Assembly: GCA_023245865.1 (NCBI GenBank)
Contig: JAHFJN010000001.1
Coordinates: forward strand, 186,001 to 250,000
Source: Candidatus Peribacteria bacterium
GTDB lineage: Bacteria; Patescibacteriota; Gracilibacteria; Peribacterales; Peribacteraceae
Direction: 5' to 3'
Length of the DNA stretch: 64,000 nt
Part shown: positions 1 through 64,000 of the stretch, in pieces
How the letters are laid out: each line of letters begins with the position of its first letter
Numbering within the stretch: the stretch's first letter is position 1
Notes under the pieces: model-generated
Database searches by the model: none
The model's input: the letters and a program-made list of their open reading frames with translations, nothing else
Told to the model about the DNA's origin: nothing
Made by a program: the position numbers and the translations under genes

Positions 1-136
1 GTTTTGAGATGGTGATGTTGTTTTCGTGCAATTCAATCTCGACTTCTTTCCCTGGAATAATGCCCATTTGCATCATAAATACTTTCGGAAGACGGATGCC
101 AATGCTGTTGCCCCACTTGGTGAGTCGTGCTCGCAT
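1..136 (-). CDS. MazE/AbrB (SpoVT-AbrB) family antitoxin-like protein, 3' end cut by window edge
   Basis: Minus-strand translation MRARLTKWGNSIGIRLPKVFMMQMGIIPGKEVEIELHENNITISK; 'KWGNSxGIRLPK' is the AbrB/MazE swapped-hairpin signature. Not in the ORF track because truncated. Confidence 0.85.
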   Translation of the reverse strand, partial: MRARLTKWGNSIGIRLPKVFMMQMGIIPGKEVEIELHENNITISK

Positions 137-142
137 AGCGAA

Positions 143-161
143 AGTATACATTGTATATACT
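143..161 (-). promoter_or_regulatory. Dyad AGTATA-cattgta-TATACT overlapping the -10 element of the mazE-like gene
   Basis: Perfect 6-bp arms; minus-strand TATACT lies exactly 6 nt before the ATG at 136. Confidence 0.5.
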
Positions 162-200
162 GAGAAAGCAAGCAAAAAATCCCACATCAAATATCACCGC

Positions 201-1706
201 TCACTTTGGCACGACGAGAGGATCGTTGAGATCACACCGGACGCATTTCAAGTCCCAGAGCCGTACGATATTGCGTTTCGCGAATTGCTTGTCCGTCAGG
301 GGTTCGTAGTACGTGAAGGGTCGGTAAAATTGGTACGAGAGGAAGATGGCGATGCCGAGCGAAAGCAGCGCGATGGTTTTTCGGCGATCGGTCAGGTGGA
401 AGCGGCCGATGACTTCCAGCTCATTGAGCACAAGCGCAAAGAGGAAGAAGGTGAAGAAAAGCGGCAGGAAGTAGTGGTACAGGTACATCACTCGATCGAT
501 CCGGCTGACCGCTATGAGGAAACAGACGTACAGTGTGAAAAATACGGTCAGCAGGAAAGGGTTTTTTAATTTTGGGTTCGAGGGCAGAAGATATTGAGCG
601 AGCAGAAGAAAAGCGGCGAGAAGAAGTCCGATGAATGCCGTCAGCCAGATCACAGGATTCACTTGCAGATACATGTACCGATACGCATTGCCACCCTCAA
701 GTGATTCCCAGCGGTAGCTGATGGAGCGCGCACCAAACGGCCAGTAGAACCACGGACTGCCGTTCTCGTCCTTTTTACACATGTCGAGACGCGGGACGCC
801 TTTTTCGTAATGAGTCACGAATGCGAGGGAGTCGCGAAGCATCACGGGAAAAGCGCTGAGTGAGCGTGTCCGGTGCTGATCGAGGATTGTTTTATATTCC
901 GGCGACGCTTGGTAGTAGCCCTTGTCGGGGAGACTCGGATTAACGGTCGTCCCGAGTGCAAAATGGATGTACCAAATTCCACAGTAGAGAACGAGAAATG
1001 CGCTGAAGCCGTACCCCAGAAATATACAAAATTGTTTGAGGTGATGCCGTAGTTTGTATGCAAGGAACGGAATGACGAGAATGAAAATCAATCCGAACGC
1101 TTTGGTCGCGAGCAGGCAACCGAATGCCGCACCAAAGAGAATCGAAGCCCGGCGAAAAAGTTTCGGATCATCGTTCCATTCCAGGAGCCACAGAAAGGCA
1201 AGGATCGTGAGGGATCCGAAGAAGAGCATCGTCGACTCAAGCATTGCGGCGCGTTGATGCACGATGAGCGCATTATCAAATACGTAGAGGAAGCTGAGGA
1301 GCATTGCCCAGAGATGTCGTCTCGTGAGCAGCAGGAAAATGACAAAGAGAAGGGGCGCCGTCCACCACGCGAGGAGCGTTGGGAATAGCCGGAACCCGAC
1401 GAACGAAAATCCTGCGGGAGGATTCTGGGCGTAATCGGTGTTGATGAATTGATTGGTGAGTGCGTTCGGATGCACAATCTTTTCGCCGAGCGCGATAAGG
1501 AGCTTGCCGAGCGGCGGGTGCGGCTCCATGAAGGACACGCCGTTCAAATACTTCTGCGCGCTTGAGATATGGTAGTTTTCGTCCCAAAAGAGCGCGGCGG
1601 GGTTCCCGAAGTTATACGCGTACGTAAAGAAGGAGAGCACGATGATGAAGAGCAGACACAACCAGCTGTCGTTCTGCCTCGATGTTTGATCATTCGAAGG
1701 ATGCAT
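201..1706 (-). CDS. Dolichyl-phosphate-mannose-protein mannosyltransferase-like (GT39/PMT) membrane protein
   Basis: Start re-assigned to MHPSNDQTS (TACACT 8 nt upstream). Multi-TM with 'WDENYHISSAQKYLNGVSFMEPHPPLGKLLIALGE' PMT-type loop. Confidence 0.85.
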   Translation of the reverse strand: MHPSNDQTSRQNDSWLCLLFIIVLSFFTYAYNFGNPAALFWDENYHISSAQKYLNGVSFMEPHPPLGKLLIALGEKIVHPNALTNQFINTDYAQNPPAGFSFVGFRLFPTLLAWWTAPLLFVIFLLLTRRHLWAMLLSFLYVFDNALIVHQRAAMLESTMLFFGSLTILAFLWLLEWNDDPKLFRRASILFGAAFGCLLATKAFGLIFILVIPFLAYKLRHHLKQFCIFLGYGFSAFLVLYCGIWYIHFALGTTVNPSLPDKGYYQASPEYKTILDQHRTRSLSAFPVMLRDSLAFVTHYEKGVPRLDMCKKDENGSPWFYWPFGARSISYRWESLEGGNAYRYMYLQVNPVIWLTAFIGLLLAAFLLLAQYLLPSNPKLKNPFLLTVFFTLYVCFLIAVSRIDRVMYLYHYFLPLFFTFFLFALVLNELEVIGRFHLTDRRKTIALLSLGIAIFLSYQFYRPFTYYEPLTDKQFAKRNIVRLWDLKCVRCDLNDPLVVPK

Positions 1707-1746
1707 TGTGCGGCAGTGTAGCCGCAGTTCAGACCATTTCCAATAT

Positions 1747-1775
1747 TTGAAAGAAAGCACAAAAAGTGCTATAAT
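1747..1775 (+). promoter_or_regulatory. Sigma70-like promoter TTGAAA-17-TATAAT, 6 nt before ATG
   Basis: Direct reading of 1747-1752 and 1770-1775; start codon at 1782. Confidence 0.65.
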
Positions 1776-1781
1776 AATACG

Positions 1782-3134
1782 ATGTTGTCTTTCTCTCTTC
1801 CCTCCCTCGATTTCTCGCTTGGCCGGAGCATCGTTGTGGCCTGCGCGGTGCTTGCCATCGCGAGTCTGGATCTCGTGCGGCGCATGGAGAAGCAGCCGAC
1901 GCAGCTGCTCTTTGCGACCGTGTTTGGGACCGCGCTTTCGGTCGCGCTCATTCAAATCAGCAGCGGATTTCTAAAGCCCGGCGCCACGCACAGTTCGTTC
2001 GCGCTGGCCGCTCTCGTTGTTCTTGTCTTCTTTGGATGGAAGGCGCTCTTTGGACCGTGGGGTGAGCAGAATAAGGCGACCATGCTCGGGACGTTCCTCT
2101 TCTGGATGACGCTGCATCTGCTCTGGACCGAGGATCCGCGCCAGCGATCCATTCATCTGATCGCAGCGGGAACGGCTCTGATACCGGCGGCCATTTGGTG
2201 CATGCTGTTTTTGAAATACCACACCGAACGCATCAGTCGTGTGCTGCTTCTCTTCTTCTCCGGCATGCTCGCGACCGTACCTATCCTCTTCTATGATGCG
2301 CTCGTCCATAAAGGCGTGGAATTGCAATTTTTTCTCTTTCGCATCCAGCCGGAAAATTTCAGCCAGGCTGCGCAAACATTCGTGAGCGGGCATGTGCGTT
2401 CTGCTGCCGGCCTTCGCGTGGTGATTCTCTCCAGTCTGCTCTCGTTCCTGATCGTTGGCATCATAGAGGAAGTGAGTAAGTATTGGGCGCTCACGCATAG
2501 CGCCAAGGCACTCTTCTCAAGCATCGACGATGTGCTGCAGCTTTCTATTATCGTCGCAATCGGTTTTTCGTTCGCAGAAAACATCATCAATCCGGTGTAC
2601 TTCACCGCGTTCGTGAATGAGTATCTCTTCCATGCCGCGGCGCCCGATGTCGGAGGCTTCCTCAGTAATGTGCTCGGTCGGTCGGTCCTCACAACCATGG
2701 TCCACGTCGTCTCCACGGGCGTGATGGGATATTTCTTCGGACTTGCGATCTTCGCCGGTCCGTATCTTGCGGAGCAGCGCGCGGAAGGGCACATGTATCG
2801 TATCCTCGCCGCGGTGCATCGCGTGTTTCATTTGCAGGAGACATCGGTCTTTCGAGTCCAGATGCTTCTGACGGGTCTCGTGTGTGCGACGCTTCTTCAT
2901 ACGTTCTTCAATTTCCTTGTAACGGTGCCGGATCTCCTCCCGGGCAATCCCCGAACGATCGGTGATGTTGCGGGAAACTCTCTTCCTGTGATCTTCAAAA
3001 ATATTCCGCTCCTGCTCCTGCCGGCAATGTTCTACGTCGTTGGAGGATTTTGGTTGCTGACAAATTTGTTTTTGCGCAAGGAGAATTTGCGCGAACGCGG
3101 ACATTTGGTGATCCGTGAAATGTTGGCAGACTAG
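1782..3134 (+). CDS. PrsW-family intramembrane metalloprotease-like protein
   Basis: Multi-TM ORF with 'IIEEVSKYW', 'GFSFAENI' and 'HVVSTGVMGYFFG', typical PrsW/CPBP-type motifs. Confidence 0.75.
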   Translation: MLSFSLPSLDFSLGRSIVVACAVLAIASLDLVRRMEKQPTQLLFATVFGTALSVALIQISSGFLKPGATHSSFALAALVVLVFFGWKALFGPWGEQNKATMLGTFLFWMTLHLLWTEDPRQRSIHLIAAGTALIPAAIWCMLFLKYHTERISRVLLLFFSGMLATVPILFYDALVHKGVELQFFLFRIQPENFSQAAQTFVSGHVRSAAGLRVVILSSLLSFLIVGIIEEVSKYWALTHSAKALFSSIDDVLQLSIIVAIGFSFAENIINPVYFTAFVNEYLFHAAAPDVGGFLSNVLGRSVLTTMVHVVSTGVMGYFFGLAIFAGPYLAEQRAEGHMYRILAAVHRVFHLQETSVFRVQMLLTGLVCATLLHTFFNFLVTVPDLLPGNPRTIGDVAGNSLPVIFKNIPLLLLPAMFYVVGGFWLLTNLFLRKENLRERGHLVIREMLAD

Positions 3135-3191
3135 TTGTGACTACGCACATCTTCGGCGTATAGTAAAAAAGTATTTTTTCCATTCTTTCGT

Positions 3192-4817
3192 ATGTTTGGT
3201 GTTCGCTTGGAGAGAAACATCAGCGTTTTTCTCATCTCCGTTCTTCTGCCTTTCGGTGTGGGGGGTGCAGGTGTCGCACAGATGCTTCGCACGTCGGATG
3301 ATGCTGTGGTCACCCGTGGTGATTTTGTACGCGCAAGTATCACGGTGCTCGGCATCGAGCAGGTGAAGCAGGGGAGTGTTCCGTCCGGTCGTCGCGTGCC
3401 TCCGGCACTCTTCCCCTCCGTTCGTACGGCCAACAAATACCATGCACTCGATGTCTTTGGGAAAGACCTAGGACTCGCAAAAGGCATCACGCGCGGTGAA
3501 GCGGTGCAGGTACTCGTGAAATTAAAGGAATTAAAAGCCACCAGTACGCCGAAGCATTTTCATGATGTTCAGGCCGGCAGCGATCTCGAAAAGTCCGTGA
3601 ACATCGCCATTCAAGAAAGTTGGATTCAGCCGCTCCGCGATGATTTTTTTGGGGCAGATACTGCTCTCAAAGGGTTGGATGCTCGAGCGATCCTCACGCG
3701 CGTTGCCGGCGACAAAGGGGGCGTGCAGCAAACGCAGTCACCCGGCGGACAAATTCAGATTCAATACAAAGTAAAGGAGAATGTCCAGATTCCAAAAGAA
3801 GATGTGCTCCATACCGTCTGGCAACTCCTCAACAATCAGTATTTGTATCAAGAGAAGATCAACGACGAGGAAGCGGGTTACAAAGCGGCGGAAGCGATCG
3901 TGAACACTTTGAATGACCCATACACCGTGTTCCTGCGTCCTGCGAATGCGAAGGATCTCAAAGATCAACTCGGCGGGGAGCTGACGGGAATCGGTGCGCA
4001 GGTGGAGTTTCGCGATAATGTCCTCACGGTTGTAGCCCCTCTCGCGGGGTCGCCGGCGGAACATGCGGGTATCAAAGCGGGGGACCAAGTGCTCACGGTG
4101 GATGGCAAGAGTATCGCAGGCTTAAGTTTGCTCGATGCCGTCAACAAAATTCGCGGCCCCAAGGGATCCACGGTTTCCCTGCACATACGCCGGAATGGCA
4201 CAGAACTCGACATCAATGTGGTGCGCGACCTCATCAAGCTTCCGGAAATCGATATTTCGCGCCAGGGAACGGTCGTGATCATCAAACTTGCGCAGTTTGG
4301 TGAGACAACGGATCGCAAACTTCGGGGACTGCTCACCGAAGTCGAGCAAAATCGACCCACGGGCATCATCTTGGATTTACGCAATAACCCAGGGGGGCTC
4401 CTGAGTGCAGCGGAAACGGTCATCAGCAATTTTCTCCCGGAGGGCAGTACGGTGGCACACATTCTTTCCACAGACAAAGATGCGGTCGATATCACCTCCG
4501 ATCCACCGACAGTGGATCCGACGATTCCGATGGTTGTGCTCGTCAACAAAGGATCCGCGAGTGCGTCGGAAATTGTCGCGGGTGCTTTGCAAGACGCCAA
4601 GCGTGCGACCATCATCGGCGAACAGACGTTCGGCAAGGGGACCGTGCAGCAGATTCTGCAGTTTAAAGACGGATCCAGCCTCAAGATGACGATAGCGGAA
4701 TGGCAGACACCGAAAAAGCGTAAGATCAACGGCGTCGGCGTCACCCCCGATATCATCATCACGCAAACAGACCAGCGCGATGACCAACTGCTTCGCGCCC
4801 TTGATCTCCTCCGCTAA
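3192..4817 (+). CDS. S41-family C-terminal processing peptidase with PDZ domain
   Basis: PDZ 'LTGIGAQVEFRDNVLTVVAPLAGSPAEHAGIKAGDQVLTVDG'; S41 core 'GIILDLRNNPGGLL', 'VNKGSASASEIVAGALQD', 'GEQTFGKGTVQ'. Confidence 0.93.
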   Translation: MFGVRLERNISVFLISVLLPFGVGGAGVAQMLRTSDDAVVTRGDFVRASITVLGIEQVKQGSVPSGRRVPPALFPSVRTANKYHALDVFGKDLGLAKGITRGEAVQVLVKLKELKATSTPKHFHDVQAGSDLEKSVNIAIQESWIQPLRDDFFGADTALKGLDARAILTRVAGDKGGVQQTQSPGGQIQIQYKVKENVQIPKEDVLHTVWQLLNNQYLYQEKINDEEAGYKAAEAIVNTLNDPYTVFLRPANAKDLKDQLGGELTGIGAQVEFRDNVLTVVAPLAGSPAEHAGIKAGDQVLTVDGKSIAGLSLLDAVNKIRGPKGSTVSLHIRRNGTELDINVVRDLIKLPEIDISRQGTVVIIKLAQFGETTDRKLRGLLTEVEQNRPTGIILDLRNNPGGLLSAAETVISNFLPEGSTVAHILSTDKDAVDITSDPPTVDPTIPMVVLVNKGSASASEIVAGALQDAKRATIIGEQTFGKGTVQQILQFKDGSSLKMTIAEWQTPKKRKINGVGVTPDIIITQTDQRDDQLLRALDLLR

Positions 4818-4823
4818 ATTTCC

Positions 4824-5909
4824 ATGCACCCACTCCTTTCAGAGCTCATCAGTCAGATAGAAGGCCCATGTATCTCCTTGTACATACAGGTACTGCCCGG
4901 AGTCTCGCATGCGGGCGAAAATGAGAAGCGACTCGAGACTGCGCTGCGCGCGTGCGAAACGCGGTTGCACGGCTATGAACTTTCCGAAAAGGGGAGGAGC
5001 CAATTCCTCGCGCCCGCCAGAGCCTATGCGGAGGAACATCTGCGCTGTGGTGTACATGGCAAAACCCTCGCGCTCTTCTTTTCCCCTTCTTTTTTCTCCG
5101 CGTACGTTTTGTCCGAATCTGTGGACCCGTGCACGGTGATTGGCTCGACGTTTCGCATCACCCCGCTTCTGTCCAGACTTCAGGATGGACGACACTATTA
5201 TGTCCTTGCCGTCAGCAAAAAACATGCGCATCTTTTGGAAGTCAGCGACGGTGAAGCGTCCTTCAAGGACGTTGCCGGCATGCCTGCGAGTTTCGAGGAT
5301 GCATGGAAAGGGACCGAGCATTCGTTCGGAGATCACCACGACAGTTCCAAGGATGACGGGGAGATGGAGCTCAAGGTGTATCTGAATCTCATCAGTAAGA
5401 GTCTACATACATTACTCCATGAACAGCATTCGCCCCTGATTTTTGCGGGCGTTGAGGAGTTGCATGGACTTTATCAACATATGGATACCTCGGGAAAATT
5501 ATTGCATGAATACATTCGCGGCAATCCTGACCGCATGGAGGCGAAGGAGATCCTGGAGAAAGCCGAGCCTATCGTACGAACGGCCATTGCGGCAGAGCAC
5601 CGAAAACTTCTTGATTCCTATGGACCGCTGACGGGGACGGGCAGAACGTCGACGGATCTGAGTATGATTCTTGGCAGCGCGCAGGCGGGGAAAGTGGAAC
5701 TTCTTTTCGTCGCAGAAGGCGCACATGAGTGGGGGACATTTGCTCCCGAAACCGGCGCTCAAACATTGCATGAGTCCCAGACCGACAAGAGTGAAGATCT
5801 CCTGAGTACCGCAGCGGTCTTGACGCTTCGACATCGTGGACGAGTGGTTGTGGTTCCGAAAGATGAGATGCCGGAAAAGAAGGAGATTGCTGCAATTCTT
5901 CGATATTAG
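4824..5909 (+). CDS. Bacterial archaeo-eukaryotic release factor (baeRF, eRF1/Pelota-like) family protein
   Basis: N-terminal 'CISLYIQVLPG', 'LSRLQDGRHYYVLAVSKKHAHLLEV' and C-terminal 'LFVAEGAHEWG...VLTLRHRGRVVVVPKDEMP' fit the baeRF layout. Confidence 0.65.
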   Translation: MHPLLSELISQIEGPCISLYIQVLPGVSHAGENEKRLETALRACETRLHGYELSEKGRSQFLAPARAYAEEHLRCGVHGKTLALFFSPSFFSAYVLSESVDPCTVIGSTFRITPLLSRLQDGRHYYVLAVSKKHAHLLEVSDGEASFKDVAGMPASFEDAWKGTEHSFGDHHDSSKDDGEMELKVYLNLISKSLHTLLHEQHSPLIFAGVEELHGLYQHMDTSGKLLHEYIRGNPDRMEAKEILEKAEPIVRTAIAAEHRKLLDSYGPLTGTGRTSTDLSMILGSAQAGKVELLFVAEGAHEWGTFAPETGAQTLHESQTDKSEDLLSTAAVLTLRHRGRVVVVPKDEMPEKKEIAAILRY

Positions 5910-5952
5910 GTCTTGCACGCACATATTCTCTACCCTACACTGCCGCAGCCCT

Positions 5953-9574
<3,622 letters not shown>

Positions 9575-9583
9575 AGAGATCTA

Positions 9584-9661
9584 TTATCGAAGATAGTTGC
9601 TGAGGAGATCCGGCGTAGCTTGGCGAAGTCGGATCGGTGTTCGGAAGAGAGGTTGGGACAT
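9584..9661 (-). other. In-frame upstream mini-ORF duplicating the hisS N-terminus (25 aa)
   Basis: ATGTCCCAACCTCTCTTCCGAACACCGATC... = MSQPLFRTPIRLRQATPDLLSNYLR**; first 9 residues identical to HisRS. Confidence 0.6.
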
Positions 9662-9703
9662 AGCGAAAACGGCTGTGTACGTGTCACACTAGCAGTAAAA
9701 CAA

Positions 9704-9750
9704 CCCCTCTGTCCATCAACCCGTATGTTTGGGTGTATAGGACAGAGAGG
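9704..9750 (-). terminator. Terminator/attenuator-like hairpin in the hisS 5' leader
   Basis: Minus-strand GGACAGAG-type stem (8 bp plus 2 bp beyond a mismatch), inner ACCC/GGGT stem, followed by TTGTTTTA. Confidence 0.5.
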
Positions 9751-9783
9751 CAATGGAACTACCCGGCTGTACGATGACACCAA

Positions 9784-9800
9784 CGTCGCACATTGCGACG
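9784..9800. promoter_or_regulatory. Hyphenated dyad CGTCGCA-cat-TGCGACG
   Basis: Perfect 7-bp arms with 3-nt spacer in the hisS/purD intergenic region. Confidence 0.4.
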
Positions 9801-9829
9801 CCTCTTCTGCTGCCGATACAACCGGCAAT

Positions 9830-9846
9830 CTTGCGACGATCGCAAG
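9830..9846. promoter_or_regulatory. Hyphenated dyad CTTGCGA-cga-TCGCAAG
   Basis: Perfect 7-bp arms with 3-nt spacer, 46 bp from the similar dyad at 9784-9800. Confidence 0.4.
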
Positions 9847-9954
9847 AAGTAGCGGGATGATAAAGACGGTCAAGATGCAATGCAAGCGTGAATGTATTCT
9901 GCGAAGAACAGAGCACTTGCGTAGGTGCAAATTCAAGCATAGCATCCGCCTCCG

Positions 9955-11271
9955 ATGGGTAATTGTACCATTGTAGGGATTACAGACGGTGGAGGCCGCG
10001 GGGACGCACTTGCCGAGGCATACAGCGAACATCATTTAACGGGTACTATTCTTGCCGTACCGGGGAATGATTTAATGCAGAGGAATATTCGATTGGATGT
10101 TGGCTTCATGCGTATTTCTGCTGCGTTACAGTCAGAGAATGCAAAGAATATTGCAGATATATTTGCTAGGAACAGCGTAGATCATGTTGATGTGTGTCAG
10201 GATGATATGGTGTATGGAGATTTGGTCACGGAACTCCAACAGCGGGGAGTCCCTTCGATTGGACCTACGAAGCAGGCTGGAAAATTAGAATGGGACAAGG
10301 CGTGGGCGAGAGCCTTCATGAAAAAATATGAAATTCCCCATCCCTCATTCAACGTATTTTCTTCTGAGGAGGAAGGACGAGCATTTCTTCGTTCTCAATC
10401 TGATCAACCGTGGGCGATCAAAGCATCGGGTTTGGCATTGGGTAAAGGTGTCATCCTTGCGAAGGACACAGGAGAGGCAATCGATGCCGTTTCGAAGATG
10501 AAAAGTTTCGGTGACGCAGGCAAAACTTTTCTGATTGAACAGTATCTGGAGGGGGAAGAATTTTCTGCGTTTGCTGCTTCTGATGGTTCGCACTTTCAGA
10601 TTATTGGCACTGCTCAGGATCACAAGCGCTTGAACGACGGTGATGAGGGACCCAATACAGGAGGTATGGGATGTAGTTCTTCACCCCTCATTGTCACACC
10701 GGACATCTTGAAGCAAGTGGAGCAGATTTTTGCAAAGACGTTCGATGGAATGGCGAAGGAATTATGTCCCTACCGAGGAATTCTCTATCTCGGTGGGATG
10801 GTAGTTGATGGAAAGGTATTCGTCATCGAATATAATTCTCGTTGGGGAGATCCGGAAGCGCAGGTGATCGTCCCAGGTCTTCAGAATTTCCATGAACTCT
10901 CCGAAGCGATTCTTTCAAGGAGGATCGATCAATTCAGACTGGAAACGGATGGAAAGATCAGGGTGGCAGTCGCTCTTGCTGCTCGTGGATACCCTGACAG
11001 CCCCGTGAAAGGGAAAGAAATTTTTGGTATTGAAGATGCACGACGGCAGCGTGGTGTCACTGTCTACGGCGCAGGCGTGCGTAGGGAAGAGGGCCACGAT
11101 TTTACCAATGGTGGCAGATTGCTTTACGTTGTGGGAGAGGGGAGTGACACGCTAGAAGCACAGAGTCTCGCGTACGATGCGATTGATCGCATTCATGTTG
11201 CAGACGATGCAGGCCACTACCGACGAGACATTGGCGATCGTAACATTCTCCGACCAAACAGCGAGGGCTGA
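9955..11271 (+). CDS. purD: Phosphoribosylamine-glycine ligase (ATP-grasp)
   Basis: 'GPTKQAGKLEWDKAWARAFMKKYEIP', 'VIEYNSRWGDPEAQVIVP', 'LEGEEFSAFAASDG' match GARS. Confidence 0.9.
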   Translation: MGNCTIVGITDGGGRGDALAEAYSEHHLTGTILAVPGNDLMQRNIRLDVGFMRISAALQSENAKNIADIFARNSVDHVDVCQDDMVYGDLVTELQQRGVPSIGPTKQAGKLEWDKAWARAFMKKYEIPHPSFNVFSSEEEGRAFLRSQSDQPWAIKASGLALGKGVILAKDTGEAIDAVSKMKSFGDAGKTFLIEQYLEGEEFSAFAASDGSHFQIIGTAQDHKRLNDGDEGPNTGGMGCSSSPLIVTPDILKQVEQIFAKTFDGMAKELCPYRGILYLGGMVVDGKVFVIEYNSRWGDPEAQVIVPGLQNFHELSEAILSRRIDQFRLETDGKIRVAVALAARGYPDSPVKGKEIFGIEDARRQRGVTVYGAGVRREEGHDFTNGGRLLYVVGEGSDTLEAQSLAYDAIDRIHVADDAGHYRRDIGDRNILRPNSEG

Positions 11272-11813
11272 ACGTAGAGCAAATACATCATGATCGTTTC
11301 CGTGATTGTAAAATTGATCGGTTGCAGAGCGTCAGCCAACGTCCATGCGGGAATGGCCGGGAGGGCAAACAAGCAGGAAACAAAAAAGAATGTCCATGCC
11401 GTCCTGTTTTCATAGTGAGGATTTTTGTAGGCCGACACAAAGGTTGGAATCGATCCCAGAAATGTCACCGTCATACTCAGAACAATGGCAAATGTTGCGT
11501 CGGTGGTGAGCCACCAGAGGAAGAGTCCAACCATTCCGCCCAAGAGACAAAAAAGATCCAGCCGCGACCACCCCGGCACGCCGTAGCGAAAGGCAAAAAG
11601 TGCGACGATGCCGGAACCCGCGAGTGCTCCTGTGATCTGTCCGTTCAATGCGTGCTTCGCGAGCATTCCGGCAACTGTGATGCCATCGAGGGACGCCCAG
11701 ATAATCCATGATGCTTTTGTGGGATGTGAGGACCCTCGTACCATGCCAAGGACATAGGGAACATAGCCTACAAAAAGCAGGATTCCCGCTACGATAGTGA
11801 ATATGTGTTGCAT
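11217..11813 (-). CDS. Multi-pass membrane protein of unknown function
   Basis: MQHIFTIVAGILLFVGYVPYVLGMVRGSSHPTKASWIIWASLDG..., about 6 TM segments; start chosen downstream of the tRNA. Confidence 0.7.
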   Translation of the reverse strand: MQHIFTIVAGILLFVGYVPYVLGMVRGSSHPTKASWIIWASLDGITVAGMLAKHALNGQITGALAGSGIVALFAFRYGVPGWSRLDLFCLLGGMVGLFLWWLTTDATFAIVLSMTVTFLGSIPTFVSAYKNPHYENRTAWTFFFVSCLFALPAIPAWTLADALQPINFTITETIMMYLLYVQPSLFGRRMLRSPMSRR

Positions 11814-11831
11814 AGAGAACATTTGTTGCAA

Positions 11832-11910
11832 TGGGGCGAGCGATGGGACTCGAACCCACGACCCTCTGGACCACAACCAGATGCTCTAACCAAACTGAGC
11901 TACGCTCGCC
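11832..11910 (-). tRNA. tRNA-His (GTG), with encoded G-1 and CCA
   Basis: Cloverleaf by eye: acceptor G-GCGAGCG/CGCTCGC-C-CCA, anticodon stem TCTGG-TTGTGGT-CCAGA, T arm GGGTTCGAGTCCC. Confidence 0.92.
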
Positions 11911-11952
11911 ACGGCCGTGGCATCGTAGCAGTTCTTTTCATGGTTTTACATG

Positions 11953-13953
11953 CTACTTTTTCCCCTCATCCTCTTTCTTCTTTTCCTCCAAACTCTCCGC
12001 TCGAATAATCGCAATCGGCAGATCGCTCGGGGCGGGGGTCGGAGTGGGGGCCGGGTTTGGGTTCGCAAGCGCAGCGGGCGCCGGTGAAACAGGTTTTGGT
12101 GTAGCGGGAGCCGCAGGAGGCGTAGCCGGTGTTGCAGGTGCGACTGGTTTTGGTGCTGGCGGAGGTGCTTGAACCGGTTTTGCGGGCAGAGGAGGAGTGG
12201 GGGTCGGAGTGGCTGTGGGTACAGGTGGAGGTGCCGAAGGTTTTGGCGAAGCAGCAGTCGTTGCACTCGGTGTGGGAACAGCTGCTTTTGGTGTTTGTCC
12301 CGTCGCAAGCCACGGAGGGAGGGGGGCGGTGGGGGTGGGAGTTGGTGCCGGGGCCGGTTTTGGGTTTGAGTTTGGAAGCGAGACAGGCGTGACGGGAGCC
12401 TTTGGGGCCGCAGGTGGAGCGGAAGGTGCCGGTATTGGCGTGGGCTTTGGGATTGGGTTCGGGTTCGGGTTCGGACTGGGAGTAATGGGCGGCTTCGGTG
12501 TAGGTGCCACAGCACTGTCACCCAGTCCTTTCTTGAGCCATGCCGGGGCAGCGTCGGTATCGATTTTCGGTGTCGTAGAATCGACAGGTGTTTGTTTCTG
12601 CTCCTCGCGCTTGCTGATTTCTTGCTGCGTGGGTGCGGCCTTCGATGTCATCGGCGCACCGACAGTCGGAATCGTCAACGGAGGTGCAGATACGGATGTC
12701 GCTTTTGTTTCGTCTTTCTTCAGGATGTTCTTTTCCAGCGTTTCAAATGTTTGATCGAGTGATTTTCCTTTTCGCATGCGAAGCAGCCATGTCACAGCGC
12801 CGATGCCGATGAAGAGGCAGAGTACGAAAATGCCTATGAGGATCACAATCGACGTCCACGATCTTCCGCTCGTCGACATGACAGGTGACTCCGATGATGC
12901 ACTGGAAGTTTCCACGCTCTGTGCGCTACTTGCGACCGCGCCGCCTTGTACGACGACATCTTGCTGCTTTGTCGCGATCACCTTGCCGTCGAGGAGGTTG
13001 CGGACTTCAATTTTCACGGTGTACGTGCCGCCTTGCGCGTACGTATGCGCAGGATTTTGCAGCAAACTTTCTTGACCGTCTCCGAAGTTCCAGTGGAAGA
13101 GCAGCGGCGAGGTGGAACCCATCTCGACTTCCGCCCCGAATGTGTAGTCAAGATTGGAAACGGGCGTCACGGTCATTTGCAGAGGACTGATGAGTAGTCC
13201 TTGCTGCATCGCATACGCTTCGTCGAGCACGGTCACTTCCTGTTGAACGGCCGCGCCGCTCACTCCCACCGTCGTCACAATCATTGTTCGCGTCGTGATC
13301 GGGGTTGTAAACCAGATCGTGACAGGGGAAGCGTATGTTTGGAAGAATGTATCCCGATCATCAAGGTCGTTGCGTGGATTGCCGTCGCCATCGGAATCCT
13401 GCGATGCGTCCAGATCAAGTGCGAGCGGCTTCAGGTCGGGGTTGAGAGGATCCAATCGCACGAGCTGTTTGGTTGTTTTCAAAATGACGTGTTTGTTGCT
13501 GTCCATCGCAGGGAACGTGCTCACGAGATTCACAGATCCGGTGCCTGTGACTTCCGGCGCAGGAGGGCTACCGGTTGTGCCATCCCGCGGTCGCATCGTT
13601 ATCTCAAATGTGCGATTGATTTTTGTCGACCCGTCCCCCGATGCGATTTCCGCAAGCAACGTATAATTGCCGGGCTGAATCAGGCGTGCGGTAAATTTCG
13701 GTGCGCGGCTCGCTTGGAGAAAGGTACGGTCTTGCGTCAGGATCCACGAGTACGTCGGATTCGCAATACCGACGGACGGGAGAATCTCCAGAATGTCACC
13801 GACGAACAGATCGATGTCTTCGGTTCCGGACTCCGCCGCACTCGCAGTGCTGCTGCTTTCGGCATTGCCCTGCGCCATCGCGATCGGAGTTGCTCCGAGC
13901 GACAGAACAAGCGATGATGCGAGAATGCCGGAAAGGAGGGAGTGCAATCGCAT
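11953..13953 (-). CDS. Secreted PKD-domain protein with single TM and long Pro/Ala/Thr-rich C-terminal tail
   Basis: Signal peptide; 'FGAEVEMGSTSPLLFHWNFGDGQESLLQNPAHTYAQGGTYTVKIEV' = PKD; TM 'IVILIGIFVLCLFIGIGAVTWLL'; low-complexity P-rich tail. Confidence 0.8.
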   Translation of the reverse strand: MRLHSLLSGILASSLVLSLGATPIAMAQGNAESSSTASAAESGTEDIDLFVGDILEILPSVGIANPTYSWILTQDRTFLQASRAPKFTARLIQPGNYTLLAEIASGDGSTKINRTFEITMRPRDGTTGSPPAPEVTGTGSVNLVSTFPAMDSNKHVILKTTKQLVRLDPLNPDLKPLALDLDASQDSDGDGNPRNDLDDRDTFFQTYASPVTIWFTTPITTRTMIVTTVGVSGAAVQQEVTVLDEAYAMQQGLLISPLQMTVTPVSNLDYTFGAEVEMGSTSPLLFHWNFGDGQESLLQNPAHTYAQGGTYTVKIEVRNLLDGKVIATKQQDVVVQGGAVASSAQSVETSSASSESPVMSTSGRSWTSIVILIGIFVLCLFIGIGAVTWLLRMRKGKSLDQTFETLEKNILKKDETKATSVSAPPLTIPTVGAPMTSKAAPTQQEISKREEQKQTPVDSTTPKIDTDAAPAWLKKGLGDSAVAPTPKPPITPSPNPNPNPIPKPTPIPAPSAPPAAPKAPVTPVSLPNSNPKPAPAPTPTPTAPLPPWLATGQTPKAAVPTPSATTAASPKPSAPPPVPTATPTPTPPLPAKPVQAPPPAPKPVAPATPATPPAAPATPKPVSPAPAALANPNPAPTPTPAPSDLPIAIIRAESLEEKKKEDEGKK

Positions 13954-13957
13954 AGGG

Positions 13958-14293
13958 TCAGGTAGCTTGGGAAGCCAAGTAGACGGTGACGAAACTGACG
14001 ATGACCTTAGAGAAGAGAACCACGATGAGGCCGATCAGCGTGTACTGGATGATCTTTTTCGCCTTTTCCTTCGCCTCTTCCTCTCCGAGTCCCAGAATCA
14101 AGTAGAGTCCTGCGATCACAATCATCGTGACGGCAATGAGTGCGAGGAAGTTGAGGAGTGCGTTCAGAATTTTGGTTGCGATGTCGCGGACATTGCCGTT
14201 TGCAACATTGGCGATACTGTTTGTTTCCTGGATTCCCACTTTGATTCCGCCACCGTTATACACCTGTGCCAATAGTGTGTTTGGGTTCCACAT
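13958..14293 (-). CDS. Small two-TM protein resembling TrbC/VirB2-type pilin
   Basis: 'ILNALLNFLALIAVTMIVIAGLYLILGLGEEEAKEKAKKIIQYTLIGLIVVLFSKVIVSFV' topology typical of VirB2/TrbC-like proteins; 4 bp from the PKD gene. Confidence 0.6.
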   Translation of the reverse strand: MWNPNTLLAQVYNGGGIKVGIQETNSIANVANGNVRDIATKILNALLNFLALIAVTMIVIAGLYLILGLGEEEAKEKAKKIIQYTLIGLIVVLFSKVIVSFVTVYLASQAT

Positions 14294-14347
14294 TTCTTCT
14301 TATTATAGCATGAATTCCATCATCATGCTACCGTGCTTGCAAGACCT

Positions 14348-15340
14348 ATGCGTCTCGCAGCCCGGACCGTACTCAAGGCAGCAAATACATCTGCACTTCT
14401 AGTGAGTGATCTTGTCAATGTTCGGTATCTGACGGGCGTATGTGTGAGTAGTGGCGTGGTTCTTGTATTGCCATCCTCTTTCCTCTTTTTCGTCGACAGT
14501 CGTTACAGAGAAATGGCTGAAGAAAACCGATTACCCGGCGTGTCGGTTCGTGACATCGCTGGTCTGGAAAAGGCAATGACGACAGTAAGAATATGCGGGT
14601 TTGAATCTGCGCATGTGACAGTTGAATCGTTGCAGCGCTGGAAGAAGAAATTTAAGAATACAAAATTTGTTCAAGTAAGGGGGGCAGTGGAGTGTTTCCG
14701 TCGTTCGAAAGACAAAGAAGAATTGCTCTTGATCGGTCGCTCCGCACGCATCACCGCGGAGTTGCTCCGACGTATTCCCGCGAGTCTCAGAGCCGGTATC
14801 ACCGAACGCGCACTCGCATGGAAGATCGAGCAGTGGGCGCGGGAACTTGGAGCGGAGTCGATGTCGTTTGATCCGATCGTCGCGTTTGGCGCGCACACGA
14901 GTCGTCCCCATCATCGGCCCACTACCAAGCGTTTGCAGCGCGGGCACATCGTACAAATCGATATCGGTGTGAAGTACCGCGGCTACTGCAGTGATCGGAG
15001 TTGTGTGTATTTCACGGGAAAAATTTCCGCTGAGTACAAGCGTGCTTATCAAGCTGTACGCGAAGCGAAAGATACGGCAAAGCGAGCGGTGAAGGCGGGG
15101 ATGTCCACTCGAGCACTCGATCGCATCGCACGTGATGTTCTGAAAAAATACGATATGGAAAAATATTTCACGCATTCGCTCGGTCACGGTGTCGGTCTGG
15201 AAATTCACGAAGGTGTGTCACTGTCGGTCAGCAGTTCCGACGAAAAATTACGCAAGGATGAAGTCATTACTATCGAGCCCGGAGTGTATTTCCCCGGCAA
15301 ATTCGGCATCCGTTTGGAGGATATGGTTGTGGTGGCATGA
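14348..15340 (+). CDS. M24-family metallopeptidase (Xaa-Pro aminopeptidase-like)
   Basis: 'VQIDIGVKYRGYCSDRSCVYF', 'HSLGHGVGLEIHEGVSL', 'VITIEPGVYFPGKFGIRLEDMVVV'. Confidence 0.92.
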   Translation: MRLAARTVLKAANTSALLVSDLVNVRYLTGVCVSSGVVLVLPSSFLFFVDSRYREMAEENRLPGVSVRDIAGLEKAMTTVRICGFESAHVTVESLQRWKKKFKNTKFVQVRGAVECFRRSKDKEELLLIGRSARITAELLRRIPASLRAGITERALAWKIEQWARELGAESMSFDPIVAFGAHTSRPHHRPTTKRLQRGHIVQIDIGVKYRGYCSDRSCVYFTGKISAEYKRAYQAVREAKDTAKRAVKAGMSTRALDRIARDVLKKYDMEKYFTHSLGHGVGLEIHEGVSLSVSSSDEKLRKDEVITIEPGVYFPGKFGIRLEDMVVVA

Positions 15341-15367
15341 AGACAGTTTTTCTGGTACAATGATCAG

Positions 15368-16744
15368 TTGAAGCAGCATCCAAAACACACACCGAAACAT
15401 ATCGTGTTCATCATTGTGAGCATTGCTCTTTTGAGTCCTGTGTGGGCTGCGGGTGAGCAAGCTTCACCGAGTGCACATGAACAAGATTTCATCATCACGG
15501 CGTATTACTCGCCCCTGCCCGATCAATGTTGCTACGTGACGGGGAGTTACGAGACCGATCGTATTTTGAATGGAAACGGGAGGACATCCGCAGATGGCAC
15601 GTCTGTTTACCCTGGGATGATAGCGGCACCTTCGACCTATGCATTCGGGACACGTGTACGCGTGCCCGGTCTTGGGAATTTCACGGTGCACGATCGCGGC
15701 GGCGCGATCTTGGAACTCGGACAAACACACCGTCTCGATATCTGGGCGGGAGTCGGTGAAGAGGGGCTTGCGCGAGCTCTGGCATTTGGTGTGCGTCATG
15801 TGAGCGGTATGGTGTATCCGGATGGATCCGATCAGCCGCCGGAATCTTTTCAGCTGATGCAGATTCCTGCGCCAATCGAGGAGCTCACTCCGTATATGGT
15901 GAGTGACACAGATTTACTCGGCATGCATCCGAAGCTCGGAGATCGCAGCCTTTCCGTTTCGCTCTTGCAACAGCAACTGAAGAAGGCGGGAGTGTTTGCG
16001 GGGCCAAGCACGGGCATCTTTGGGCAGTCGACACAAGCAAGTCTGATGCAATTCATGAGTCTCTACCGCCTCGCTGGATCTGGGACGGAGCTGAGCGATC
16101 GAACGGCGGCGTTCTTGATTGCCTCCAATACGATGACCAAAGAGAAGTCTCCCGTCGGTTTCATCGGTGCGGGGAGTTCGCAGAGTGATATTCAACAGGC
16201 CGAGCGGTTGCTTCGGTATCTCGGGTACTACCGTGGACGTACGGACGGTGTGTACGGTGAGCGGCTGGTGACTGCGATCGTTAAGTTTCAACAGGAGCAG
16301 CAGCTTGTCGCTGACAGCGCATCTCCCGGTGCCGGGAAAATCGGACCGCGTACGAGGCAGGTATTGGTGTCGAATTGGCAGAGACTTCAGGTCGGCAAGC
16401 GCGCTGAGCGATTCCTCGCTCTCAAGCGCGTGCGTGACATTCTTGTGAAGAAAGAGGAGCTCGTGAGTCGGCTCCTCAGCAAAGGGAATCGCGGGTCGGT
16501 CGTTTCGGCTCTTCAGAAATTTTTATCGGTGCGTGGATTTTTTCCGCACAACAAAATCAACGGCAATTACGGGATACTCACGCGTGAGAGCGTCCTTGCC
16601 TATCAACTGGATCGCGGCGTGATCGCGAGCACCTCAGAGAATGGCGCGGGGACGGTGGGTCCCCTCACGCTGAAAGCACTGCGAAGCGAACAGGTACGTG
16701 AGGCGTACAAAATTGTGAGGGAAAAAGGGTGGAATGCGCTCTGA
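15368..16744 (+). CDS. Secreted 3D-domain protein with peptidoglycan-binding repeats (TTG start)
   Basis: Signal peptide; 3D-like 'TAYYSPLPDQCC...GTRVRVPGLGNFTVHDRGGAI...LDIW'; PG-binding-like repeats 'VSLLQQQLKKAGVFAGPSTGIFGQSTQASLMQF'. Confidence 0.8.
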   Translation: MKQHPKHTPKHIVFIIVSIALLSPVWAAGEQASPSAHEQDFIITAYYSPLPDQCCYVTGSYETDRILNGNGRTSADGTSVYPGMIAAPSTYAFGTRVRVPGLGNFTVHDRGGAILELGQTHRLDIWAGVGEEGLARALAFGVRHVSGMVYPDGSDQPPESFQLMQIPAPIEELTPYMVSDTDLLGMHPKLGDRSLSVSLLQQQLKKAGVFAGPSTGIFGQSTQASLMQFMSLYRLAGSGTELSDRTAAFLIASNTMTKEKSPVGFIGAGSSQSDIQQAERLLRYLGYYRGRTDGVYGERLVTAIVKFQQEQQLVADSASPGAGKIGPRTRQVLVSNWQRLQVGKRAERFLALKRVRDILVKKEELVSRLLSKGNRGSVVSALQKFLSVRGFFPHNKINGNYGILTRESVLAYQLDRGVIASTSENGAGTVGPLTLKALRSEQVREAYKIVREKGWNAL

Positions 16745-16766
16745 AAATACGGCATGATGAACGTCC

Positions 16767-17870
16767 ATGCATTCGCGTTTTTTCCTCTCTCTTTTTTCGT
16801 TCCTTTCTTTCTTCTATTGCTTTGGTTTTGCCCAGGCACAATCTTCCCCCATAACACGCGAAGCAGGATTTCTTCTCATCTGGCAGCCCCTCCACCGAGC
16901 GATTGACAATGTCCGCGAAAAACAATTTCTCGACATTCCAGACGGCGATTCCCATGCGCGTGAGATTCGCTTTGCGAAGTCTCGTGGTGTCCTGGATGAC
17001 GAAGATTCGAAATTTTACCCGAACGATGGTTTATACATTCTCGATGCACTCACGTGGCTGTTTCGCAGCAGAAATGTCGATGATGTCGATAAGATAACAA
17101 AAGAACGGTTGTATGTGTACCTGACAAAGTATCCGCTCCCTTCCGGTGATCATTTGATTGCATGGGAACCGGATTACGGTTCTGGGGAGCTCCTCAATCG
17201 TGCAGGCACTACTCTTGTAACTGAAGAACAGTTGCAATCCTTGATGCGAGATCTTGATTCTGCCTTACGCGACGAAGTTCATGAAGCGAGTATGTACGGC
17301 GAGGAATTCCAAGGAAAGGGCACGGCGTTTGGCGAAACCTTCGACATGAATTTGCTCACAGCCGCACATCGAACCCTTCCGTACAACACCCTCATGAAAG
17401 TGACGAACGTCGACAATGGCAAAAGCGTCACCGTGCGAATCAACGATCGTGGTCCGTATGTCAAAGGTAGAGATTTAGATTTGAGTGTCGCAGCATTTAC
17501 ATCGATTGCAGATCGCAGACTCGGTAAAATTCATGCAACGTTCGAGCGTATCGGTGATGCGACAATTGTCGGTCCGTGTGTGCAACCAGGTACGCGCCAG
17601 CAACGGATCACGCGTTCGACCATTCTGAATCCCGGCATTCCTCATATTCTGCATCTCGGTGACACGATGACCATTTCCTCGAGCAAAGCATTCGTGATTC
17701 GTTCGGTACGGTATCCCGATGGCAACGACACGCGACTTGAGAACTGGATCTTGTCTCGCGAAACATACTCGTTCAAGCCCTCCGTCGAAGGCGATTACAA
17801 ATTTAATTTATCATCTGTCAATGGACACAAGAGACAGATGGAAATGCGGGTGGTGGATTGCTCAAAATAG
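16767..17870 (+). CDS. RlpA-like double-psi beta-barrel septal protein
   Basis: Signal peptide; 'ASMYGEEFQGKGTAFGETFDMNLLTAAHRTLPYNTLMKVTNVDNGKSVTVRINDRGPYVKGRDLDLS' is the RlpA DPBB signature. Confidence 0.88.
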   Translation: MHSRFFLSLFSFLSFFYCFGFAQAQSSPITREAGFLLIWQPLHRAIDNVREKQFLDIPDGDSHAREIRFAKSRGVLDDEDSKFYPNDGLYILDALTWLFRSRNVDDVDKITKERLYVYLTKYPLPSGDHLIAWEPDYGSGELLNRAGTTLVTEEQLQSLMRDLDSALRDEVHEASMYGEEFQGKGTAFGETFDMNLLTAAHRTLPYNTLMKVTNVDNGKSVTVRINDRGPYVKGRDLDLSVAAFTSIADRRLGKIHATFERIGDATIVGPCVQPGTRQQRITRSTILNPGIPHILHLGDTMTISSSKAFVIRSVRYPDGNDTRLENWILSRETYSFKPSVEGDYKFNLSSVNGHKRQMEMRVVDCSK

Positions 17871-17927
17871 CTCTCCCCATAATCTCTATTTTCTGCTATA
17901 ATTAGAAGATTTCTTATACCCAAACTC

Positions 17928-20534
17928 ATGGTTCTCTTCCTCCGATTCTTCTTCTGGCCGATCGTCTGGGCGCTCGTCTGGGTCGTAGGCGTCGTCCTTC
18001 GACCGGGGCTCTGGAGCGCGGTCTGGCAGTGGTTCAGAGCGGCACCCCTCGCGCACTCGCTCGATGTGCTTGGTGCATATCTCGGATGGAGACTATTCTG
18101 CGAAACCATTCGCTTCATCAACGAGTACTTCGACGCGCGGCATCTGGTATCCATGAAGGTATTGCTCCCGCGCAGTGACAGTAAAATCGATCAGGAGAAG
18201 CGCACGGAAAAAGATTTCAAGGAGAAAGTTGCGATCATGGAGCAGCTCTACCGAGCACTGTGGGAGGTGAAGAGTTTGTCGTTCTGGCAGGCGTTGCATT
18301 ACTGGATATTTCGCAATATCACCATCAGTTTTGAAACGTACGTCGAGAAGGGTGAGCTGATGTTTTATGTCGTGACGCAGCCGAAGTTCGTTTCGATTGT
18401 GGAGAAACAGATCACGGCGTTCTATCCTGAGGCGGAAGTGATCATCCAGCCCACGCCGGAGCTCAAAACTCCGGGCAAGAAGATCGTCGGCTACAACATG
18501 ATTCTGCAGAAGAAATTCATGTACCCGATCCGCAGTTACGAGCAGATGCAAGATGACCCTTTGAATGATCTTACGAACGTCATGAGCAAACTCGAACCCG
18601 AAGACAAGGCCTGCGTGCAGGTCGTGCTGCGACCGTCCTTCAGCAATAAGTGGGGCAAGGAATCACGCCGCTTCGCAAGCATGGGATTCAAAGGCAAGAG
18701 CGACAGTTGGGTCGGCAGAATTCCGATCATCTCGCCGATCGTCCGTTTTCTTTCCGGAGGTGCCGGGGCCAATGGAAAAACATTCGCGCCCGGGGCCAAA
18801 GAAGGGGATTCCTTCGTCCGTATGATTCAACCGGAGGAAGAGCTCTACAAGCAGATGGGTGAAAAAGCGGGCATGAGTTGGTTCCACTGTTCAGTGCGTA
18901 TCCTCGCCTCCAGCAACAGTTGGAAGCAGGCGTTTGATATCACGAACAACATGCAGGTCGCTTTCAACGTCTTCCGTCACTTGTATGGCAACGCGTTCGT
19001 GAACCGCCGCATGTTTATAGAAATTCTGCCGCTGTCGTGGAATGCTCCGATCATTCATTGGCTCTGGAAGAACCGCATCAACGGTTACTTGCACAAGGAA
19101 TGTCTGCTCGTCGAGAAAGAACTTGCCGGTCTGTTTCACTTCCCTGATTCGCGGTACAACAAGATTCCGATCATTCAGTGGATCGCGTACAAAGTACTGC
19201 CGCCTCCGCCAGTGGTTCCGGCGGAAGGAATTGTGATCGGCGTCAACCATCATCGTGCTGTGGATACGAACATCCGCTTCGCATCCAAGGACCGCAGTCG
19301 CCACCAGTATCTCATCGGTAAATCCGGTTCGGGTAAGTCCGCGCTCCTCAGTTGGCAATCGCGTCAGGACATCGCGAACGGTGAAGGCGTGTGTATTGTG
19401 GATCCGCACGGGGACTTGATCGAAGATGCGCTTGCTCATGTTCCCAAAGAGCGGGCGAAAGATGTGATTGTCTTTGACCCGTCCGATACCGAGCGTCCGC
19501 TAGGACTCAACTTGCTCGAGGCGAAGACCGAGGAAGAAAAAGACCGCGCGTCGCTCGATGCCATGGAGATCTTCATTAAACTCTTCGGCAATGAAATCTT
19601 CGGCCCGCGCATTCAACACTACTTCCGTAACGGCTGTCTCACACTCATGGATGACGAGGAGGAAGGAGCGACACTGATCGACGTGCCGCGACTCTTCGTG
19701 GACGACGAATTCCAGCGTTACAAAGTGAGCAAGTGCCGCAACGTCGTCGTGCGCAGCTTCTGGGAGCATGAAATCGCCAAAACCGGCGCGCGCGAAAAAG
19801 AGGAAATGATTCCGTATTTCTCCGCGAAGTTCGGCCCGTTCGTCACGAACTCCACGATGCGCAACATTATCGGCCAGCCGAAGAGCGCGTTCAATGTGCG
19901 GCAAGTGATGGACGAAGGCAAGGTCCTGCTCGTCAACCTGAGTAAAGGAAAAATCGGCGATGTGAACGCGCAGCTCCTCGGTCTGATTTTCGTCAACAAG
20001 GTCAACATGGCCGCGATGGGGCGTGCGGATATGCCTCAAGAGCAGCGCAAGCGTTTCTACCTGTACGTCGATGAATTCCAGAACTTCATCACCGATGCAT
20101 TCGCCTCCATTCTATCGGAAGCGCGAAAATATGAGCTCGCGCTCATCATGGCACACCAGTACATCGGTCAGCTGACGGACAAAACCTCTGCGTACGAAGG
20201 TGCGAACAGCAAAGTGCGCGATGCCGTCTTTGGTAACGTCGGCACCATTATGAGTTTCAAGATCGGCGCGGAGGATGCCGAGTACATGGCCAAGGAATTC
20301 GCTCCCGTGCTTTCTGAGCAGGATGTCATCGGCATACCGAATTTCCATTGCTACACAAAACTGAATATCGGTGGCACCACCAGCCGTCCGTTCAGTATGG
20401 CGACGCTCTGGGACGAATCCCAGCGCAACCCCAAGCGCGCGGAGCTCATCAAGGAGTACAGCCGCATGAAGTACGGACGGAAGAAGATATTCGTCGACCA
20501 AGAGATTGAGGACAGAATTGGAATTGTGAGATAA
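17928..20534 (+). CDS. Type IV secretion / conjugative-transfer-like ATPase (VirD4/TraG-like) with N-terminal TM
   Basis: Walker A 'YLIGKSGSGKSALLSWQSRQDI', 'GVCIVDPHGDLIEDAL', 'LYVDEFQNFITDAFASILSEARKYELALIMAHQYIGQL'. Confidence 0.85.
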   Translation: MVLFLRFFFWPIVWALVWVVGVVLRPGLWSAVWQWFRAAPLAHSLDVLGAYLGWRLFCETIRFINEYFDARHLVSMKVLLPRSDSKIDQEKRTEKDFKEKVAIMEQLYRALWEVKSLSFWQALHYWIFRNITISFETYVEKGELMFYVVTQPKFVSIVEKQITAFYPEAEVIIQPTPELKTPGKKIVGYNMILQKKFMYPIRSYEQMQDDPLNDLTNVMSKLEPEDKACVQVVLRPSFSNKWGKESRRFASMGFKGKSDSWVGRIPIISPIVRFLSGGAGANGKTFAPGAKEGDSFVRMIQPEEELYKQMGEKAGMSWFHCSVRILASSNSWKQAFDITNNMQVAFNVFRHLYGNAFVNRRMFIEILPLSWNAPIIHWLWKNRINGYLHKECLLVEKELAGLFHFPDSRYNKIPIIQWIAYKVLPPPPVVPAEGIVIGVNHHRAVDTNIRFASKDRSRHQYLIGKSGSGKSALLSWQSRQDIANGEGVCIVDPHGDLIEDALAHVPKERAKDVIVFDPSDTERPLGLNLLEAKTEEEKDRASLDAMEIFIKLFGNEIFGPRIQHYFRNGCLTLMDDEEEGATLIDVPRLFVDDEFQRYKVSKCRNVVVRSFWEHEIAKTGAREKEEMIPYFSAKFGPFVTNSTMRNIIGQPKSAFNVRQVMDEGKVLLVNLSKGKIGDVNAQLLGLIFVNKVNMAAMGRADMPQEQRKRFYLYVDEFQNFITDAFASILSEARKYELALIMAHQYIGQLTDKTSAYEGANSKVRDAVFGNVGTIMSFKIGAEDAEYMAKEFAPVLSEQDVIGIPNFHCYTKLNIGGTTSRPFSMATLWDESQRNPKRAELIKEYSRMKYGRKKIFVDQEIEDRIGIVR

Positions 20535-20562
20535 AACTTTAACGAACATTCTTCATGCATAT

Positions 20563-21000
20563 ATGACTGAAACATTCGATCTCCCCACGTATATGGATAA
20601 TCGGCACATCCGTGCAGATCTTGATAGTGCATTGCCTGATGTTCTCGCTGGTATTCAGCATATAGCCGTACAACAGGCTCTTGCCAGTGCTGCTGGTAAA
20701 ATTAATGATCTGCTTCAAGGAGGCAGTAGTGATCTTGCACTCATGGATGTTCATGCGGGCCCTGCGAAAACAATATTAGAGGAATCATGTAGGGGTCTTG
20801 ATCCAGACGAGCAGGCACTCGTAGCGCGTGATCTCACGCTGACATTCGAAACTGCTCTGCATGATGCATTGTGGAAAGATATGAGTGGATCTCTACCACT
20901 TGAAGATGATTCCCTGAGGGATTCTCCCTGCGGCCATCCATATAATTGGTCTTTTAAGCGACTTGGTGATTTGCTCGTTCGGTATTTCCGAAAAAAATAG
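20563..21000 (+). CDS. Hypothetical protein (145 aa)
   Basis: Complete ORF in the gap between ATPase and chimeric ORF; no recognised domain. Confidence 0.5.
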   Translation: MTETFDLPTYMDNRHIRADLDSALPDVLAGIQHIAVQQALASAAGKINDLLQGGSSDLALMDVHAGPAKTILEESCRGLDPDEQALVARDLTLTFETALHDALWKDMSGSLPLEDDSLRDSPCGHPYNWSFKRLGDLLVRYFRKK

Positions 21001-21071
21001 GTGCAGACAACTGGAAGGTCATTACCCCGATTTTAATTTTTGGTTTATCAATCAGTTACTGTTGAGGACGT

Positions 21072-21224
21072 ATGACCAGTTTCTCCGACCTCAAGAACGC
21101 CTACCGGCTGCAGAAGGATGCGAAGTGCGCGGAGCTCATCAAGGAGTACAGCCGCATGAAGTATGGGAGGAAGAAAATCTTTGTCGATCAGGAAATTGAG
21201 GATAGAATAGGGATCATTCGATGA
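21072..21224 (+). CDS. Chimeric mini-ORF (50 aa): YbaB-like N-terminus fused to C-terminus of the upstream ATPase
   Basis: MTSFSDLKNAYRLQKDAKCAELIKEYSRMKYGRKKIFVDQEIEDRIGIIR; compare YbaB MPSFSQIKDMYKMQRDAK and ATPase C-term RAELIKEYSRMKYGRKKIFVDQEIEDRIGIVR. Confidence 0.65.
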   Translation: MTSFSDLKNAYRLQKDAKCAELIKEYSRMKYGRKKIFVDQEIEDRIGIIR

Positions 21225-21228
21225 CCCT

Positions 21229-21507
21229 ATGCCCTCCTTCTCCCAAATCAAAGACATGTACAAGATGCAGCGGGATGCCAAACGCGTGAAGAAGGAATTG
21301 AAAAATATTCACGTCGAGGCGGAAGCAAGCGGCGTGAAGGTTGTTGTTGCGGCGGATCAGGAGATCGTTGCCATTCATATTAGTGACGAAGTCCAGCGTG
21401 AGCGGGTTCCGGAACTCCTGATCGATGCGCTCAATCGCGCAATGAAGAAAGCGCAAGTCATTGCTGCAGAGCATATGCAAGGGATTATGGGCCAAATGGG
21501 ACTATGA
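21229..21507 (+). CDS. ybaB: YbaB/EbfC-family nucleoid-associated protein
   Basis: 92 aa, 'MYKMQRDAKRVKKELKNIHVEAEASGVKVVVAADQEIVAIHI', C-term 'HMQGIMGQMGL'. Confidence 0.8.
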   Translation: MPSFSQIKDMYKMQRDAKRVKKELKNIHVEAEASGVKVVVAADQEIVAIHISDEVQRERVPELLIDALNRAMKKAQVIAAEHMQGIMGQMGL

Positions 21508-22493
21508 AAAAACTCTTCACGTTCATTGCATTCCTCTTCCTCTTCTGGGCTCTTGGGTACGTATGGTATTCGGTGAATCTGAGCTCTGTGAATGCCGATG
21601 AGACAACGCATGTTGTGAAGATCCCGAAGGGTTCTTCCGTCATTTTCATTGCAAACGAACTGGAGAAACAGAATTTGATTCGCTCGGCAAACGTTTTTCG
21701 CTTCTACGTTGCCCGTCAGGGCAAAACTGCCGGTCTGCAAGCGGGAAGTTTCGCCTTGAATGCCGCAATGAGCGTTCCTGAAATTGTAGATGCACTCTCG
21801 GGCGGCAAAGCCGGTCAGGTTGTTGTCACGATTCCCGAGGGCTTTACGGTCAAGGACATCGACGCACTCCTTGCGGCCAAAAATCTTATCAAGGCTGGCG
21901 ATCTTATTGCGTGCGCGCAAACGTGCGACTTCAGTTCATTTGCATTCTTGCCGAAGCGAAAAAGTATCGAAGGCTATCTCTATCCCGAAACATACTTTGT
22001 CCTCGCAGAAGGATTTGAGCCGAAATTTTTCCTCGAGAGGATGCTCGGAGTATTCCGTGATCGCGTCGTTGATGGGTTGAAGCAAGATATCAGAGATTCC
22101 AAGCGATCTCTGGATGACATTGTTATTATGGCATCGCTCATCGAGGCAGAGACGCGTACGGATGCCGAGCGACCCGTGGTTGCCGGGATTCTCTGGAAAC
22201 GCCTGGATGCGAAAATGGGTCTGGGTGTGGATGCGACTATTCGCTACATTCTCGAGAAGCCGACGGCGCCGCTCACTGATAAAGATCTCGCGATTGATTC
22301 ATACTACAACTTGAGAAAATACCGTGGCCTGCCTCCGAGTCCGATCGGCAGTGCAAGTTTGAGCTCTCTCAGGGCTGCTCTTCACCCGGAAGACTCGCCC
22401 TATTTTTACTACCTGCATGATGCAAAGGGCGTCATTCATTATGCAGTGACGAACGACGAGCAAAACGAGAATAGGGCTCGTTATTTGCATTAA
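21504..22493 (+). CDS. mltG: Endolytic murein transglycosylase MltG (YceG-like)
   Basis: 'IPEGFTVKDIDALLAAKNLI', 'KSIEGYLYPETYFV', 'MASLIEAETRTDAERPVVAGILWKRL'. Confidence 0.92.
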   Translation: MKKLFTFIAFLFLFWALGYVWYSVNLSSVNADETTHVVKIPKGSSVIFIANELEKQNLIRSANVFRFYVARQGKTAGLQAGSFALNAAMSVPEIVDALSGGKAGQVVVTIPEGFTVKDIDALLAAKNLIKAGDLIACAQTCDFSSFAFLPKRKSIEGYLYPETYFVLAEGFEPKFFLERMLGVFRDRVVDGLKQDIRDSKRSLDDIVIMASLIEAETRTDAERPVVAGILWKRLDAKMGLGVDATIRYILEKPTAPLTDKDLAIDSYYNLRKYRGLPPSPIGSASLSSLRAALHPEDSPYFYYLHDAKGVIHYAVTNDEQNENRARYLH

Positions 22494-22519
22494 AACGTAC
22501 TTTATGCTATAATTTTCAG

Positions 22520-23161
22520 ATGAATCCTTTTCCACTTCCGACTGCGAACGGCAATGCGCATTATCACCGTTTCAAGATCGGCGTGATGGGTTCGGCGAGC
22601 GGTCAGCAGATTCAAGACCCTATCGCACGTGAGAAGGCGAAGAAATTGGGGGAGGAGATTGCAAAACGCGGTCACATTTTCATCAATGGCGCATGCCCCG
22701 GTCTCCCGAACGACGCGATGCTTGCCTGCAAAGGTGCTGGTGGATTCACCGTCGGCATCTCGCCGGCGTTTTCGGAGTATCAGCATGTGCAGGAATATTC
22801 CTCTCCCCACGATCATGACATGATCATCTACACGGGCATGGGATTCATGGAGCGCGACATCATCAACATCCGCTCCGCAGACGGCGTTGTGATCGTCGGC
22901 GGCGGCATCGGTACCCTCAATGAACTCACAATTGCGTACGATGAAGGTCGGCCTGTGGGGATCATCACGCACTCCGGCGGCATCAGCAATTCCGTTCCGC
23001 ACATCATCCAGGAACTCTGCAAGCGCGAGATCCCTCCGAATATGGTGTTCGATGATGATCCGGCAAAACTTCTTGATAAATTAGAAATGGTGATCCGCAC
23101 ATTCCCGTTGCCCGTGAGGGAAGACGGCAGGGTGGTGGATCACAAAGAAGCGAGGAGGTAG
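22520..23161 (+). CDS. LOG/SLOG-family Rossmann protein (TIGR00725-like)
   Basis: 'KIGVMGSASG', 'GHIFINGACPGLPNDAM', 'ADGVVIVGGGIGTLNELTIAYDEGRPVGII'. Confidence 0.8.
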   Translation: MNPFPLPTANGNAHYHRFKIGVMGSASGQQIQDPIAREKAKKLGEEIAKRGHIFINGACPGLPNDAMLACKGAGGFTVGISPAFSEYQHVQEYSSPHDHDMIIYTGMGFMERDIINIRSADGVVIVGGGIGTLNELTIAYDEGRPVGIITHSGGISNSVPHIIQELCKREIPPNMVFDDDPAKLLDKLEMVIRTFPLPVREDGRVVDHKEARR

Positions 23162-23191
23162 GAGGGCGTGTCATGGTGAGCTATGTCATGG

Positions 23192-23245
23192 TGAGCACAG
23201 TCGAACCACGAACCATACAGCGGTGTCGCCCTTCGACCGTGCTCA
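23192..23245. repeat. REP-like long hairpin between convergent genes
   Basis: TGAGCACAGTCGAA ... TTCGACCGTGCTCA, 13 of 14 pairs; core matches other CCTGAGC..TCGAAGG elements in the window. Confidence 0.6.
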
Positions 23246-23260
23246 GGGTGACACCATTTT

Positions 23261-25111
23261 TCATGGTACCAACCCACTCCTCTTCAGCCCTTCCATCAGT
23301 CGGTTTGCAAACTCATTCTTCGGATCGATCGCGAGCACGCGGTGTAACGTGCGCACCGTTTGCTCTGCAAGATTTTCTTTCGCATAGATTTCCGCAAGTT
23401 TCTGCAGCACAGCAACGGTATCACCCTCCCACTTTGTTGTTTCTTCAAACTGTTCTGCCGCTTCGAGCGATTTGCCATCTTGCTCGAGCATGATGCCCAA
23501 ATTGTAGTGAGCATCGATGAACGTCGTGTCCGTCGCAATGACGAGGCGGTAATACTTCTCCGCGTTCTGTCGCTGATTCTTTGCAAGGTAGAGCGCCGCG
23601 AGATTATTCATCGCTCCCAAGTGATGCGGCTCAAGCACGAGCGTCTGCCTATACATCGAAATCGCCTCGTCTTTTTTTCCGGCTTGAGCAAGGCTCAGTG
23701 CGAGTCCATAGAGGGGTTCGGGATCGCGTGAATCGAGCAATTGAGCTTTCTTGCACGCTGCAATCGCATCGTCGGTGTGTCCTTGGAGCAGATCGATCGC
23801 AGCAATCGCGGTGTACGCGCGGGCGTGCGGCCGGATGGCGAGAGCTGCATTCAGTTCCCGGCGGCTGTCATCCAGTCTGTTCATCTTTCGATACATCACG
23901 CCCAAGTTTATGTGTGCAGAAACGGAGCGTGGATACAATGCGAGCGTGTGTGAGAAGAGCGAAACGGAATCTTCCCAGATGAGGGATTGATGATAGGCGA
24001 GGAACACAAATGCACATAGGATGATGGTGAATGTCCACATTGCAATGCGTTGGAATCGCTGCAGGAGAATGCAGGAAAGGATTATCAATCCAATCGATGG
24101 AATATACGCATACCGATCGGACGCAAAGTAAAAATCTCCTCCCTTCGCAAAGTTTGTGAAGGTGGGCACGAGCGTGACAAAGAAGAAAGCTGCGCCGAAG
24201 AAGACGGTGCGTCCGAAGCGAAGACTCCAGAGGACGAAAACGATGAGCAGGATCACAATTGCCCATGGAATCAAAAAATCCGGAGACGTTGCAACAATCG
24301 GTTTCTCGTACGGGTAGATGACGGTCAGATTGATGGGTACGAGGAATTTTTCGAGGTAGAACACGGTGCTCTTGCCCGCCATCAATATTTTTTGAAGCAG
24401 CGTGGTGGTACTCACAACGTCGCGCTTGCCAAACAACGCGATGACTCCAAAGATCAGGGAGAGCAGGAAGAACGGAATTTTCTCGAGGACCATGGTCCGA
24501 TCCCACTTTCGCTTGTTCCAAAAATCAATGAGCAGCAGTACGAAGGGGAGTGTGATCACCATGACCTTTGAAAGAAGTCCCAATGTGAAGGAAAGAAGAC
24601 CGGTATAGTACGAACTTCGTTTTCCTGAGTGTGTGTAGTATTGATATGCGACGAGCGAGCTCAGAAAGAAAAAAGTACTCAAGACGTCCTTCCTCGCACT
24701 TGCCCAGAGCGCCGCTTCCGTATGGAGAGGATGCACGGCAAAGAGCAGCCCGCCCAGAAGTGCTGCGGTATGATTTTTAAAGAGCAAGAGCAGCAACCAT
24801 GCGACGAGTAGCGCATTGAGCGTATGCAGGATCAGATTATCGAGGTGAAAGAGAAACGGATGCATCCCCCCGATCATGTAATCGATCTGCCATGTGAGGA
24901 ATGTCAGCGGAATGTAGAGTTCCGGATCGTACGTCGAAAAAACATCTTTGATGTTGTGCCAGGTGAGGCCCTTTACATCGGGGTTGGCATAAATCAAGTA
25001 CGTGTCGTCCCATGTGACAAATGCATCATGGAGTGAGTGTCCGTAGACGGCGAACGTCACTGCAAAAAATCCTATGATCGTGTACAAAATAGGTCGATAG
25101 GATGCTTTCAT
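23261..25111 (-). CDS. TMTC-like multi-TM protein with C-terminal TPR repeats
   Basis: 'WDDTYLIYANPDVKGLTWHNIKDVFS', 'GGLLFAVHPLHTEAALWASARKDVLS', then TPRs. Start at MKASYRPIL (TATACT 6 nt upstream). Confidence 0.85.
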   Translation of the reverse strand: MKASYRPILYTIIGFFAVTFAVYGHSLHDAFVTWDDTYLIYANPDVKGLTWHNIKDVFSTYDPELYIPLTFLTWQIDYMIGGMHPFLFHLDNLILHTLNALLVAWLLLLLFKNHTAALLGGLLFAVHPLHTEAALWASARKDVLSTFFFLSSLVAYQYYTHSGKRSSYYTGLLSFTLGLLSKVMVITLPFVLLLIDFWNKRKWDRTMVLEKIPFFLLSLIFGVIALFGKRDVVSTTTLLQKILMAGKSTVFYLEKFLVPINLTVIYPYEKPIVATSPDFLIPWAIVILLIVFVLWSLRFGRTVFFGAAFFFVTLVPTFTNFAKGGDFYFASDRYAYIPSIGLIILSCILLQRFQRIAMWTFTIILCAFVFLAYHQSLIWEDSVSLFSHTLALYPRSVSAHINLGVMYRKMNRLDDSRRELNAALAIRPHARAYTAIAAIDLLQGHTDDAIAACKKAQLLDSRDPEPLYGLALSLAQAGKKDEAISMYRQTLVLEPHHLGAMNNLAALYLAKNQRQNAEKYYRLVIATDTTFIDAHYNLGIMLEQDGKSLEAAEQFEETTKWEGDTVAVLQKLAEIYAKENLAEQTVRTLHRVLAIDPKNEFANRLMEGLKRSGLVP

Positions 25112-25130
25112 GACTGCAGTATACATCGTG

Positions 25131-26477
25131 TCATCCCTCCTTCGTCACCCATCGAATGGGAGTTCCTTCAAATGCGAACGTGCTGCGCAAATTATTTTCG
25201 AGGTAGCGGAGCTGGCTCACGTTCACGCTCTTCGGTTTTTTTAAAAAGACGACGAACGTCGGTGGCACATCCTCGGCCTGTGTGATGAACTTGCTCTTGC
25301 TCAATGCGTGCGATGGAGCACGAACGATCGCAGATTCATACCACCGCAAAAGTTCTTTCGTCGCGATTCTACGCAACCGATTGCGGGCAACGCTTTCGAT
25401 GAGCGGGAACATTCTCACGATTCCCTCGCGCGTGATTGCGGAGCAAAAGAGGAGCGGTGCATACGAACAGAAAGGGAGCCAAGCGCGCGTTTCCAACTCT
25501 TTCTCTTTCCGCGCGGCGCCTTCCATTTTGTCGGATTTATTGAGGACGATGATCAGCCCTTTCCCCGCCTCAATCGCCATACTTGCTATCCGCTTGTCTT
25601 GCCTCGAAATCACGTCCGTTGCGTCGAGTAATAAAATGACGACATCGCTGTCCTGCAATGCCTGGATGCTTTTGACGTTGCTCAAGTATTCCAAGTCTTC
25701 ATCGACACGCGCTTTGCGTCGGAGTCCCGCGGTATCAATGAATATGTATTCCTTGTCCTCGAAGCGGATGATGGTGTCGGAACTGTCGCGCGTCGTCCCG
25801 GGAACTTCGGAGACCAACCTCTCGGAAACTTCGCGCTGGGGGTCACTCATGAGCGCATTCACGAGCGAGCTCTTCCCGACGTTCGGTTTTCCAATAATTG
25901 CAATCCGAGGAATGCTTGTGTCTTGAGGCTTGAAACTAGTGTCTTTGGAAAAATGCAATTTCTTCAGCTTCTCGACGATCGCATTCCCCAATTCTTCGAT
26001 GCCGATGTTATGCGCTGCACTGATGCCGATCATGTCCGAAGCGATTCCGAGCGCTCGGTATTCAGGTTCACGTTTCTCGAATGCATCAGGATCATCGCAC
26101 TTTGTCGCAACCAGAAGAACAGGCACGTGAGAACGTTTTCGTTTGCGAAGAATATCGATCACCGTGAGGTCACTCGCCGTCAGTTCCTCCTGGTTGTTGA
26201 TGGTAAAGACGATGATATCGCTGGATTCGATCGCGACCATCGACTGGCGCGCAACGTCATCCTCCATGTCCGTGTCCGTCGATCCACCTCCAATGCCGCC
26301 GGTATCGAGCAGCAGATAATCTATTTCATCAACCTCCACTTTGTACACGACATGATCGCGTGTGGTGCCGGGTACGGGGCTCTCGATCGCCCGCCGCCTG
26401 CCGACCATTCTATTAAAGAGGGTCGATTTGCCGGTATTCGGTCTCCCAATAATGGCGACGGTCGGAAGATGTGCCAT
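25131..26477 (-). CDS. der: Ribosome biogenesis GTPase Der (EngA)
   Basis: Two tandem GTPase domains: 'GRPNTGKSTLFNRM' and 'GKPNVGKSSLVNAL'; C-term KH-like domain. Confidence 0.95.
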   Translation of the reverse strand: MAHLPTVAIIGRPNTGKSTLFNRMVGRRRAIESPVPGTTRDHVVYKVEVDEIDYLLLDTGGIGGGSTDTDMEDDVARQSMVAIESSDIIVFTINNQEELTASDLTVIDILRKRKRSHVPVLLVATKCDDPDAFEKREPEYRALGIASDMIGISAAHNIGIEELGNAIVEKLKKLHFSKDTSFKPQDTSIPRIAIIGKPNVGKSSLVNALMSDPQREVSERLVSEVPGTTRDSSDTIIRFEDKEYIFIDTAGLRRKARVDEDLEYLSNVKSIQALQDSDVVILLLDATDVISRQDKRIASMAIEAGKGLIIVLNKSDKMEGAARKEKELETRAWLPFCSYAPLLFCSAITREGIVRMFPLIESVARNRLRRIATKELLRWYESAIVRAPSHALSKSKFITQAEDVPPTFVVFLKKPKSVNVSQLRYLENNLRSTFAFEGTPIRWVTKEG

Positions 26478-26532
26478 GAAGAACTATTCTACAGATTTTC
26501 CGAAACTCGGAAAGGTCGCTACAATTCAGCTG

Positions 26533-29043
26533 ATGCACTTTGAATACGATCCTTCATCGGTTGAGGCCAAATGGCAGGAGAGATGGAACGAAGCGCATGT
26601 GTATGAGGTAGATCTTCAGAAGGCAAAGAAGCCGTATTTCACGCATGTGATGTTTCCGTACCCGAGCGGGGACAAGCTTCACATCGGTCATTGGTTCAAT
26701 TACAGCCCCGCAGACACGTTTGCACGGTTTAAGCGCATGCAGGGCTACGATGTGTTCTCGCCGATAGGGTTCGATGCATTCGGGCTGCCTGCGGAAAACT
26801 ACGCTATCAAAACAGGCGTGCCCCCGCAGCAGTCGATTCCGGAAAATGTGCGAACGATGATCACGCAGCTCAAGCGTATCGGTTGCATGTATGACTGGAA
26901 TCGAATGGTGAATACCTCGCATCCCGAGTATTACAAATGGACACAGTGGCTCTTCATTCAGATGTTCAAGAACGGACTTGCGTATAAGAAAAAAGCGAGC
27001 GTTAACTTCTGCCCGAATTGTCAGACGGTCCTTGCGAATGAGCAGGTGAAAGAAGGTTGCTGCGAACGTTGCGGCACACCGGTTATTCAGAAAATGATGG
27101 AGCAGTGGTTCTGGAAAATTACGCAGTACGCGGATCGATTACTCCAAGGACTTGATCAATTGGACTGGCCGGAGAAGACGAAGACGATGCAGAGAAATTG
27201 GATCGGGCGAAAGGAAGGGATTGATATTACGTATGCTATTGAGGGGACCAAGGAATCGGTGACATGTTTTACGACGCGCCCCGATACGAATTTCGGAGTC
27301 ACATTCATTGTGCTAGCACCCGAGCATCCGTTTGTGAAAAAGATTTTGATTGGTGAGCTGAAATCAGACCATAAGAAAGAGATCGCAGCGTACGTTTCTG
27401 CATCGCTGAAAAAAACGGAACTCGAACGGCAGGAAGAGGGCATGAGTAAGACAGGCGTATGCACCGGTTTCTATGCAGTGAACAATCTCAACAACACAAA
27501 AATCCCCGTATGGGTCTCTGATTACGTTCTGGCGGGCTTCGGAACCGGCGCGGTCGTCGGTGTGCCGGGGCATGATCTGCGCGACTTTCAGTTTGCGCAA
27601 AAATTTAAACTCCCCGTCGTTCGTGTCGTCGTGACATCTGATGGAGATACCTCCGCCATAGAACGAGAAGTTCAGGTCCAAGAAGAGTCCGGCACTATGA
27701 TCAACTCAGGTTTTTTGGATGGACTGGATATTCACGAGGCGACAGAGAAGATCATGGATCATTTGGAAGAGAAAGGATGGGGTAAACGCATTGTGACCTA
27801 TCGTCTCCGCGACTGGTCGATCGGCCGCCAACGTTACTGGGGCGCACCCATCCCCATTATCTATGATCCCGAAGGAAAACCTCATGCTGTTCCGGAAAAG
27901 AATTTGCCGTGGTTACTTCCGCAGGACGTTGAATTCAAACCAAAGGGAACCGCGCCTCTCGCCCAGAGCAAAGAGCTGTTCGCCCGCACCGAAAAAATAT
28001 TTGGCAAAGGCTGGACGCCGGAAGTGGACACGATGGATACCTTCGTGTGTTCAAGTTTCTATTCCTTCATGTATCTCGGTGCTACGAACGAGAGAGGGGA
28101 GTACCGGGAGCCGGATGTCACCAAAAACGTTCTTGTGGATCCGGTACTCGAAAAGAAGTGGATGCCGGTTGCCATGTATATCGGTGGCGCGGAGCATGCA
28201 TGCATGCATTTGATCTACGCACGATTCGTGACAATGGCTTTGAAGGATTTTGGCTTCGTATCGCATGAGGAACCGTTCAAAAAATTAGTTCATCAAGGAG
28301 TCATCACCAATAAAGGAGCGAAGATGAGTAAGAGCAAAGGCAATGTCGTCAGTCCAGATGCATTCATCGAGAGGCATGGGAGCGATGTCTTTCGAATGTA
28401 CCTGATGTTCATGGGCCCCTTTACTGACGGAGGAGACTGGAGTGACACAGGAATCAAAGGTATTTCGCGATTTATTCAGAGAGTCTATAAACTCATTCAG
28501 CCCTTAGGGGAGAGTGATAAGATGAATAACAAAAGTGTTCAAGAGGATGTGTCGGTCAAACGAGCACTTCATAAAACTATCAAGCAGGTGACGGAGAGTT
28601 TGGAGACTCTTCACTTCAACACAGGGATCTCAGGGCTTATGGAACTGCTGAATGTGCTCGAAAAAGCTGAATATGTCTCAGTCGAAACAGCACAAACATT
28701 TACAAAGCTGCTGGCCCCCTTCGCCCCGCACCTAGCGGAGGAATTGTGGGAAATATTGAATAATGTGTCATTTCGAGCGCAGTCGAGAAGCGATACCTCT
28801 TCTGATTTTATTATCAATAAACCTTGGCCATCATTCGATCCATCTCTTCTTGTGACCGATACCATGACGATCGTGATTCAGGTGAATGGCAAGGTCCGGG
28901 GAGATGTCCAAGTTGCCTCTGATGCATCGAAGGAAGAGATCATCGCATCAGCAAAGCAAAATGAGAATGTGATGAAATACATTCAAAACGGTATCAAGAA
29001 GGAAATTTACGTGCCTGGGAAATTGGTGAGTTTTGTAATCTAA
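26533..29043 (+). CDS. leuS: Leucyl-tRNA synthetase
   Basis: 'MFPYPSGDKLHIGHW', 'FDAFGLPAENYAIKTGVPP', 'GAKMSKSKGNVVSPD'. Start moved to MHFEYDPSS (TACAAT 7 nt upstream). Confidence 0.95.
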   Translation: MHFEYDPSSVEAKWQERWNEAHVYEVDLQKAKKPYFTHVMFPYPSGDKLHIGHWFNYSPADTFARFKRMQGYDVFSPIGFDAFGLPAENYAIKTGVPPQQSIPENVRTMITQLKRIGCMYDWNRMVNTSHPEYYKWTQWLFIQMFKNGLAYKKKASVNFCPNCQTVLANEQVKEGCCERCGTPVIQKMMEQWFWKITQYADRLLQGLDQLDWPEKTKTMQRNWIGRKEGIDITYAIEGTKESVTCFTTRPDTNFGVTFIVLAPEHPFVKKILIGELKSDHKKEIAAYVSASLKKTELERQEEGMSKTGVCTGFYAVNNLNNTKIPVWVSDYVLAGFGTGAVVGVPGHDLRDFQFAQKFKLPVVRVVVTSDGDTSAIEREVQVQEESGTMINSGFLDGLDIHEATEKIMDHLEEKGWGKRIVTYRLRDWSIGRQRYWGAPIPIIYDPEGKPHAVPEKNLPWLLPQDVEFKPKGTAPLAQSKELFARTEKIFGKGWTPEVDTMDTFVCSSFYSFMYLGATNERGEYREPDVTKNVLVDPVLEKKWMPVAMYIGGAEHACMHLIYARFVTMALKDFGFVSHEEPFKKLVHQGVITNKGAKMSKSKGNVVSPDAFIERHGSDVFRMYLMFMGPFTDGGDWSDTGIKGISRFIQRVYKLIQPLGESDKMNNKSVQEDVSVKRALHKTIKQVTESLETLHFNTGISGLMELLNVLEKAEYVSVETAQTFTKLLAPFAPHLAEELWEILNNVSFRAQSRSDTSSDFIINKPWPSFDPSLLVTDTMTIVIQVNGKVRGDVQVASDASKEEIIASAKQNENVMKYIQNGIKKEIYVPGKLVSFVI

Positions 29044-29069
29044 AAACATGAAGAGTATTGAGATTATTT

Positions 29070-29095
29070 ACTATCATTAATTAATATATGATAGT
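29070..29095. repeat. 26-bp dyad ACTATCATTAATTAATATATGATAGT, copy 1 (downstream of TrpR-like gene)
   Basis: 8-bp inverted arms ACTATCAT/ATGATAGT; identical to 29557-29582. Confidence 0.85.
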
Positions 29096-29112
29096 AAAAG
29101 CCTGAACAGATT

Positions 29113-29538
29113 TCAGTATGTTTTCTCAGTAAAGGGATCTCCGAGCAGGAGATTGAGAAGGAGGGCATGGCCGGGGTATTTTCTATGAATCGCACGGAAA
29201 GAATGTGGATCAATCGGCTTATCAGATGGATGGCGGAACGGACGAAGCACTCTTCTGTAGGAACGAAATTTACCCTCAAGCCAGCGATCAACCGAGACAA
29301 TAGTAATGGGGCTTGCATGAATCTTGCTCTGTATGTGAGCGAAGGTAAATCCGGCAACGAGCATTCTGGCGATTTGTAGACGCCGCCCCAGCATTACCAA
29401 TTCGCTTGTTGTCAGAAGGTTTTTAAGAAGTGATTGCCCTTCTTTCCCAAGTCCCATCTTTGCGAATGGCAGAAGGAATCCTCTCTCAAGGATCATTTTC
29501 TGCGAGCGTGTGAGTTGGCGATGGTTGATTTTCCCCAT
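29113..29538 (-). CDS. TrpR/YerC-YecD-like transcriptional repressor
   Basis: 'LLTTSELVMLGRRLQIARMLVAGFTFAHIQSKIHASPITIVSVDRWLEG' fits the Trp-repressor HTH layout; start at MGKINHRQL. Confidence 0.75.
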   Translation of the reverse strand: MGKINHRQLTRSQKMILERGFLLPFAKMGLGKEGQSLLKNLLTTSELVMLGRRLQIARMLVAGFTFAHIQSKIHASPITIVSVDRWLEGKFRSYRRVLRPFRHPSDKPIDPHSFRAIHRKYPGHALLLNLLLGDPFTEKTY

Positions 29539-29556
29539 GATCCTCTTTGTGGAAAC

Positions 29557-29582
29557 ACTATCATTAATTAATATATGATAGT
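29557..29582. repeat. 26-bp dyad ACTATCATTAATTAATATATGATAGT, copy 2 (promoter side of TrpR-like gene)
   Basis: Identical to copy 1; 18 bp upstream of the TrpR-like ATG. Confidence 0.85.
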
Positions 29583-29652
29583 GGCTTACGGAATGCAAAC
29601 TCTTTCTTTCTAATACGAGCTATCTCTTGATTAGCGTGAGAAAGTATCTAGA

Positions 29653-30009
29653 GTGAGAGTGTCGTTTATGGAGAATCCTCATTCAAAGCCCAACGTACAA
29701 GATCCTGAACTTGAAGATTTTCTTTCAGAGCGTACTGCGCACAATCTATCACTGGCAATGCCATCAGGCGATCCGTACTGGCAGGATCTTGCCTTCTATG
29801 CAAACAGTTACTATGCTACTGCCTTTTCAGGCAGCGAAATGCATTCCATCGTGACATATTTCGGCACAAAGAAGCAATTATCCATCGAAGAAATCTTGGA
29901 CACGCTGCTCGCTGCTTCCAGAAACTATGTTTGCTCCAGGATCACCCTCGATCGCCATACACTAAATCATCGTACGCATTTTCGCAATGGTCTGTTGAGG
30001 GTTTTATAG
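29653..30009 (+). CDS. Hypothetical protein (~118 aa)
   Basis: Complete ORF, no recognised domain; real start may be MENPHSKP (29668). Confidence 0.5.
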   Translation: MRVSFMENPHSKPNVQDPELEDFLSERTAHNLSLAMPSGDPYWQDLAFYANSYYATAFSGSEMHSIVTYFGTKKQLSIEEILDTLLAASRNYVCSRITLDRHTLNHRTHFRNGLLRVL

Positions 30010-30010
30010 C

Positions 30011-30718
30011 TTAACCAATACTCAATGGGCAGCTAGTGGCTTCAGCATTTTTCAGCATTGGCTGTTCTGAAACAGGTGACTCATCAGCCCAATGTCGGAG
30101 TGCAGGTTCATCTATCAAATCTATCTCAGATCCAATAAACATTCCTCTAGCGGCCTTCAGTGCCAACCCTTGCACATTTGGAAAATAATTCCCGAGCAGT
30201 ACGCAAATATCATCATAGGTAAACCGCCGATGTTCTTCCAAATAAACTGGGATCGTTTTTGCAAGCATATTTTCGTGTTCAAGATTGGCGGTAAATAATT
30301 CCATTGCCTGTTGGTCTGTTAGTTCGCGCATCGTGTAATCCGCAATGATCAGAGCTGCTGCAGGACATGTTTCACGAATGTTCGTAAGCAATTGTTCATG
30401 AAGGTCACTCGGGAAGTCGTGCAGTACGTAGCTCAGAAAGATAATTCCGACATTCTGCATGTCCTCAAGAGTCTGAGCAGACATATCTTCAAGTTGTGCA
30501 AAAATTTCGCTATTCTCTCCATGAATGCTAAAGCACCTTGAATCTTTAGCACAGGTTAATGCCATGGTTCGTTTTCCAAGGGGCTTCCTCCTTGTAGGAT
30601 CAACAGAAAGATTGTTCGCTGGAAACAAACGTCTCGAATGCGACTGCTGTATATTTTGAGCCTCTGAGAACAATTGTTGCCCTGCTTCAGCCGATGTTCC
30701 ACTGAGATCTAATTTCAT
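30011..30718 (-). CDS. Methyltransferase-like protein, N-terminal half atypical
   Basis: 'VGIIFLSYVLHDFPSDLHEQLLTNIRETCPAAALIIADYTMRELTDQQAMELF' resembles the C-terminal half of class I SAM methyltransferases; no clear motif I. Confidence 0.45.
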   Translation of the reverse strand: MKLDLSGTSAEAGQQLFSEAQNIQQSHSRRLFPANNLSVDPTRRKPLGKRTMALTCAKDSRCFSIHGENSEIFAQLEDMSAQTLEDMQNVGIIFLSYVLHDFPSDLHEQLLTNIRETCPAAALIIADYTMRELTDQQAMELFTANLEHENMLAKTIPVYLEEHRRFTYDDICVLLGNYFPNVQGLALKAARGMFIGSEIDLIDEPALRHWADESPVSEQPMLKNAEATSCPLSIG

Positions 30719-30792
30719 TACGCAGGATTCTAGCGATCTGAGTGAAGGCGTCTATGAATTCTTCATTTTTTGACTGTATATGAATCAATTAT

Positions 30793-32310
30793 TTGTTCAA
30801 TGAAAATGTCTGCAGTAATGACAAAATTGGGCAGCGACACAATTTGATCTATGATTGCGATAGAGTGTCTCACCCCTTCGATCGTTACGCGGCTTTTACA
30901 GATCTTGCAGTTTTGAAAGACTACAGTGCGCGTCCACTGCGTAAGTCCATTCGTGTGAATACGCTCAAGATGTCCGTTGAAGATTTTCTCGCGTATGCGA
31001 AGAAAAAGAAGTGGGAGCTGACTCCTGTTCCCTGGTGTCGCGAAGGTTTTTATATCGATCGCGAGAACAGAGAGGAAGCGCTCGGACGCGATCTTTTTCA
31101 TCTGCTTGGATATTTTTACATGCAGGAAGCAGCATCCATGCTTCCCCCTGCTCTGCTCGATGCGAAACCTGGAGATGCAGTACTCGATATGAGTGCGGCA
31201 CCGGGCAGCAAGACGACGCAGATAGGAGCGTCCCTCGTCTACGCTCGGGATGACACGCCAAAAGGAATCATCGTAGCAAACGATGTACAGGAGAAACGAT
31301 TATGGACATTAAAAAATGCGATTCACCGCACTGGCTTAACGAATGTCATTGTGACGAAGAAGGTGGGGCAATGGTTTTCCAAGCACATGACCGAGCGGTT
31401 TGATCGGGTCCTCTGCGATGCTCCGTGTACCGCCCAAGGGACATCTCGTAAAGATACCGACGCACTGCGCTACTGCTCTCTCGAGAGCATCGAAAAAATG
31501 TCTCGCCTTCAGTATCAACTTCTTGAAGCTGCGATTCATGCTACAAAGGTTGGTGGGAGAATTGTCTACAGCACCTGCACGCTCACTCCCGAAGAGAATG
31601 AAGCAGTCATCCTCCAAATATTGAACAAATTTAGTACTCAATTAGAAGTCCTTGATCCGGGGCTGATAGCAAATACGCCATCAGAATTTTGGAGCATAAC
31701 ACTGAATGATTCCTATCGTGTTCAGGAGAACTTGGCTCTCACCGCAAGCCGCCAACCGCTCCTGCGGCTTTGGCCTCAGACCTATGATACCGAAGGCTTC
31801 TTCTGCGCAGTCCTACAAAAAAATGCACCGACGAAAGCTGTGGAGCCGATGGAGATGGTGGATTTTCAGGAACGAGAGCTCTCGAGATCAGAGCGCCAGA
31901 GAATAGAAGGGGAGATTTCCTCGATCTATGGAACAAGTTTCTTGTCAGAGAGAGATCGACTGTTCGAAAGAGGAGAAATGTTGCTCCTGAGCACAGAGGA
32001 TGTTGCTCATTTCGATCTTCCATTGAAGAATTACTCGCTCGGAATTCCCTTTGGGAAGCGGCTGAAAGATGGTCGCGTGCTGCTTGATCATGAGCTTGCG
32101 ACTCTTCGTGGTTTCATGGCAAACAATGCTCGATTGGATATGAATGAATCGCAGCTTGCTGATCTTCTGAGTGCGCGGGACACAACATGTCCGGAGGACC
32201 AAGCAGGACATATCTTGCTTTTCTGTGGTGCCAAATGCATCGGGCTCGGCCTCGCGGTTCGTGGCGTTCTCAAAAACAGACTACCACGCTGGATGGTTCG
32301 TTATTCTTGA
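30793..32310 (+). CDS. NOL1/NOP2/Sun-family (RsmB/RsmF-type) rRNA m5C methyltransferase
   Basis: 'SIRVNTLKM', 'VLDMSAAPGSKTTQIG', 'VLCDAPCTAQGTSRKD', 'GGRIVYSTCTLTPEENEAVI'. Confidence 0.92.
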   Translation: MFNENVCSNDKIGQRHNLIYDCDRVSHPFDRYAAFTDLAVLKDYSARPLRKSIRVNTLKMSVEDFLAYAKKKKWELTPVPWCREGFYIDRENREEALGRDLFHLLGYFYMQEAASMLPPALLDAKPGDAVLDMSAAPGSKTTQIGASLVYARDDTPKGIIVANDVQEKRLWTLKNAIHRTGLTNVIVTKKVGQWFSKHMTERFDRVLCDAPCTAQGTSRKDTDALRYCSLESIEKMSRLQYQLLEAAIHATKVGGRIVYSTCTLTPEENEAVILQILNKFSTQLEVLDPGLIANTPSEFWSITLNDSYRVQENLALTASRQPLLRLWPQTYDTEGFFCAVLQKNAPTKAVEPMEMVDFQERELSRSERQRIEGEISSIYGTSFLSERDRLFERGEMLLLSTEDVAHFDLPLKNYSLGIPFGKRLKDGRVLLDHELATLRGFMANNARLDMNESQLADLLSARDTTCPEDQAGHILLFCGAKCIGLGLAVRGVLKNRLPRWMVRYS

Positions 32311-32337
32311 CCGATTGCAGTATACTCAGCCTCCACT

Positions 32338-34074
32338 ATGGATGCTGTTTTTGAAATCAAAGCGCGTCTACCGATTGAAGATTTGGTGCGGCAATACTGC
32401 CAACTTACCAAGAAGGGGAGGAACTTTGTGGCGCTTTGCCCGTGGCACCACGATACGCGCCCGAGCTTTTTGATATCACCGGACAAGGGGATTTGTTACT
32501 GCTTCCCGTGCCAAAAAGGTGGCGATATTTTCAGTTTCTATCAATTGATGGAGGGCGTGGATTTTCCACAAGCCATAAAAGAACTTGCGGAACGAACAGG
32601 TGTGGTTGTTGAAAAGCGTCCTGCAGATGCGTCCCGGAAAGACGAGAAGGAACGTCTGCGCGAATGCTTGGAGTGTGCGGCACTGTTTTTTGCTCATGCA
32701 CTGAGTGAGTCTTCGAACACGAAAGAATATCTTGTATCTCGAGGTGTGACGCAGGAGGAAGTGGGTCGCTACGCCCTTGGTCTGGCACCGGATTCTTTCA
32801 GTGCCACCTATGATCATTTGCTCAAAAAGGGCTTCAGCCGGAAAGAGATTCAAGCTGCGGGACTCGGCATACAGAAAGATTTGAACGAAGAGCGCATGTA
32901 CGATCGCTTCCGCAATCGCGTGATGTTTCCGATTCATGACGTGCAGGGTCGTATCATCGGATTCGGCGGTCGCACGCTTGCAGGCGACGATGCAAAGTAT
33001 TTGAATTCTTCCGAAAGTCCGCTCTACAGAAAATCCACCGTACTCTACGGACTGCACCATGCTCTCAAAGACATGCGCGAGACAAAGCGCGTCCTCATTG
33101 TTGAAGGGTACTTCGATGTCCTTGCGTGCCATCGGGTCGGAGTCGAAGAGGTCGTTGCAAGTTGCGGTACTGCGCTTACAGAGGAGCATGCGCGACTTCT
33201 CAAACGGCACGTGGATACTGTCGTCCTTTGTTTGGACCAAGATTCTGCGGGGCGCGCCGCAGCGGATCGGGCATTCTGTGTATTGAGTGCACTCGATGTG
33301 CAGGTGCAGGGGATAATCTTGCGGGATAAAGATCCCGCGGACGCCGTACTTGCGGGCCCCGAGGAGTTGAAGAGATTGCTTACGGAGGGTGCGAAACCGT
33401 ACCTCGACATCGTATGTGCCGAGATTGCAAAATCAGATTTGAGTAACCCTGCAGTCCGACATGCTGCATTACAGCGCTTGCTACCCTTGCTTCGGTCGCT
33501 TGCATCCTCAACCGAGCGCACACATGCCGTCCGCGACTCTGCCAACGCGCTCGGCACAACAGCAACATCTTTGATGGATGATCTGCGAACGTTCGAGGCC
33601 AAACTCAGCGTGCCAAAGAAAATGGCGGATGCGCCGATAGCTTCTTCGCCCTATTCCACCGCGGATATCGCTATCGGACTTCTGCTGCTCTACCCAAAAC
33701 ACCTCGGGCTTCTCCAGGAATTGATCCCTCCTGAAGAGGGCTTTGCTGGGCAGTTGTACCCTGTACTCAAGTCTCTCCCTGCCGATACGAAAGATATTCT
33801 TGCGTCTCTTCGGGATTGTGAAGAGCTGATCAAGCATGCACGCATTTTACAGCTGTACTGCGAAGAGCAGGGATTTACGGATTGGAGCGATGCGATTGCG
33901 ATTCGTGAAATCCGGCGCAATTGCCATCATGCAAACAGGGACTTGCTCCGTCATAAGCAGCAGGAGATCACGAGGCAGCTGCTCGAAGCGAGGAGGCTTG
34001 GCGAACTGACACAGGAAGCACTCTTGCAAACGCAGTATCAGCAACTCATAAAACTGACAAAAATGGCACTCTGA
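32338..34074 (+). CDS. dnaG: DNA primase DnaG
   Basis: Zn finger 'CPWHHDTRPSFLISPDKGICYCFPCQKGGD', Toprim 'VLIVEGYFDVLA', 'RVMFPIHDVQGRIIGFGGRTL'. Confidence 0.95.
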   Translation: MDAVFEIKARLPIEDLVRQYCQLTKKGRNFVALCPWHHDTRPSFLISPDKGICYCFPCQKGGDIFSFYQLMEGVDFPQAIKELAERTGVVVEKRPADASRKDEKERLRECLECAALFFAHALSESSNTKEYLVSRGVTQEEVGRYALGLAPDSFSATYDHLLKKGFSRKEIQAAGLGIQKDLNEERMYDRFRNRVMFPIHDVQGRIIGFGGRTLAGDDAKYLNSSESPLYRKSTVLYGLHHALKDMRETKRVLIVEGYFDVLACHRVGVEEVVASCGTALTEEHARLLKRHVDTVVLCLDQDSAGRAAADRAFCVLSALDVQVQGIILRDKDPADAVLAGPEELKRLLTEGAKPYLDIVCAEIAKSDLSNPAVRHAALQRLLPLLRSLASSTERTHAVRDSANALGTTATSLMDDLRTFEAKLSVPKKMADAPIASSPYSTADIAIGLLLLYPKHLGLLQELIPPEEGFAGQLYPVLKSLPADTKDILASLRDCEELIKHARILQLYCEEQGFTDWSDAIAIREIRRNCHHANRDLLRHKQQEITRQLLEARRLGELTQEALLQTQYQQLIKLTKMAL

Positions 34075-34143
34075 ACCGAAGATATTTGCTTTTTGACCGT
34101 TTTCGAGTAGTCTTTTTCCACCCTTTCCCGAGATTGTTTCCCT

Positions 34144-35634
34144 ATGGCTTCACATCCGCGTAAATTCATTGCTCAGCCCTCGGAAGATGATCTGAAGAGA
34201 TTTCCGGAAGCGATTCGGCATTTGGTCAAGAAGGGCCGGGAACAACGCTACGTCACGCACCAAGAAATCATCGCCGCGATTCCGAATGCGGAGGAAGACG
34301 TCGATCTGCTCGATGAAATTTACATGCTGTTTGTCGATCTGGGCATCGAAGTGATCGACGTGAAAGATGCCTTGATTTGGGAAAAGAAAGGAAAAGCCGG
34401 ACTCATTGTTCCGGAGGCCGCGGAGGATTTGTCGGAGATGGTTACCGACGCGCCCGCAGGAGACGAAGAAGCTGAGGCGGAAGGTGAGGAAGAGGAAGAG
34501 AAAGACAGTGTTGCGGAAAAGATGGAAGAAGACGAAGACAGCAATGTGATGCAGATGGTGGCGACGGCGGGCATAGCAATTGACGATAAAGATGTATCGG
34601 AGGAGGAGAAGAAGAAACGTCGCCGGGAACGCGAAGTGGATTTGCTTGAAATCAGCAATGATTCCGTTCGCATGTATCTGTCGGAAATCGGTCGTGTGCC
34701 GCTGATCGATGGCAAAAAAGAAGTCGAGCTCGCGCGCAGAATCCGCAAAGGCGATGCCAGTGCGAAGCAGCAGTTGGCGGAAGCGAACTTACGTCTCGTC
34801 GTCAGTATCGCCAAGAAGTACATCGGGCGCGGACTCTCGTTCCTCGATCTCATTCAGGAAGGAAACATCGGTCTCTTTCGCGCCGTCGAAAAATTCGATC
34901 CGGAGCGTGGATTTAAATTCAGCACCTATGCGACGTGGTGGATTCGCCAGGCGATCACACGTGCGATAGCCGATCAGGCACGTACGATCCGTATTCCTGT
35001 CCACATGGTGGAGACCATCAATAAATTGACACATACGCAGCGGCGACTTGTGCAAGAGCTCGGCCGTGAGCCGACACTCGAGGAATTGGCTGTCGAGATG
35101 GAAATGGACATCAAGAAGGTGCAGCACATTCAGAAGATCAGCCAAGACATCGTTTCACTCGAGGCACCCGTCGGGTCAGAGGAAGACAGTAAGCTGGGTG
35201 ATTTTATAGAGGACGAGGAGGCGATCAACCCGTTTGAAGCGACGAACCGCCAGCTCAAGAAGGAGAACGTTCATGCGATGCTCGACTTTTTGACGCCGCG
35301 TGAGCGCAAGATCATCGAAATGCGTTTCGGGCTTCAAGATGGAATCGGACACACGCTCGAAGAGGTTGGGCAGGAGTTCGGTGTCACCCGCGAACGCATC
35401 CGCCAGATCGAGGCGAAGGTGCTCCAAAAAATGCGAGATCATCCGCGTTCCCTTACGATTCGCGAACATGGACTCCCGCCCAAACGCGTCGGGTTTGCGC
35501 CGGTGCCGAGCTTCGCACAGTCATTGCTTTGTTCAAAGTGCCAGCAGGGGATCCTCACGCCGCTCCAGAAGGACGGAAAGTCGATCCTCAAGTGCGATCA
35601 TTGTGCGTTTGAGAAGGACGACGATGAGTTATAG
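34144..35634 (+). CDS. rpoD: RNA polymerase primary sigma factor (sigma70), with C-terminal CxxC..CxxC extension
   Basis: '[43 protein letters not shown]', '[19 protein letters not shown]', then '[36 protein letters not shown]'. Confidence 0.95.
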
Positions 35635-35643
35635 TCACAGAAA

Positions 35644-35677
35644 AAGCCCCAAACTCTAGGCTCGGGGCTTCATTTTT
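35644..35677. terminator. Bidirectional intrinsic terminator
   Basis: AAGCCCC-aaactctaggctc-GGGGCTT followed by CATTTTT; on minus strand followed by TTTTTCTG. Lies between convergent genes. Confidence 0.85.
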
Positions 35678-35687
35678 AATCCTTGTC

Positions 35688-35906
35688 TCAGGCCATTTTC
35701 TTGCACGGGCACTTTGCTCCGAAGAGCTTCACGACCGCTGCGACTCCGACGAGCACGTAGACAATCCACTCAACGGACGGCCAGCTGCCCAGAACCATGT
35801 GGACCACGTTCAGGTCCTTGTTGATAAATCCGCCGATGCCGATGAGTCCCCAGTTGAGGCCACCGACGATCAGAAGAATCTTAGAAATATTACAAACGTT
35901 ACACAT
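35688..35906 (-). CDS. DUF378-like small membrane protein
   Basis: MCNVCNISKILLIVGGLNWGLIGIGGFINKDLNVVHMVLGSWPSVEWIVYVLVGVAAVVKLF...; DUF378 signature. Confidence 0.85.
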   Translation of the reverse strand: MCNVCNISKILLIVGGLNWGLIGIGGFINKDLNVVHMVLGSWPSVEWIVYVLVGVAAVVKLFGAKCPCKKMA

Positions 35907-35986
35907 AAGAATGAGAGGGGAAGGAAACGAGACCCGGTTACCATAGCACGCAGAGAAAGCAAGAATTCTTGTATTTTTTTGTAAAT

Positions 35987-35999
35987 AGTACATTGTACT
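35987..35999. promoter_or_regulatory. Dyad AGTACA-t-TGTACT upstream of helicase-nuclease gene
   Basis: Perfect 6-bp arms with 1-nt centre. Confidence 0.35.
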
Positions 36000-36022
36000 G
36001 ATTGCTGTGGTACGATGTCTCT

Positions 36023-39010
36023 ATGCCTCTGCAGTTGAAAAATCGTCCGGTTCGTGCTGCGAGACTGCAGAGTTCACCGTTTGATGAGGCGTATAACCAA
36101 CTGAATGAAGCCCAGCGTCTTGCGGTTGATACTATTGAGGGTCCTGTCATGGTGATTGCGGGTCCCGGGACGGGCAAAACGCAGGTATTGAGTCTGAGAG
36201 TTGCCAATATTCTGAAGCGAACACAGGTAAATCCCGCCAATATTCTCTGCCTGACATTTTCGAACGCGGGAGCGACCGCGATGCGCGAGCGCCTGCGAGA
36301 GCTGATAGGGGGCGATGCGTATGCTGTGGCGGTACATACGGTTCATGGGTTTTGCGATGCGATCATCACCAGAAATCCGACGGTATTCTCCGAGTGGTCA
36401 ACGAAAAAATCGATATCGGATATTCAAAAGTACAAAGCGATGCAGAAGATCATCGATGACGTCAGCGCATCGTCCGCTCTGATCAATCCCAAAAACCCGT
36501 ACGAGAGAATTCCTGCCATCCTCGGTCGTATCAGTGATTGCAAGCGAGAAGGCAGATCGTATGACGATCTTTGCAGGGTCTCTGATGCGTATGCGCGGAT
36601 CATGGAGGAAAAAAGCAAAGAAGGAACGAAGCAGCACAAAAAAAACCTATTGCAGTCACGCAAGTTTCACGATTTTGTCGAGCTCTTCGGTCGATACACG
36701 GAATTTCTCAGTGAGAAAAATTTCTATGACTACGATGACATGATTCTGGTGGTACGCAGTGCATTGTCGCAGGAGGAGTGGCTGCTCTCTTCGTTGCAGG
36801 AGCGCTATCAGTATATTCTGGTCGATGAGGCGCAAGATTTGAATGGTGCGCAGTGGGGGGTGATCGAGCGTTTGACGACGTACGATGTTGTGCCGCACGA
36901 GCCAAATTTTTTTCTCGTCGGTGATGATGATCAGGCGATCTATCGGTTTCAGGGGGCGAATCTGGAGCATATGATCGCATTCCGTGAACGCTTCCCGCAG
37001 GCACCCGTTCTTGTTCTGACGGTGAACTACCGTTCCACGCAGACTATTCTCGATGCCACAGGCAGGCTGATTGCCCATAACGAAGAACGGCTGATCGGTC
37101 GTATGCCGGAACTCACAAAGGAGCTGAAAGCTTGGACGCAGGAAAAAGGTACTCAGCCCATCTTGCTGCGCCCCGCATCCGATGCTGCGGAGCCCTGGCT
37201 CATCGCGGATATTGCCGAAGAAAGAATCAAGGGTGGCATGGCACCCGAGGAAATCGCCGTTCTTGTCCAGACAAATGCGGAGCTGCGCCCGATCTATGAC
37301 GTGCTCCGTGCGCGGAATATTCCGGTGGTGCTCCAGGGTAAGGCCGATTTGCTCGCGCATCCAATTGTCCGTCAAGCATTGCTGATATTGCAAAGTATGG
37401 AAAAATTGAATGATGATGCCTTCCAACATGCGATTGCATGTCCGTGCTTCGGTTGTCATCCGGCGGATATTGCCCGGATGGTGAGCAGAGCACGAGAAAG
37501 CAAAAAGAAATTCCACGATATCGCGCTTGGTCTCGAGCAGTCCGATCTTCCCCTGCATGACGTGAGCGCACTGATTGCGGCGCGTGACACATTGGAAGAT
37601 TTGCGTTTGCGCGTGGAATCACGATCGATTCTGGAGTCTCTGGAACATCTGCTGCGTCAGTCGGGCATCGCTGCTTCTGCCGCAGAGGCGGATCCTTTGG
37701 ATTTGGCTGTCATCGAGGCATTTTTTCAGTACGTGAAACAGCGGTGTCTGGAGACTCCGTCGCTTCATCTGCGTGACTTTCTTCATGATCTGCGATTTTA
37801 CTCTGATGAGCAGTACGGACAAATCCGACTGAGCTACCAATTGCCGCATCTGGTGACATCGGGAGTGCAATTGCTCACGGCGCACCAGAGCAAGGGGCTC
37901 GAATTTCATACGGTGATCCTGAGTGGTTTTCGCGATGGTCATTGGGACCAGCGTCGTCATCCGTCGCAGTTATCCATTCCGGAAGATTTGCTCTTTGGGT
38001 GGGAAAGTGCGCAGAAAACATTCGAGAAGCATCAGGATGAACGCAGAGTAGCTTTTGTCGCAATGACGCGTGCCAAGCGAGAGCTGATCATGCTTTGCCC
38101 GAAGGAATTCTCGGTCGGGGAGCGTGTCCGCGCGATTTCTCCGTCCGCATTCTTTGCAGAGGCAGGACCTCTTCCCGAGGCTGACGGCGTTCTCAAAGAT
38201 CCGGAGCGATCTTCCCTTTTACTTTTTACGCCCGTGCGTCATCACGATGCCGAGATGGAAGCGTACGTGCGTGAAAAACTCGAAACATTCGCGCTGTCGC
38301 CGACGTCTCTGAGTGCGTTCCTCGAGGATCCGGAGGAATTCAAGCGTGTACATATTCTCAACCAACCTCAGCCATTCACCGAGGGCGCGCTTCGCGCTAT
38401 GGCATATGGCAGCGCAGTTCACTGGGCGCTTGGCAAGTGGGCCGAGGGGGTCTGCGCGGGGCGTTCACTCGCGATCGGGCAGTTCATGGAACAATTTGCA
38501 TGGCATCTGCGTGAAAAAAATATTCTTACCGATCTTCAACGCAGCGACTTGCTTGCACACGCGAAGGAGAATCTTCCTTTGTATTTTGCACAGCGCCTGG
38601 AAGGGCATACGCCCGCAATCTACGCAGTGGAGCGTGAGTATCGTGCGATGATTGTTGACTTGCCTGCCGGGGCAGGTATTCCCATCAAGGGAAAAATCGA
38701 TCGTATCGATCGTACATCCATGCAGTCTTCCGATGCCCTGATCATCGATTACAAAACCGGGCGACCGCAGGCACCCGCCGAGATTCGTGCCGGTGATTAC
38801 TTCCGTCAACTTGTGTTCTATGCACTCCTGATTGAACGAGCCGAGCCGATGTTGGTTCCTCAATCATTTTCACTCGAATTTATCGGAGAGCGAGGCGAAG
38901 AACCGATCACTCGCTCGTTCACTATCACGCAGCAGGAGAAAGACGACCTAAAAGAACTCATCCGAAAAGTCTGGAGCAAGATCCAAGCGCTCGACTTTAC
39001 GCCCCTTTGA
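36023..39010 (+). CDS. UvrD/PcrA-type SF1 helicase fused to C-terminal PD-(D/E)XK nuclease domain
   Basis: 'VIAGPGTGKTQVLSLRVANIL', 'ILVDEAQDLNGAQW', 'LVGDDDQAIYRFQGA', 'LLTAHQSKGLEFHTVI'; C-term 'IKGKIDRIDRTSMQSSDALIIDYKTGRPQ'. Confidence 0.9.
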   Translation: MPLQLKNRPVRAARLQSSPFDEAYNQLNEAQRLAVDTIEGPVMVIAGPGTGKTQVLSLRVANILKRTQVNPANILCLTFSNAGATAMRERLRELIGGDAYAVAVHTVHGFCDAIITRNPTVFSEWSTKKSISDIQKYKAMQKIIDDVSASSALINPKNPYERIPAILGRISDCKREGRSYDDLCRVSDAYARIMEEKSKEGTKQHKKNLLQSRKFHDFVELFGRYTEFLSEKNFYDYDDMILVVRSALSQEEWLLSSLQERYQYILVDEAQDLNGAQWGVIERLTTYDVVPHEPNFFLVGDDDQAIYRFQGANLEHMIAFRERFPQAPVLVLTVNYRSTQTILDATGRLIAHNEERLIGRMPELTKELKAWTQEKGTQPILLRPASDAAEPWLIADIAEERIKGGMAPEEIAVLVQTNAELRPIYDVLRARNIPVVLQGKADLLAHPIVRQALLILQSMEKLNDDAFQHAIACPCFGCHPADIARMVSRARESKKKFHDIALGLEQSDLPLHDVSALIAARDTLEDLRLRVESRSILESLEHLLRQSGIAASAAEADPLDLAVIEAFFQYVKQRCLETPSLHLRDFLHDLRFYSDEQYGQIRLSYQLPHLVTSGVQLLTAHQSKGLEFHTVILSGFRDGHWDQRRHPSQLSIPEDLLFGWESAQKTFEKHQDERRVAFVAMTRAKRELIMLCPKEFSVGERVRAISPSAFFAEAGPLPEADGVLKDPERSSLLLFTPVRHHDAEMEAYVREKLETFALSPTSLSAFLEDPEEFKRVHILNQPQPFTEGALRAMAYGSAVHWALGKWAEGVCAGRSLAIGQFMEQFAWHLREKNILTDLQRSDLLAHAKENLPLYFAQRLEGHTPAIYAVEREYRAMIVDLPAGAGIPIKGKIDRIDRTSMQSSDALIIDYKTGRPQAPAEIRAGDYFRQLVFYALLIERAEPMLVPQSFSLEFIGERGEEPITRSFTITQQEKDDLKELIRKVWSKIQALDFTPL

Positions 39011-39014
39011 ACCG

Positions 39015-41240
39015 TCACCCTCCGTTTGCCATCTGTTCGATGTATACCTTCCGCGGCTTTGCGCCGTCCGCGGGGCCGACGATCCCTTTTTCTTCCATGA
39101 TGTCCAGCAGCCGTGCAGCGCGCGCATACCCGACTTTCAAATGGCGTTGAAGCAAACTTGCGGACGCTTTGTTGGTTTCCTGCACCACACGAACAGCCTC
39201 GAAGAAGAGTTCATCACCACCGTTATCATCCGCTTCCAGATCGATGTGTCCCTGTTGACCGTCGGAGATGCCGTCCTGGTCTTCGTCATCCTCGGCAAGT
39301 CCGATCTGCTCCGTGATTTTGCCGCCGCCCGCGATCTTCACGGCATTGATCACGCGTTCTGTCTCCTTCGTGTCGATGAAAATACCCTGAATGCGCACGG
39401 GCTTCGCAGTATTGGCGGTCATGTAGAGCAGATCGCCTTTGCCGAGCAGATCTTCCGCGCCGATGCCATCGATGATCGTACGGCTGTCGACGGAGCTCAC
39501 GACGCGGAACGCGATGCGTGAGGGGATATTTGCCTTAATGAGGCCCGTTATGACGTCGACACTGGGGCGTTGCGTGGCGATGATAAGGTGCATCCCCGTC
39601 GCACGCGCCATTTGTGCGATGCGCACGATCATGGTTTCCGTGTCGCGTCTGAATTGTCGCATCATGAGGTCCGCGAGTTCGTCAACGACGATCACGATGC
39701 GCGGGAGTAGGTTGGCTTCGTCGGTTTGTTTCTCGTTGTACTCGACGATATTTTTCGCTCCGACTTCCGAGAAGCGACGGAGTCTTCTGCCCATTTCGGC
39801 AACCGCCCAACGAAGCGCTTGCAACGCTTTATCAGATTCCGTGATGACGGGAGTGAGCAGGTGCGGGATGCCGTTGTAGGGCATCAGTTCGACGCGCTTC
39901 GGATCGACGAGAATGAATTTGAGTTCATGCGGAGCGTTCTGATAGAGCAACGACGTGAGAAACACGTTCATGCAAACAGATTTACCCGATCCTGTTGCTC
40001 CCGCAATAAGCAGGTGCGGCATATCATCCAGCGCAGAGACCACCGCTTCACCGGAGACGTCGCGCCCGAGTGGAAAGGTGAGAGACGATTCGCTGTTATG
40101 GAAAGCGGAACTCTCGAGAATTTCGCGAAGGTGGACCTTTGTGCGAACGGAGTTTGGCATTTCGATGCCGACCAGAGACTTGCCTGGAATCGGCGCCTCA
40201 ATACGCAGGCTCGGAGCGGAGAGTGCGAGCGAGAGATCATCCTTCAGGTTTGCAATGGAGCTGAGACGGACGCCTTCCGCGGGTTCCAGTGTGAATTGCG
40301 TGACCGTCGGGCCCGGGCGCGCGTCGCGCACGATCACATCGATATCGAATTCCTTCAATTTTTCCACGATGCGTTTCGCTTGATCCTTGAGTTCGGTATC
40401 GTTCACGGCCAATTCACTCTGCGCGTCATCGAGAAGATCCATGCCCGGGAATGTCCATTCCTCGAAGCGAGTGTCTTTCATTTCCAGAACATCCGCAGGG
40501 TTACGTTTGAGTTTATCACGGATTATTTTGTCTGATTTTGCTTTTACGAGACTCTGGGCGAAATTGGGACGAACGATGTTGAGTTCAGGTGCTTCACGAT
40601 CATCTTCGATCAAATCACCGGAGACATCCTCTTCCTCTTCTTCAAGCTCCTCTGCGACAGCTACGGGCTCTTCCTCTTCTAGGTGCTGTCTACGACTCGT
40701 TCGCAAGGGCTTCTTTGAGGAGATCATCATGCGTACCAATGCGGCGATGTCCGGCTCGAAACCGAGAAAGAGTCCGATAAGGAACACACTGCCGAGTACC
40801 GTATAACCGACTGCTCTGCTCATAAAAAGCAGGAAAGGCAAACTCACCATGAATCCGATCGCACCTGCGAGCAGGTCGCGTTTTGGGCCGATGTCTTCGA
40901 TCGCCGCACCGATGTGCATGAGTCCGAGGAAAGAGAGCAGGCACAGCAGCAGCCCCACCGATCGTTTCAATTCTAATCTCCCGGCGCCGAATGCATGAAG
41001 CAGCCCTGAGGTCAGGAGGAAGAGGGGAAACAGGATCCCGTATTGCCCGAAGAAGAAGGTCAGCACGTGACTCACCGTTTCTCCGAGCGTCCCCGCTTGT
41101 TTCTGGAGGGCTAAAAACAGCAAAATCGCAGAACTGATCTGCACGATCCCGCTGATCATGCGCTTGGTTGCGGACCGAAGCTCCAGCACGGGTTCGAGTT
41201 CCTTCTTTCGTGCGGCCTTTCGACGTCGTTTGCGAGCCAT
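39015..41240 (-). CDS. ftsK: FtsK/SpoIIIE-family DNA translocase
   Basis: N-terminal TMs, 'LLIAGATGSGKSVCMNVFLTSLLYQ', 'ATQRPSVDVITGLIKANIPSRIAFRV', C-term gamma-type winged helix. Confidence 0.95.
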   Translation of the reverse strand: MARKRRRKAARKKELEPVLELRSATKRMISGIVQISSAILLFLALQKQAGTLGETVSHVLTFFFGQYGILFPLFLLTSGLLHAFGAGRLELKRSVGLLLCLLSFLGLMHIGAAIEDIGPKRDLLAGAIGFMVSLPFLLFMSRAVGYTVLGSVFLIGLFLGFEPDIAALVRMMISSKKPLRTSRRQHLEEEEPVAVAEELEEEEEDVSGDLIEDDREAPELNIVRPNFAQSLVKAKSDKIIRDKLKRNPADVLEMKDTRFEEWTFPGMDLLDDAQSELAVNDTELKDQAKRIVEKLKEFDIDVIVRDARPGPTVTQFTLEPAEGVRLSSIANLKDDLSLALSAPSLRIEAPIPGKSLVGIEMPNSVRTKVHLREILESSAFHNSESSLTFPLGRDVSGEAVVSALDDMPHLLIAGATGSGKSVCMNVFLTSLLYQNAPHELKFILVDPKRVELMPYNGIPHLLTPVITESDKALQALRWAVAEMGRRLRRFSEVGAKNIVEYNEKQTDEANLLPRIVIVVDELADLMMRQFRRDTETMIVRIAQMARATGMHLIIATQRPSVDVITGLIKANIPSRIAFRVVSSVDSRTIIDGIGAEDLLGKGDLLYMTANTAKPVRIQGIFIDTKETERVINAVKIAGGGKITEQIGLAEDDEDQDGISDGQQGHIDLEADDNGGDELFFEAVRVVQETNKASASLLQRHLKVGYARAARLLDIMEEKGIVGPADGAKPRKVYIEQMANGG

Positions 41241-41246
41241 CGGTGT

Positions 41247-41768
41247 CTAGTATAGATCATCCTCGCCTTCGGGAGGAGGGGATTTGTGTCCATCAATCGA
41301 CCCTGTCATAGCATGGAGAATATCTTCAATATGATAGAGTTTTCCTCCCAGGGACTCGGTCTTTTCTCGATACGATGGGAAAAAAGCAGGAAGGAGATCA
41401 ATTGCAATGAGATTGTTTCGAACAAAAGAAGCTATGAAGCGAGTGATTGCATGCTCCCCTAAAATCTCTTGTTTTTCGAGGTATCGATCCATTGTTCCTG
41501 TCCAACCCGGAACGGCCCGTACGTGATGAATTCTCTTCAGAATTTTGTATCGCAATGATGCAAGAATTTCAATGATTACATCGCGATCCAGCAGAAGGTG
41601 TTGAAACCTGTTCGCAAACTGGAATGGATCCAAACACATTTCCCGCGGAATCGATCTCCTTTCGATCAATGCCTCTTCGATGAGTGCTATGGTCTCGCTT
41701 TCGCAGAACATTTTAAGTGTCTCGCAGCACGATGCATTTTCCTGTGCATCCATACATGCATCATACAA
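41247..41768 (-). CDS. Hypothetical protein
   Basis: 173-aa ORF without recognised domain; alternative start MDAQENASC. Confidence 0.5.
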   Translation of the reverse strand: MYDACMDAQENASCCETLKMFCESETIALIEEALIERRSIPREMCLDPFQFANRFQHLLLDRDVIIEILASLRYKILKRIHHVRAVPGWTGTMDRYLEKQEILGEHAITRFIASFVRNNLIAIDLLPAFFPSYREKTESLGGKLYHIEDILHAMTGSIDGHKSPPPEGEDDLY

Positions 41769-41789
41769 CTCTCTGCTACACTGGAAATA

Positions 41790-42617
41790 ATGAAAATTCT
41801 CCTCCTGGGGCGTACCGGCTACCTCGGCACGCAGTTTCTGACGCTCTACCCCGATGCCGTGACGCCGCGGGTTGATATCGGTAATCCTGAAGCGGTTTCA
41901 GCGCTGCTGGAAGCAGAAAAACCGGATGTGGTCATCAATGCCGCAGGAAAAACCGGTCGGCCGAATGTCGATTGGTGCGAAGATCATAAAGAGGAGACCT
42001 TGCATGCGAATGTCCTTGGCCCTCTCGTGCTCCTCGAAGAGTGTGCGAAACGTGACATCTACTGGGTGCACATGAGCTCGGGTTGTATTTATCAGGGGGA
42101 TAACGGCGGCACGGGATACACCGAAAAGGACACTCCGAACTTCATGGGAAGTTTCTATTCACGGTCTAAAGCATGGTCGGATCAAATATTGAAAGAATTT
42201 CCCGTGTTGGTGCTCCGGATTCGGATGCCCTTCGATGATTCCCAAAACGAACGTAGCCTCATCACCAAGATCAGCAAGTATTCGCGCCTGCTTGATGTTC
42301 CAAATTCCCTCACATATCTTCCGGACTTTCTGACTGCAGCGAAAGTTCTCATCGAACGTCGCAAGACCGGTCTCTATAATATCGTGAACCCTGGCGCACT
42401 CTCGCCTTATCAAGTGATGCAAAAATATTGCGAGATTGTCAACCCATCCCACACCATCGAACGTCTCACCCTCGATCATCTTTCAGATGTCGTCAAAGCA
42501 GGACGGAGCAATTGCATCCTCAGTACGGCTAAAATCGAGTCTGAAGGCATTATGATTCAGCCGATCGAGCAAGCAGTCGATCAAGCGCTGAGAGCCATTG
42601 CGACGGCAAAAAAGTAG
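41790..42617 (+). CDS. NAD(P)-dependent sugar epimerase/reductase (RmlD-like SDR)
   Basis: MKILLLGRTGYLGTQFL, 'KPDVVINAAGKTGRPNVDWCEDHKEETLHANVLGPLVL', 'YSRSKAWSDQIL'. Confidence 0.88.
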   Translation: MKILLLGRTGYLGTQFLTLYPDAVTPRVDIGNPEAVSALLEAEKPDVVINAAGKTGRPNVDWCEDHKEETLHANVLGPLVLLEECAKRDIYWVHMSSGCIYQGDNGGTGYTEKDTPNFMGSFYSRSKAWSDQILKEFPVLVLRIRMPFDDSQNERSLITKISKYSRLLDVPNSLTYLPDFLTAAKVLIERRKTGLYNIVNPGALSPYQVMQKYCEIVNPSHTIERLTLDHLSDVVKAGRSNCILSTAKIESEGIMIQPIEQAVDQALRAIATAKK

Positions 42618-42658
42618 ACAAAATAGCGTGTTTTGGCGTAGTCTAAGACACTTTCGCG

Positions 42659-44425
42659 ATGTTCCCTATGTCTCTCATGTCTTTGCAGCTCATCAAGGCG
42701 TTCACGCTGCGGCACAGGTGGAAACTGATCATCACTGCCTCCGTCGGTGTTCCATTTCTACTCCTTCTTTTTTTCATCCTGCGCCCGAAACAGCCGACCT
42801 ACGTGACGGCAATTGTAGCGAGGGGTGATTTGAGGCAGACGGTCGAGGCGGTAGGGACGGTGATCTCTGATCGTGATTTAAAGTTGCAGTTTCCGTCATC
42901 TGGGATTGTCTCAGAAGTTTTTGTGAAAGAAGGCGACACGGTGCATCCGGGTCAGAATCTTGCAGCGCTCCGTTCCGGTACCTTCGCAGCCGACATCGCC
43001 TCAGCGCAAGCGCGCGTGATGGCTGCAGCCGCAGATATGCAGGCGAAGCAAGAAGGAGCGCGGCCCGAAGACATTGCAATCACGCAGGCTGATGTGCGAA
43101 GCAAGCAAGCATCGCTTGATGCCGCGCGCGGGAGTCTGGCCTCCGCGGAAGCGTCACTCAAAAATTCGCAGGCGCGCTTACTTTCCTTGCAGCAAGAGGC
43201 AACAACAAGTCTCGCAGGATCTGTGTCGAATGTCGGAAGCGCTGTCAGTCAGCAGCTGACAGTTCTGGATAATGCCATCGCGACAGCGCAAGGAGTCTTT
43301 GCCAATAACGATGTGACGGACGCCGTGATTCGCAGCGGAACATCGGAGTATGAATTTATGAATGCTGCATTCAGAACAGAGCAAGGTGTACTGAGGACAC
43401 TTCGCGTCAAAAATACTGTCATCGATTATTCTTCCGCACTTGCGGTCCTGGATCAGGCGAAAGCTGTCATCTTTCAAGCGACCATCACGCTCGATCAGGT
43501 TTTCAGCTTATTGTCGCGACTGCCTGCATCAGGATCCTTCAGTGAGAGTGCTCGTGAAGCATACAAAACGACGGTGGCAGCGCAGCGAAGCAGTACGCAG
43601 AGCGCGCTCGCGAGTATCGATGCGACGAGCAAGGGACTACGTGATGCTTCTGCGAGTTTCCAGACGCGCATTGCGACGGAGCAGGGGAACCTCACTTCTG
43701 CGCAAGGAACAAAGGACAGAGCTCTCGCTGACATCGCGTCGTATGATGCCGCACTGCAAATGGCGCAGGCACAGCTGCAGTTGAAACTCGCTCCCACCCG
43801 TGACACGGACATCCGCGCATCCATGGCAAATTTGCAGCAAGCGAGAGCCGGGCTCGCCTCTGCGGTTGCGAATTACAACAACACTATTCTTGCGGCACCG
43901 ATCGACGGCATCGTGACCAAGGTGAACGTGAAGGTCGGCGAAATCACTCCCGTAGGGCCTGCAGTGGCGATGCTTGGCACAAGTCCGTACCGGATTGAAA
44001 TGTTTGTCTCAGAAATCGATGTTCCGAAGGTGCACTCTTCTCAGTCGGGAAGTATCGAACTCGATGCATTCAGGGGAATGCATTTTAAATTGCACGTGAG
44101 TGAAAGTGACAGCGCCGCGACCGATAAAGACGGCGTATCCAAGTATCGCGTGAAACTGGATTTTGATTTTCCCCACGCCGAACTCAAAGTCGGCATGACC
44201 GGTGATGCCGAAATCGATACCGGTTTTCGACGGAGTGCCGTCCATGTTCCTTTGCGCGCAATTCTCGATGCACCGAATGCAACAAAAATAGTACGTGTCC
44301 GCGCACCCGACGGAAGCATCGAGGAGCGACCGGTGGTCACCGGCATGGAAAGTGCCGATGGAAATGTTGAAATCATTCAGGGATTAAAGGCGGGAGAGGT
44401 TGTGATTGTTCTTGAAAAGAAATGA
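42659..44425 (+). CDS. HlyD/MacA-like efflux adaptor (membrane fusion protein)
   Basis: N-terminal TM, 'LQFPSSGIVSEVFVKEGDTVHPGQNLAAL', long coiled coil, 'APIDGIVTKVNVKVGEIT'. Confidence 0.88.
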   Translation: MFPMSLMSLQLIKAFTLRHRWKLIITASVGVPFLLLLFFILRPKQPTYVTAIVARGDLRQTVEAVGTVISDRDLKLQFPSSGIVSEVFVKEGDTVHPGQNLAALRSGTFAADIASAQARVMAAAADMQAKQEGARPEDIAITQADVRSKQASLDAARGSLASAEASLKNSQARLLSLQQEATTSLAGSVSNVGSAVSQQLTVLDNAIATAQGVFANNDVTDAVIRSGTSEYEFMNAAFRTEQGVLRTLRVKNTVIDYSSALAVLDQAKAVIFQATITLDQVFSLLSRLPASGSFSESAREAYKTTVAAQRSSTQSALASIDATSKGLRDASASFQTRIATEQGNLTSAQGTKDRALADIASYDAALQMAQAQLQLKLAPTRDTDIRASMANLQQARAGLASAVANYNNTILAAPIDGIVTKVNVKVGEITPVGPAVAMLGTSPYRIEMFVSEIDVPKVHSSQSGSIELDAFRGMHFKLHVSESDSAATDKDGVSKYRVKLDFDFPHAELKVGMTGDAEIDTGFRRSAVHVPLRAILDAPNATKIVRVRAPDGSIEERPVVTGMESADGNVEIIQGLKAGEVVIVLEKK

Positions 44426-44426
44426 T

Positions 44427-45137
44427 ATGGAGAAAACGCATCCGCTCATCGAAGTGCGGCATCTCAGCAAATCATACTTCAATGATGGCATTGAAACACC
44501 TGTCCTCCATGACATCGATCTGGTGATTAGGAAAGGTGAATTCATTGCAATCATGGGTCCGTCGGGATCGGGGAAATCGACACTGATGCACATTCTTGGC
44601 TTTCTGGATGTGCATACGACCGGCGATTATCTGTTCCAGGGCGAACGAACCATTCGTATGGATGACGACGCGCTTGCAAAAATTCGAGCGACGCGCGTGA
44701 GTTTCGTGTTTCAAGCGTTCAATTTGCTGCCGCGTACGACGGTGTTGCAAAACGTGATGTTGCCGCTCTTGTATCATCCTACGATCCCTGTGGCAGAACG
44801 TATCGAACGATCTCTGCAGGCGATCGCTTCTGTTGATCTTTTGGATCGCAAGGACTTTCTTTCATCACAGCTTTCCGGCGGACAGAAGCAGCGGGTAGCC
44901 ATCGCGCGTGCTCTTGTGACGGATCCCGATGTGATTTTTGCGGACGAACCGACGGGAAATCTGGACAGTGCTTCGGGCATTGCCGTTATGAACGCATTGC
45001 AGAAGCTGCATGCTTCCGGACATACGATCATTCTGGTGACGCACGATCGAACGACTGCGGAACATGCAGATCGCATCATTCTTGTCAGAGATGGACACAT
45101 CGAAGGAGATACGCACAGTGAACATGCTCGCACGTGA
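44427..45137 (+). CDS. MacB/LolD-type ABC transporter ATP-binding protein
   Basis: 'IMGPSGSGKSTLMHILGFLD', 'LSGGQKQRVAIARALVTDPDVIFADEPTGNLDS'. Confidence 0.95.
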   Translation: MEKTHPLIEVRHLSKSYFNDGIETPVLHDIDLVIRKGEFIAIMGPSGSGKSTLMHILGFLDVHTTGDYLFQGERTIRMDDDALAKIRATRVSFVFQAFNLLPRTTVLQNVMLPLLYHPTIPVAERIERSLQAIASVDLLDRKDFLSSQLSGGQKQRVAIARALVTDPDVIFADEPTGNLDSASGIAVMNALQKLHASGHTIILVTHDRTTAEHADRIILVRDGHIEGDTHSEHART

Positions 45138-46350
45138 CACATTCTCAACGGCTCTTGGTGGCGTCATTGCGAACACATCGCGATCTCTCCTCACGATGCT
45201 CGGCATCATCATCGGTGTTGCATCGGTGGTGCTTATGAGTTCGGTCGGTGCATCAATGAAGCTCGTGATCTTGAGTCAGGTGAGCAGCCTCGGAAGCAAG
45301 AGTATGGTGGTTTTTCCGGGTACGCAGGAGGGAGGGCCTGCCGCCGTGCAGACCGGTCATGACAGTTTGACATTTGAAGATCTGGCGGCTCTGGAGAAAC
45401 TCAGCACCATTCAGGATGCGGCACCCGTGATTTTTCTCACAGGGCAAACATCGTACGGTCGCGAGGAAGCAACGCCACAAGTGTTCGGCATTGTGCCGCA
45501 ATTTTTTCTGAATCAGAACATTGCCATTCAGGACGGACGGTTGATCGACGACAACGACAATCAAGGTGCACGGGCGGTTGCGGTACTTGCACCCGATGCC
45601 GTCCAAAAATTTTTCGGCAATACTGACCCGCTCGGAGAGCGCATCAAGATCGGCGATAATCATTTTACGGTGATCGGCACAACCAAGGCCCTTGGGTCGC
45701 AATTTTTTCAGAATGCTGACGATCGCATCTATGTACCGTTTTCTGTCGCACGCACGATCACGGGACAAAAATATTTGAATTACATCACACTGAAGGCTGT
45801 CGACGATTTTGACCGCTCATTCGATGACATTAAATTCCTGCTTCGTACGCGTCATGGGATTAATAATCCGACGGATGATGAGAAGAAAGATGATTTTGTC
45901 GTTCATAGCTCGGCACAGGCGAATCAGATATTGGGATCCGTGTCACTCGGACTCTCGCTCTTTATCACCACGATTGCCGCGATCTCACTCATTGTCGGTG
46001 GCATCGGCATCATGAATATCATGCTGGTGACTGTCACCGAGCGCACGCGCGAAATCGGCCTTCGCAAAGCCGTCGGTGCGCGAAGTCGCGATATCCTGTT
46101 TCAATTTTTGCTCGAGGCGGTGATGCTGACGGGTCTTGGAGGCATGATCGGCATGGTGCTCGGGATAGGTGCGGCAGGTATCCTCTCCCTCTTGGTCCGC
46201 TATTTTCTTGCGACGTACACCTTTGCCATTTCCATTCCATCCGTTGTTGTTGCCATTTTGATGGCGGCATTCACAGGACTGATCTTCGGGATTTCACCGG
46301 CTAGAAAGGCCTCCCTTTTACATCCCATAGAAGCTTTGCGCTATGAATAA
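45124..46350 (+). CDS. MacB-like ABC transporter permease, copy 1
   Basis: 'SRSLLTMLGIIIGVASVVLMSSVG' and 'IGIMNIMLVTVTERTREIGLRKAVGARSRDILFQFL'. Confidence 0.92.
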   Translation: MLARDTFSTALGGVIANTSRSLLTMLGIIIGVASVVLMSSVGASMKLVILSQVSSLGSKSMVVFPGTQEGGPAAVQTGHDSLTFEDLAALEKLSTIQDAAPVIFLTGQTSYGREEATPQVFGIVPQFFLNQNIAIQDGRLIDDNDNQGARAVAVLAPDAVQKFFGNTDPLGERIKIGDNHFTVIGTTKALGSQFFQNADDRIYVPFSVARTITGQKYLNYITLKAVDDFDRSFDDIKFLLRTRHGINNPTDDEKKDDFVVHSSAQANQILGSVSLGLSLFITTIAAISLIVGGIGIMNIMLVTVTERTREIGLRKAVGARSRDILFQFLLEAVMLTGLGGMIGMVLGIGAAGILSLLVRYFLATYTFAISIPSVVVAILMAAFTGLIFGISPARKASLLHPIEALRYE

Positions 46351-47557
46351 CAGTGATCTGCTCAGAGCGGCTTTGCGAGGTATTAAGATTCATACATCTC
46401 GTTCATCCCTCACCATGCTCGGCATCATCATCGGTGTTGCGTCGGTGGTGCTTATGGTGTCACTCGGCAACAGTTTTCAGAATTATATTCTCACACAGAT
46501 CGCTACGATCGGTACAAACACGATGGATGTGTTTCCCAAGGGGTTTGAAAAATTTGGCGGGAATCTCGATTCGTTGACGTATGAAGATGAAGGCGCAATC
46601 AAGCAATTGTCGACCGTCGAACGTGTCACGCCGATTATTATCGTCGGAAAGCCCGTTCACTATGGCAAAGAAGAAGTGTCACCCATGGTCATGGGAGCGG
46701 AGCGAACACTCTTCGGCAATTACGGTCTGACGCTCGATCATGGTCGACTGCTTGAACAGAGCGATGAAGATGGTGCCAAGGCGGTCGCGGTGCTCGCATA
46801 CCAGACTGCAGTCGATCTGTTTGGAAACAGGGATCCCGTCGGACAAAAAATTACAGTCGGGGAATCTTCTTTTCTTGTCGTTGGAGTGCTCAGGAGCATG
46901 GGGTCGGCGCTTCTGCAAAATCTCGACAAGCCGGTTTTCATTCCGTTCTCGACCGCACGAGCGGCCTCGGGTCAGAAATTCCTCAGCTTCATCAATCTTA
47001 AGACGATCGGGGACAGTGCTCTCGCAAAGCAAGATATTACGTCGCTGCTGCGACAACGTCATCACATCCAAAATCCGGGCAATGATCCGGATAAAGATGA
47101 TTTCATTGCGCGTGGCGCGGAGCAAGTGACCGGTATCGTGAATTCCGTAACGCTCGGTCTCACGATTTTCCTCGCGCTTGTCGCGGGAATTTCACTGATT
47201 GTGGGTGGCATCGGCATCATGAATATCATGCTGGTATCTGTTACCGAGAGAACGCGAGAAATCGGCCTTCGCAAAGCCGTCGGTGCGCGCAGGCGCGACA
47301 TCCTCCTGCAATTTCTTCTTGAGGCCGTGATGTTGACCGTGACGGGAGGACTTGTCGGGATTGCTGTGGGCGGAGTGGCAGGATGGTTACTCTCGGTGAT
47401 CGCTGCAAAGTTTTTGGGAGAATTTTCCTTCGTGCTCTCGATCACGGCGATCGCACTCGCAGTATGCATGGCGGTAGGAACAGGATTGATTTTTGGAATC
47501 TATCCGGCACGAAGAGCATCCACTCTAAGTCCGATCGATGCTCTGAAATACGAATGA
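46343..47557 (+). CDS. MacB-like ABC transporter permease, copy 2
   Basis: 'SRSSLTMLGIIIGVASVVLMVSLG' and 'IGIMNIMLVSVTERTREIGLRKAVGARRRDILLQFL'; paralog of copy 1. Confidence 0.92.
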   Translation: MNNSDLLRAALRGIKIHTSRSSLTMLGIIIGVASVVLMVSLGNSFQNYILTQIATIGTNTMDVFPKGFEKFGGNLDSLTYEDEGAIKQLSTVERVTPIIIVGKPVHYGKEEVSPMVMGAERTLFGNYGLTLDHGRLLEQSDEDGAKAVAVLAYQTAVDLFGNRDPVGQKITVGESSFLVVGVLRSMGSALLQNLDKPVFIPFSTARAASGQKFLSFINLKTIGDSALAKQDITSLLRQRHHIQNPGNDPDKDDFIARGAEQVTGIVNSVTLGLTIFLALVAGISLIVGGIGIMNIMLVSVTERTREIGLRKAVGARRRDILLQFLLEAVMLTVTGGLVGIAVGGVAGWLLSVIAAKFLGEFSFVLSITAIALAVCMAVGTGLIFGIYPARRASTLSPIDALKYE

Positions 47558-47570
47558 TGTTCACGTGTCA

Positions 47571-47626
47571 TCCTGAGCCCGCCGTAGCACTCTGGGCAAA
47601 GGAGGGAGCCCTGTCGAAGGACCGAT
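47571..47626. repeat. REP-like CATCCTGAGC...GTCGAAGGACC element
   Basis: tcatcctgagcccgccgtagc...gccctgtcgaaggacc; core shared with 23192-23245 and 52706-52768. Confidence 0.5.
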
Positions 47627-47668
47627 GGAGGCATTGCGATTTGAGTAAATTACCCTACACTTTGCACT

Positions 47669-48307
47669 ATGCTTTTCTCTTTCAGAAGGACCGTCATTCT
47701 CGGACTTGCGCTTTGCTCCCTTGTGGCATGCACGTCAAAAGGTGCCAAGGTTCCTTTTCCGACGACCCTTCCGGACGAGCAGGTGCTCGACGACACGTAC
47801 AACCGTTTGCATCACGATCTCTCACCGTTATCGGCGTATCATTTTCAGATCATGATTCCCACGCCCTGGAAGACGTTGAGTACAAAAATCACCAAAGCAC
47901 CGGAGAAAGGGGGTCTTGCCGATGTGGGCATCTTTCGGGAACCGGGTGATTGGATGAAAAATGACAACGCCCCGATCAATGGTGAAATTTCCGTCAGTGT
48001 CCTCAATGTAGAGGGCGATACGCAAACACCCGCCGCATGGTTGGAAACCATCCTCAAGAAAAACACAAAAGGATTCACCGTTTTGAATCACCGGTCCATT
48101 CCTTCCGCCTCTGGTGAGGTGTCAGATATCCTCATTACATATCAGAGCGGCAGCGACACGATCATTTCCCGATTGATGGCGCTCAAGCGAGGCAATGAAA
48201 TGTTCGTGATTACAGGGAGCGACACTGCAAAAGGATACGAGAAAACGGCGGAGGTTTTCGCTGTTGCGGTGCAGACGTTTAAGCTCGATCCGCTTGAGAA
48301 GAAATAA
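47669..48307 (+). CDS. Predicted lipoprotein
   Basis: Lipobox 'LCSLVAC^TSK' after hydrophobic h-region. Confidence 0.75.
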   Translation: MLFSFRRTVILGLALCSLVACTSKGAKVPFPTTLPDEQVLDDTYNRLHHDLSPLSAYHFQIMIPTPWKTLSTKITKAPEKGGLADVGIFREPGDWMKNDNAPINGEISVSVLNVEGDTQTPAAWLETILKKNTKGFTVLNHRSIPSASGEVSDILITYQSGSDTIISRLMALKRGNEMFVITGSDTAKGYEKTAEVFAVAVQTFKLDPLEKK

Positions 48308-48316
48308 AAAATGGGA

Positions 48317-48337
48317 GGAGACGGAAGATCCGTCTCC
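48317..48337 (-). terminator. Intrinsic terminator for minus-strand small transcript
   Basis: GGAGACGGA-aga-TCCGTCTCC (9-bp stem, 3-nt loop); minus strand continues TCCCATTTTTT. Confidence 0.7.
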
Positions 48338-48426
48338 AGCCCACTGTTGTTATATCAATGCCTTCAACGCATGGATCATAGAGAAGGCAAGGACTGCCAT
48401 GAATGCCATGAATAGCAATTCATTTG

Positions 48427-48618
48427 CTACGGTTGATTCATGGCTGCTTCGACGTTGGTTACATCTGGAGATGTCGCCCGTTCCTCCGCTGCATGGTCGT
48501 AGATGCGCAGTCTTGCAGTTGCATCGGGTTCCACCCGAGCACGACGGAGGTGACTGAGATCGACACCGAGTCGTTTGTCGATCTTCATCAACGCTTTTCC
48601 AGTGACGTCTGTCGACAT
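48427..48618 (-). CDS. Small protein (63 aa), unknown function
   Basis: MSTDVTGKALMKIDKRLGVDLSHLRRARVEPDATARLRIYDHAAEERATSPDVTNVEAAMNQP; AAAGGA Shine-Dalgarno-like, upstream promoter, downstream terminator. Confidence 0.5.
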   Translation of the reverse strand: MSTDVTGKALMKIDKRLGVDLSHLRRARVEPDATARLRIYDHAAEERATSPDVTNVEAAMNQP

Positions 48619-48668
48619 TCATTTGTTCCTTTCATGTTCCAGTGGAGAGAAAAAACAACAGTTTTAAT

Positions 48669-48696
48669 ATTATAATATAATTCAAATATATTGCAA
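48669..48696 (-). promoter_or_regulatory. Sigma70-like promoter TTGCAA-16-TATAAT
   Basis: Minus-strand reading in an AT-rich patch upstream of the 63-aa ORF. Confidence 0.55.
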
Positions 48697-48736
48697 TACG
48701 TTCAATCCACGAAATGCTTATGTAAACCTCTCTCCC

Positions 48737-50962
48737 TTGCCCTCTCGCATGGGAAGAGGGCAGAATGCAGCGATGCGCATAGTCAAACGCAACATCGATA
48801 TTGTCGTTGCTGTCGGTGTGCTCCTTTTCTTCGCAGTACTCCTCCTCTCCCTCAAAAATCCAACGTCCCTCGATGACGGGCTGAGACATTTCACGATGGC
48901 AGCGCTCATGCGTGATCGCGGAATATTCGCCGTCCCAGGGTGGAGCGTTTTTTTCTATGAAGGATACTTAAGCACGCTCCATGCCGATCCGTGGTTTCTC
49001 TCGAATGTCGTGATGATTCCATTTACGTATTTTTCCATTGCGGAAGGTTTGCATCTCTTCATTCTTGCAGAATTGGTCGTTCTTCTCACTGGATGCCTGC
49101 TGCTCCTTCGAACGTTCTCTCTCACGCCGATTGCACGCGCTCTGTTTCTTTTCCTCATCATCTTTGGTGATTTGCAGTTTCTGGGACGATTTTTGCTCGG
49201 GAGACCGTATGCCTTGATGACAGGTGTTACGCTGCTGCTCCTCTGGGCGATTCTGAAAAATCGATGGGCTCTTGCAACACTGTTTCTTGCGCTGAGCGTT
49301 CTGCTTTCTCAGCTCTTTGTCTTTCCTCTCTTGATCGCTGTGTGCGCTCTACCGGCATATTTCTTTGCGGGCAGGGTCGCACATTGCAAATCATTATTTG
49401 CAGTTATCATCCTCGGACTTGCGGCGGGGTTTACCCTTCACCCGTATCCTGCGGAATATCTTTCGTACATCACGACGGTATTTCTGCAGATTCCATTTTT
49501 GAAAAGTGTCGGTCTTTCGGTCGAAATGCAGAGCAGTATCACCGATCTCTCATTCATGAGTGTGACGATTGCCGTTGGCTTTGCCGCATTGACTGTCTTG
49601 ATCCTTGGAACGAGAGGCTATCGACGACGATTGTTGTACGATCCTGTGATACTACTTCTTTCCATTCTCCTCGTCATCTTTGGATGTGCGTTTCTTCTGT
49701 GGGTGCGGATGATCGATCTGCTGTGGCCTGTTCTCATTCTCTTCATCGCAAGATTGTACACAGTGGATGCAGCTCTTCTTCTGACGATGCGACAAATATT
49801 CTTGCCGGGGCATTTTCGCCTTCGGTGGATCGCTGGCGCTCTGTCAGTACTGATCGTCATGCAAGTGATCGCAACACCGCGCGCATTCATGAAAAATGAT
49901 GCGGGAAATTCTCTCCGTTCATTTGATGCATTGCGTCTGATTCCTTCCGGCGCTCGCGTGCTCAATCTCGACTGGGACAGATTTTTCCCGTACGTAGCAG
50001 TGCGGCCAGATCTCGAGTACGCAACCGGCATTGATCCGTCATTCACATACCTTACCGATCCCGCCATCGCCGAAGATCTCCATCACCTTCACGAGAGCGG
50101 TGCGACTGTCGAGTCTTTGCAGAGAATCCTCGAAGCGTATCCCTCGGATTATCTCCTCGTCGATGTGAGCAAACAGATTCCAGGTCACGGTTCCGGTGCT
50201 GCACTTTCCGAACTTTCCCTCGTCGCTCATTCCGGTGGCATCATGTTGTTTCACATTGGGCATGCACTTCCTGCTGCTGCCGGTACGGGTAGCGTCGTCA
50301 CGCACGTAAAACCATTTCGCGTCCCGATCTTGATGTATCACTATATCCGCGACCTGCCGAGGTCCAGGGATAAAGTAGGTATTGGTCTCACCGTCACGCC
50401 TGCAACATTTGAGATTCAGTTGGATTATTTGCAGAAGAAGGGATATCACACCGTGAGCTTTTCGCAACTGTCAGATTCGGGAGCCGCACTTCCAAGTAAA
50501 CCGATCATCCTGACATTCGATGATGGCTACGAGGACGCGTACACAGAGGCTGTTCCGATGCTCCTCAAGCACAAGATGACCGCGACGTTCTACATTGTGA
50601 CGGGATTCATAGGGAAAAAGAATTACCTCACGTGGGAACAACTACGCGCGATGACAGGGTCAGGGATGGAGATCGGCGCACACACTGCTCATCATCTGGA
50701 TCTGCGTAAACTCACACTTGCTGAGCAGACGCGCGAGATAGCAAATTGCATTCAATTGCTTCAGGAAACACTCGGGATTCATATCTGGAGTTTCGCCTAT
50801 CCCGCGGGTAAATACACCGCGACGACGATGCATCTGCTCGAAGAAGCCGGTGTGCCGTTCGCCGTTACGACGCACAAAGGAATTGCAACGGAACTCCAAG
50901 ATCCTTTGGAACTCCCACGCGTCCGTATGAATAACGAGGTGAAGATGCGGAAGATGTTTTAG
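48737..50962 (+). CDS. Multi-TM membrane protein fused to C-terminal polysaccharide deacetylase (NodB) domain
   Basis: ~10 TM N-terminal half; C-term 'PILMYHYIRDLP', 'PIILTFDDGYEDAYTEAVPML', 'MEIGAHTAHHLDLRKL'. Start may be MRIVKRNID (48773). Confidence 0.88.
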   Translation: MPSRMGRGQNAAMRIVKRNIDIVVAVGVLLFFAVLLLSLKNPTSLDDGLRHFTMAALMRDRGIFAVPGWSVFFYEGYLSTLHADPWFLSNVVMIPFTYFSIAEGLHLFILAELVVLLTGCLLLLRTFSLTPIARALFLFLIIFGDLQFLGRFLLGRPYALMTGVTLLLLWAILKNRWALATLFLALSVLLSQLFVFPLLIAVCALPAYFFAGRVAHCKSLFAVIILGLAAGFTLHPYPAEYLSYITTVFLQIPFLKSVGLSVEMQSSITDLSFMSVTIAVGFAALTVLILGTRGYRRRLLYDPVILLLSILLVIFGCAFLLWVRMIDLLWPVLILFIARLYTVDAALLLTMRQIFLPGHFRLRWIAGALSVLIVMQVIATPRAFMKNDAGNSLRSFDALRLIPSGARVLNLDWDRFFPYVAVRPDLEYATGIDPSFTYLTDPAIAEDLHHLHESGATVESLQRILEAYPSDYLLVDVSKQIPGHGSGAALSELSLVAHSGGIMLFHIGHALPAAAGTGSVVTHVKPFRVPILMYHYIRDLPRSRDKVGIGLTVTPATFEIQLDYLQKKGYHTVSFSQLSDSGAALPSKPIILTFDDGYEDAYTEAVPMLLKHKMTATFYIVTGFIGKKNYLTWEQLRAMTGSGMEIGAHTAHHLDLRKLTLAEQTREIANCIQLLQETLGIHIWSFAYPAGKYTATTMHLLEEAGVPFAVTTHKGIATELQDPLELPRVRMNNEVKMRKMF

Positions 50963-50981
50963 TGGTGGGCCGGGAAGGACT
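50957..50981. repeat. 25-bp copy of tRNA-Tyr 3' end (TTTTAGTGGTGGGCCGGGAAGGACT)
   Basis: Identical to 51030-51054; spans the stop codon of the deacetylase gene. Confidence 0.85.
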
Positions 50982-51029
50982 TCCTTGGTCAGGCTCAGGA
51001 TAAACTTCTCGTCCTTCCGACTCGATTGA

Positions 51030-51054
51030 TTTTAGTGGTGGGCCGGGAAGGACT
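51030..51054. repeat. 25-bp repeat partner inside tRNA-Tyr 3' end
   Basis: Identical to 50957-50981, offset 73 bp. Confidence 0.85.
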
Positions 51055-51121
51055 CGAACCTTCGAAGGCGTAAGCCACCAGATTTACAGTCTGGCCCGTT
51101 TGACCGCTTCGGTACCGACCC
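51036..51121 (-). tRNA. tRNA-Tyr (GTA), CCA encoded
   Basis: GGGTCGGTACCGAAGCGGTCAAACGGGCCAGACTGTAAATCTGGTGGC...GGTTCGAGTCCTTCCCGGCCCACCA; long variable arm, anticodon GTA. Confidence 0.93.
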
Positions 51122-51146
51122 ACATGTAAATTATATCGCATATTGA

Positions 51147-51393
51147 TCATCCTATCCACCAACGCCTGATCCACGGCAGCGACAATGTCGAGAGCATGTA
51201 GCCGCCTGTGGGTACCAATGCACTGAGGGCGAAATGTTCGATGTCGATCAACCAGAGAAAGAGCAGGGATGTCAGGTAGGTGAGTGCCGCGATACTGAGG
51301 CGACGGGTCCAGCTTACTTCCCACGCTTTGTCCGCCTCTACGCGACGATTGCGTTCTTCGATTGAGGCGACTCTTTGTTCTATGTCGGACATG
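51147..51393 (-). CDS. Small two-TM membrane protein, unknown function
   Basis: MSDIEQRVASIEERNRRVEADKAWEVSWTRRLSIAALTYLTSLLFLWLIDIEHFALSALVPTGGYMLSTLSLPWIRRWWIG. Confidence 0.75.
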
Positions 51394-51414
51394 GAAGTAT
51401 GATAACATTTTTTC

Positions 51415-52308
51415 ATGAATATTCGCACCAACGAACGCAAAGGTGAATTGTATATTGTCGCAGAGGCGTTGCTGTGGAGTTTGTTTCCGGTCGTCACCAT
51501 ACTGACGTTTACAGATGTAAGCCCGCTTTTTTCGGCTGCTTTGAACACGCTGATCTCTTCTTTGTTCTTTGCATTGGTTTTGACCGTGAAGGGCGGGTGG
51601 CGTCAATTTCGCAACTGCCCCCCGTGGAAAGACATTCTGGTTTCCACGCTCTTCATCGGGATCATTCTCTATGCGTTTTTCTTTCTGGGCCTCCGGCATA
51701 CGACCGCGGGCAATGCGGCGATCATGGGACTCATGGAAGTGTTCTTTTCATTCTTCATTTTGGGTGTCGTGATCAAGCACGAATCCCTCATTCCATCGCA
51801 GCTGTTCGGTGGTGCCTGTATGGTCGCGGGTGCGCTCTTCATATTGCTTCCGAAGGCCTCGGGATGGCACAGCGGAGATTTGTTGGTGCTGGCCGGGACC
51901 GCATTCCCTCCGATCGGGAATATGTTCGCTCAGCGCGCTCGGGCGCGTGTGAGCGGAGAATTCATCCTGTTCGCGCGCAGCATTATCAGCGGACTTTTTC
52001 TTCTTGCGCTGGCATTCGTCTTCGAGCCTGCTCCTGCTATGCAGCACATGGCAGCTTCATGGCAATTTCTCTTCTTGAATGGGCTGATCCTCTTCGGAGT
52101 TTCAAAAATTCTTTGGATCGAGGGAATACGATTGATCCCGATCACGAAGGCGATTTCTCTCGCGAGCATTGGACCGCTCTTCACGCTGGTCTTTGCCTAC
52201 TTCATTTTGAGCGAGCGTGTGACGATCTATCAAATTGCAGGATTCGTTCCGATTGCGATTGGTATCTACATCCTCACGAGGACAAAGGGCACAGCGATCG
52301 CATCATAA
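51415..52308 (+). CDS. EamA/DMT-superfamily transporter
   Basis: 10-TM layout with two EamA-like halves. Confidence 0.85.
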   Translation: MNIRTNERKGELYIVAEALLWSLFPVVTILTFTDVSPLFSAALNTLISSLFFALVLTVKGGWRQFRNCPPWKDILVSTLFIGIILYAFFFLGLRHTTAGNAAIMGLMEVFFSFFILGVVIKHESLIPSQLFGGACMVAGALFILLPKASGWHSGDLLVLAGTAFPPIGNMFAQRARARVSGEFILFARSIISGLFLLALAFVFEPAPAMQHMAASWQFLFLNGLILFGVSKILWIEGIRLIPITKAISLASIGPLFTLVFAYFILSERVTIYQIAGFVPIAIGIYILTRTKGTAIAS

Positions 52309-52313
52309 AAGAT

Positions 52314-52340
52314 GACCACCCGCACAAGCGTGGGGTGGTC
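52314..52340. terminator. Terminator hairpin between convergent DMT transporter and csrA
   Basis: GACCACCC...GGGTGGTC; minus strand followed by ATCTTTTAT. Confidence 0.6.
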
Positions 52341-52361
52341 GATCTTCGCTTCGTGCGTTTG

Positions 52362-52571
52362 TTACGAAGCGAGTCGTGGACGCTGATCTTCATCAGTGTC
52401 CTGTTGGCTCTGGGGGTTGTTTGGAGGGACTTCCGACCGACGAACTCTAACTGAAGTCGGTGCTTCGATGCCCAGCCTCACACGATTTCCTTCGATGCTG
52501 ACAATCTTGACTTTGATTGTCTCGTCGTCGATGTAAATCGTCTCCCCAGGTTTTCGTGACAGAACCAACAT
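52362..52571 (-). CDS. csrA: Carbon storage regulator CsrA
   Basis: MLVLSRKPGETIYIDDETIKVKIVSIEGNRVRLGIEAPTSVRVRRSEV... canonical CsrA. Confidence 0.95.
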   Translation of the reverse strand: MLVLSRKPGETIYIDDETIKVKIVSIEGNRVRLGIEAPTSVRVRRSEVPPNNPQSQQDTDEDQRPRLAS

Positions 52572-52637
52572 AATTCGGATCCTCCGAAGTGAACTGTTCC
52601 GACTCGATCTCCAGATCAAGCAACACGGAACATGGCA

Positions 52638-52665
52638 AGTATACAACAATCAATGATTGTATCAA
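52638..52665 (-). promoter_or_regulatory. csrA promoter TTGATA-16-TATACT with dyad ACAATCA-a-TGATTGT in the spacer
   Basis: Direct minus-strand reading; dyad at 52646-52660. Confidence 0.55.
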
Positions 52666-52705
52666 GTCATAAAACTGACATTTGTCTACTTTTTTCTTTC
52701 TTCAA

Positions 52706-52768
52706 CAGGCTCCCGCCTTCGCCAAAAATGCGGAGCCTGCCCTGAGCATGCCGAAGGGGTCGGGCAGG
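52706..52768. repeat. Two overlapping REP-like hairpins
   Basis: CAGGCTCC...GGAGCCTG (52706-52739) and CCTGCCC...GGGCAGG (52736-52768), sharing CCTG. Confidence 0.65.
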
Positions 52769-52782
52769 CAGGATGACACGAT

Positions 52783-53589
52783 TTACTGAAAGCGAAAGCT
52801 CCTTCTCGTCAAATACAGCATTGTACCAAGCGTAGCAGCAACCGTGATCCAGGTTGCCGGACCCGTTTCGGATTGCTCGGAGGGCATGTGGCTTACGATG
52901 TCTGCTGTCTGTCCACCCGTTTGTCTCGGCGGCAAGGAACTTTCTCCATTTCCAACGGTGTGAGCGTTTTGCGGGATTGCGGGTGACGTCGGGTTTGGGT
53001 TCGCAGAAGGAATGTTTGTTATGGGGGCAGAGATCATTGCCGAGGGAATGGCATTCGGGTTGGAGGGGGTGGGTGTTGGAACTGGGATCGGGTTTGAATT
53101 GGAGAGAGTCGCAGGGCTCGTAGAGATCACAATTTGTCCTGAGATATTCTTTGATGTTTTTGATATGTACATGTACGTGCCCGGACTTGCATTCAGAGGA
53201 ATCAGGATATGCGTGCTGCTTCCTTGAAACAGAGGAGATGTTTCAAAATGGTTGTTGTCCGCGGTGGGGAGTGAATCGGATGTCAGTATGTGGGGGATGG
53301 TGCTTTCATTGACCCACGTGACGGTGTCACCCGGTTGCACGGTGATCGTCGCCGGATCTAAGCTTTCTTGCTTAATGTGAATCAAATTCGGGGAATTGGA
53401 AAGCTGCCCGCGCAAACTCGAAAATCCTTGGATCAAGCTGAAGCCGATCAGTGCAAAGAGCGCGATGCCGGTAAGGGCCGCAGGCCTGCGTGAAGCGGGG
53501 AGAGGTTCACTCTTTGACTTTGTGCTGATGCGCACAGGACGTTCCTGTGACTCATCCTCCGCTTGCCAGTGAGGATGCATGGTATTCAT
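52783..53589 (-). CDS. Surface protein with degenerate cupredoxin (plastocyanin-like) domain, P/N-rich stalk and C-terminal TM
   Basis: 'IHIKQESLDPATITVQPGDTVTWVNESTIPHILTSD...GTYMYISKTSKNISGQIVI'; C-term 'SETGPATWITVAATLGTMLYLTRRS'. Confidence 0.8.
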   Translation of the reverse strand: MNTMHPHWQAEDESQERPVRISTKSKSEPLPASRRPAALTGIALFALIGFSLIQGFSSLRGQLSNSPNLIHIKQESLDPATITVQPGDTVTWVNESTIPHILTSDSLPTADNNHFETSPLFQGSSTHILIPLNASPGTYMYISKTSKNISGQIVISTSPATLSNSNPIPVPTPTPSNPNAIPSAMISAPITNIPSANPNPTSPAIPQNAHTVGNGESSLPPRQTGGQTADIVSHMPSEQSETGPATWITVAATLGTMLYLTRRSFRFQ

Positions 53590-54866
53590 GATACAAGTAT
53601 ATGGCGTGCAGAAAGCTGACGTCGGAATGCCAATGTTGTTCCGATAACGGCAGACAGTATGAGGAAGAGACTGATGCTTGATGGTGCGCCTGTTTCACCG
53701 GAGAGCGAGCCGCCGGTGCGGGGAGTCTTCGGTGATTTTTGCTTAAGCACCGCAGCGGTGAGAGGAGACGTCGACGTCGCGGCATTTCCCACACTGATAC
53801 CAACCTCCTGGCTGAAGTCTGTCTCCTGATTGGCCGCATTCACACCGCGCACGGCGAAGTAATACGTGGTTGCGACCGGCAGCGCGCGGATCGTGATGCT
53901 GGTCGTATTTTTGTCGACGCTGCGGCGCTGGATGTATTTTCCTGAAATCGTACCGTAGTAAATGTTGTAGCCAACAAGCTCCTGAGACGGCAATTTGTCC
54001 CATGCAAGAAACACAGAGCTTCCCTCGGTGGTCACTCGCAGTCCCTGGATCTGGAGAAGTGTGAAGACACTCGTGGAAGGCTTGGAGGTGATCGGACTCA
54101 GTTTTGGAGCGGAAAAGGCAGAGGTGGCAACAGAACTCGGACTTGAGGTTGCAGGTGCAGAGGAAATTGCGGACGATGCAGATGCAACGGATGTGTTCAA
54201 TTGAACGATCAGCGAGCCGAGGTTCGCAGCCGCAATGTTCGTTTCCTGCGTGCCGCTCTTTACAAAGATGCCCGTGTGACTGTCCAGCTTGCCGGAAGCG
54301 TCATAATAGGACATCGGTGTCGACGCGGCGCTCGGGTGCAGAACATGCATGCGGATGTGCGCGAGGACGACAGTGTCACCCGATTGAGGTTTTGTCGCAG
54401 TACCGCTGAGTTTTACATAGCCGTCCGCCACTGAGAAATTCATTTCGCCCGGATTCGGTGTCGGGAACTGCGTGCTGATCTCGATCTTTTCACCCTCAAG
54501 CACCGTCGAGTCATACGCGATCCACGCGCGGAAGCGTTGGATCGGTTGATGCGTCGGATTATGGACAATCAAATCCATGTCGAGCGGGTCTCCCTCATTC
54601 AGCACGTCCGTTTGTCGCGTCAGCGGATCGCGTACGGCATACGATCTGCATGTTTCCGGAACCGGATCGGTCATGTGCGTGGAGGGAGGAAGCGGGCCGC
54701 CAAAGACATTCTCACCGAGAAATACGTTACAGTGCGGACGCAATTCAAACGTCGTCTGCTGCGCCTGTGCCAAAGCGACTACCGGCATTGCGATTGCCAA
54801 GATACTTATGGCGAATATCGTCACCGAGCTGCATTGCCGATGAGCGGCGCGTGTAAGGTGCATCAT
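53586..54866 (-). CDS. Cohesin-like domain + fibronectin type III surface protein with C-terminal TM anchor
   Basis: 'EGDPLDMDLIVHNPTHQPIQRFRAWIAYDSTVLEG...GTATKPQSGDTVVLAHIRMHVL' cohesin-like; FnIII 'GLRVTTEGSSVFLAWDKLPSQELVGYNIYYG'; 'SGETGAPSSISLFLILSAVIGTTLAFRR'. Confidence 0.72.
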   Translation of the reverse strand: MMHLTRAAHRQCSSVTIFAISILAIAMPVVALAQAQQTTFELRPHCNVFLGENVFGGPLPPSTHMTDPVPETCRSYAVRDPLTRQTDVLNEGDPLDMDLIVHNPTHQPIQRFRAWIAYDSTVLEGEKIEISTQFPTPNPGEMNFSVADGYVKLSGTATKPQSGDTVVLAHIRMHVLHPSAASTPMSYYDASGKLDSHTGIFVKSGTQETNIAAANLGSLIVQLNTSVASASSAISSAPATSSPSSVATSAFSAPKLSPITSKPSTSVFTLLQIQGLRVTTEGSSVFLAWDKLPSQELVGYNIYYGTISGKYIQRRSVDKNTTSITIRALPVATTYYFAVRGVNAANQETDFSQEVGISVGNAATSTSPLTAAVLKQKSPKTPRTGGSLSGETGAPSSISLFLILSAVIGTTLAFRRQLSARHILVS

Positions 54867-54870
54867 GGTG

Positions 54871-55206
54871 TCAGCGGATCGACAGGTCGTTCAAAATACG
54901 AATGGCATCGTCAATCGTCAGATGACCGTCGCTATTGGGGTCAGCGAGCAGTTCATCGGGTGTTGCAACGCTGTAGCCGCGCGCGATCTCGAGAATCTGA
55001 ATTGCATCACGAACTTCAACGATACCGTTTCCATCGATGTCGCCACTGGTGCGTAGGCCCGTTGCTCCAATGGATCCGACAGTATGTACCTCTCCCGCGG
55101 TTTTGATGCCGACCGTGAACGAGGAAACGACTGCGAAGAGTCCGAGCATCACATAGGTTACAGGCGTGGACCACGAGCGCGATTGTGTGTGTTTCTTTGT
55201 TGGCAT
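54871..55206 (-). CDS. Dockerin type I domain membrane-anchored/secreted protein
   Basis: N-terminal TM then 'GDIDGNGIVEVRDAIQILEIARGY...ADPNSDGHLTIDDAIRILNDL', two Ca-binding dockerin repeats. Confidence 0.88.
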   Translation of the reverse strand: MPTKKHTQSRSWSTPVTYVMLGLFAVVSSFTVGIKTAGEVHTVGSIGATGLRTSGDIDGNGIVEVRDAIQILEIARGYSVATPDELLADPNSDGHLTIDDAIRILNDLSIR

Positions 55207-55278
55207 TTCTCATCATTGTAGCGCAAAAATGCATTTTTCTCAATGTGGCATGTGTTGACTGCGTGCTATACTCGTTGC

Positions 55279-56235
55279 ATGAAGCAATTGCATCTCTTTC
55301 TTGGCGAGAATTCCTACATGCTTCGTGAGGAGAAAAAGAGGTGGATATCGGAATTTGTCAAGCGACATGGACAGGACAACCTTGTCCGACTGGATGCTCA
55401 GGGCCTCAGTATTCGTGCGCTGCTCGATGAGGTATCGGTACTGCCATTTTTGGCCGAACGCCGTCTGGTTGTCATTGATGGTATTCCGACCTGCAGTCGT
55501 GAGGAAATCGAGGCACTCTCAAGCCAGGTGCATCCCCAAGTCATCGTGCTTTTTTGCCAGTCGAAAATAGACAAACGCTTGACCGGATCGAAGGAGTTGC
55601 TCGAACGCGCGGAGGTGAGCGAATTCTTGCCCCTGAAAGGAAAGCAATTGTCTCTTTGGCTGAGCGCGTATCTCCAGGATCGGCACATTTCCATTCAACG
55701 TGATGCACAGGAACTGCTCATCGACTTGCTTGGGAACGATCAAGATCTGTTGACGCAGGAAATCGATAAACTTGCGCTGCTCGCAGCGGGCCGCAGCATC
55801 ACTCGCGGGGATGTCGAAGTAATGACGATCCCATCGGATGAAGGCATCGTCTGGCACATGACAGACTTACTCTGTACGGGTGCAAAAACCGAAGCGGCGC
55901 GCGCGGCGAAGCGCATGATGGAACGCGGCAGTGACCCGTACGGGCTGTGGGCGATACTGCTGTCACATTTGAAAAATGTTGTCTTAGTACATGCGGCCAA
56001 GGAGGCCGGAGCAAGCAGCGCCAAAGACATTGCGGAAAAAACCGGCGTGAATGTGTTTGCGCTTCGTTCGCTGCTCCCGTACGTGACGCGTGTGCAGACT
56101 GCTCGCCTGTGCGCATTCCTGTCGTGGGCAGTCAGGAGCGAGAAAGATCTCAAAACGGGAGCGCTGCGCGCGACAGATGAAGCACCGCAGGAAATCCAGT
56201 GCCTGATTGATCAATTTATTTTGACGGGACCATAG
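55279..56235 (+). CDS. holA: DNA polymerase III delta subunit
   Basis: MKQLHLFLGENSYMLREEKKRWISEFVKRHG...; HolA layout 'LLTQEIDKLALLA', 'YGLWAILLSHLKNVVLVHAAKEAG'. Confidence 0.85.
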   Translation: MKQLHLFLGENSYMLREEKKRWISEFVKRHGQDNLVRLDAQGLSIRALLDEVSVLPFLAERRLVVIDGIPTCSREEIEALSSQVHPQVIVLFCQSKIDKRLTGSKELLERAEVSEFLPLKGKQLSLWLSAYLQDRHISIQRDAQELLIDLLGNDQDLLTQEIDKLALLAAGRSITRGDVEVMTIPSDEGIVWHMTDLLCTGAKTEAARAAKRMMERGSDPYGLWAILLSHLKNVVLVHAAKEAGASSAKDIAEKTGVNVFALRSLLPYVTRVQTARLCAFLSWAVRSEKDLKTGALRATDEAPQEIQCLIDQFILTGP

Positions 56236-56604
56236 TCATTCCATCTTCTTCAGTAACTCCTCCGCCTCAACCTCTTCCGTACTTCTGGCGGATTCTTCTT
56301 TTTTAGATAATTGAGAATGACGTTGCCTGCGCTCTTCAGTGGTCTGCACGATAGCCGCCGGCTTTTCATTGTTTGCTATTTGATCCGCGTATTTCGCATC
56401 GATCGCTGCGAGTTGATCGTGTTCATTTTGCAGGATTCCCTGGAGCTGAGTGATCTGCTCGGGCGTCATGATCGGGAGGATGTCGATCCAGTACTGCCGC
56501 TCTTCACCGTTCATGCTTTCGGAGTGCAGAATCAGCTCGATGAGCAGGGGAAATTGCTCGCGCAATTTCGGAGGAACAGCGGTCGGCAATGTAGAGTCAT
56601 CCAT
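56236..56604 (-). CDS. Hypothetical protein (coiled-coil rich)
   Basis: MDDSTLPTAVPPKLREQFPLLIELILHSESMNGEERQYWIDILPIMTPEQITQLQGIL... Confidence 0.65.
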   Translation of the reverse strand: MDDSTLPTAVPPKLREQFPLLIELILHSESMNGEERQYWIDILPIMTPEQITQLQGILQNEHDQLAAIDAKYADQIANNEKPAAIVQTTEERRQRHSQLSKKEESARSTEEVEAEELLKKME

Positions 56605-56622
56605 GACAAAAGAATACATTCA

Positions 56623-57189
56623 TCACGCCACTTTCACCACTTCATACTCGACGATGCCGGAGGGGGTCGGTACTTTCACGTGATCCCCGCGGCAGGTATT
56701 GAGGACGGCCTTGCCGATGGGGGACTCATTGCTGATCTTGAAATCAAATGGGTCCGCCTCAGTTGCGCCGACAATCGTGTATGTGAGTTCGCCCTCTTCG
56801 CCGCTTGTGATGTCACGGATTGTGACCGAAGAGCCGATGTTCACTTCTTTGCCGATCTTTTTCCCCTCATGGTCGGAAATGATTTTTGCACTTTTAATCT
56901 TGCGCTCAAGCTGAAGGATGCGACCTTCGATGAATGCCTGTTCATTTTTCGCCTCCTCATACTCGGAATTTTCCGACAGGTCGCCGTAGGAGATTGCTTC
57001 CTTGAGTCGTTGCGACACTTCCTTCCTCCGAACGTCTTTTAGATAATCCAATTCTTCCTTCAGTTTTCGTAAACCTTCTTTGGTCACGAGTGTTTCCTCA
57101 TCATCATATTGCACGGCGGCACCCCCCGAGCTTGCGGTCGCTGGAGTGTCGGTCGCATCATCGGTGATAAAATCGTCTGAGGAAGTCAT
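56623..57189 (-). CDS. greA: Transcription elongation factor GreA
   Basis: 'EGLRKLKEELDYLKDVRRKEVSQRLKEAISYGDLSENSEYEEAKNEQAFIEGRILQLERKI'. Confidence 0.95.
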   Translation of the reverse strand: MTSSDDFITDDATDTPATASSGGAAVQYDDEETLVTKEGLRKLKEELDYLKDVRRKEVSQRLKEAISYGDLSENSEYEEAKNEQAFIEGRILQLERKIKSAKIISDHEGKKIGKEVNIGSSVTIRDITSGEEGELTYTIVGATEADPFDFKISNESPIGKAVLNTCRGDHVKVPTPSGIVEYEVVKVA

Positions 57190-60100
57190 ACGGGGCGCTC
57201 AGTATAGGGAGATCGCTGTCCGTGTGCAAGAAGCTGCGGCCAGGCCAGACATGGCAGTTTCAGGGGGTTTTCCTGTGCGAGGGCCTCTACAAGCCTTTTG
57301 AGCAATTGAACGTTCGTAATCAATGGAATGCCGCGATCTGTTGCAAGGCGGCGGATAGAATACCCGTCGGTTTGTTCTTGGGTGCTTTCGTGGGTGGGGA
57401 TATTGATCACGAGCTCAATGCGACGACTTTCGAGGTATTCTCGAATATTCGGACTGCGAGGTTCACTGACCTTGTAGAGCATGACCGAGGAGAGCGTGCG
57501 GCTCTTTAAAAACTCGTGCGTGTTCTCCGTTGCAAAAAAACTGAATCCCTTTTTGTCGAGTGTCTGGATAGCCGGCAGTAGTGCGACTTTATCTTCGAGA
57601 CGTCCGATGCTCAGCAGCACATTTTTCTGCGGAATCTTAAACCCGACCGCACAGAGCGCGGTGAGCAGTGCCTGTTCCGCATTCTCTCCGAAGCAGGCAA
57701 CTTCGCCTGTGCTGACCATTTCCACACCCAAGCGGGGATCCGCACCCTTGAGACGCGAAAAACTGAATTGCGCCGCCTTGACGCCGACGTGATCGAGATC
57801 GAGCGTTTGGTAATGCACGTCGGTCGGGGCGTTATGCAGGAGTGCTTGCGTCGCAAGCACCGCGAAGTTATGCCCCGTCACTTTGCTGGCAAATGGAAAG
57901 CTGCGACTGGCGCGGAGGTTGCACTCGATCACCTTCAGGCGATTATCTTTTGCGAGGAACTGAATGTTAAATGGCCCCGAGATGTTCAGCCCCGTTGCAA
58001 TCTTTTTTGAGATGTTTTTCAACTTCCGGATGGTTTCGATATGAAGTCTCTGGGGTGGCAGGACGAGCGTGGCATCGCCGGAATGGACCCCGGCATTTTC
58101 GACGTGCTCGGAAATGGCGTAGAGCAGAAGTTTTCCATCCTGTGCGACGCCGTCGAATTCGATTTCCTTCGCACCGACCTCGAATTTTGAAATGACAATG
58201 GGAGCGTCTTTCCCGACGAGTGCAGCTTGATCGATGAATGAGGCCAAGTCGTCGCCCGAGTGTACCACGGCCATCGCGGCTCCGGAGAGCACGTAGCTGG
58301 GGCGCACGATGACAGGGTACTGAACGCTGTCCGAAAATGTGCGGGCGGATTCGAGATCGGAAAATTCTTTCCACTCCGGCTGGTCGACATCGAGCGTATC
58401 AAGCAGCGCGCTGAATTTATGTCGGTCTTCCGCGCGATCGATGTTCAGCGAATCCGTTCCGATGATCGGAAGCCCGGCGCGCGCGAGCTTGGGCGCGAGT
58501 GAGTTTGGTATCTGGCCCCCCATCGACACCACAATTCCCGCAGGGCCCAGAAGATCGGCGATGTCGCGCACGCGCTCCTCCGTGAGCTGCTCAAAGAAAA
58601 GCAGATCGCATTCGTCGTAGTCGGTGCTCACCGTTTCCGGATTGCTGTTGATCATGGCGACGCGGTACCCCTGTCGCTGGAGTTCATGGGTGGCTTGCAC
58701 GCAGCACCAGTCGAATTCGACCGATGAGCCGATGGAGTATGGACCGCCGCCGAGGACGATGATAATTGGTTTTTCGTTCCTCGTTCCTGGTTTCTGGTCG
58801 GAAAAATCAACATCATGCTCGGTCCCATGATACGTAAGGTACAGATAATTCGTCTGTGCGGGGAATTCGCCCGCGAGGGTATCGATTTGTTTGACGACGG
58901 GGGTGATGCCGGCGGATAAGCGCAGGCTGCGAATGGACTCCATATCCGTGTCACGCACGCGAGCAATTGATGCATCGGAAAATCCCGCGCACTTTAATTT
59001 TCGAAGCAGGCTCGTCTCCAACGGATCTGTTTTGGACTTTAGAAGAGTGCGTGCGAGAGCCGCACATGAGGCGATGCGATCCAAAAACCAAGGATCGATC
59101 CCCGTTGCGATCGCCACTTCTTCCACACTCCAGTCCTGCTCCAATGCCGCAGCGACGGCAAAAATTCTACGCGGGGTCGGACGCTTGACCTCGCGCGTGA
59201 TGTTCTCGAATGGAAACGGTACGGGGTACAGTCCGTCCGCGCCGATATTCAACATGCGGATGGCTTTTTGCAGGGCTTCCTCGAACGTTCTTCCCAGTGC
59301 CATCACTTCGCCGACGGATTTCATTTCGCTCGTCACTTGGTCGGAAACGTGGCGAAATTTCTGGAGATCCCACCGCGGGACCTTCACCGCCACGTAGTCG
59401 AGCGACGGCTCAAAGTCGGCGCACGTCACTTTTGTAATTGCGTTGCGCAGTTCCGGCAGCGTGTGTCCGAGTGCGAGTTTTGCAGCAACGAATGCGAGAG
59501 GATAGCCCGTTGCCTTGGAAGCGAGTGCGGAACTGCGACTCAAGCGAGCGTTCACCTCGATGACGCGATAATCGCGCGATTTCGGATCCAGCGCGTATTG
59601 GATGTTGCACTCACCGACGATTTTGAAATGCCGGATCACGGTGAGCGCGATATTTCTTAGCATCTGATACTCGGTATTGTCGAGAGTCTGGCTCGGCGCG
59701 ACGACGATCGATTCACCCGTGTGGATCCCGAGCGGGTCCACGTTTTCCATATTGCAAACGGTGATGCAGTTATCCGCGCAGTCCCGCACGACCTCGTATT
59801 CTATTTCCTTCCAACCGGTGAGATCCTCCTCGACTAGCACCGTACTGGACTCCACGAACGACGTGCCGAGAAGCTCCCTCAGCTCCTCCTGGTTTGCGGC
59901 TCGCCCGCTCCCTTTGCCTCCGAGCGCGAAGGATCCCCGCACAATAACGGGATAACCGATGGACACCGCCGCTGTCATACCCTCTTCAACGGTTGCGCAG
60001 CTGAAGGACCGCGGAACGCTGATGCCGATTGATCGAAGTTCTGCATTGAAAGCTGCGCGATCCTCGGTTTTGCGCACACTTTCGATCGGTGTACCGAGCA

Positions 60101-60428
60101 CGCGAACCGCATGTTTCTGTAGCACTCCTGACTCTTCAAGCTTCAGACCGCAGTTGAGTGCCGTCTGCCCGCCAAAACTGACCGAGATCGAATCCGGTTT
60201 CTCTTTTTCGATGATTCTTTCGACAAATGCCGGAGTGACCGGGACAAAATACACCGTATCCGCGAGCCCCCAGCTCGTCTGGTTGGTTGCTATATTAGGG
60301 TTTATGAGAACGACTCGCTTGCCCTCTTCCTTAAATGCCTTGATCGCCTGGCTGCCGGAATAATCAAATTCTCCGGCCTCCCCAATCTTGAGGGCACCGG
60401 AACCGAGTAACAGTATGGTTTCCTGCAT
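57186..60428 (-). CDS. carB: Carbamoyl-phosphate synthase large subunit
   Basis: 1080 aa, 'GSGALKIGEAGEFDYSGSQAIKAFKEEGKRVVLINPNIAT', two ATP-grasp halves, 'GGGPYSIGSSVEFDWCCV'. Confidence 0.95.
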   Translation of the reverse strand: MQETILLLGSGALKIGEAGEFDYSGSQAIKAFKEEGKRVVLINPNIATNQTSWGLADTVYFVPVTPAFVERIIEKEKPDSISVSFGGQTALNCGLKLEESGVLQKHAVRVLGTPIESVRKTEDRAAFNAELRSIGISVPRSFSCATVEEGMTAAVSIGYPVIVRGSFALGGKGSGRAANQEELRELLGTSFVESSTVLVEEDLTGWKEIEYEVVRDCADNCITVCNMENVDPLGIHTGESIVVAPSQTLDNTEYQMLRNIALTVIRHFKIVGECNIQYALDPKSRDYRVIEVNARLSRSSALASKATGYPLAFVAAKLALGHTLPELRNAITKVTCADFEPSLDYVAVKVPRWDLQKFRHVSDQVTSEMKSVGEVMALGRTFEEALQKAIRMLNIGADGLYPVPFPFENITREVKRPTPRRIFAVAAALEQDWSVEEVAIATGIDPWFLDRIASCAALARTLLKSKTDPLETSLLRKLKCAGFSDASIARVRDTDMESIRSLRLSAGITPVVKQIDTLAGEFPAQTNYLYLTYHGTEHDVDFSDQKPGTRNEKPIIIVLGGGPYSIGSSVEFDWCCVQATHELQRQGYRVAMINSNPETVSTDYDECDLLFFEQLTEERVRDIADLLGPAGIVVSMGGQIPNSLAPKLARAGLPIIGTDSLNIDRAEDRHKFSALLDTLDVDQPEWKEFSDLESARTFSDSVQYPVIVRPSYVLSGAAMAVVHSGDDLASFIDQAALVGKDAPIVISKFEVGAKEIEFDGVAQDGKLLLYAISEHVENAGVHSGDATLVLPPQRLHIETIRKLKNISKKIATGLNISGPFNIQFLAKDNRLKVIECNLRASRSFPFASKVTGHNFAVLATQALLHNAPTDVHYQTLDLDHVGVKAAQFSFSRLKGADPRLGVEMVSTGEVACFGENAEQALLTALCAVGFKIPQKNVLLSIGRLEDKVALLPAIQTLDKKGFSFFATENTHEFLKSRTLSSVMLYKVSEPRSPNIREYLESRRIELVINIPTHESTQEQTDGYSIRRLATDRGIPLITNVQLLKRLVEALAQENPLKLPCLAWPQLLAHGQRSPYTERPV

Positions 60429-60448
60429 GTCCGCGGCACCCTACCTGA

Positions 60449-61438
60449 TTACATCTTCACCTTCAAGTGTTTCTCCAGGTGTTCAGAGGTCGGATGCGCT
60501 CCAAGCAGCTCCAGGAGCACGGTCCCAAGGATGATGAATGCCCCGCCGACAAAGTGGTACCAGAGAATCGGCTCCCCGAGGTAGAGATAGGCAAAGAGCG
60601 TGCTGGCGATCACTCCGAGGCTGCCAACGAGCGACACGGTCGTGACATCCAGCCTCTTGATCGACTCGTAGAACGTAACGCTATTCAGGAAGCGGCCGAT
60701 GAATGCAAAGCCGATCAGTGTCGGAATGAGCGAAGAGGGAAGTGCGTGCATCTCAGCGATGAACGGGTGCGGAACAAACGGTGATACGATGAAAAACATG
60801 ACGATGGCGATGATGCTCCTGCTGAAGAGTGCGATGTGCGGCTCGACATGGAACAGGTACTTGCGGTAGTAGATACTGCCGTACGCATAACCGAGTCCGG
60901 AAGCGATGATCAACGCGTCACCAAACTGCAGTGTGAGGCCGTCGGTGAATCCTTTCAGGGAGATGATCACCGTGCCGGCGAGGATCGTAAAGCTAGCGCT
61001 GTAGTGTGCGGAGGTCATTTTCTCTTTCAAGATGGAGTGTGCGAGTACCACCATGAAGACCATCTGCATGTTTCCGAACAGTCCCGCGTTGATAGCTGTC
61101 GTGTGCGAGAGGCCTGCGAACAGCAGAAAAGGGCCGACGACACCTGTGAGTGCCCCGACGATTGCCACCCAGAACAGTTCTTTTCTACTCAAGCGAAGAA
61201 CGCTCTTCACGGTTGGCAGCACTCCGAACGAGAACAGAACGAAAAACGCAGTGAGCACTTCACTCAGAAACAGCAGCGAGAGCGAAGAGAGAACGCCCGT
61301 GAGCTTCTTTGCAAATCCATTGAACGTTGCCCCCGAAAGCGTGCTCACGGTCAGTGCGATGCCGCCGATCGCAGCGTTGCTGGCAGATTTACTCTTCCAG
61401 CGGATAAAGGGCCAACGGGTGACGGAGATCTCAACCAA
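60449..61438 (-). CDS. EamA/DMT-superfamily transporter (TTG start)
   Basis: 10-TM EamA layout; TATAAT 7 nt before TTG. Confidence 0.82.
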   Translation of the reverse strand: MVEISVTRWPFIRWKSKSASNAAIGGIALTVSTLSGATFNGFAKKLTGVLSSLSLLFLSEVLTAFFVLFSFGVLPTVKSVLRLSRKELFWVAIVGALTGVVGPFLLFAGLSHTTAINAGLFGNMQMVFMVVLAHSILKEKMTSAHYSASFTILAGTVIISLKGFTDGLTLQFGDALIIASGLGYAYGSIYYRKYLFHVEPHIALFSRSIIAIVMFFIVSPFVPHPFIAEMHALPSSLIPTLIGFAFIGRFLNSVTFYESIKRLDVTTVSLVGSLGVIASTLFAYLYLGEPILWYHFVGGAFIILGTVLLELLGAHPTSEHLEKHLKVKM

Positions 61439-61456
61439 TCATGCTATTATAGCATA

Positions 61457-62878
61457 TTATTTATATTTGTGCAAATCTAACTTCCATGATGCAAAGCAAC
61501 TCAGAATCAGCATCGATACAGGGATCATCAGAGGTCGGTAATACGATTGTCCGCTTAAAAGAAACGCGACGTTGGGTGTGAAGAGGTAGGTGAAGAGGAC
61601 GATGACTAGTGCGGCAAGTCCCCAGAGTGATGTCAGAAGCATCGTTTGGTCAACGCGTGGATCTTTTCTGTAGGCGAGGATTGTGAGCAGTAGCATCGCA
61701 CATGCGAGGCAGAACCATGTCACGCCAAAGGATCCGGCTGCAAACAGTCCTGAAAGCGCCTGGAGAAAGCCCTCCGGATGGAATGCGATATGAAAATCAG
61801 TTTCGTGCGGAGTTAAGCCAAGACCACGGATGATGAGGAAGAGTGGCCATAGAAATGAAAGAGACAAGATTGCAAGATGCCAAGAGACAACTGTGATTTT
61901 GTTCGATGTTCTACAGAGCAGTGCGATCAAACAGAGCCACGGCAGGAGCCCGACAATCAGTCCTTCCGACTTCGTCCACACGCTTGCAGTCACAAAGAGT
62001 GCAGAGAGAGAAAGCCAGCTCATATTTTTTTCTTCGAGCCAGAGCAGCAGCGCTGCGAGGGAAAGCAGCAGCATCGTGACCAAGTGAATGTCGCCGTACT
62101 GGACGGCGAGGTGAAACCCGAGCAGGGGAGTGCTGATGAGCAGTGTCACTGCGAGCAGGGAGACATCGGTTCCTCGGAGTCGTTGTAAAAGCAAAAAAAG
62201 TGCGGTGAAGGAGCTGAGGGTGAGCAGCCACAGAATTGCATTAGCACTGTGATCATTCCACTCACGGTTCCCTTCATTCACGATTATTTGAAGTGAATGA
62301 ACGAGAATGGGATATTGTGGCTTTGCCATGCCACGTGACTCATCGGTATCGAATGCAATGGAGTGATCGTAAAAAGATATTTTTGAGCGCATCGTCCAGT
62401 TCGTGAAGCTGTCGATTTGATAGCTGGGCAGCAGTACTGCGTGAGAGAAGCTGAAGAGAAGGCTGATAAGTAAAATAGTCCGACAGAAAGACCGAACAAT
62501 TTTAGTGTTCATAGTAGTGCTCTCTTTACAGGGCTGTACCAAAATCAGCCTAACATTTTTTTGAGCGAAAAATATTGTAATGACTACGAGTGTATGTTCC
62601 AGAAGTAGTACTGCAGGCTTGAGTGGAACATGGATGACCGTATTCAAAAATAAGATCAAAACATTACTCAAGGCAGCACACGGAAGGGCCAGTGCAAGGC
62701 GCTGCTTGAAGTCTGTTATGCGAGCAATCAAAGTCGCAATGCAGAACCCCTCGATCATCAGAATTCCCGTCCAACCTATGAAGATGATAAACTGCGTCAT
62801 GAAGAGGGGAGTGAGAAGAGCGCGGAGCCATCGTTGAAAGTTTGAATTCTTTTCGCTCGCTGATTGATTTCCCCGCAA
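61457..62878 (-). CDS. Multi-TM GT-C-like membrane protein
   Basis: 'YQIDSFTNWTMRSKISFYDHSIAFDTDESRGMAKPQYPILVHSL' and ~10 TM segments; GT39/ArnT-like style. Confidence 0.65.
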   Translation of the reverse strand: MRGNQSASEKNSNFQRWLRALLTPLFMTQFIIFIGWTGILMIEGFCIATLIARITDFKQRLALALPCAALSNVLILFLNTVIHVPLKPAVLLLEHTLVVITIFFAQKNVRLILVQPCKESTTMNTKIVRSFCRTILLISLLFSFSHAVLLPSYQIDSFTNWTMRSKISFYDHSIAFDTDESRGMAKPQYPILVHSLQIIVNEGNREWNDHSANAILWLLTLSSFTALFLLLQRLRGTDVSLLAVTLLISTPLLGFHLAVQYGDIHLVTMLLLSLAALLLWLEEKNMSWLSLSALFVTASVWTKSEGLIVGLLPWLCLIALLCRTSNKITVVSWHLAILSLSFLWPLFLIIRGLGLTPHETDFHIAFHPEGFLQALSGLFAAGSFGVTWFCLACAMLLLTILAYRKDPRVDQTMLLTSLWGLAALVIVLFTYLFTPNVAFLLSGQSYYRPLMIPVSMLILSCFASWKLDLHKYK

Positions 62879-63831
62879 TGCAGGATCGTCCCATCATATG
62901 ACCACTGTGTTTTTCTGGTGACGAGCACGTGGGTCATCTTGTCCTCCTGTTTTCCGGTAATGGAAACAGGAATGGGATACAGAAAGTAGCGGACCAATTT
63001 TGCGTAGTAATCGGTACTGTCGAAGCAGACGTTTACCGATGCAGACGTCTCTGGGTGCAGCGCAATGTCGTTTTTGAGAGCATCGGAAACAGAATACAAA
63101 TCACGCGCTTCGCCGTACGTATGCTTCCTCCACCATTCATTGAGATGGCGCTCCGTATAGACAAGGAGATCGACATCAAAGCGAAGTGCATAGAGAAACG
63201 TGCTCGCGATCAGAATGCAGAGCACGGGTGCCAGAGCGCGCGTGCCTTTGCGAAGCAGAATAATTCCTATGACAATCAATGTGAGAAGCTCAAGAAGAAT
63301 ACTGAATGGAATTCCAAGAATCGTATAACCGCGTAGAAAATGTGCGGACGATATCCAGTAGGGCTCGACTTGCATGAGATGTTGCAGAGATGCTCCGATG
63401 AGATCGCCCGCAGTCGTTTGAAGAAATTGCATCTGCGAAAACTCAGCGTCCGTGTCATCCGCATCACTCAGAAAGTTCAGATAATAGGAATGAGCAGAGC
63501 CATTCCAGGTCGTAAGTGCCGTGAGATCAATTGTTGCCGTTCCACCGGCGTCGGCAGGCAAGAGAAAATGATAGAGATTTGCGGGGTTGTACGTCGTTCC
63601 TTCGAGAATCGCGATATACCCGTTGAGCGGAGAGCTGGAATGGTATGAGATTCGCAGCTTCGACCCGGCTCCCTGCACGGACCCCTCAGAGTACTCCTTG
63701 TAGCTTGCAAGAATGCTCGATTGGTCCGAGGAAAGCGCAAGCACAGGCCGTATTCTCACATTCTCTGCTTTGCACGGTATCGCGAAGAGCAACACTGCGA
63801 AAAACGAGAAAGGGAGAAGTATGGATTTCAT
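62797..63831 (-). CDS. Secreted/membrane protein of unknown function
   Basis: Start MKSILLPFSFFAVLLFAIPCKA (signal peptide); TACACT 8 nt upstream. Confidence 0.7.
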   Translation of the reverse strand: MKSILLPFSFFAVLLFAIPCKAENVRIRPVLALSSDQSSILASYKEYSEGSVQGAGSKLRISYHSSSPLNGYIAILEGTTYNPANLYHFLLPADAGGTATIDLTALTTWNGSAHSYYLNFLSDADDTDAEFSQMQFLQTTAGDLIGASLQHLMQVEPYWISSAHFLRGYTILGIPFSILLELLTLIVIGIILLRKGTRALAPVLCILIASTFLYALRFDVDLLVYTERHLNEWWRKHTYGEARDLYSVSDALKNDIALHPETSASVNVCFDSTDYYAKLVRYFLYPIPVSITGKQEDKMTHVLVTRKTQWSYDGTILHCGEINQRAKRIQTFNDGSALFSLPSS

Positions 63832-63933
63832 CCGTGGGAAGTGTACCAAGAAGTCATGAAAATAACCCTTGGAAAAAATCCCAACCTCTGCTACCTTGCG
63901 CGAAATCGTACTTCTTTTTTCTCCTTTGTTTCT

Positions 63934-64000
63934 ATGCCAGGATCAGTCGTTCAAGTGGTAGGAGCCGTCGTTGACTGTCAGTTCGATGACGGGGAATCGA
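63934..64000 (+). CDS. atpD: ATP synthase F1 beta subunit, N-terminus only (cut by window edge)
   Basis: MPGSVVQVVGAVVDCQFDDGES matches the AtpD N-terminus; not in the ORF track. Confidence 0.75.
   Translation, partial: MPGSVVQVVGAVVDCQFDDGES

Follow-up and report, generated by a model that had tools for sequence, protein, structure and literature searches.

A conserved cohesin–dockerin operon of Peribacteraceae, a probable non-cellulosomal surface clip reduced from a larger operon

The window analyzed here is a stretch of 64,000 nucleotides lying within a 1.07-Mb contig of a Peribacteraceae-type patescibacterium, whose genome measures 1.1 Mb. The listing of its open reading frames contains three on the minus strand that overlap or nearly abut, here called DOC, COH, and CUP (Table 1). 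Four bases separate the stop codon of DOC from the ATG of COH, and the COH stop overlaps the ATG of CUP in the sequence ATGA; the compact three-gene arrangement described in a first-pass annotation of this DNA is thus confirmed with its boundaries. The operon is followed, on its own strand and a short distance downstream, by a gene for a CsrA-family regulator (PF02599, E 2.5e-20) at window positions 52362-52649.

Table 1. Genes and modules of the operon, in window coordinates
Feature	Position	Strand	Description	Basis
DOC gene	54871..55206	-	111 aa; N-terminal hydrophobic helix and C-terminal type-I-like dockerin	
DOC N-terminal hydrophobic helix	55096..55170	-	Residues 13-37; membrane anchor or uncleaved signal	AlphaFold2 helix, alignment
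DOC dockerin module	54877..55047	-	Residues 54-110	Profiles, AlphaFold2, Foldseek
DOC calcium loop 1	55006..55041	-	D56-D67, DIDGNGIVEVRD	Position 1 D in 67/67 orthologs, position 12 D in 66/67
DOC calcium loop 2	54907..54942	-	D89-D100, DPNSDGHLTIDD	Positions 1 and 12 D in 67/67 orthologs
COH gene	53586..54866	-	426 aa; signal peptide, PHC..C pair, cohesin, FN3, C-terminal TM tail	
COH cohesin module	54195..54641	-	About residues 76-224	Pfam in relatives, AlphaFold2, Foldseek
COH FN3 module	53775..54071	-	About residues 266-364	Pfam fn3 3.6e-7, above cut-off
COH C-terminal tail	53607..53705	-	GETG-hydrophobic-RRQ, possible sorting signal	Alignment
CUP gene	52783..53589	-	268 aa; N-terminal TM, cupredoxin-like domain without Cys ligand, C-terminal SETGP-TM-RR tail	
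CUP cupredoxin-like domain	53125..53406	-	Residues 62-155	Cupredoxin_1 2.8e-4, TIGR02656 2.3e-6, both below cut-off

Family-level profiles were used for the domain assignments, because single-protein Pfam and NCBIfam scans are too weak to settle them. A single-protein scan of the genome contigs gave no match, and the Pfam search of the host's own genome lists neither a cohesin nor a dockerin since the single-sequence scores fall under the cut-off (E=0.2 for DOC against Dockerin_1, E=0.027 for COH against Cohesin). A 14-row subset of the 55-row alignment was taken, the full 55 rows being too diverse. Among relatives, Dockerin_1 (PF00404) matches 46 of 50 DOC proteins at E<=1 (best 6.6e-9), and Cohesin (PF00963) matches 47 of 55 COH proteins at the same threshold (best 2.9e-10). 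The dockerin-family profile also reaches solved dockerins, e.g., 2y3n_B at 8e-7, and the cohesin-family profile reaches solved cohesins, e.g., 4ums and 1g1k at 0.002. In the AlphaFold2 models, the dockerin, cohesin, and FN3 modules have pLDDT values mostly above 90. By profile and by predicted fold, the identity of the cohesin and of the dockerin is secure at the family level.

The DOC protein has two calcium-loop–helix repeats with D or N at positions 1, 3, and 5 and D at position 12, and the EF-hand segments quoted in the first-pass annotation are indeed present. A conserved GIxTAGxVxP follows the N-terminal helix in the ortholog alignment. The top Foldseek matches of the DOC model are dockerins, superimposed with an rmsd of 1.2-1.7 A over about 60 residues; their E-values, 0.014 and above, are modest, in keeping with the small size of the domain.

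In PDB, the COH model comes closest to 2w1n, where the cohesin and FN3 of GH84C from C. perfringens form a double module (E 6e-13), and further matches (5lxv_A, 6kgc_A) include cohesins from cohesin–dockerin complexes. The first-pass annotation had made its cohesin call dependent on a cohesin fold in this product; the fold is present in the AlphaFold2 model and recognized by Foldseek. The FN3 module proposed at the same time is detected by Pfam in the window protein itself, and in 49 of 55 COH relatives. Mean identity across the family is 53% for FN3 versus 37% for the cohesin, and this conservation suggests a constrained binding surface on FN3, which, as the most conserved module, may be the effector end of the protein. 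In many relatives, e.g., at loci L103, L080, and L097, cysteine-rich repeats with EB/DUF7107-like matches are inserted between the cohesin and FN3; they are absent from the window COH.

The third gene had been annotated as cupredoxin-like. This description stands for the fold and fails for the copper site: no aligned CUP ortholog has Cys at the position of the copper ligand, and the ligand His is retained in only 29 of 45, i.e., replaced in about a third. CUP is therefore not a working blue copper protein, and a role in blue copper electron transfer was ruled out. The C-termini of COH and CUP share a tail of the type (S/P)xETG-P-TM-RR, with the family consensus VPGETGxPS..TM..RRQ in COH. The COH tail reads PGETG-TM-RRQ, not LPXTG; the host genome encodes two sortases, and cleavage of the COH and CUP tails is putative.

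Conservation of the locus was surveyed in 74 genomes of the family, representing 40 genera, with 72 loci inspected. DOC is present in 70 of the 74 genomes; of the other four, two belong to a single genus (G019 and G046) and two are only 66% and 75% complete. COH with its FN3 module and tail occurs at all 72 loci, DOC lies directly 5' of it on the same strand, at a distance of -38 to +53 nt, at 69, and CUP directly 3' of it at 71. So broad an occurrence of DOC, together with the same gene order at nearly all loci, means that the arrangement is not due to chance; the operon belongs to the core loci of Peribacteraceae throughout the family, with synteny kept in related genomes. One detected dockerin and one cohesin is the usual content of a family genome, and additional dockerins, on large proteins encoded elsewhere in the genome, were seen in a few relatives (G055, G011, and G049). 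In the genus of G019 and G046, DOC was not found at the two loci (L074 and L073, respectively) and COH and CUP are kept, a natural experiment for COH without its presumed partner; COH must therefore have some value independent of DOC.

Few known reversible protein clips match the strength of cohesin–dockerin pairs, which are calcium-dependent and almost always treated as parts of cellulosomes. Our preferred reading, to which we give a probability of roughly 0.6, is that the operon provides the Peribacteraceae cell surface with a dedicated cohesin–dockerin clip, single-copy and non-cellulosomal, and is itself reduced from a larger operon. The N-terminal helix of DOC would insert the protein into the membrane and leave the EF-hand module on the outer side, where calcium would fold this module. 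For COH, the signal peptide would direct export, and the hydrophobic, sorting-type C-terminal tail would hold the protein in place. Docking of the dockerin onto the cohesin would then tie a membrane-inserted protein to an envelope-held one and present the strongly conserved FN3 module. CUP may act as a membrane-bound, co-expressed structural partner free of copper. A tether between membrane and envelope is less obvious because a single membrane may hold both anchors. The binding of DOC to COH and its calcium dependence, the membrane topology, the fate of the tails, and the biological role are, in this scheme, what we infer from the modules and their arrangement.

The survival of COH in the genus lacking DOC and the extra dockerins on large proteins in the three genomes named above could also be read in another way, with COH as a docking receptor for dockerins of other proteins or cells and DOC capping it as a competitor, chaperone, or placeholder. 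We consider this unlikely, as the only dockerin detected in the window's genome and in most relatives is the adjacent one, and the strict conservation of the operon fits a stoichiometric partner.

Co-evolution of the two modules was also examined, and the mirror-tree result counts against the clip. The mirror-tree partial correlation between DOC and the cohesin, given FN3 and CUP, is 0.086 and not significant (77/500), while that between DOC and FN3 is 0.38, so that DOC distances track FN3 rather than the cohesin; positional mutual information between DOC and COH was uninformative, being underpowered at Neff 50. In an alternative reading, the modules are homologous to cohesins and dockerins but would no longer bind each other; DOC would be a small membrane protein that binds calcium, COH-FN3 would be an adhesin in its own right, and the two would be co-conserved only via a shared pathway. 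The lack of specific DOC–cohesin co-evolution, the higher conservation of FN3 than of the cohesin, and the loss of DOC without loss of COH all agree with this. However, the EF-hand loops are near-invariant and the helices conserved, and the placement of a dockerin beside a cohesin recurs across the phylum in very different architectures; we regard loss of binding as improbable, to about the same degree as the receptor role of COH.

Module identity by itself would also allow a small cellulosome-like degradative complex, and in Shapirobacterales, another CPR lineage, cohesins and dockerins were interpreted as a cellulosome (PMC9123182). For the operon described here this is very improbable: DOC carries no enzyme or catalytic domain, the operon includes neither a scaffoldin array nor a glycoside hydrolase, and the genome holds one cohesin and one dockerin. 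The dockerin-tagged hydrolases that such a complex predicts were searched for in the window's genome and none was found. A cellulosome was therefore rejected, with one module of each kind in the genome and no multi-cohesin scaffoldin, in agreement with the first-pass annotation, which had proposed a non-cellulosomal assembly in view of the missing hydrolase and scaffoldin array.

The comparison with known systems places the proposed clip among non-cellulosomal uses of these modules. The type-I pairs of cellulosomes in C. thermocellum, R. flavefaciens, and A. cellulolyticus have the same two-calcium-loop dockerin, in sequence and structure, and the same cohesin fold, but the window system consists of single modules and has no scaffoldin, carbohydrate-binding module, or enzymes. 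Closer to COH are the non-cellulosomal enzymes of C. perfringens (GH84C, 2w1n), where FN3 likewise follows directly after the cohesin. There, however, large secreted glycosidases carry the modules as tails, whereas the window operon encodes no enzymes and both partners are small, present once per genome, encoded in one operon, and equipped with membrane or sorting anchors. Published dockerins and cohesins of CPR bacteria are described singly or as a presumed cellulosome in the pertinent sections of PMC10633639 and PMC9123182. These concern the same modules in the same phylum, and in those sections neither a linked dockerin–cohesin operon nor a minimal pair is described. According to the same part of PMC10633639, the dockerin protein SEML1_0315 is essential in an epibiotic patescibacterium, which suggests importance at the surface. 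Giant cysteine-rich extracellular proteins, large, exported, and proposed to serve in attachment, were reported for Peribacteria, the lineage of the window, in PMC4736985; this paper does not mention cohesin, and its passages on these proteins do not single out the operon. The operon is a real, conserved, and previously undescribed form of non-cellulosomal cohesin–dockerin systems, in that a search of open-licence papers returned none describing it, though earlier reports of such pairs in CPR-like lineages may exist.

Sister families in the same class have a much larger form of the operon. It starts with a TM protein and a giant protein of 560-1300 aa ending in a dockerin, followed by a giant Ig-like/TIG protein (1260-2459 aa) that ends in one or two EF-hand repeats, then by a lipoprotein of about 190 aa that has a lipobox and a cohesin as its only module, and by the cohesin–FN3 protein; the position of CUP is occupied by a TM protein whose tail is of the xGP-TM-RR type. 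The single or double EF-hand repeat of the second giant protein (ADLNGDGKVDFxDFTxFSxVYG) precedes a Pro-rich tail and is seen at L208 (4420-9531), L209 (5439-9512), L218 (5556-12935), and similar loci. This end is probably a half or full dockerin, and the dockerin proteins and cohesin proteins of the operon would therefore number two each. The giant-type operon is also retained in G039, a genome assigned to the window's family. A maximum-likelihood tree places this genome next to the 53 other family members sampled, which group together as a clade (93/97). The window operon thus looks like a reduction in which the giant proteins and one cohesin were lost and a dockerin stub was retained on a membrane helix; we infer this course of change from the tree and from how widely the giant form is distributed. 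In terms of the surface clip proposed above, the three-gene set would be the reduced descendant of the giant-protein operon that sister families still have.

On the scale of the phylum, Pfam Cohesin was found in 76 and Dockerin_1 in 102 of 287 Patescibacteria genomes, and several other families encode dockerins and cohesins in one operon of different architecture. A dockerin ORF adjoins the cohesin ORF at 16 of 20 loci picked mostly for linkage and at 6 of 20 picked only for cohesin; of these 40 loci only the second 20 are free of linkage selection, and some of them are cut by contig ends. Where a dockerin-only ORF and a cohesin ORF are neighbors, the dockerin ORF lies 5' of the other in 19 of 20 cases. 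We tentatively suggest, with somewhat less than even confidence, a non-covalent surface display common to Patescibacteria, where a dockerin-ended surface protein is encoded directly upstream of at least one small, membrane- or lipid-anchored single-cohesin receptor and such clips hold giant envelope proteins, the Peribacteraceae operon being the minimal reduced form. A near-universal single-copy pair in a family with genomes of about 1 Mb, together with the gene order seen in the phylum, suggests a general way of mounting envelope proteins in Patescibacteria, possibly those used for host attachment, and the operon offers a small, expressible two-protein system in which such mounting can be tested directly.

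A different arrangement occurs at another patescibacterial locus, L251 (G336:C27, positions 3870-17359), where five consecutive dockerin-ended proteins, one with a cellulase/apiosidase-like domain and one with a beta-helix, are followed by an ORF of 939 aa with two cohesins and a terminal dockerin; this array is scaffoldin-like and cellulosome-like. A similar two-cohesin ORF of 969 aa is present in the genome G362, which has dockerin arrays on other contigs.
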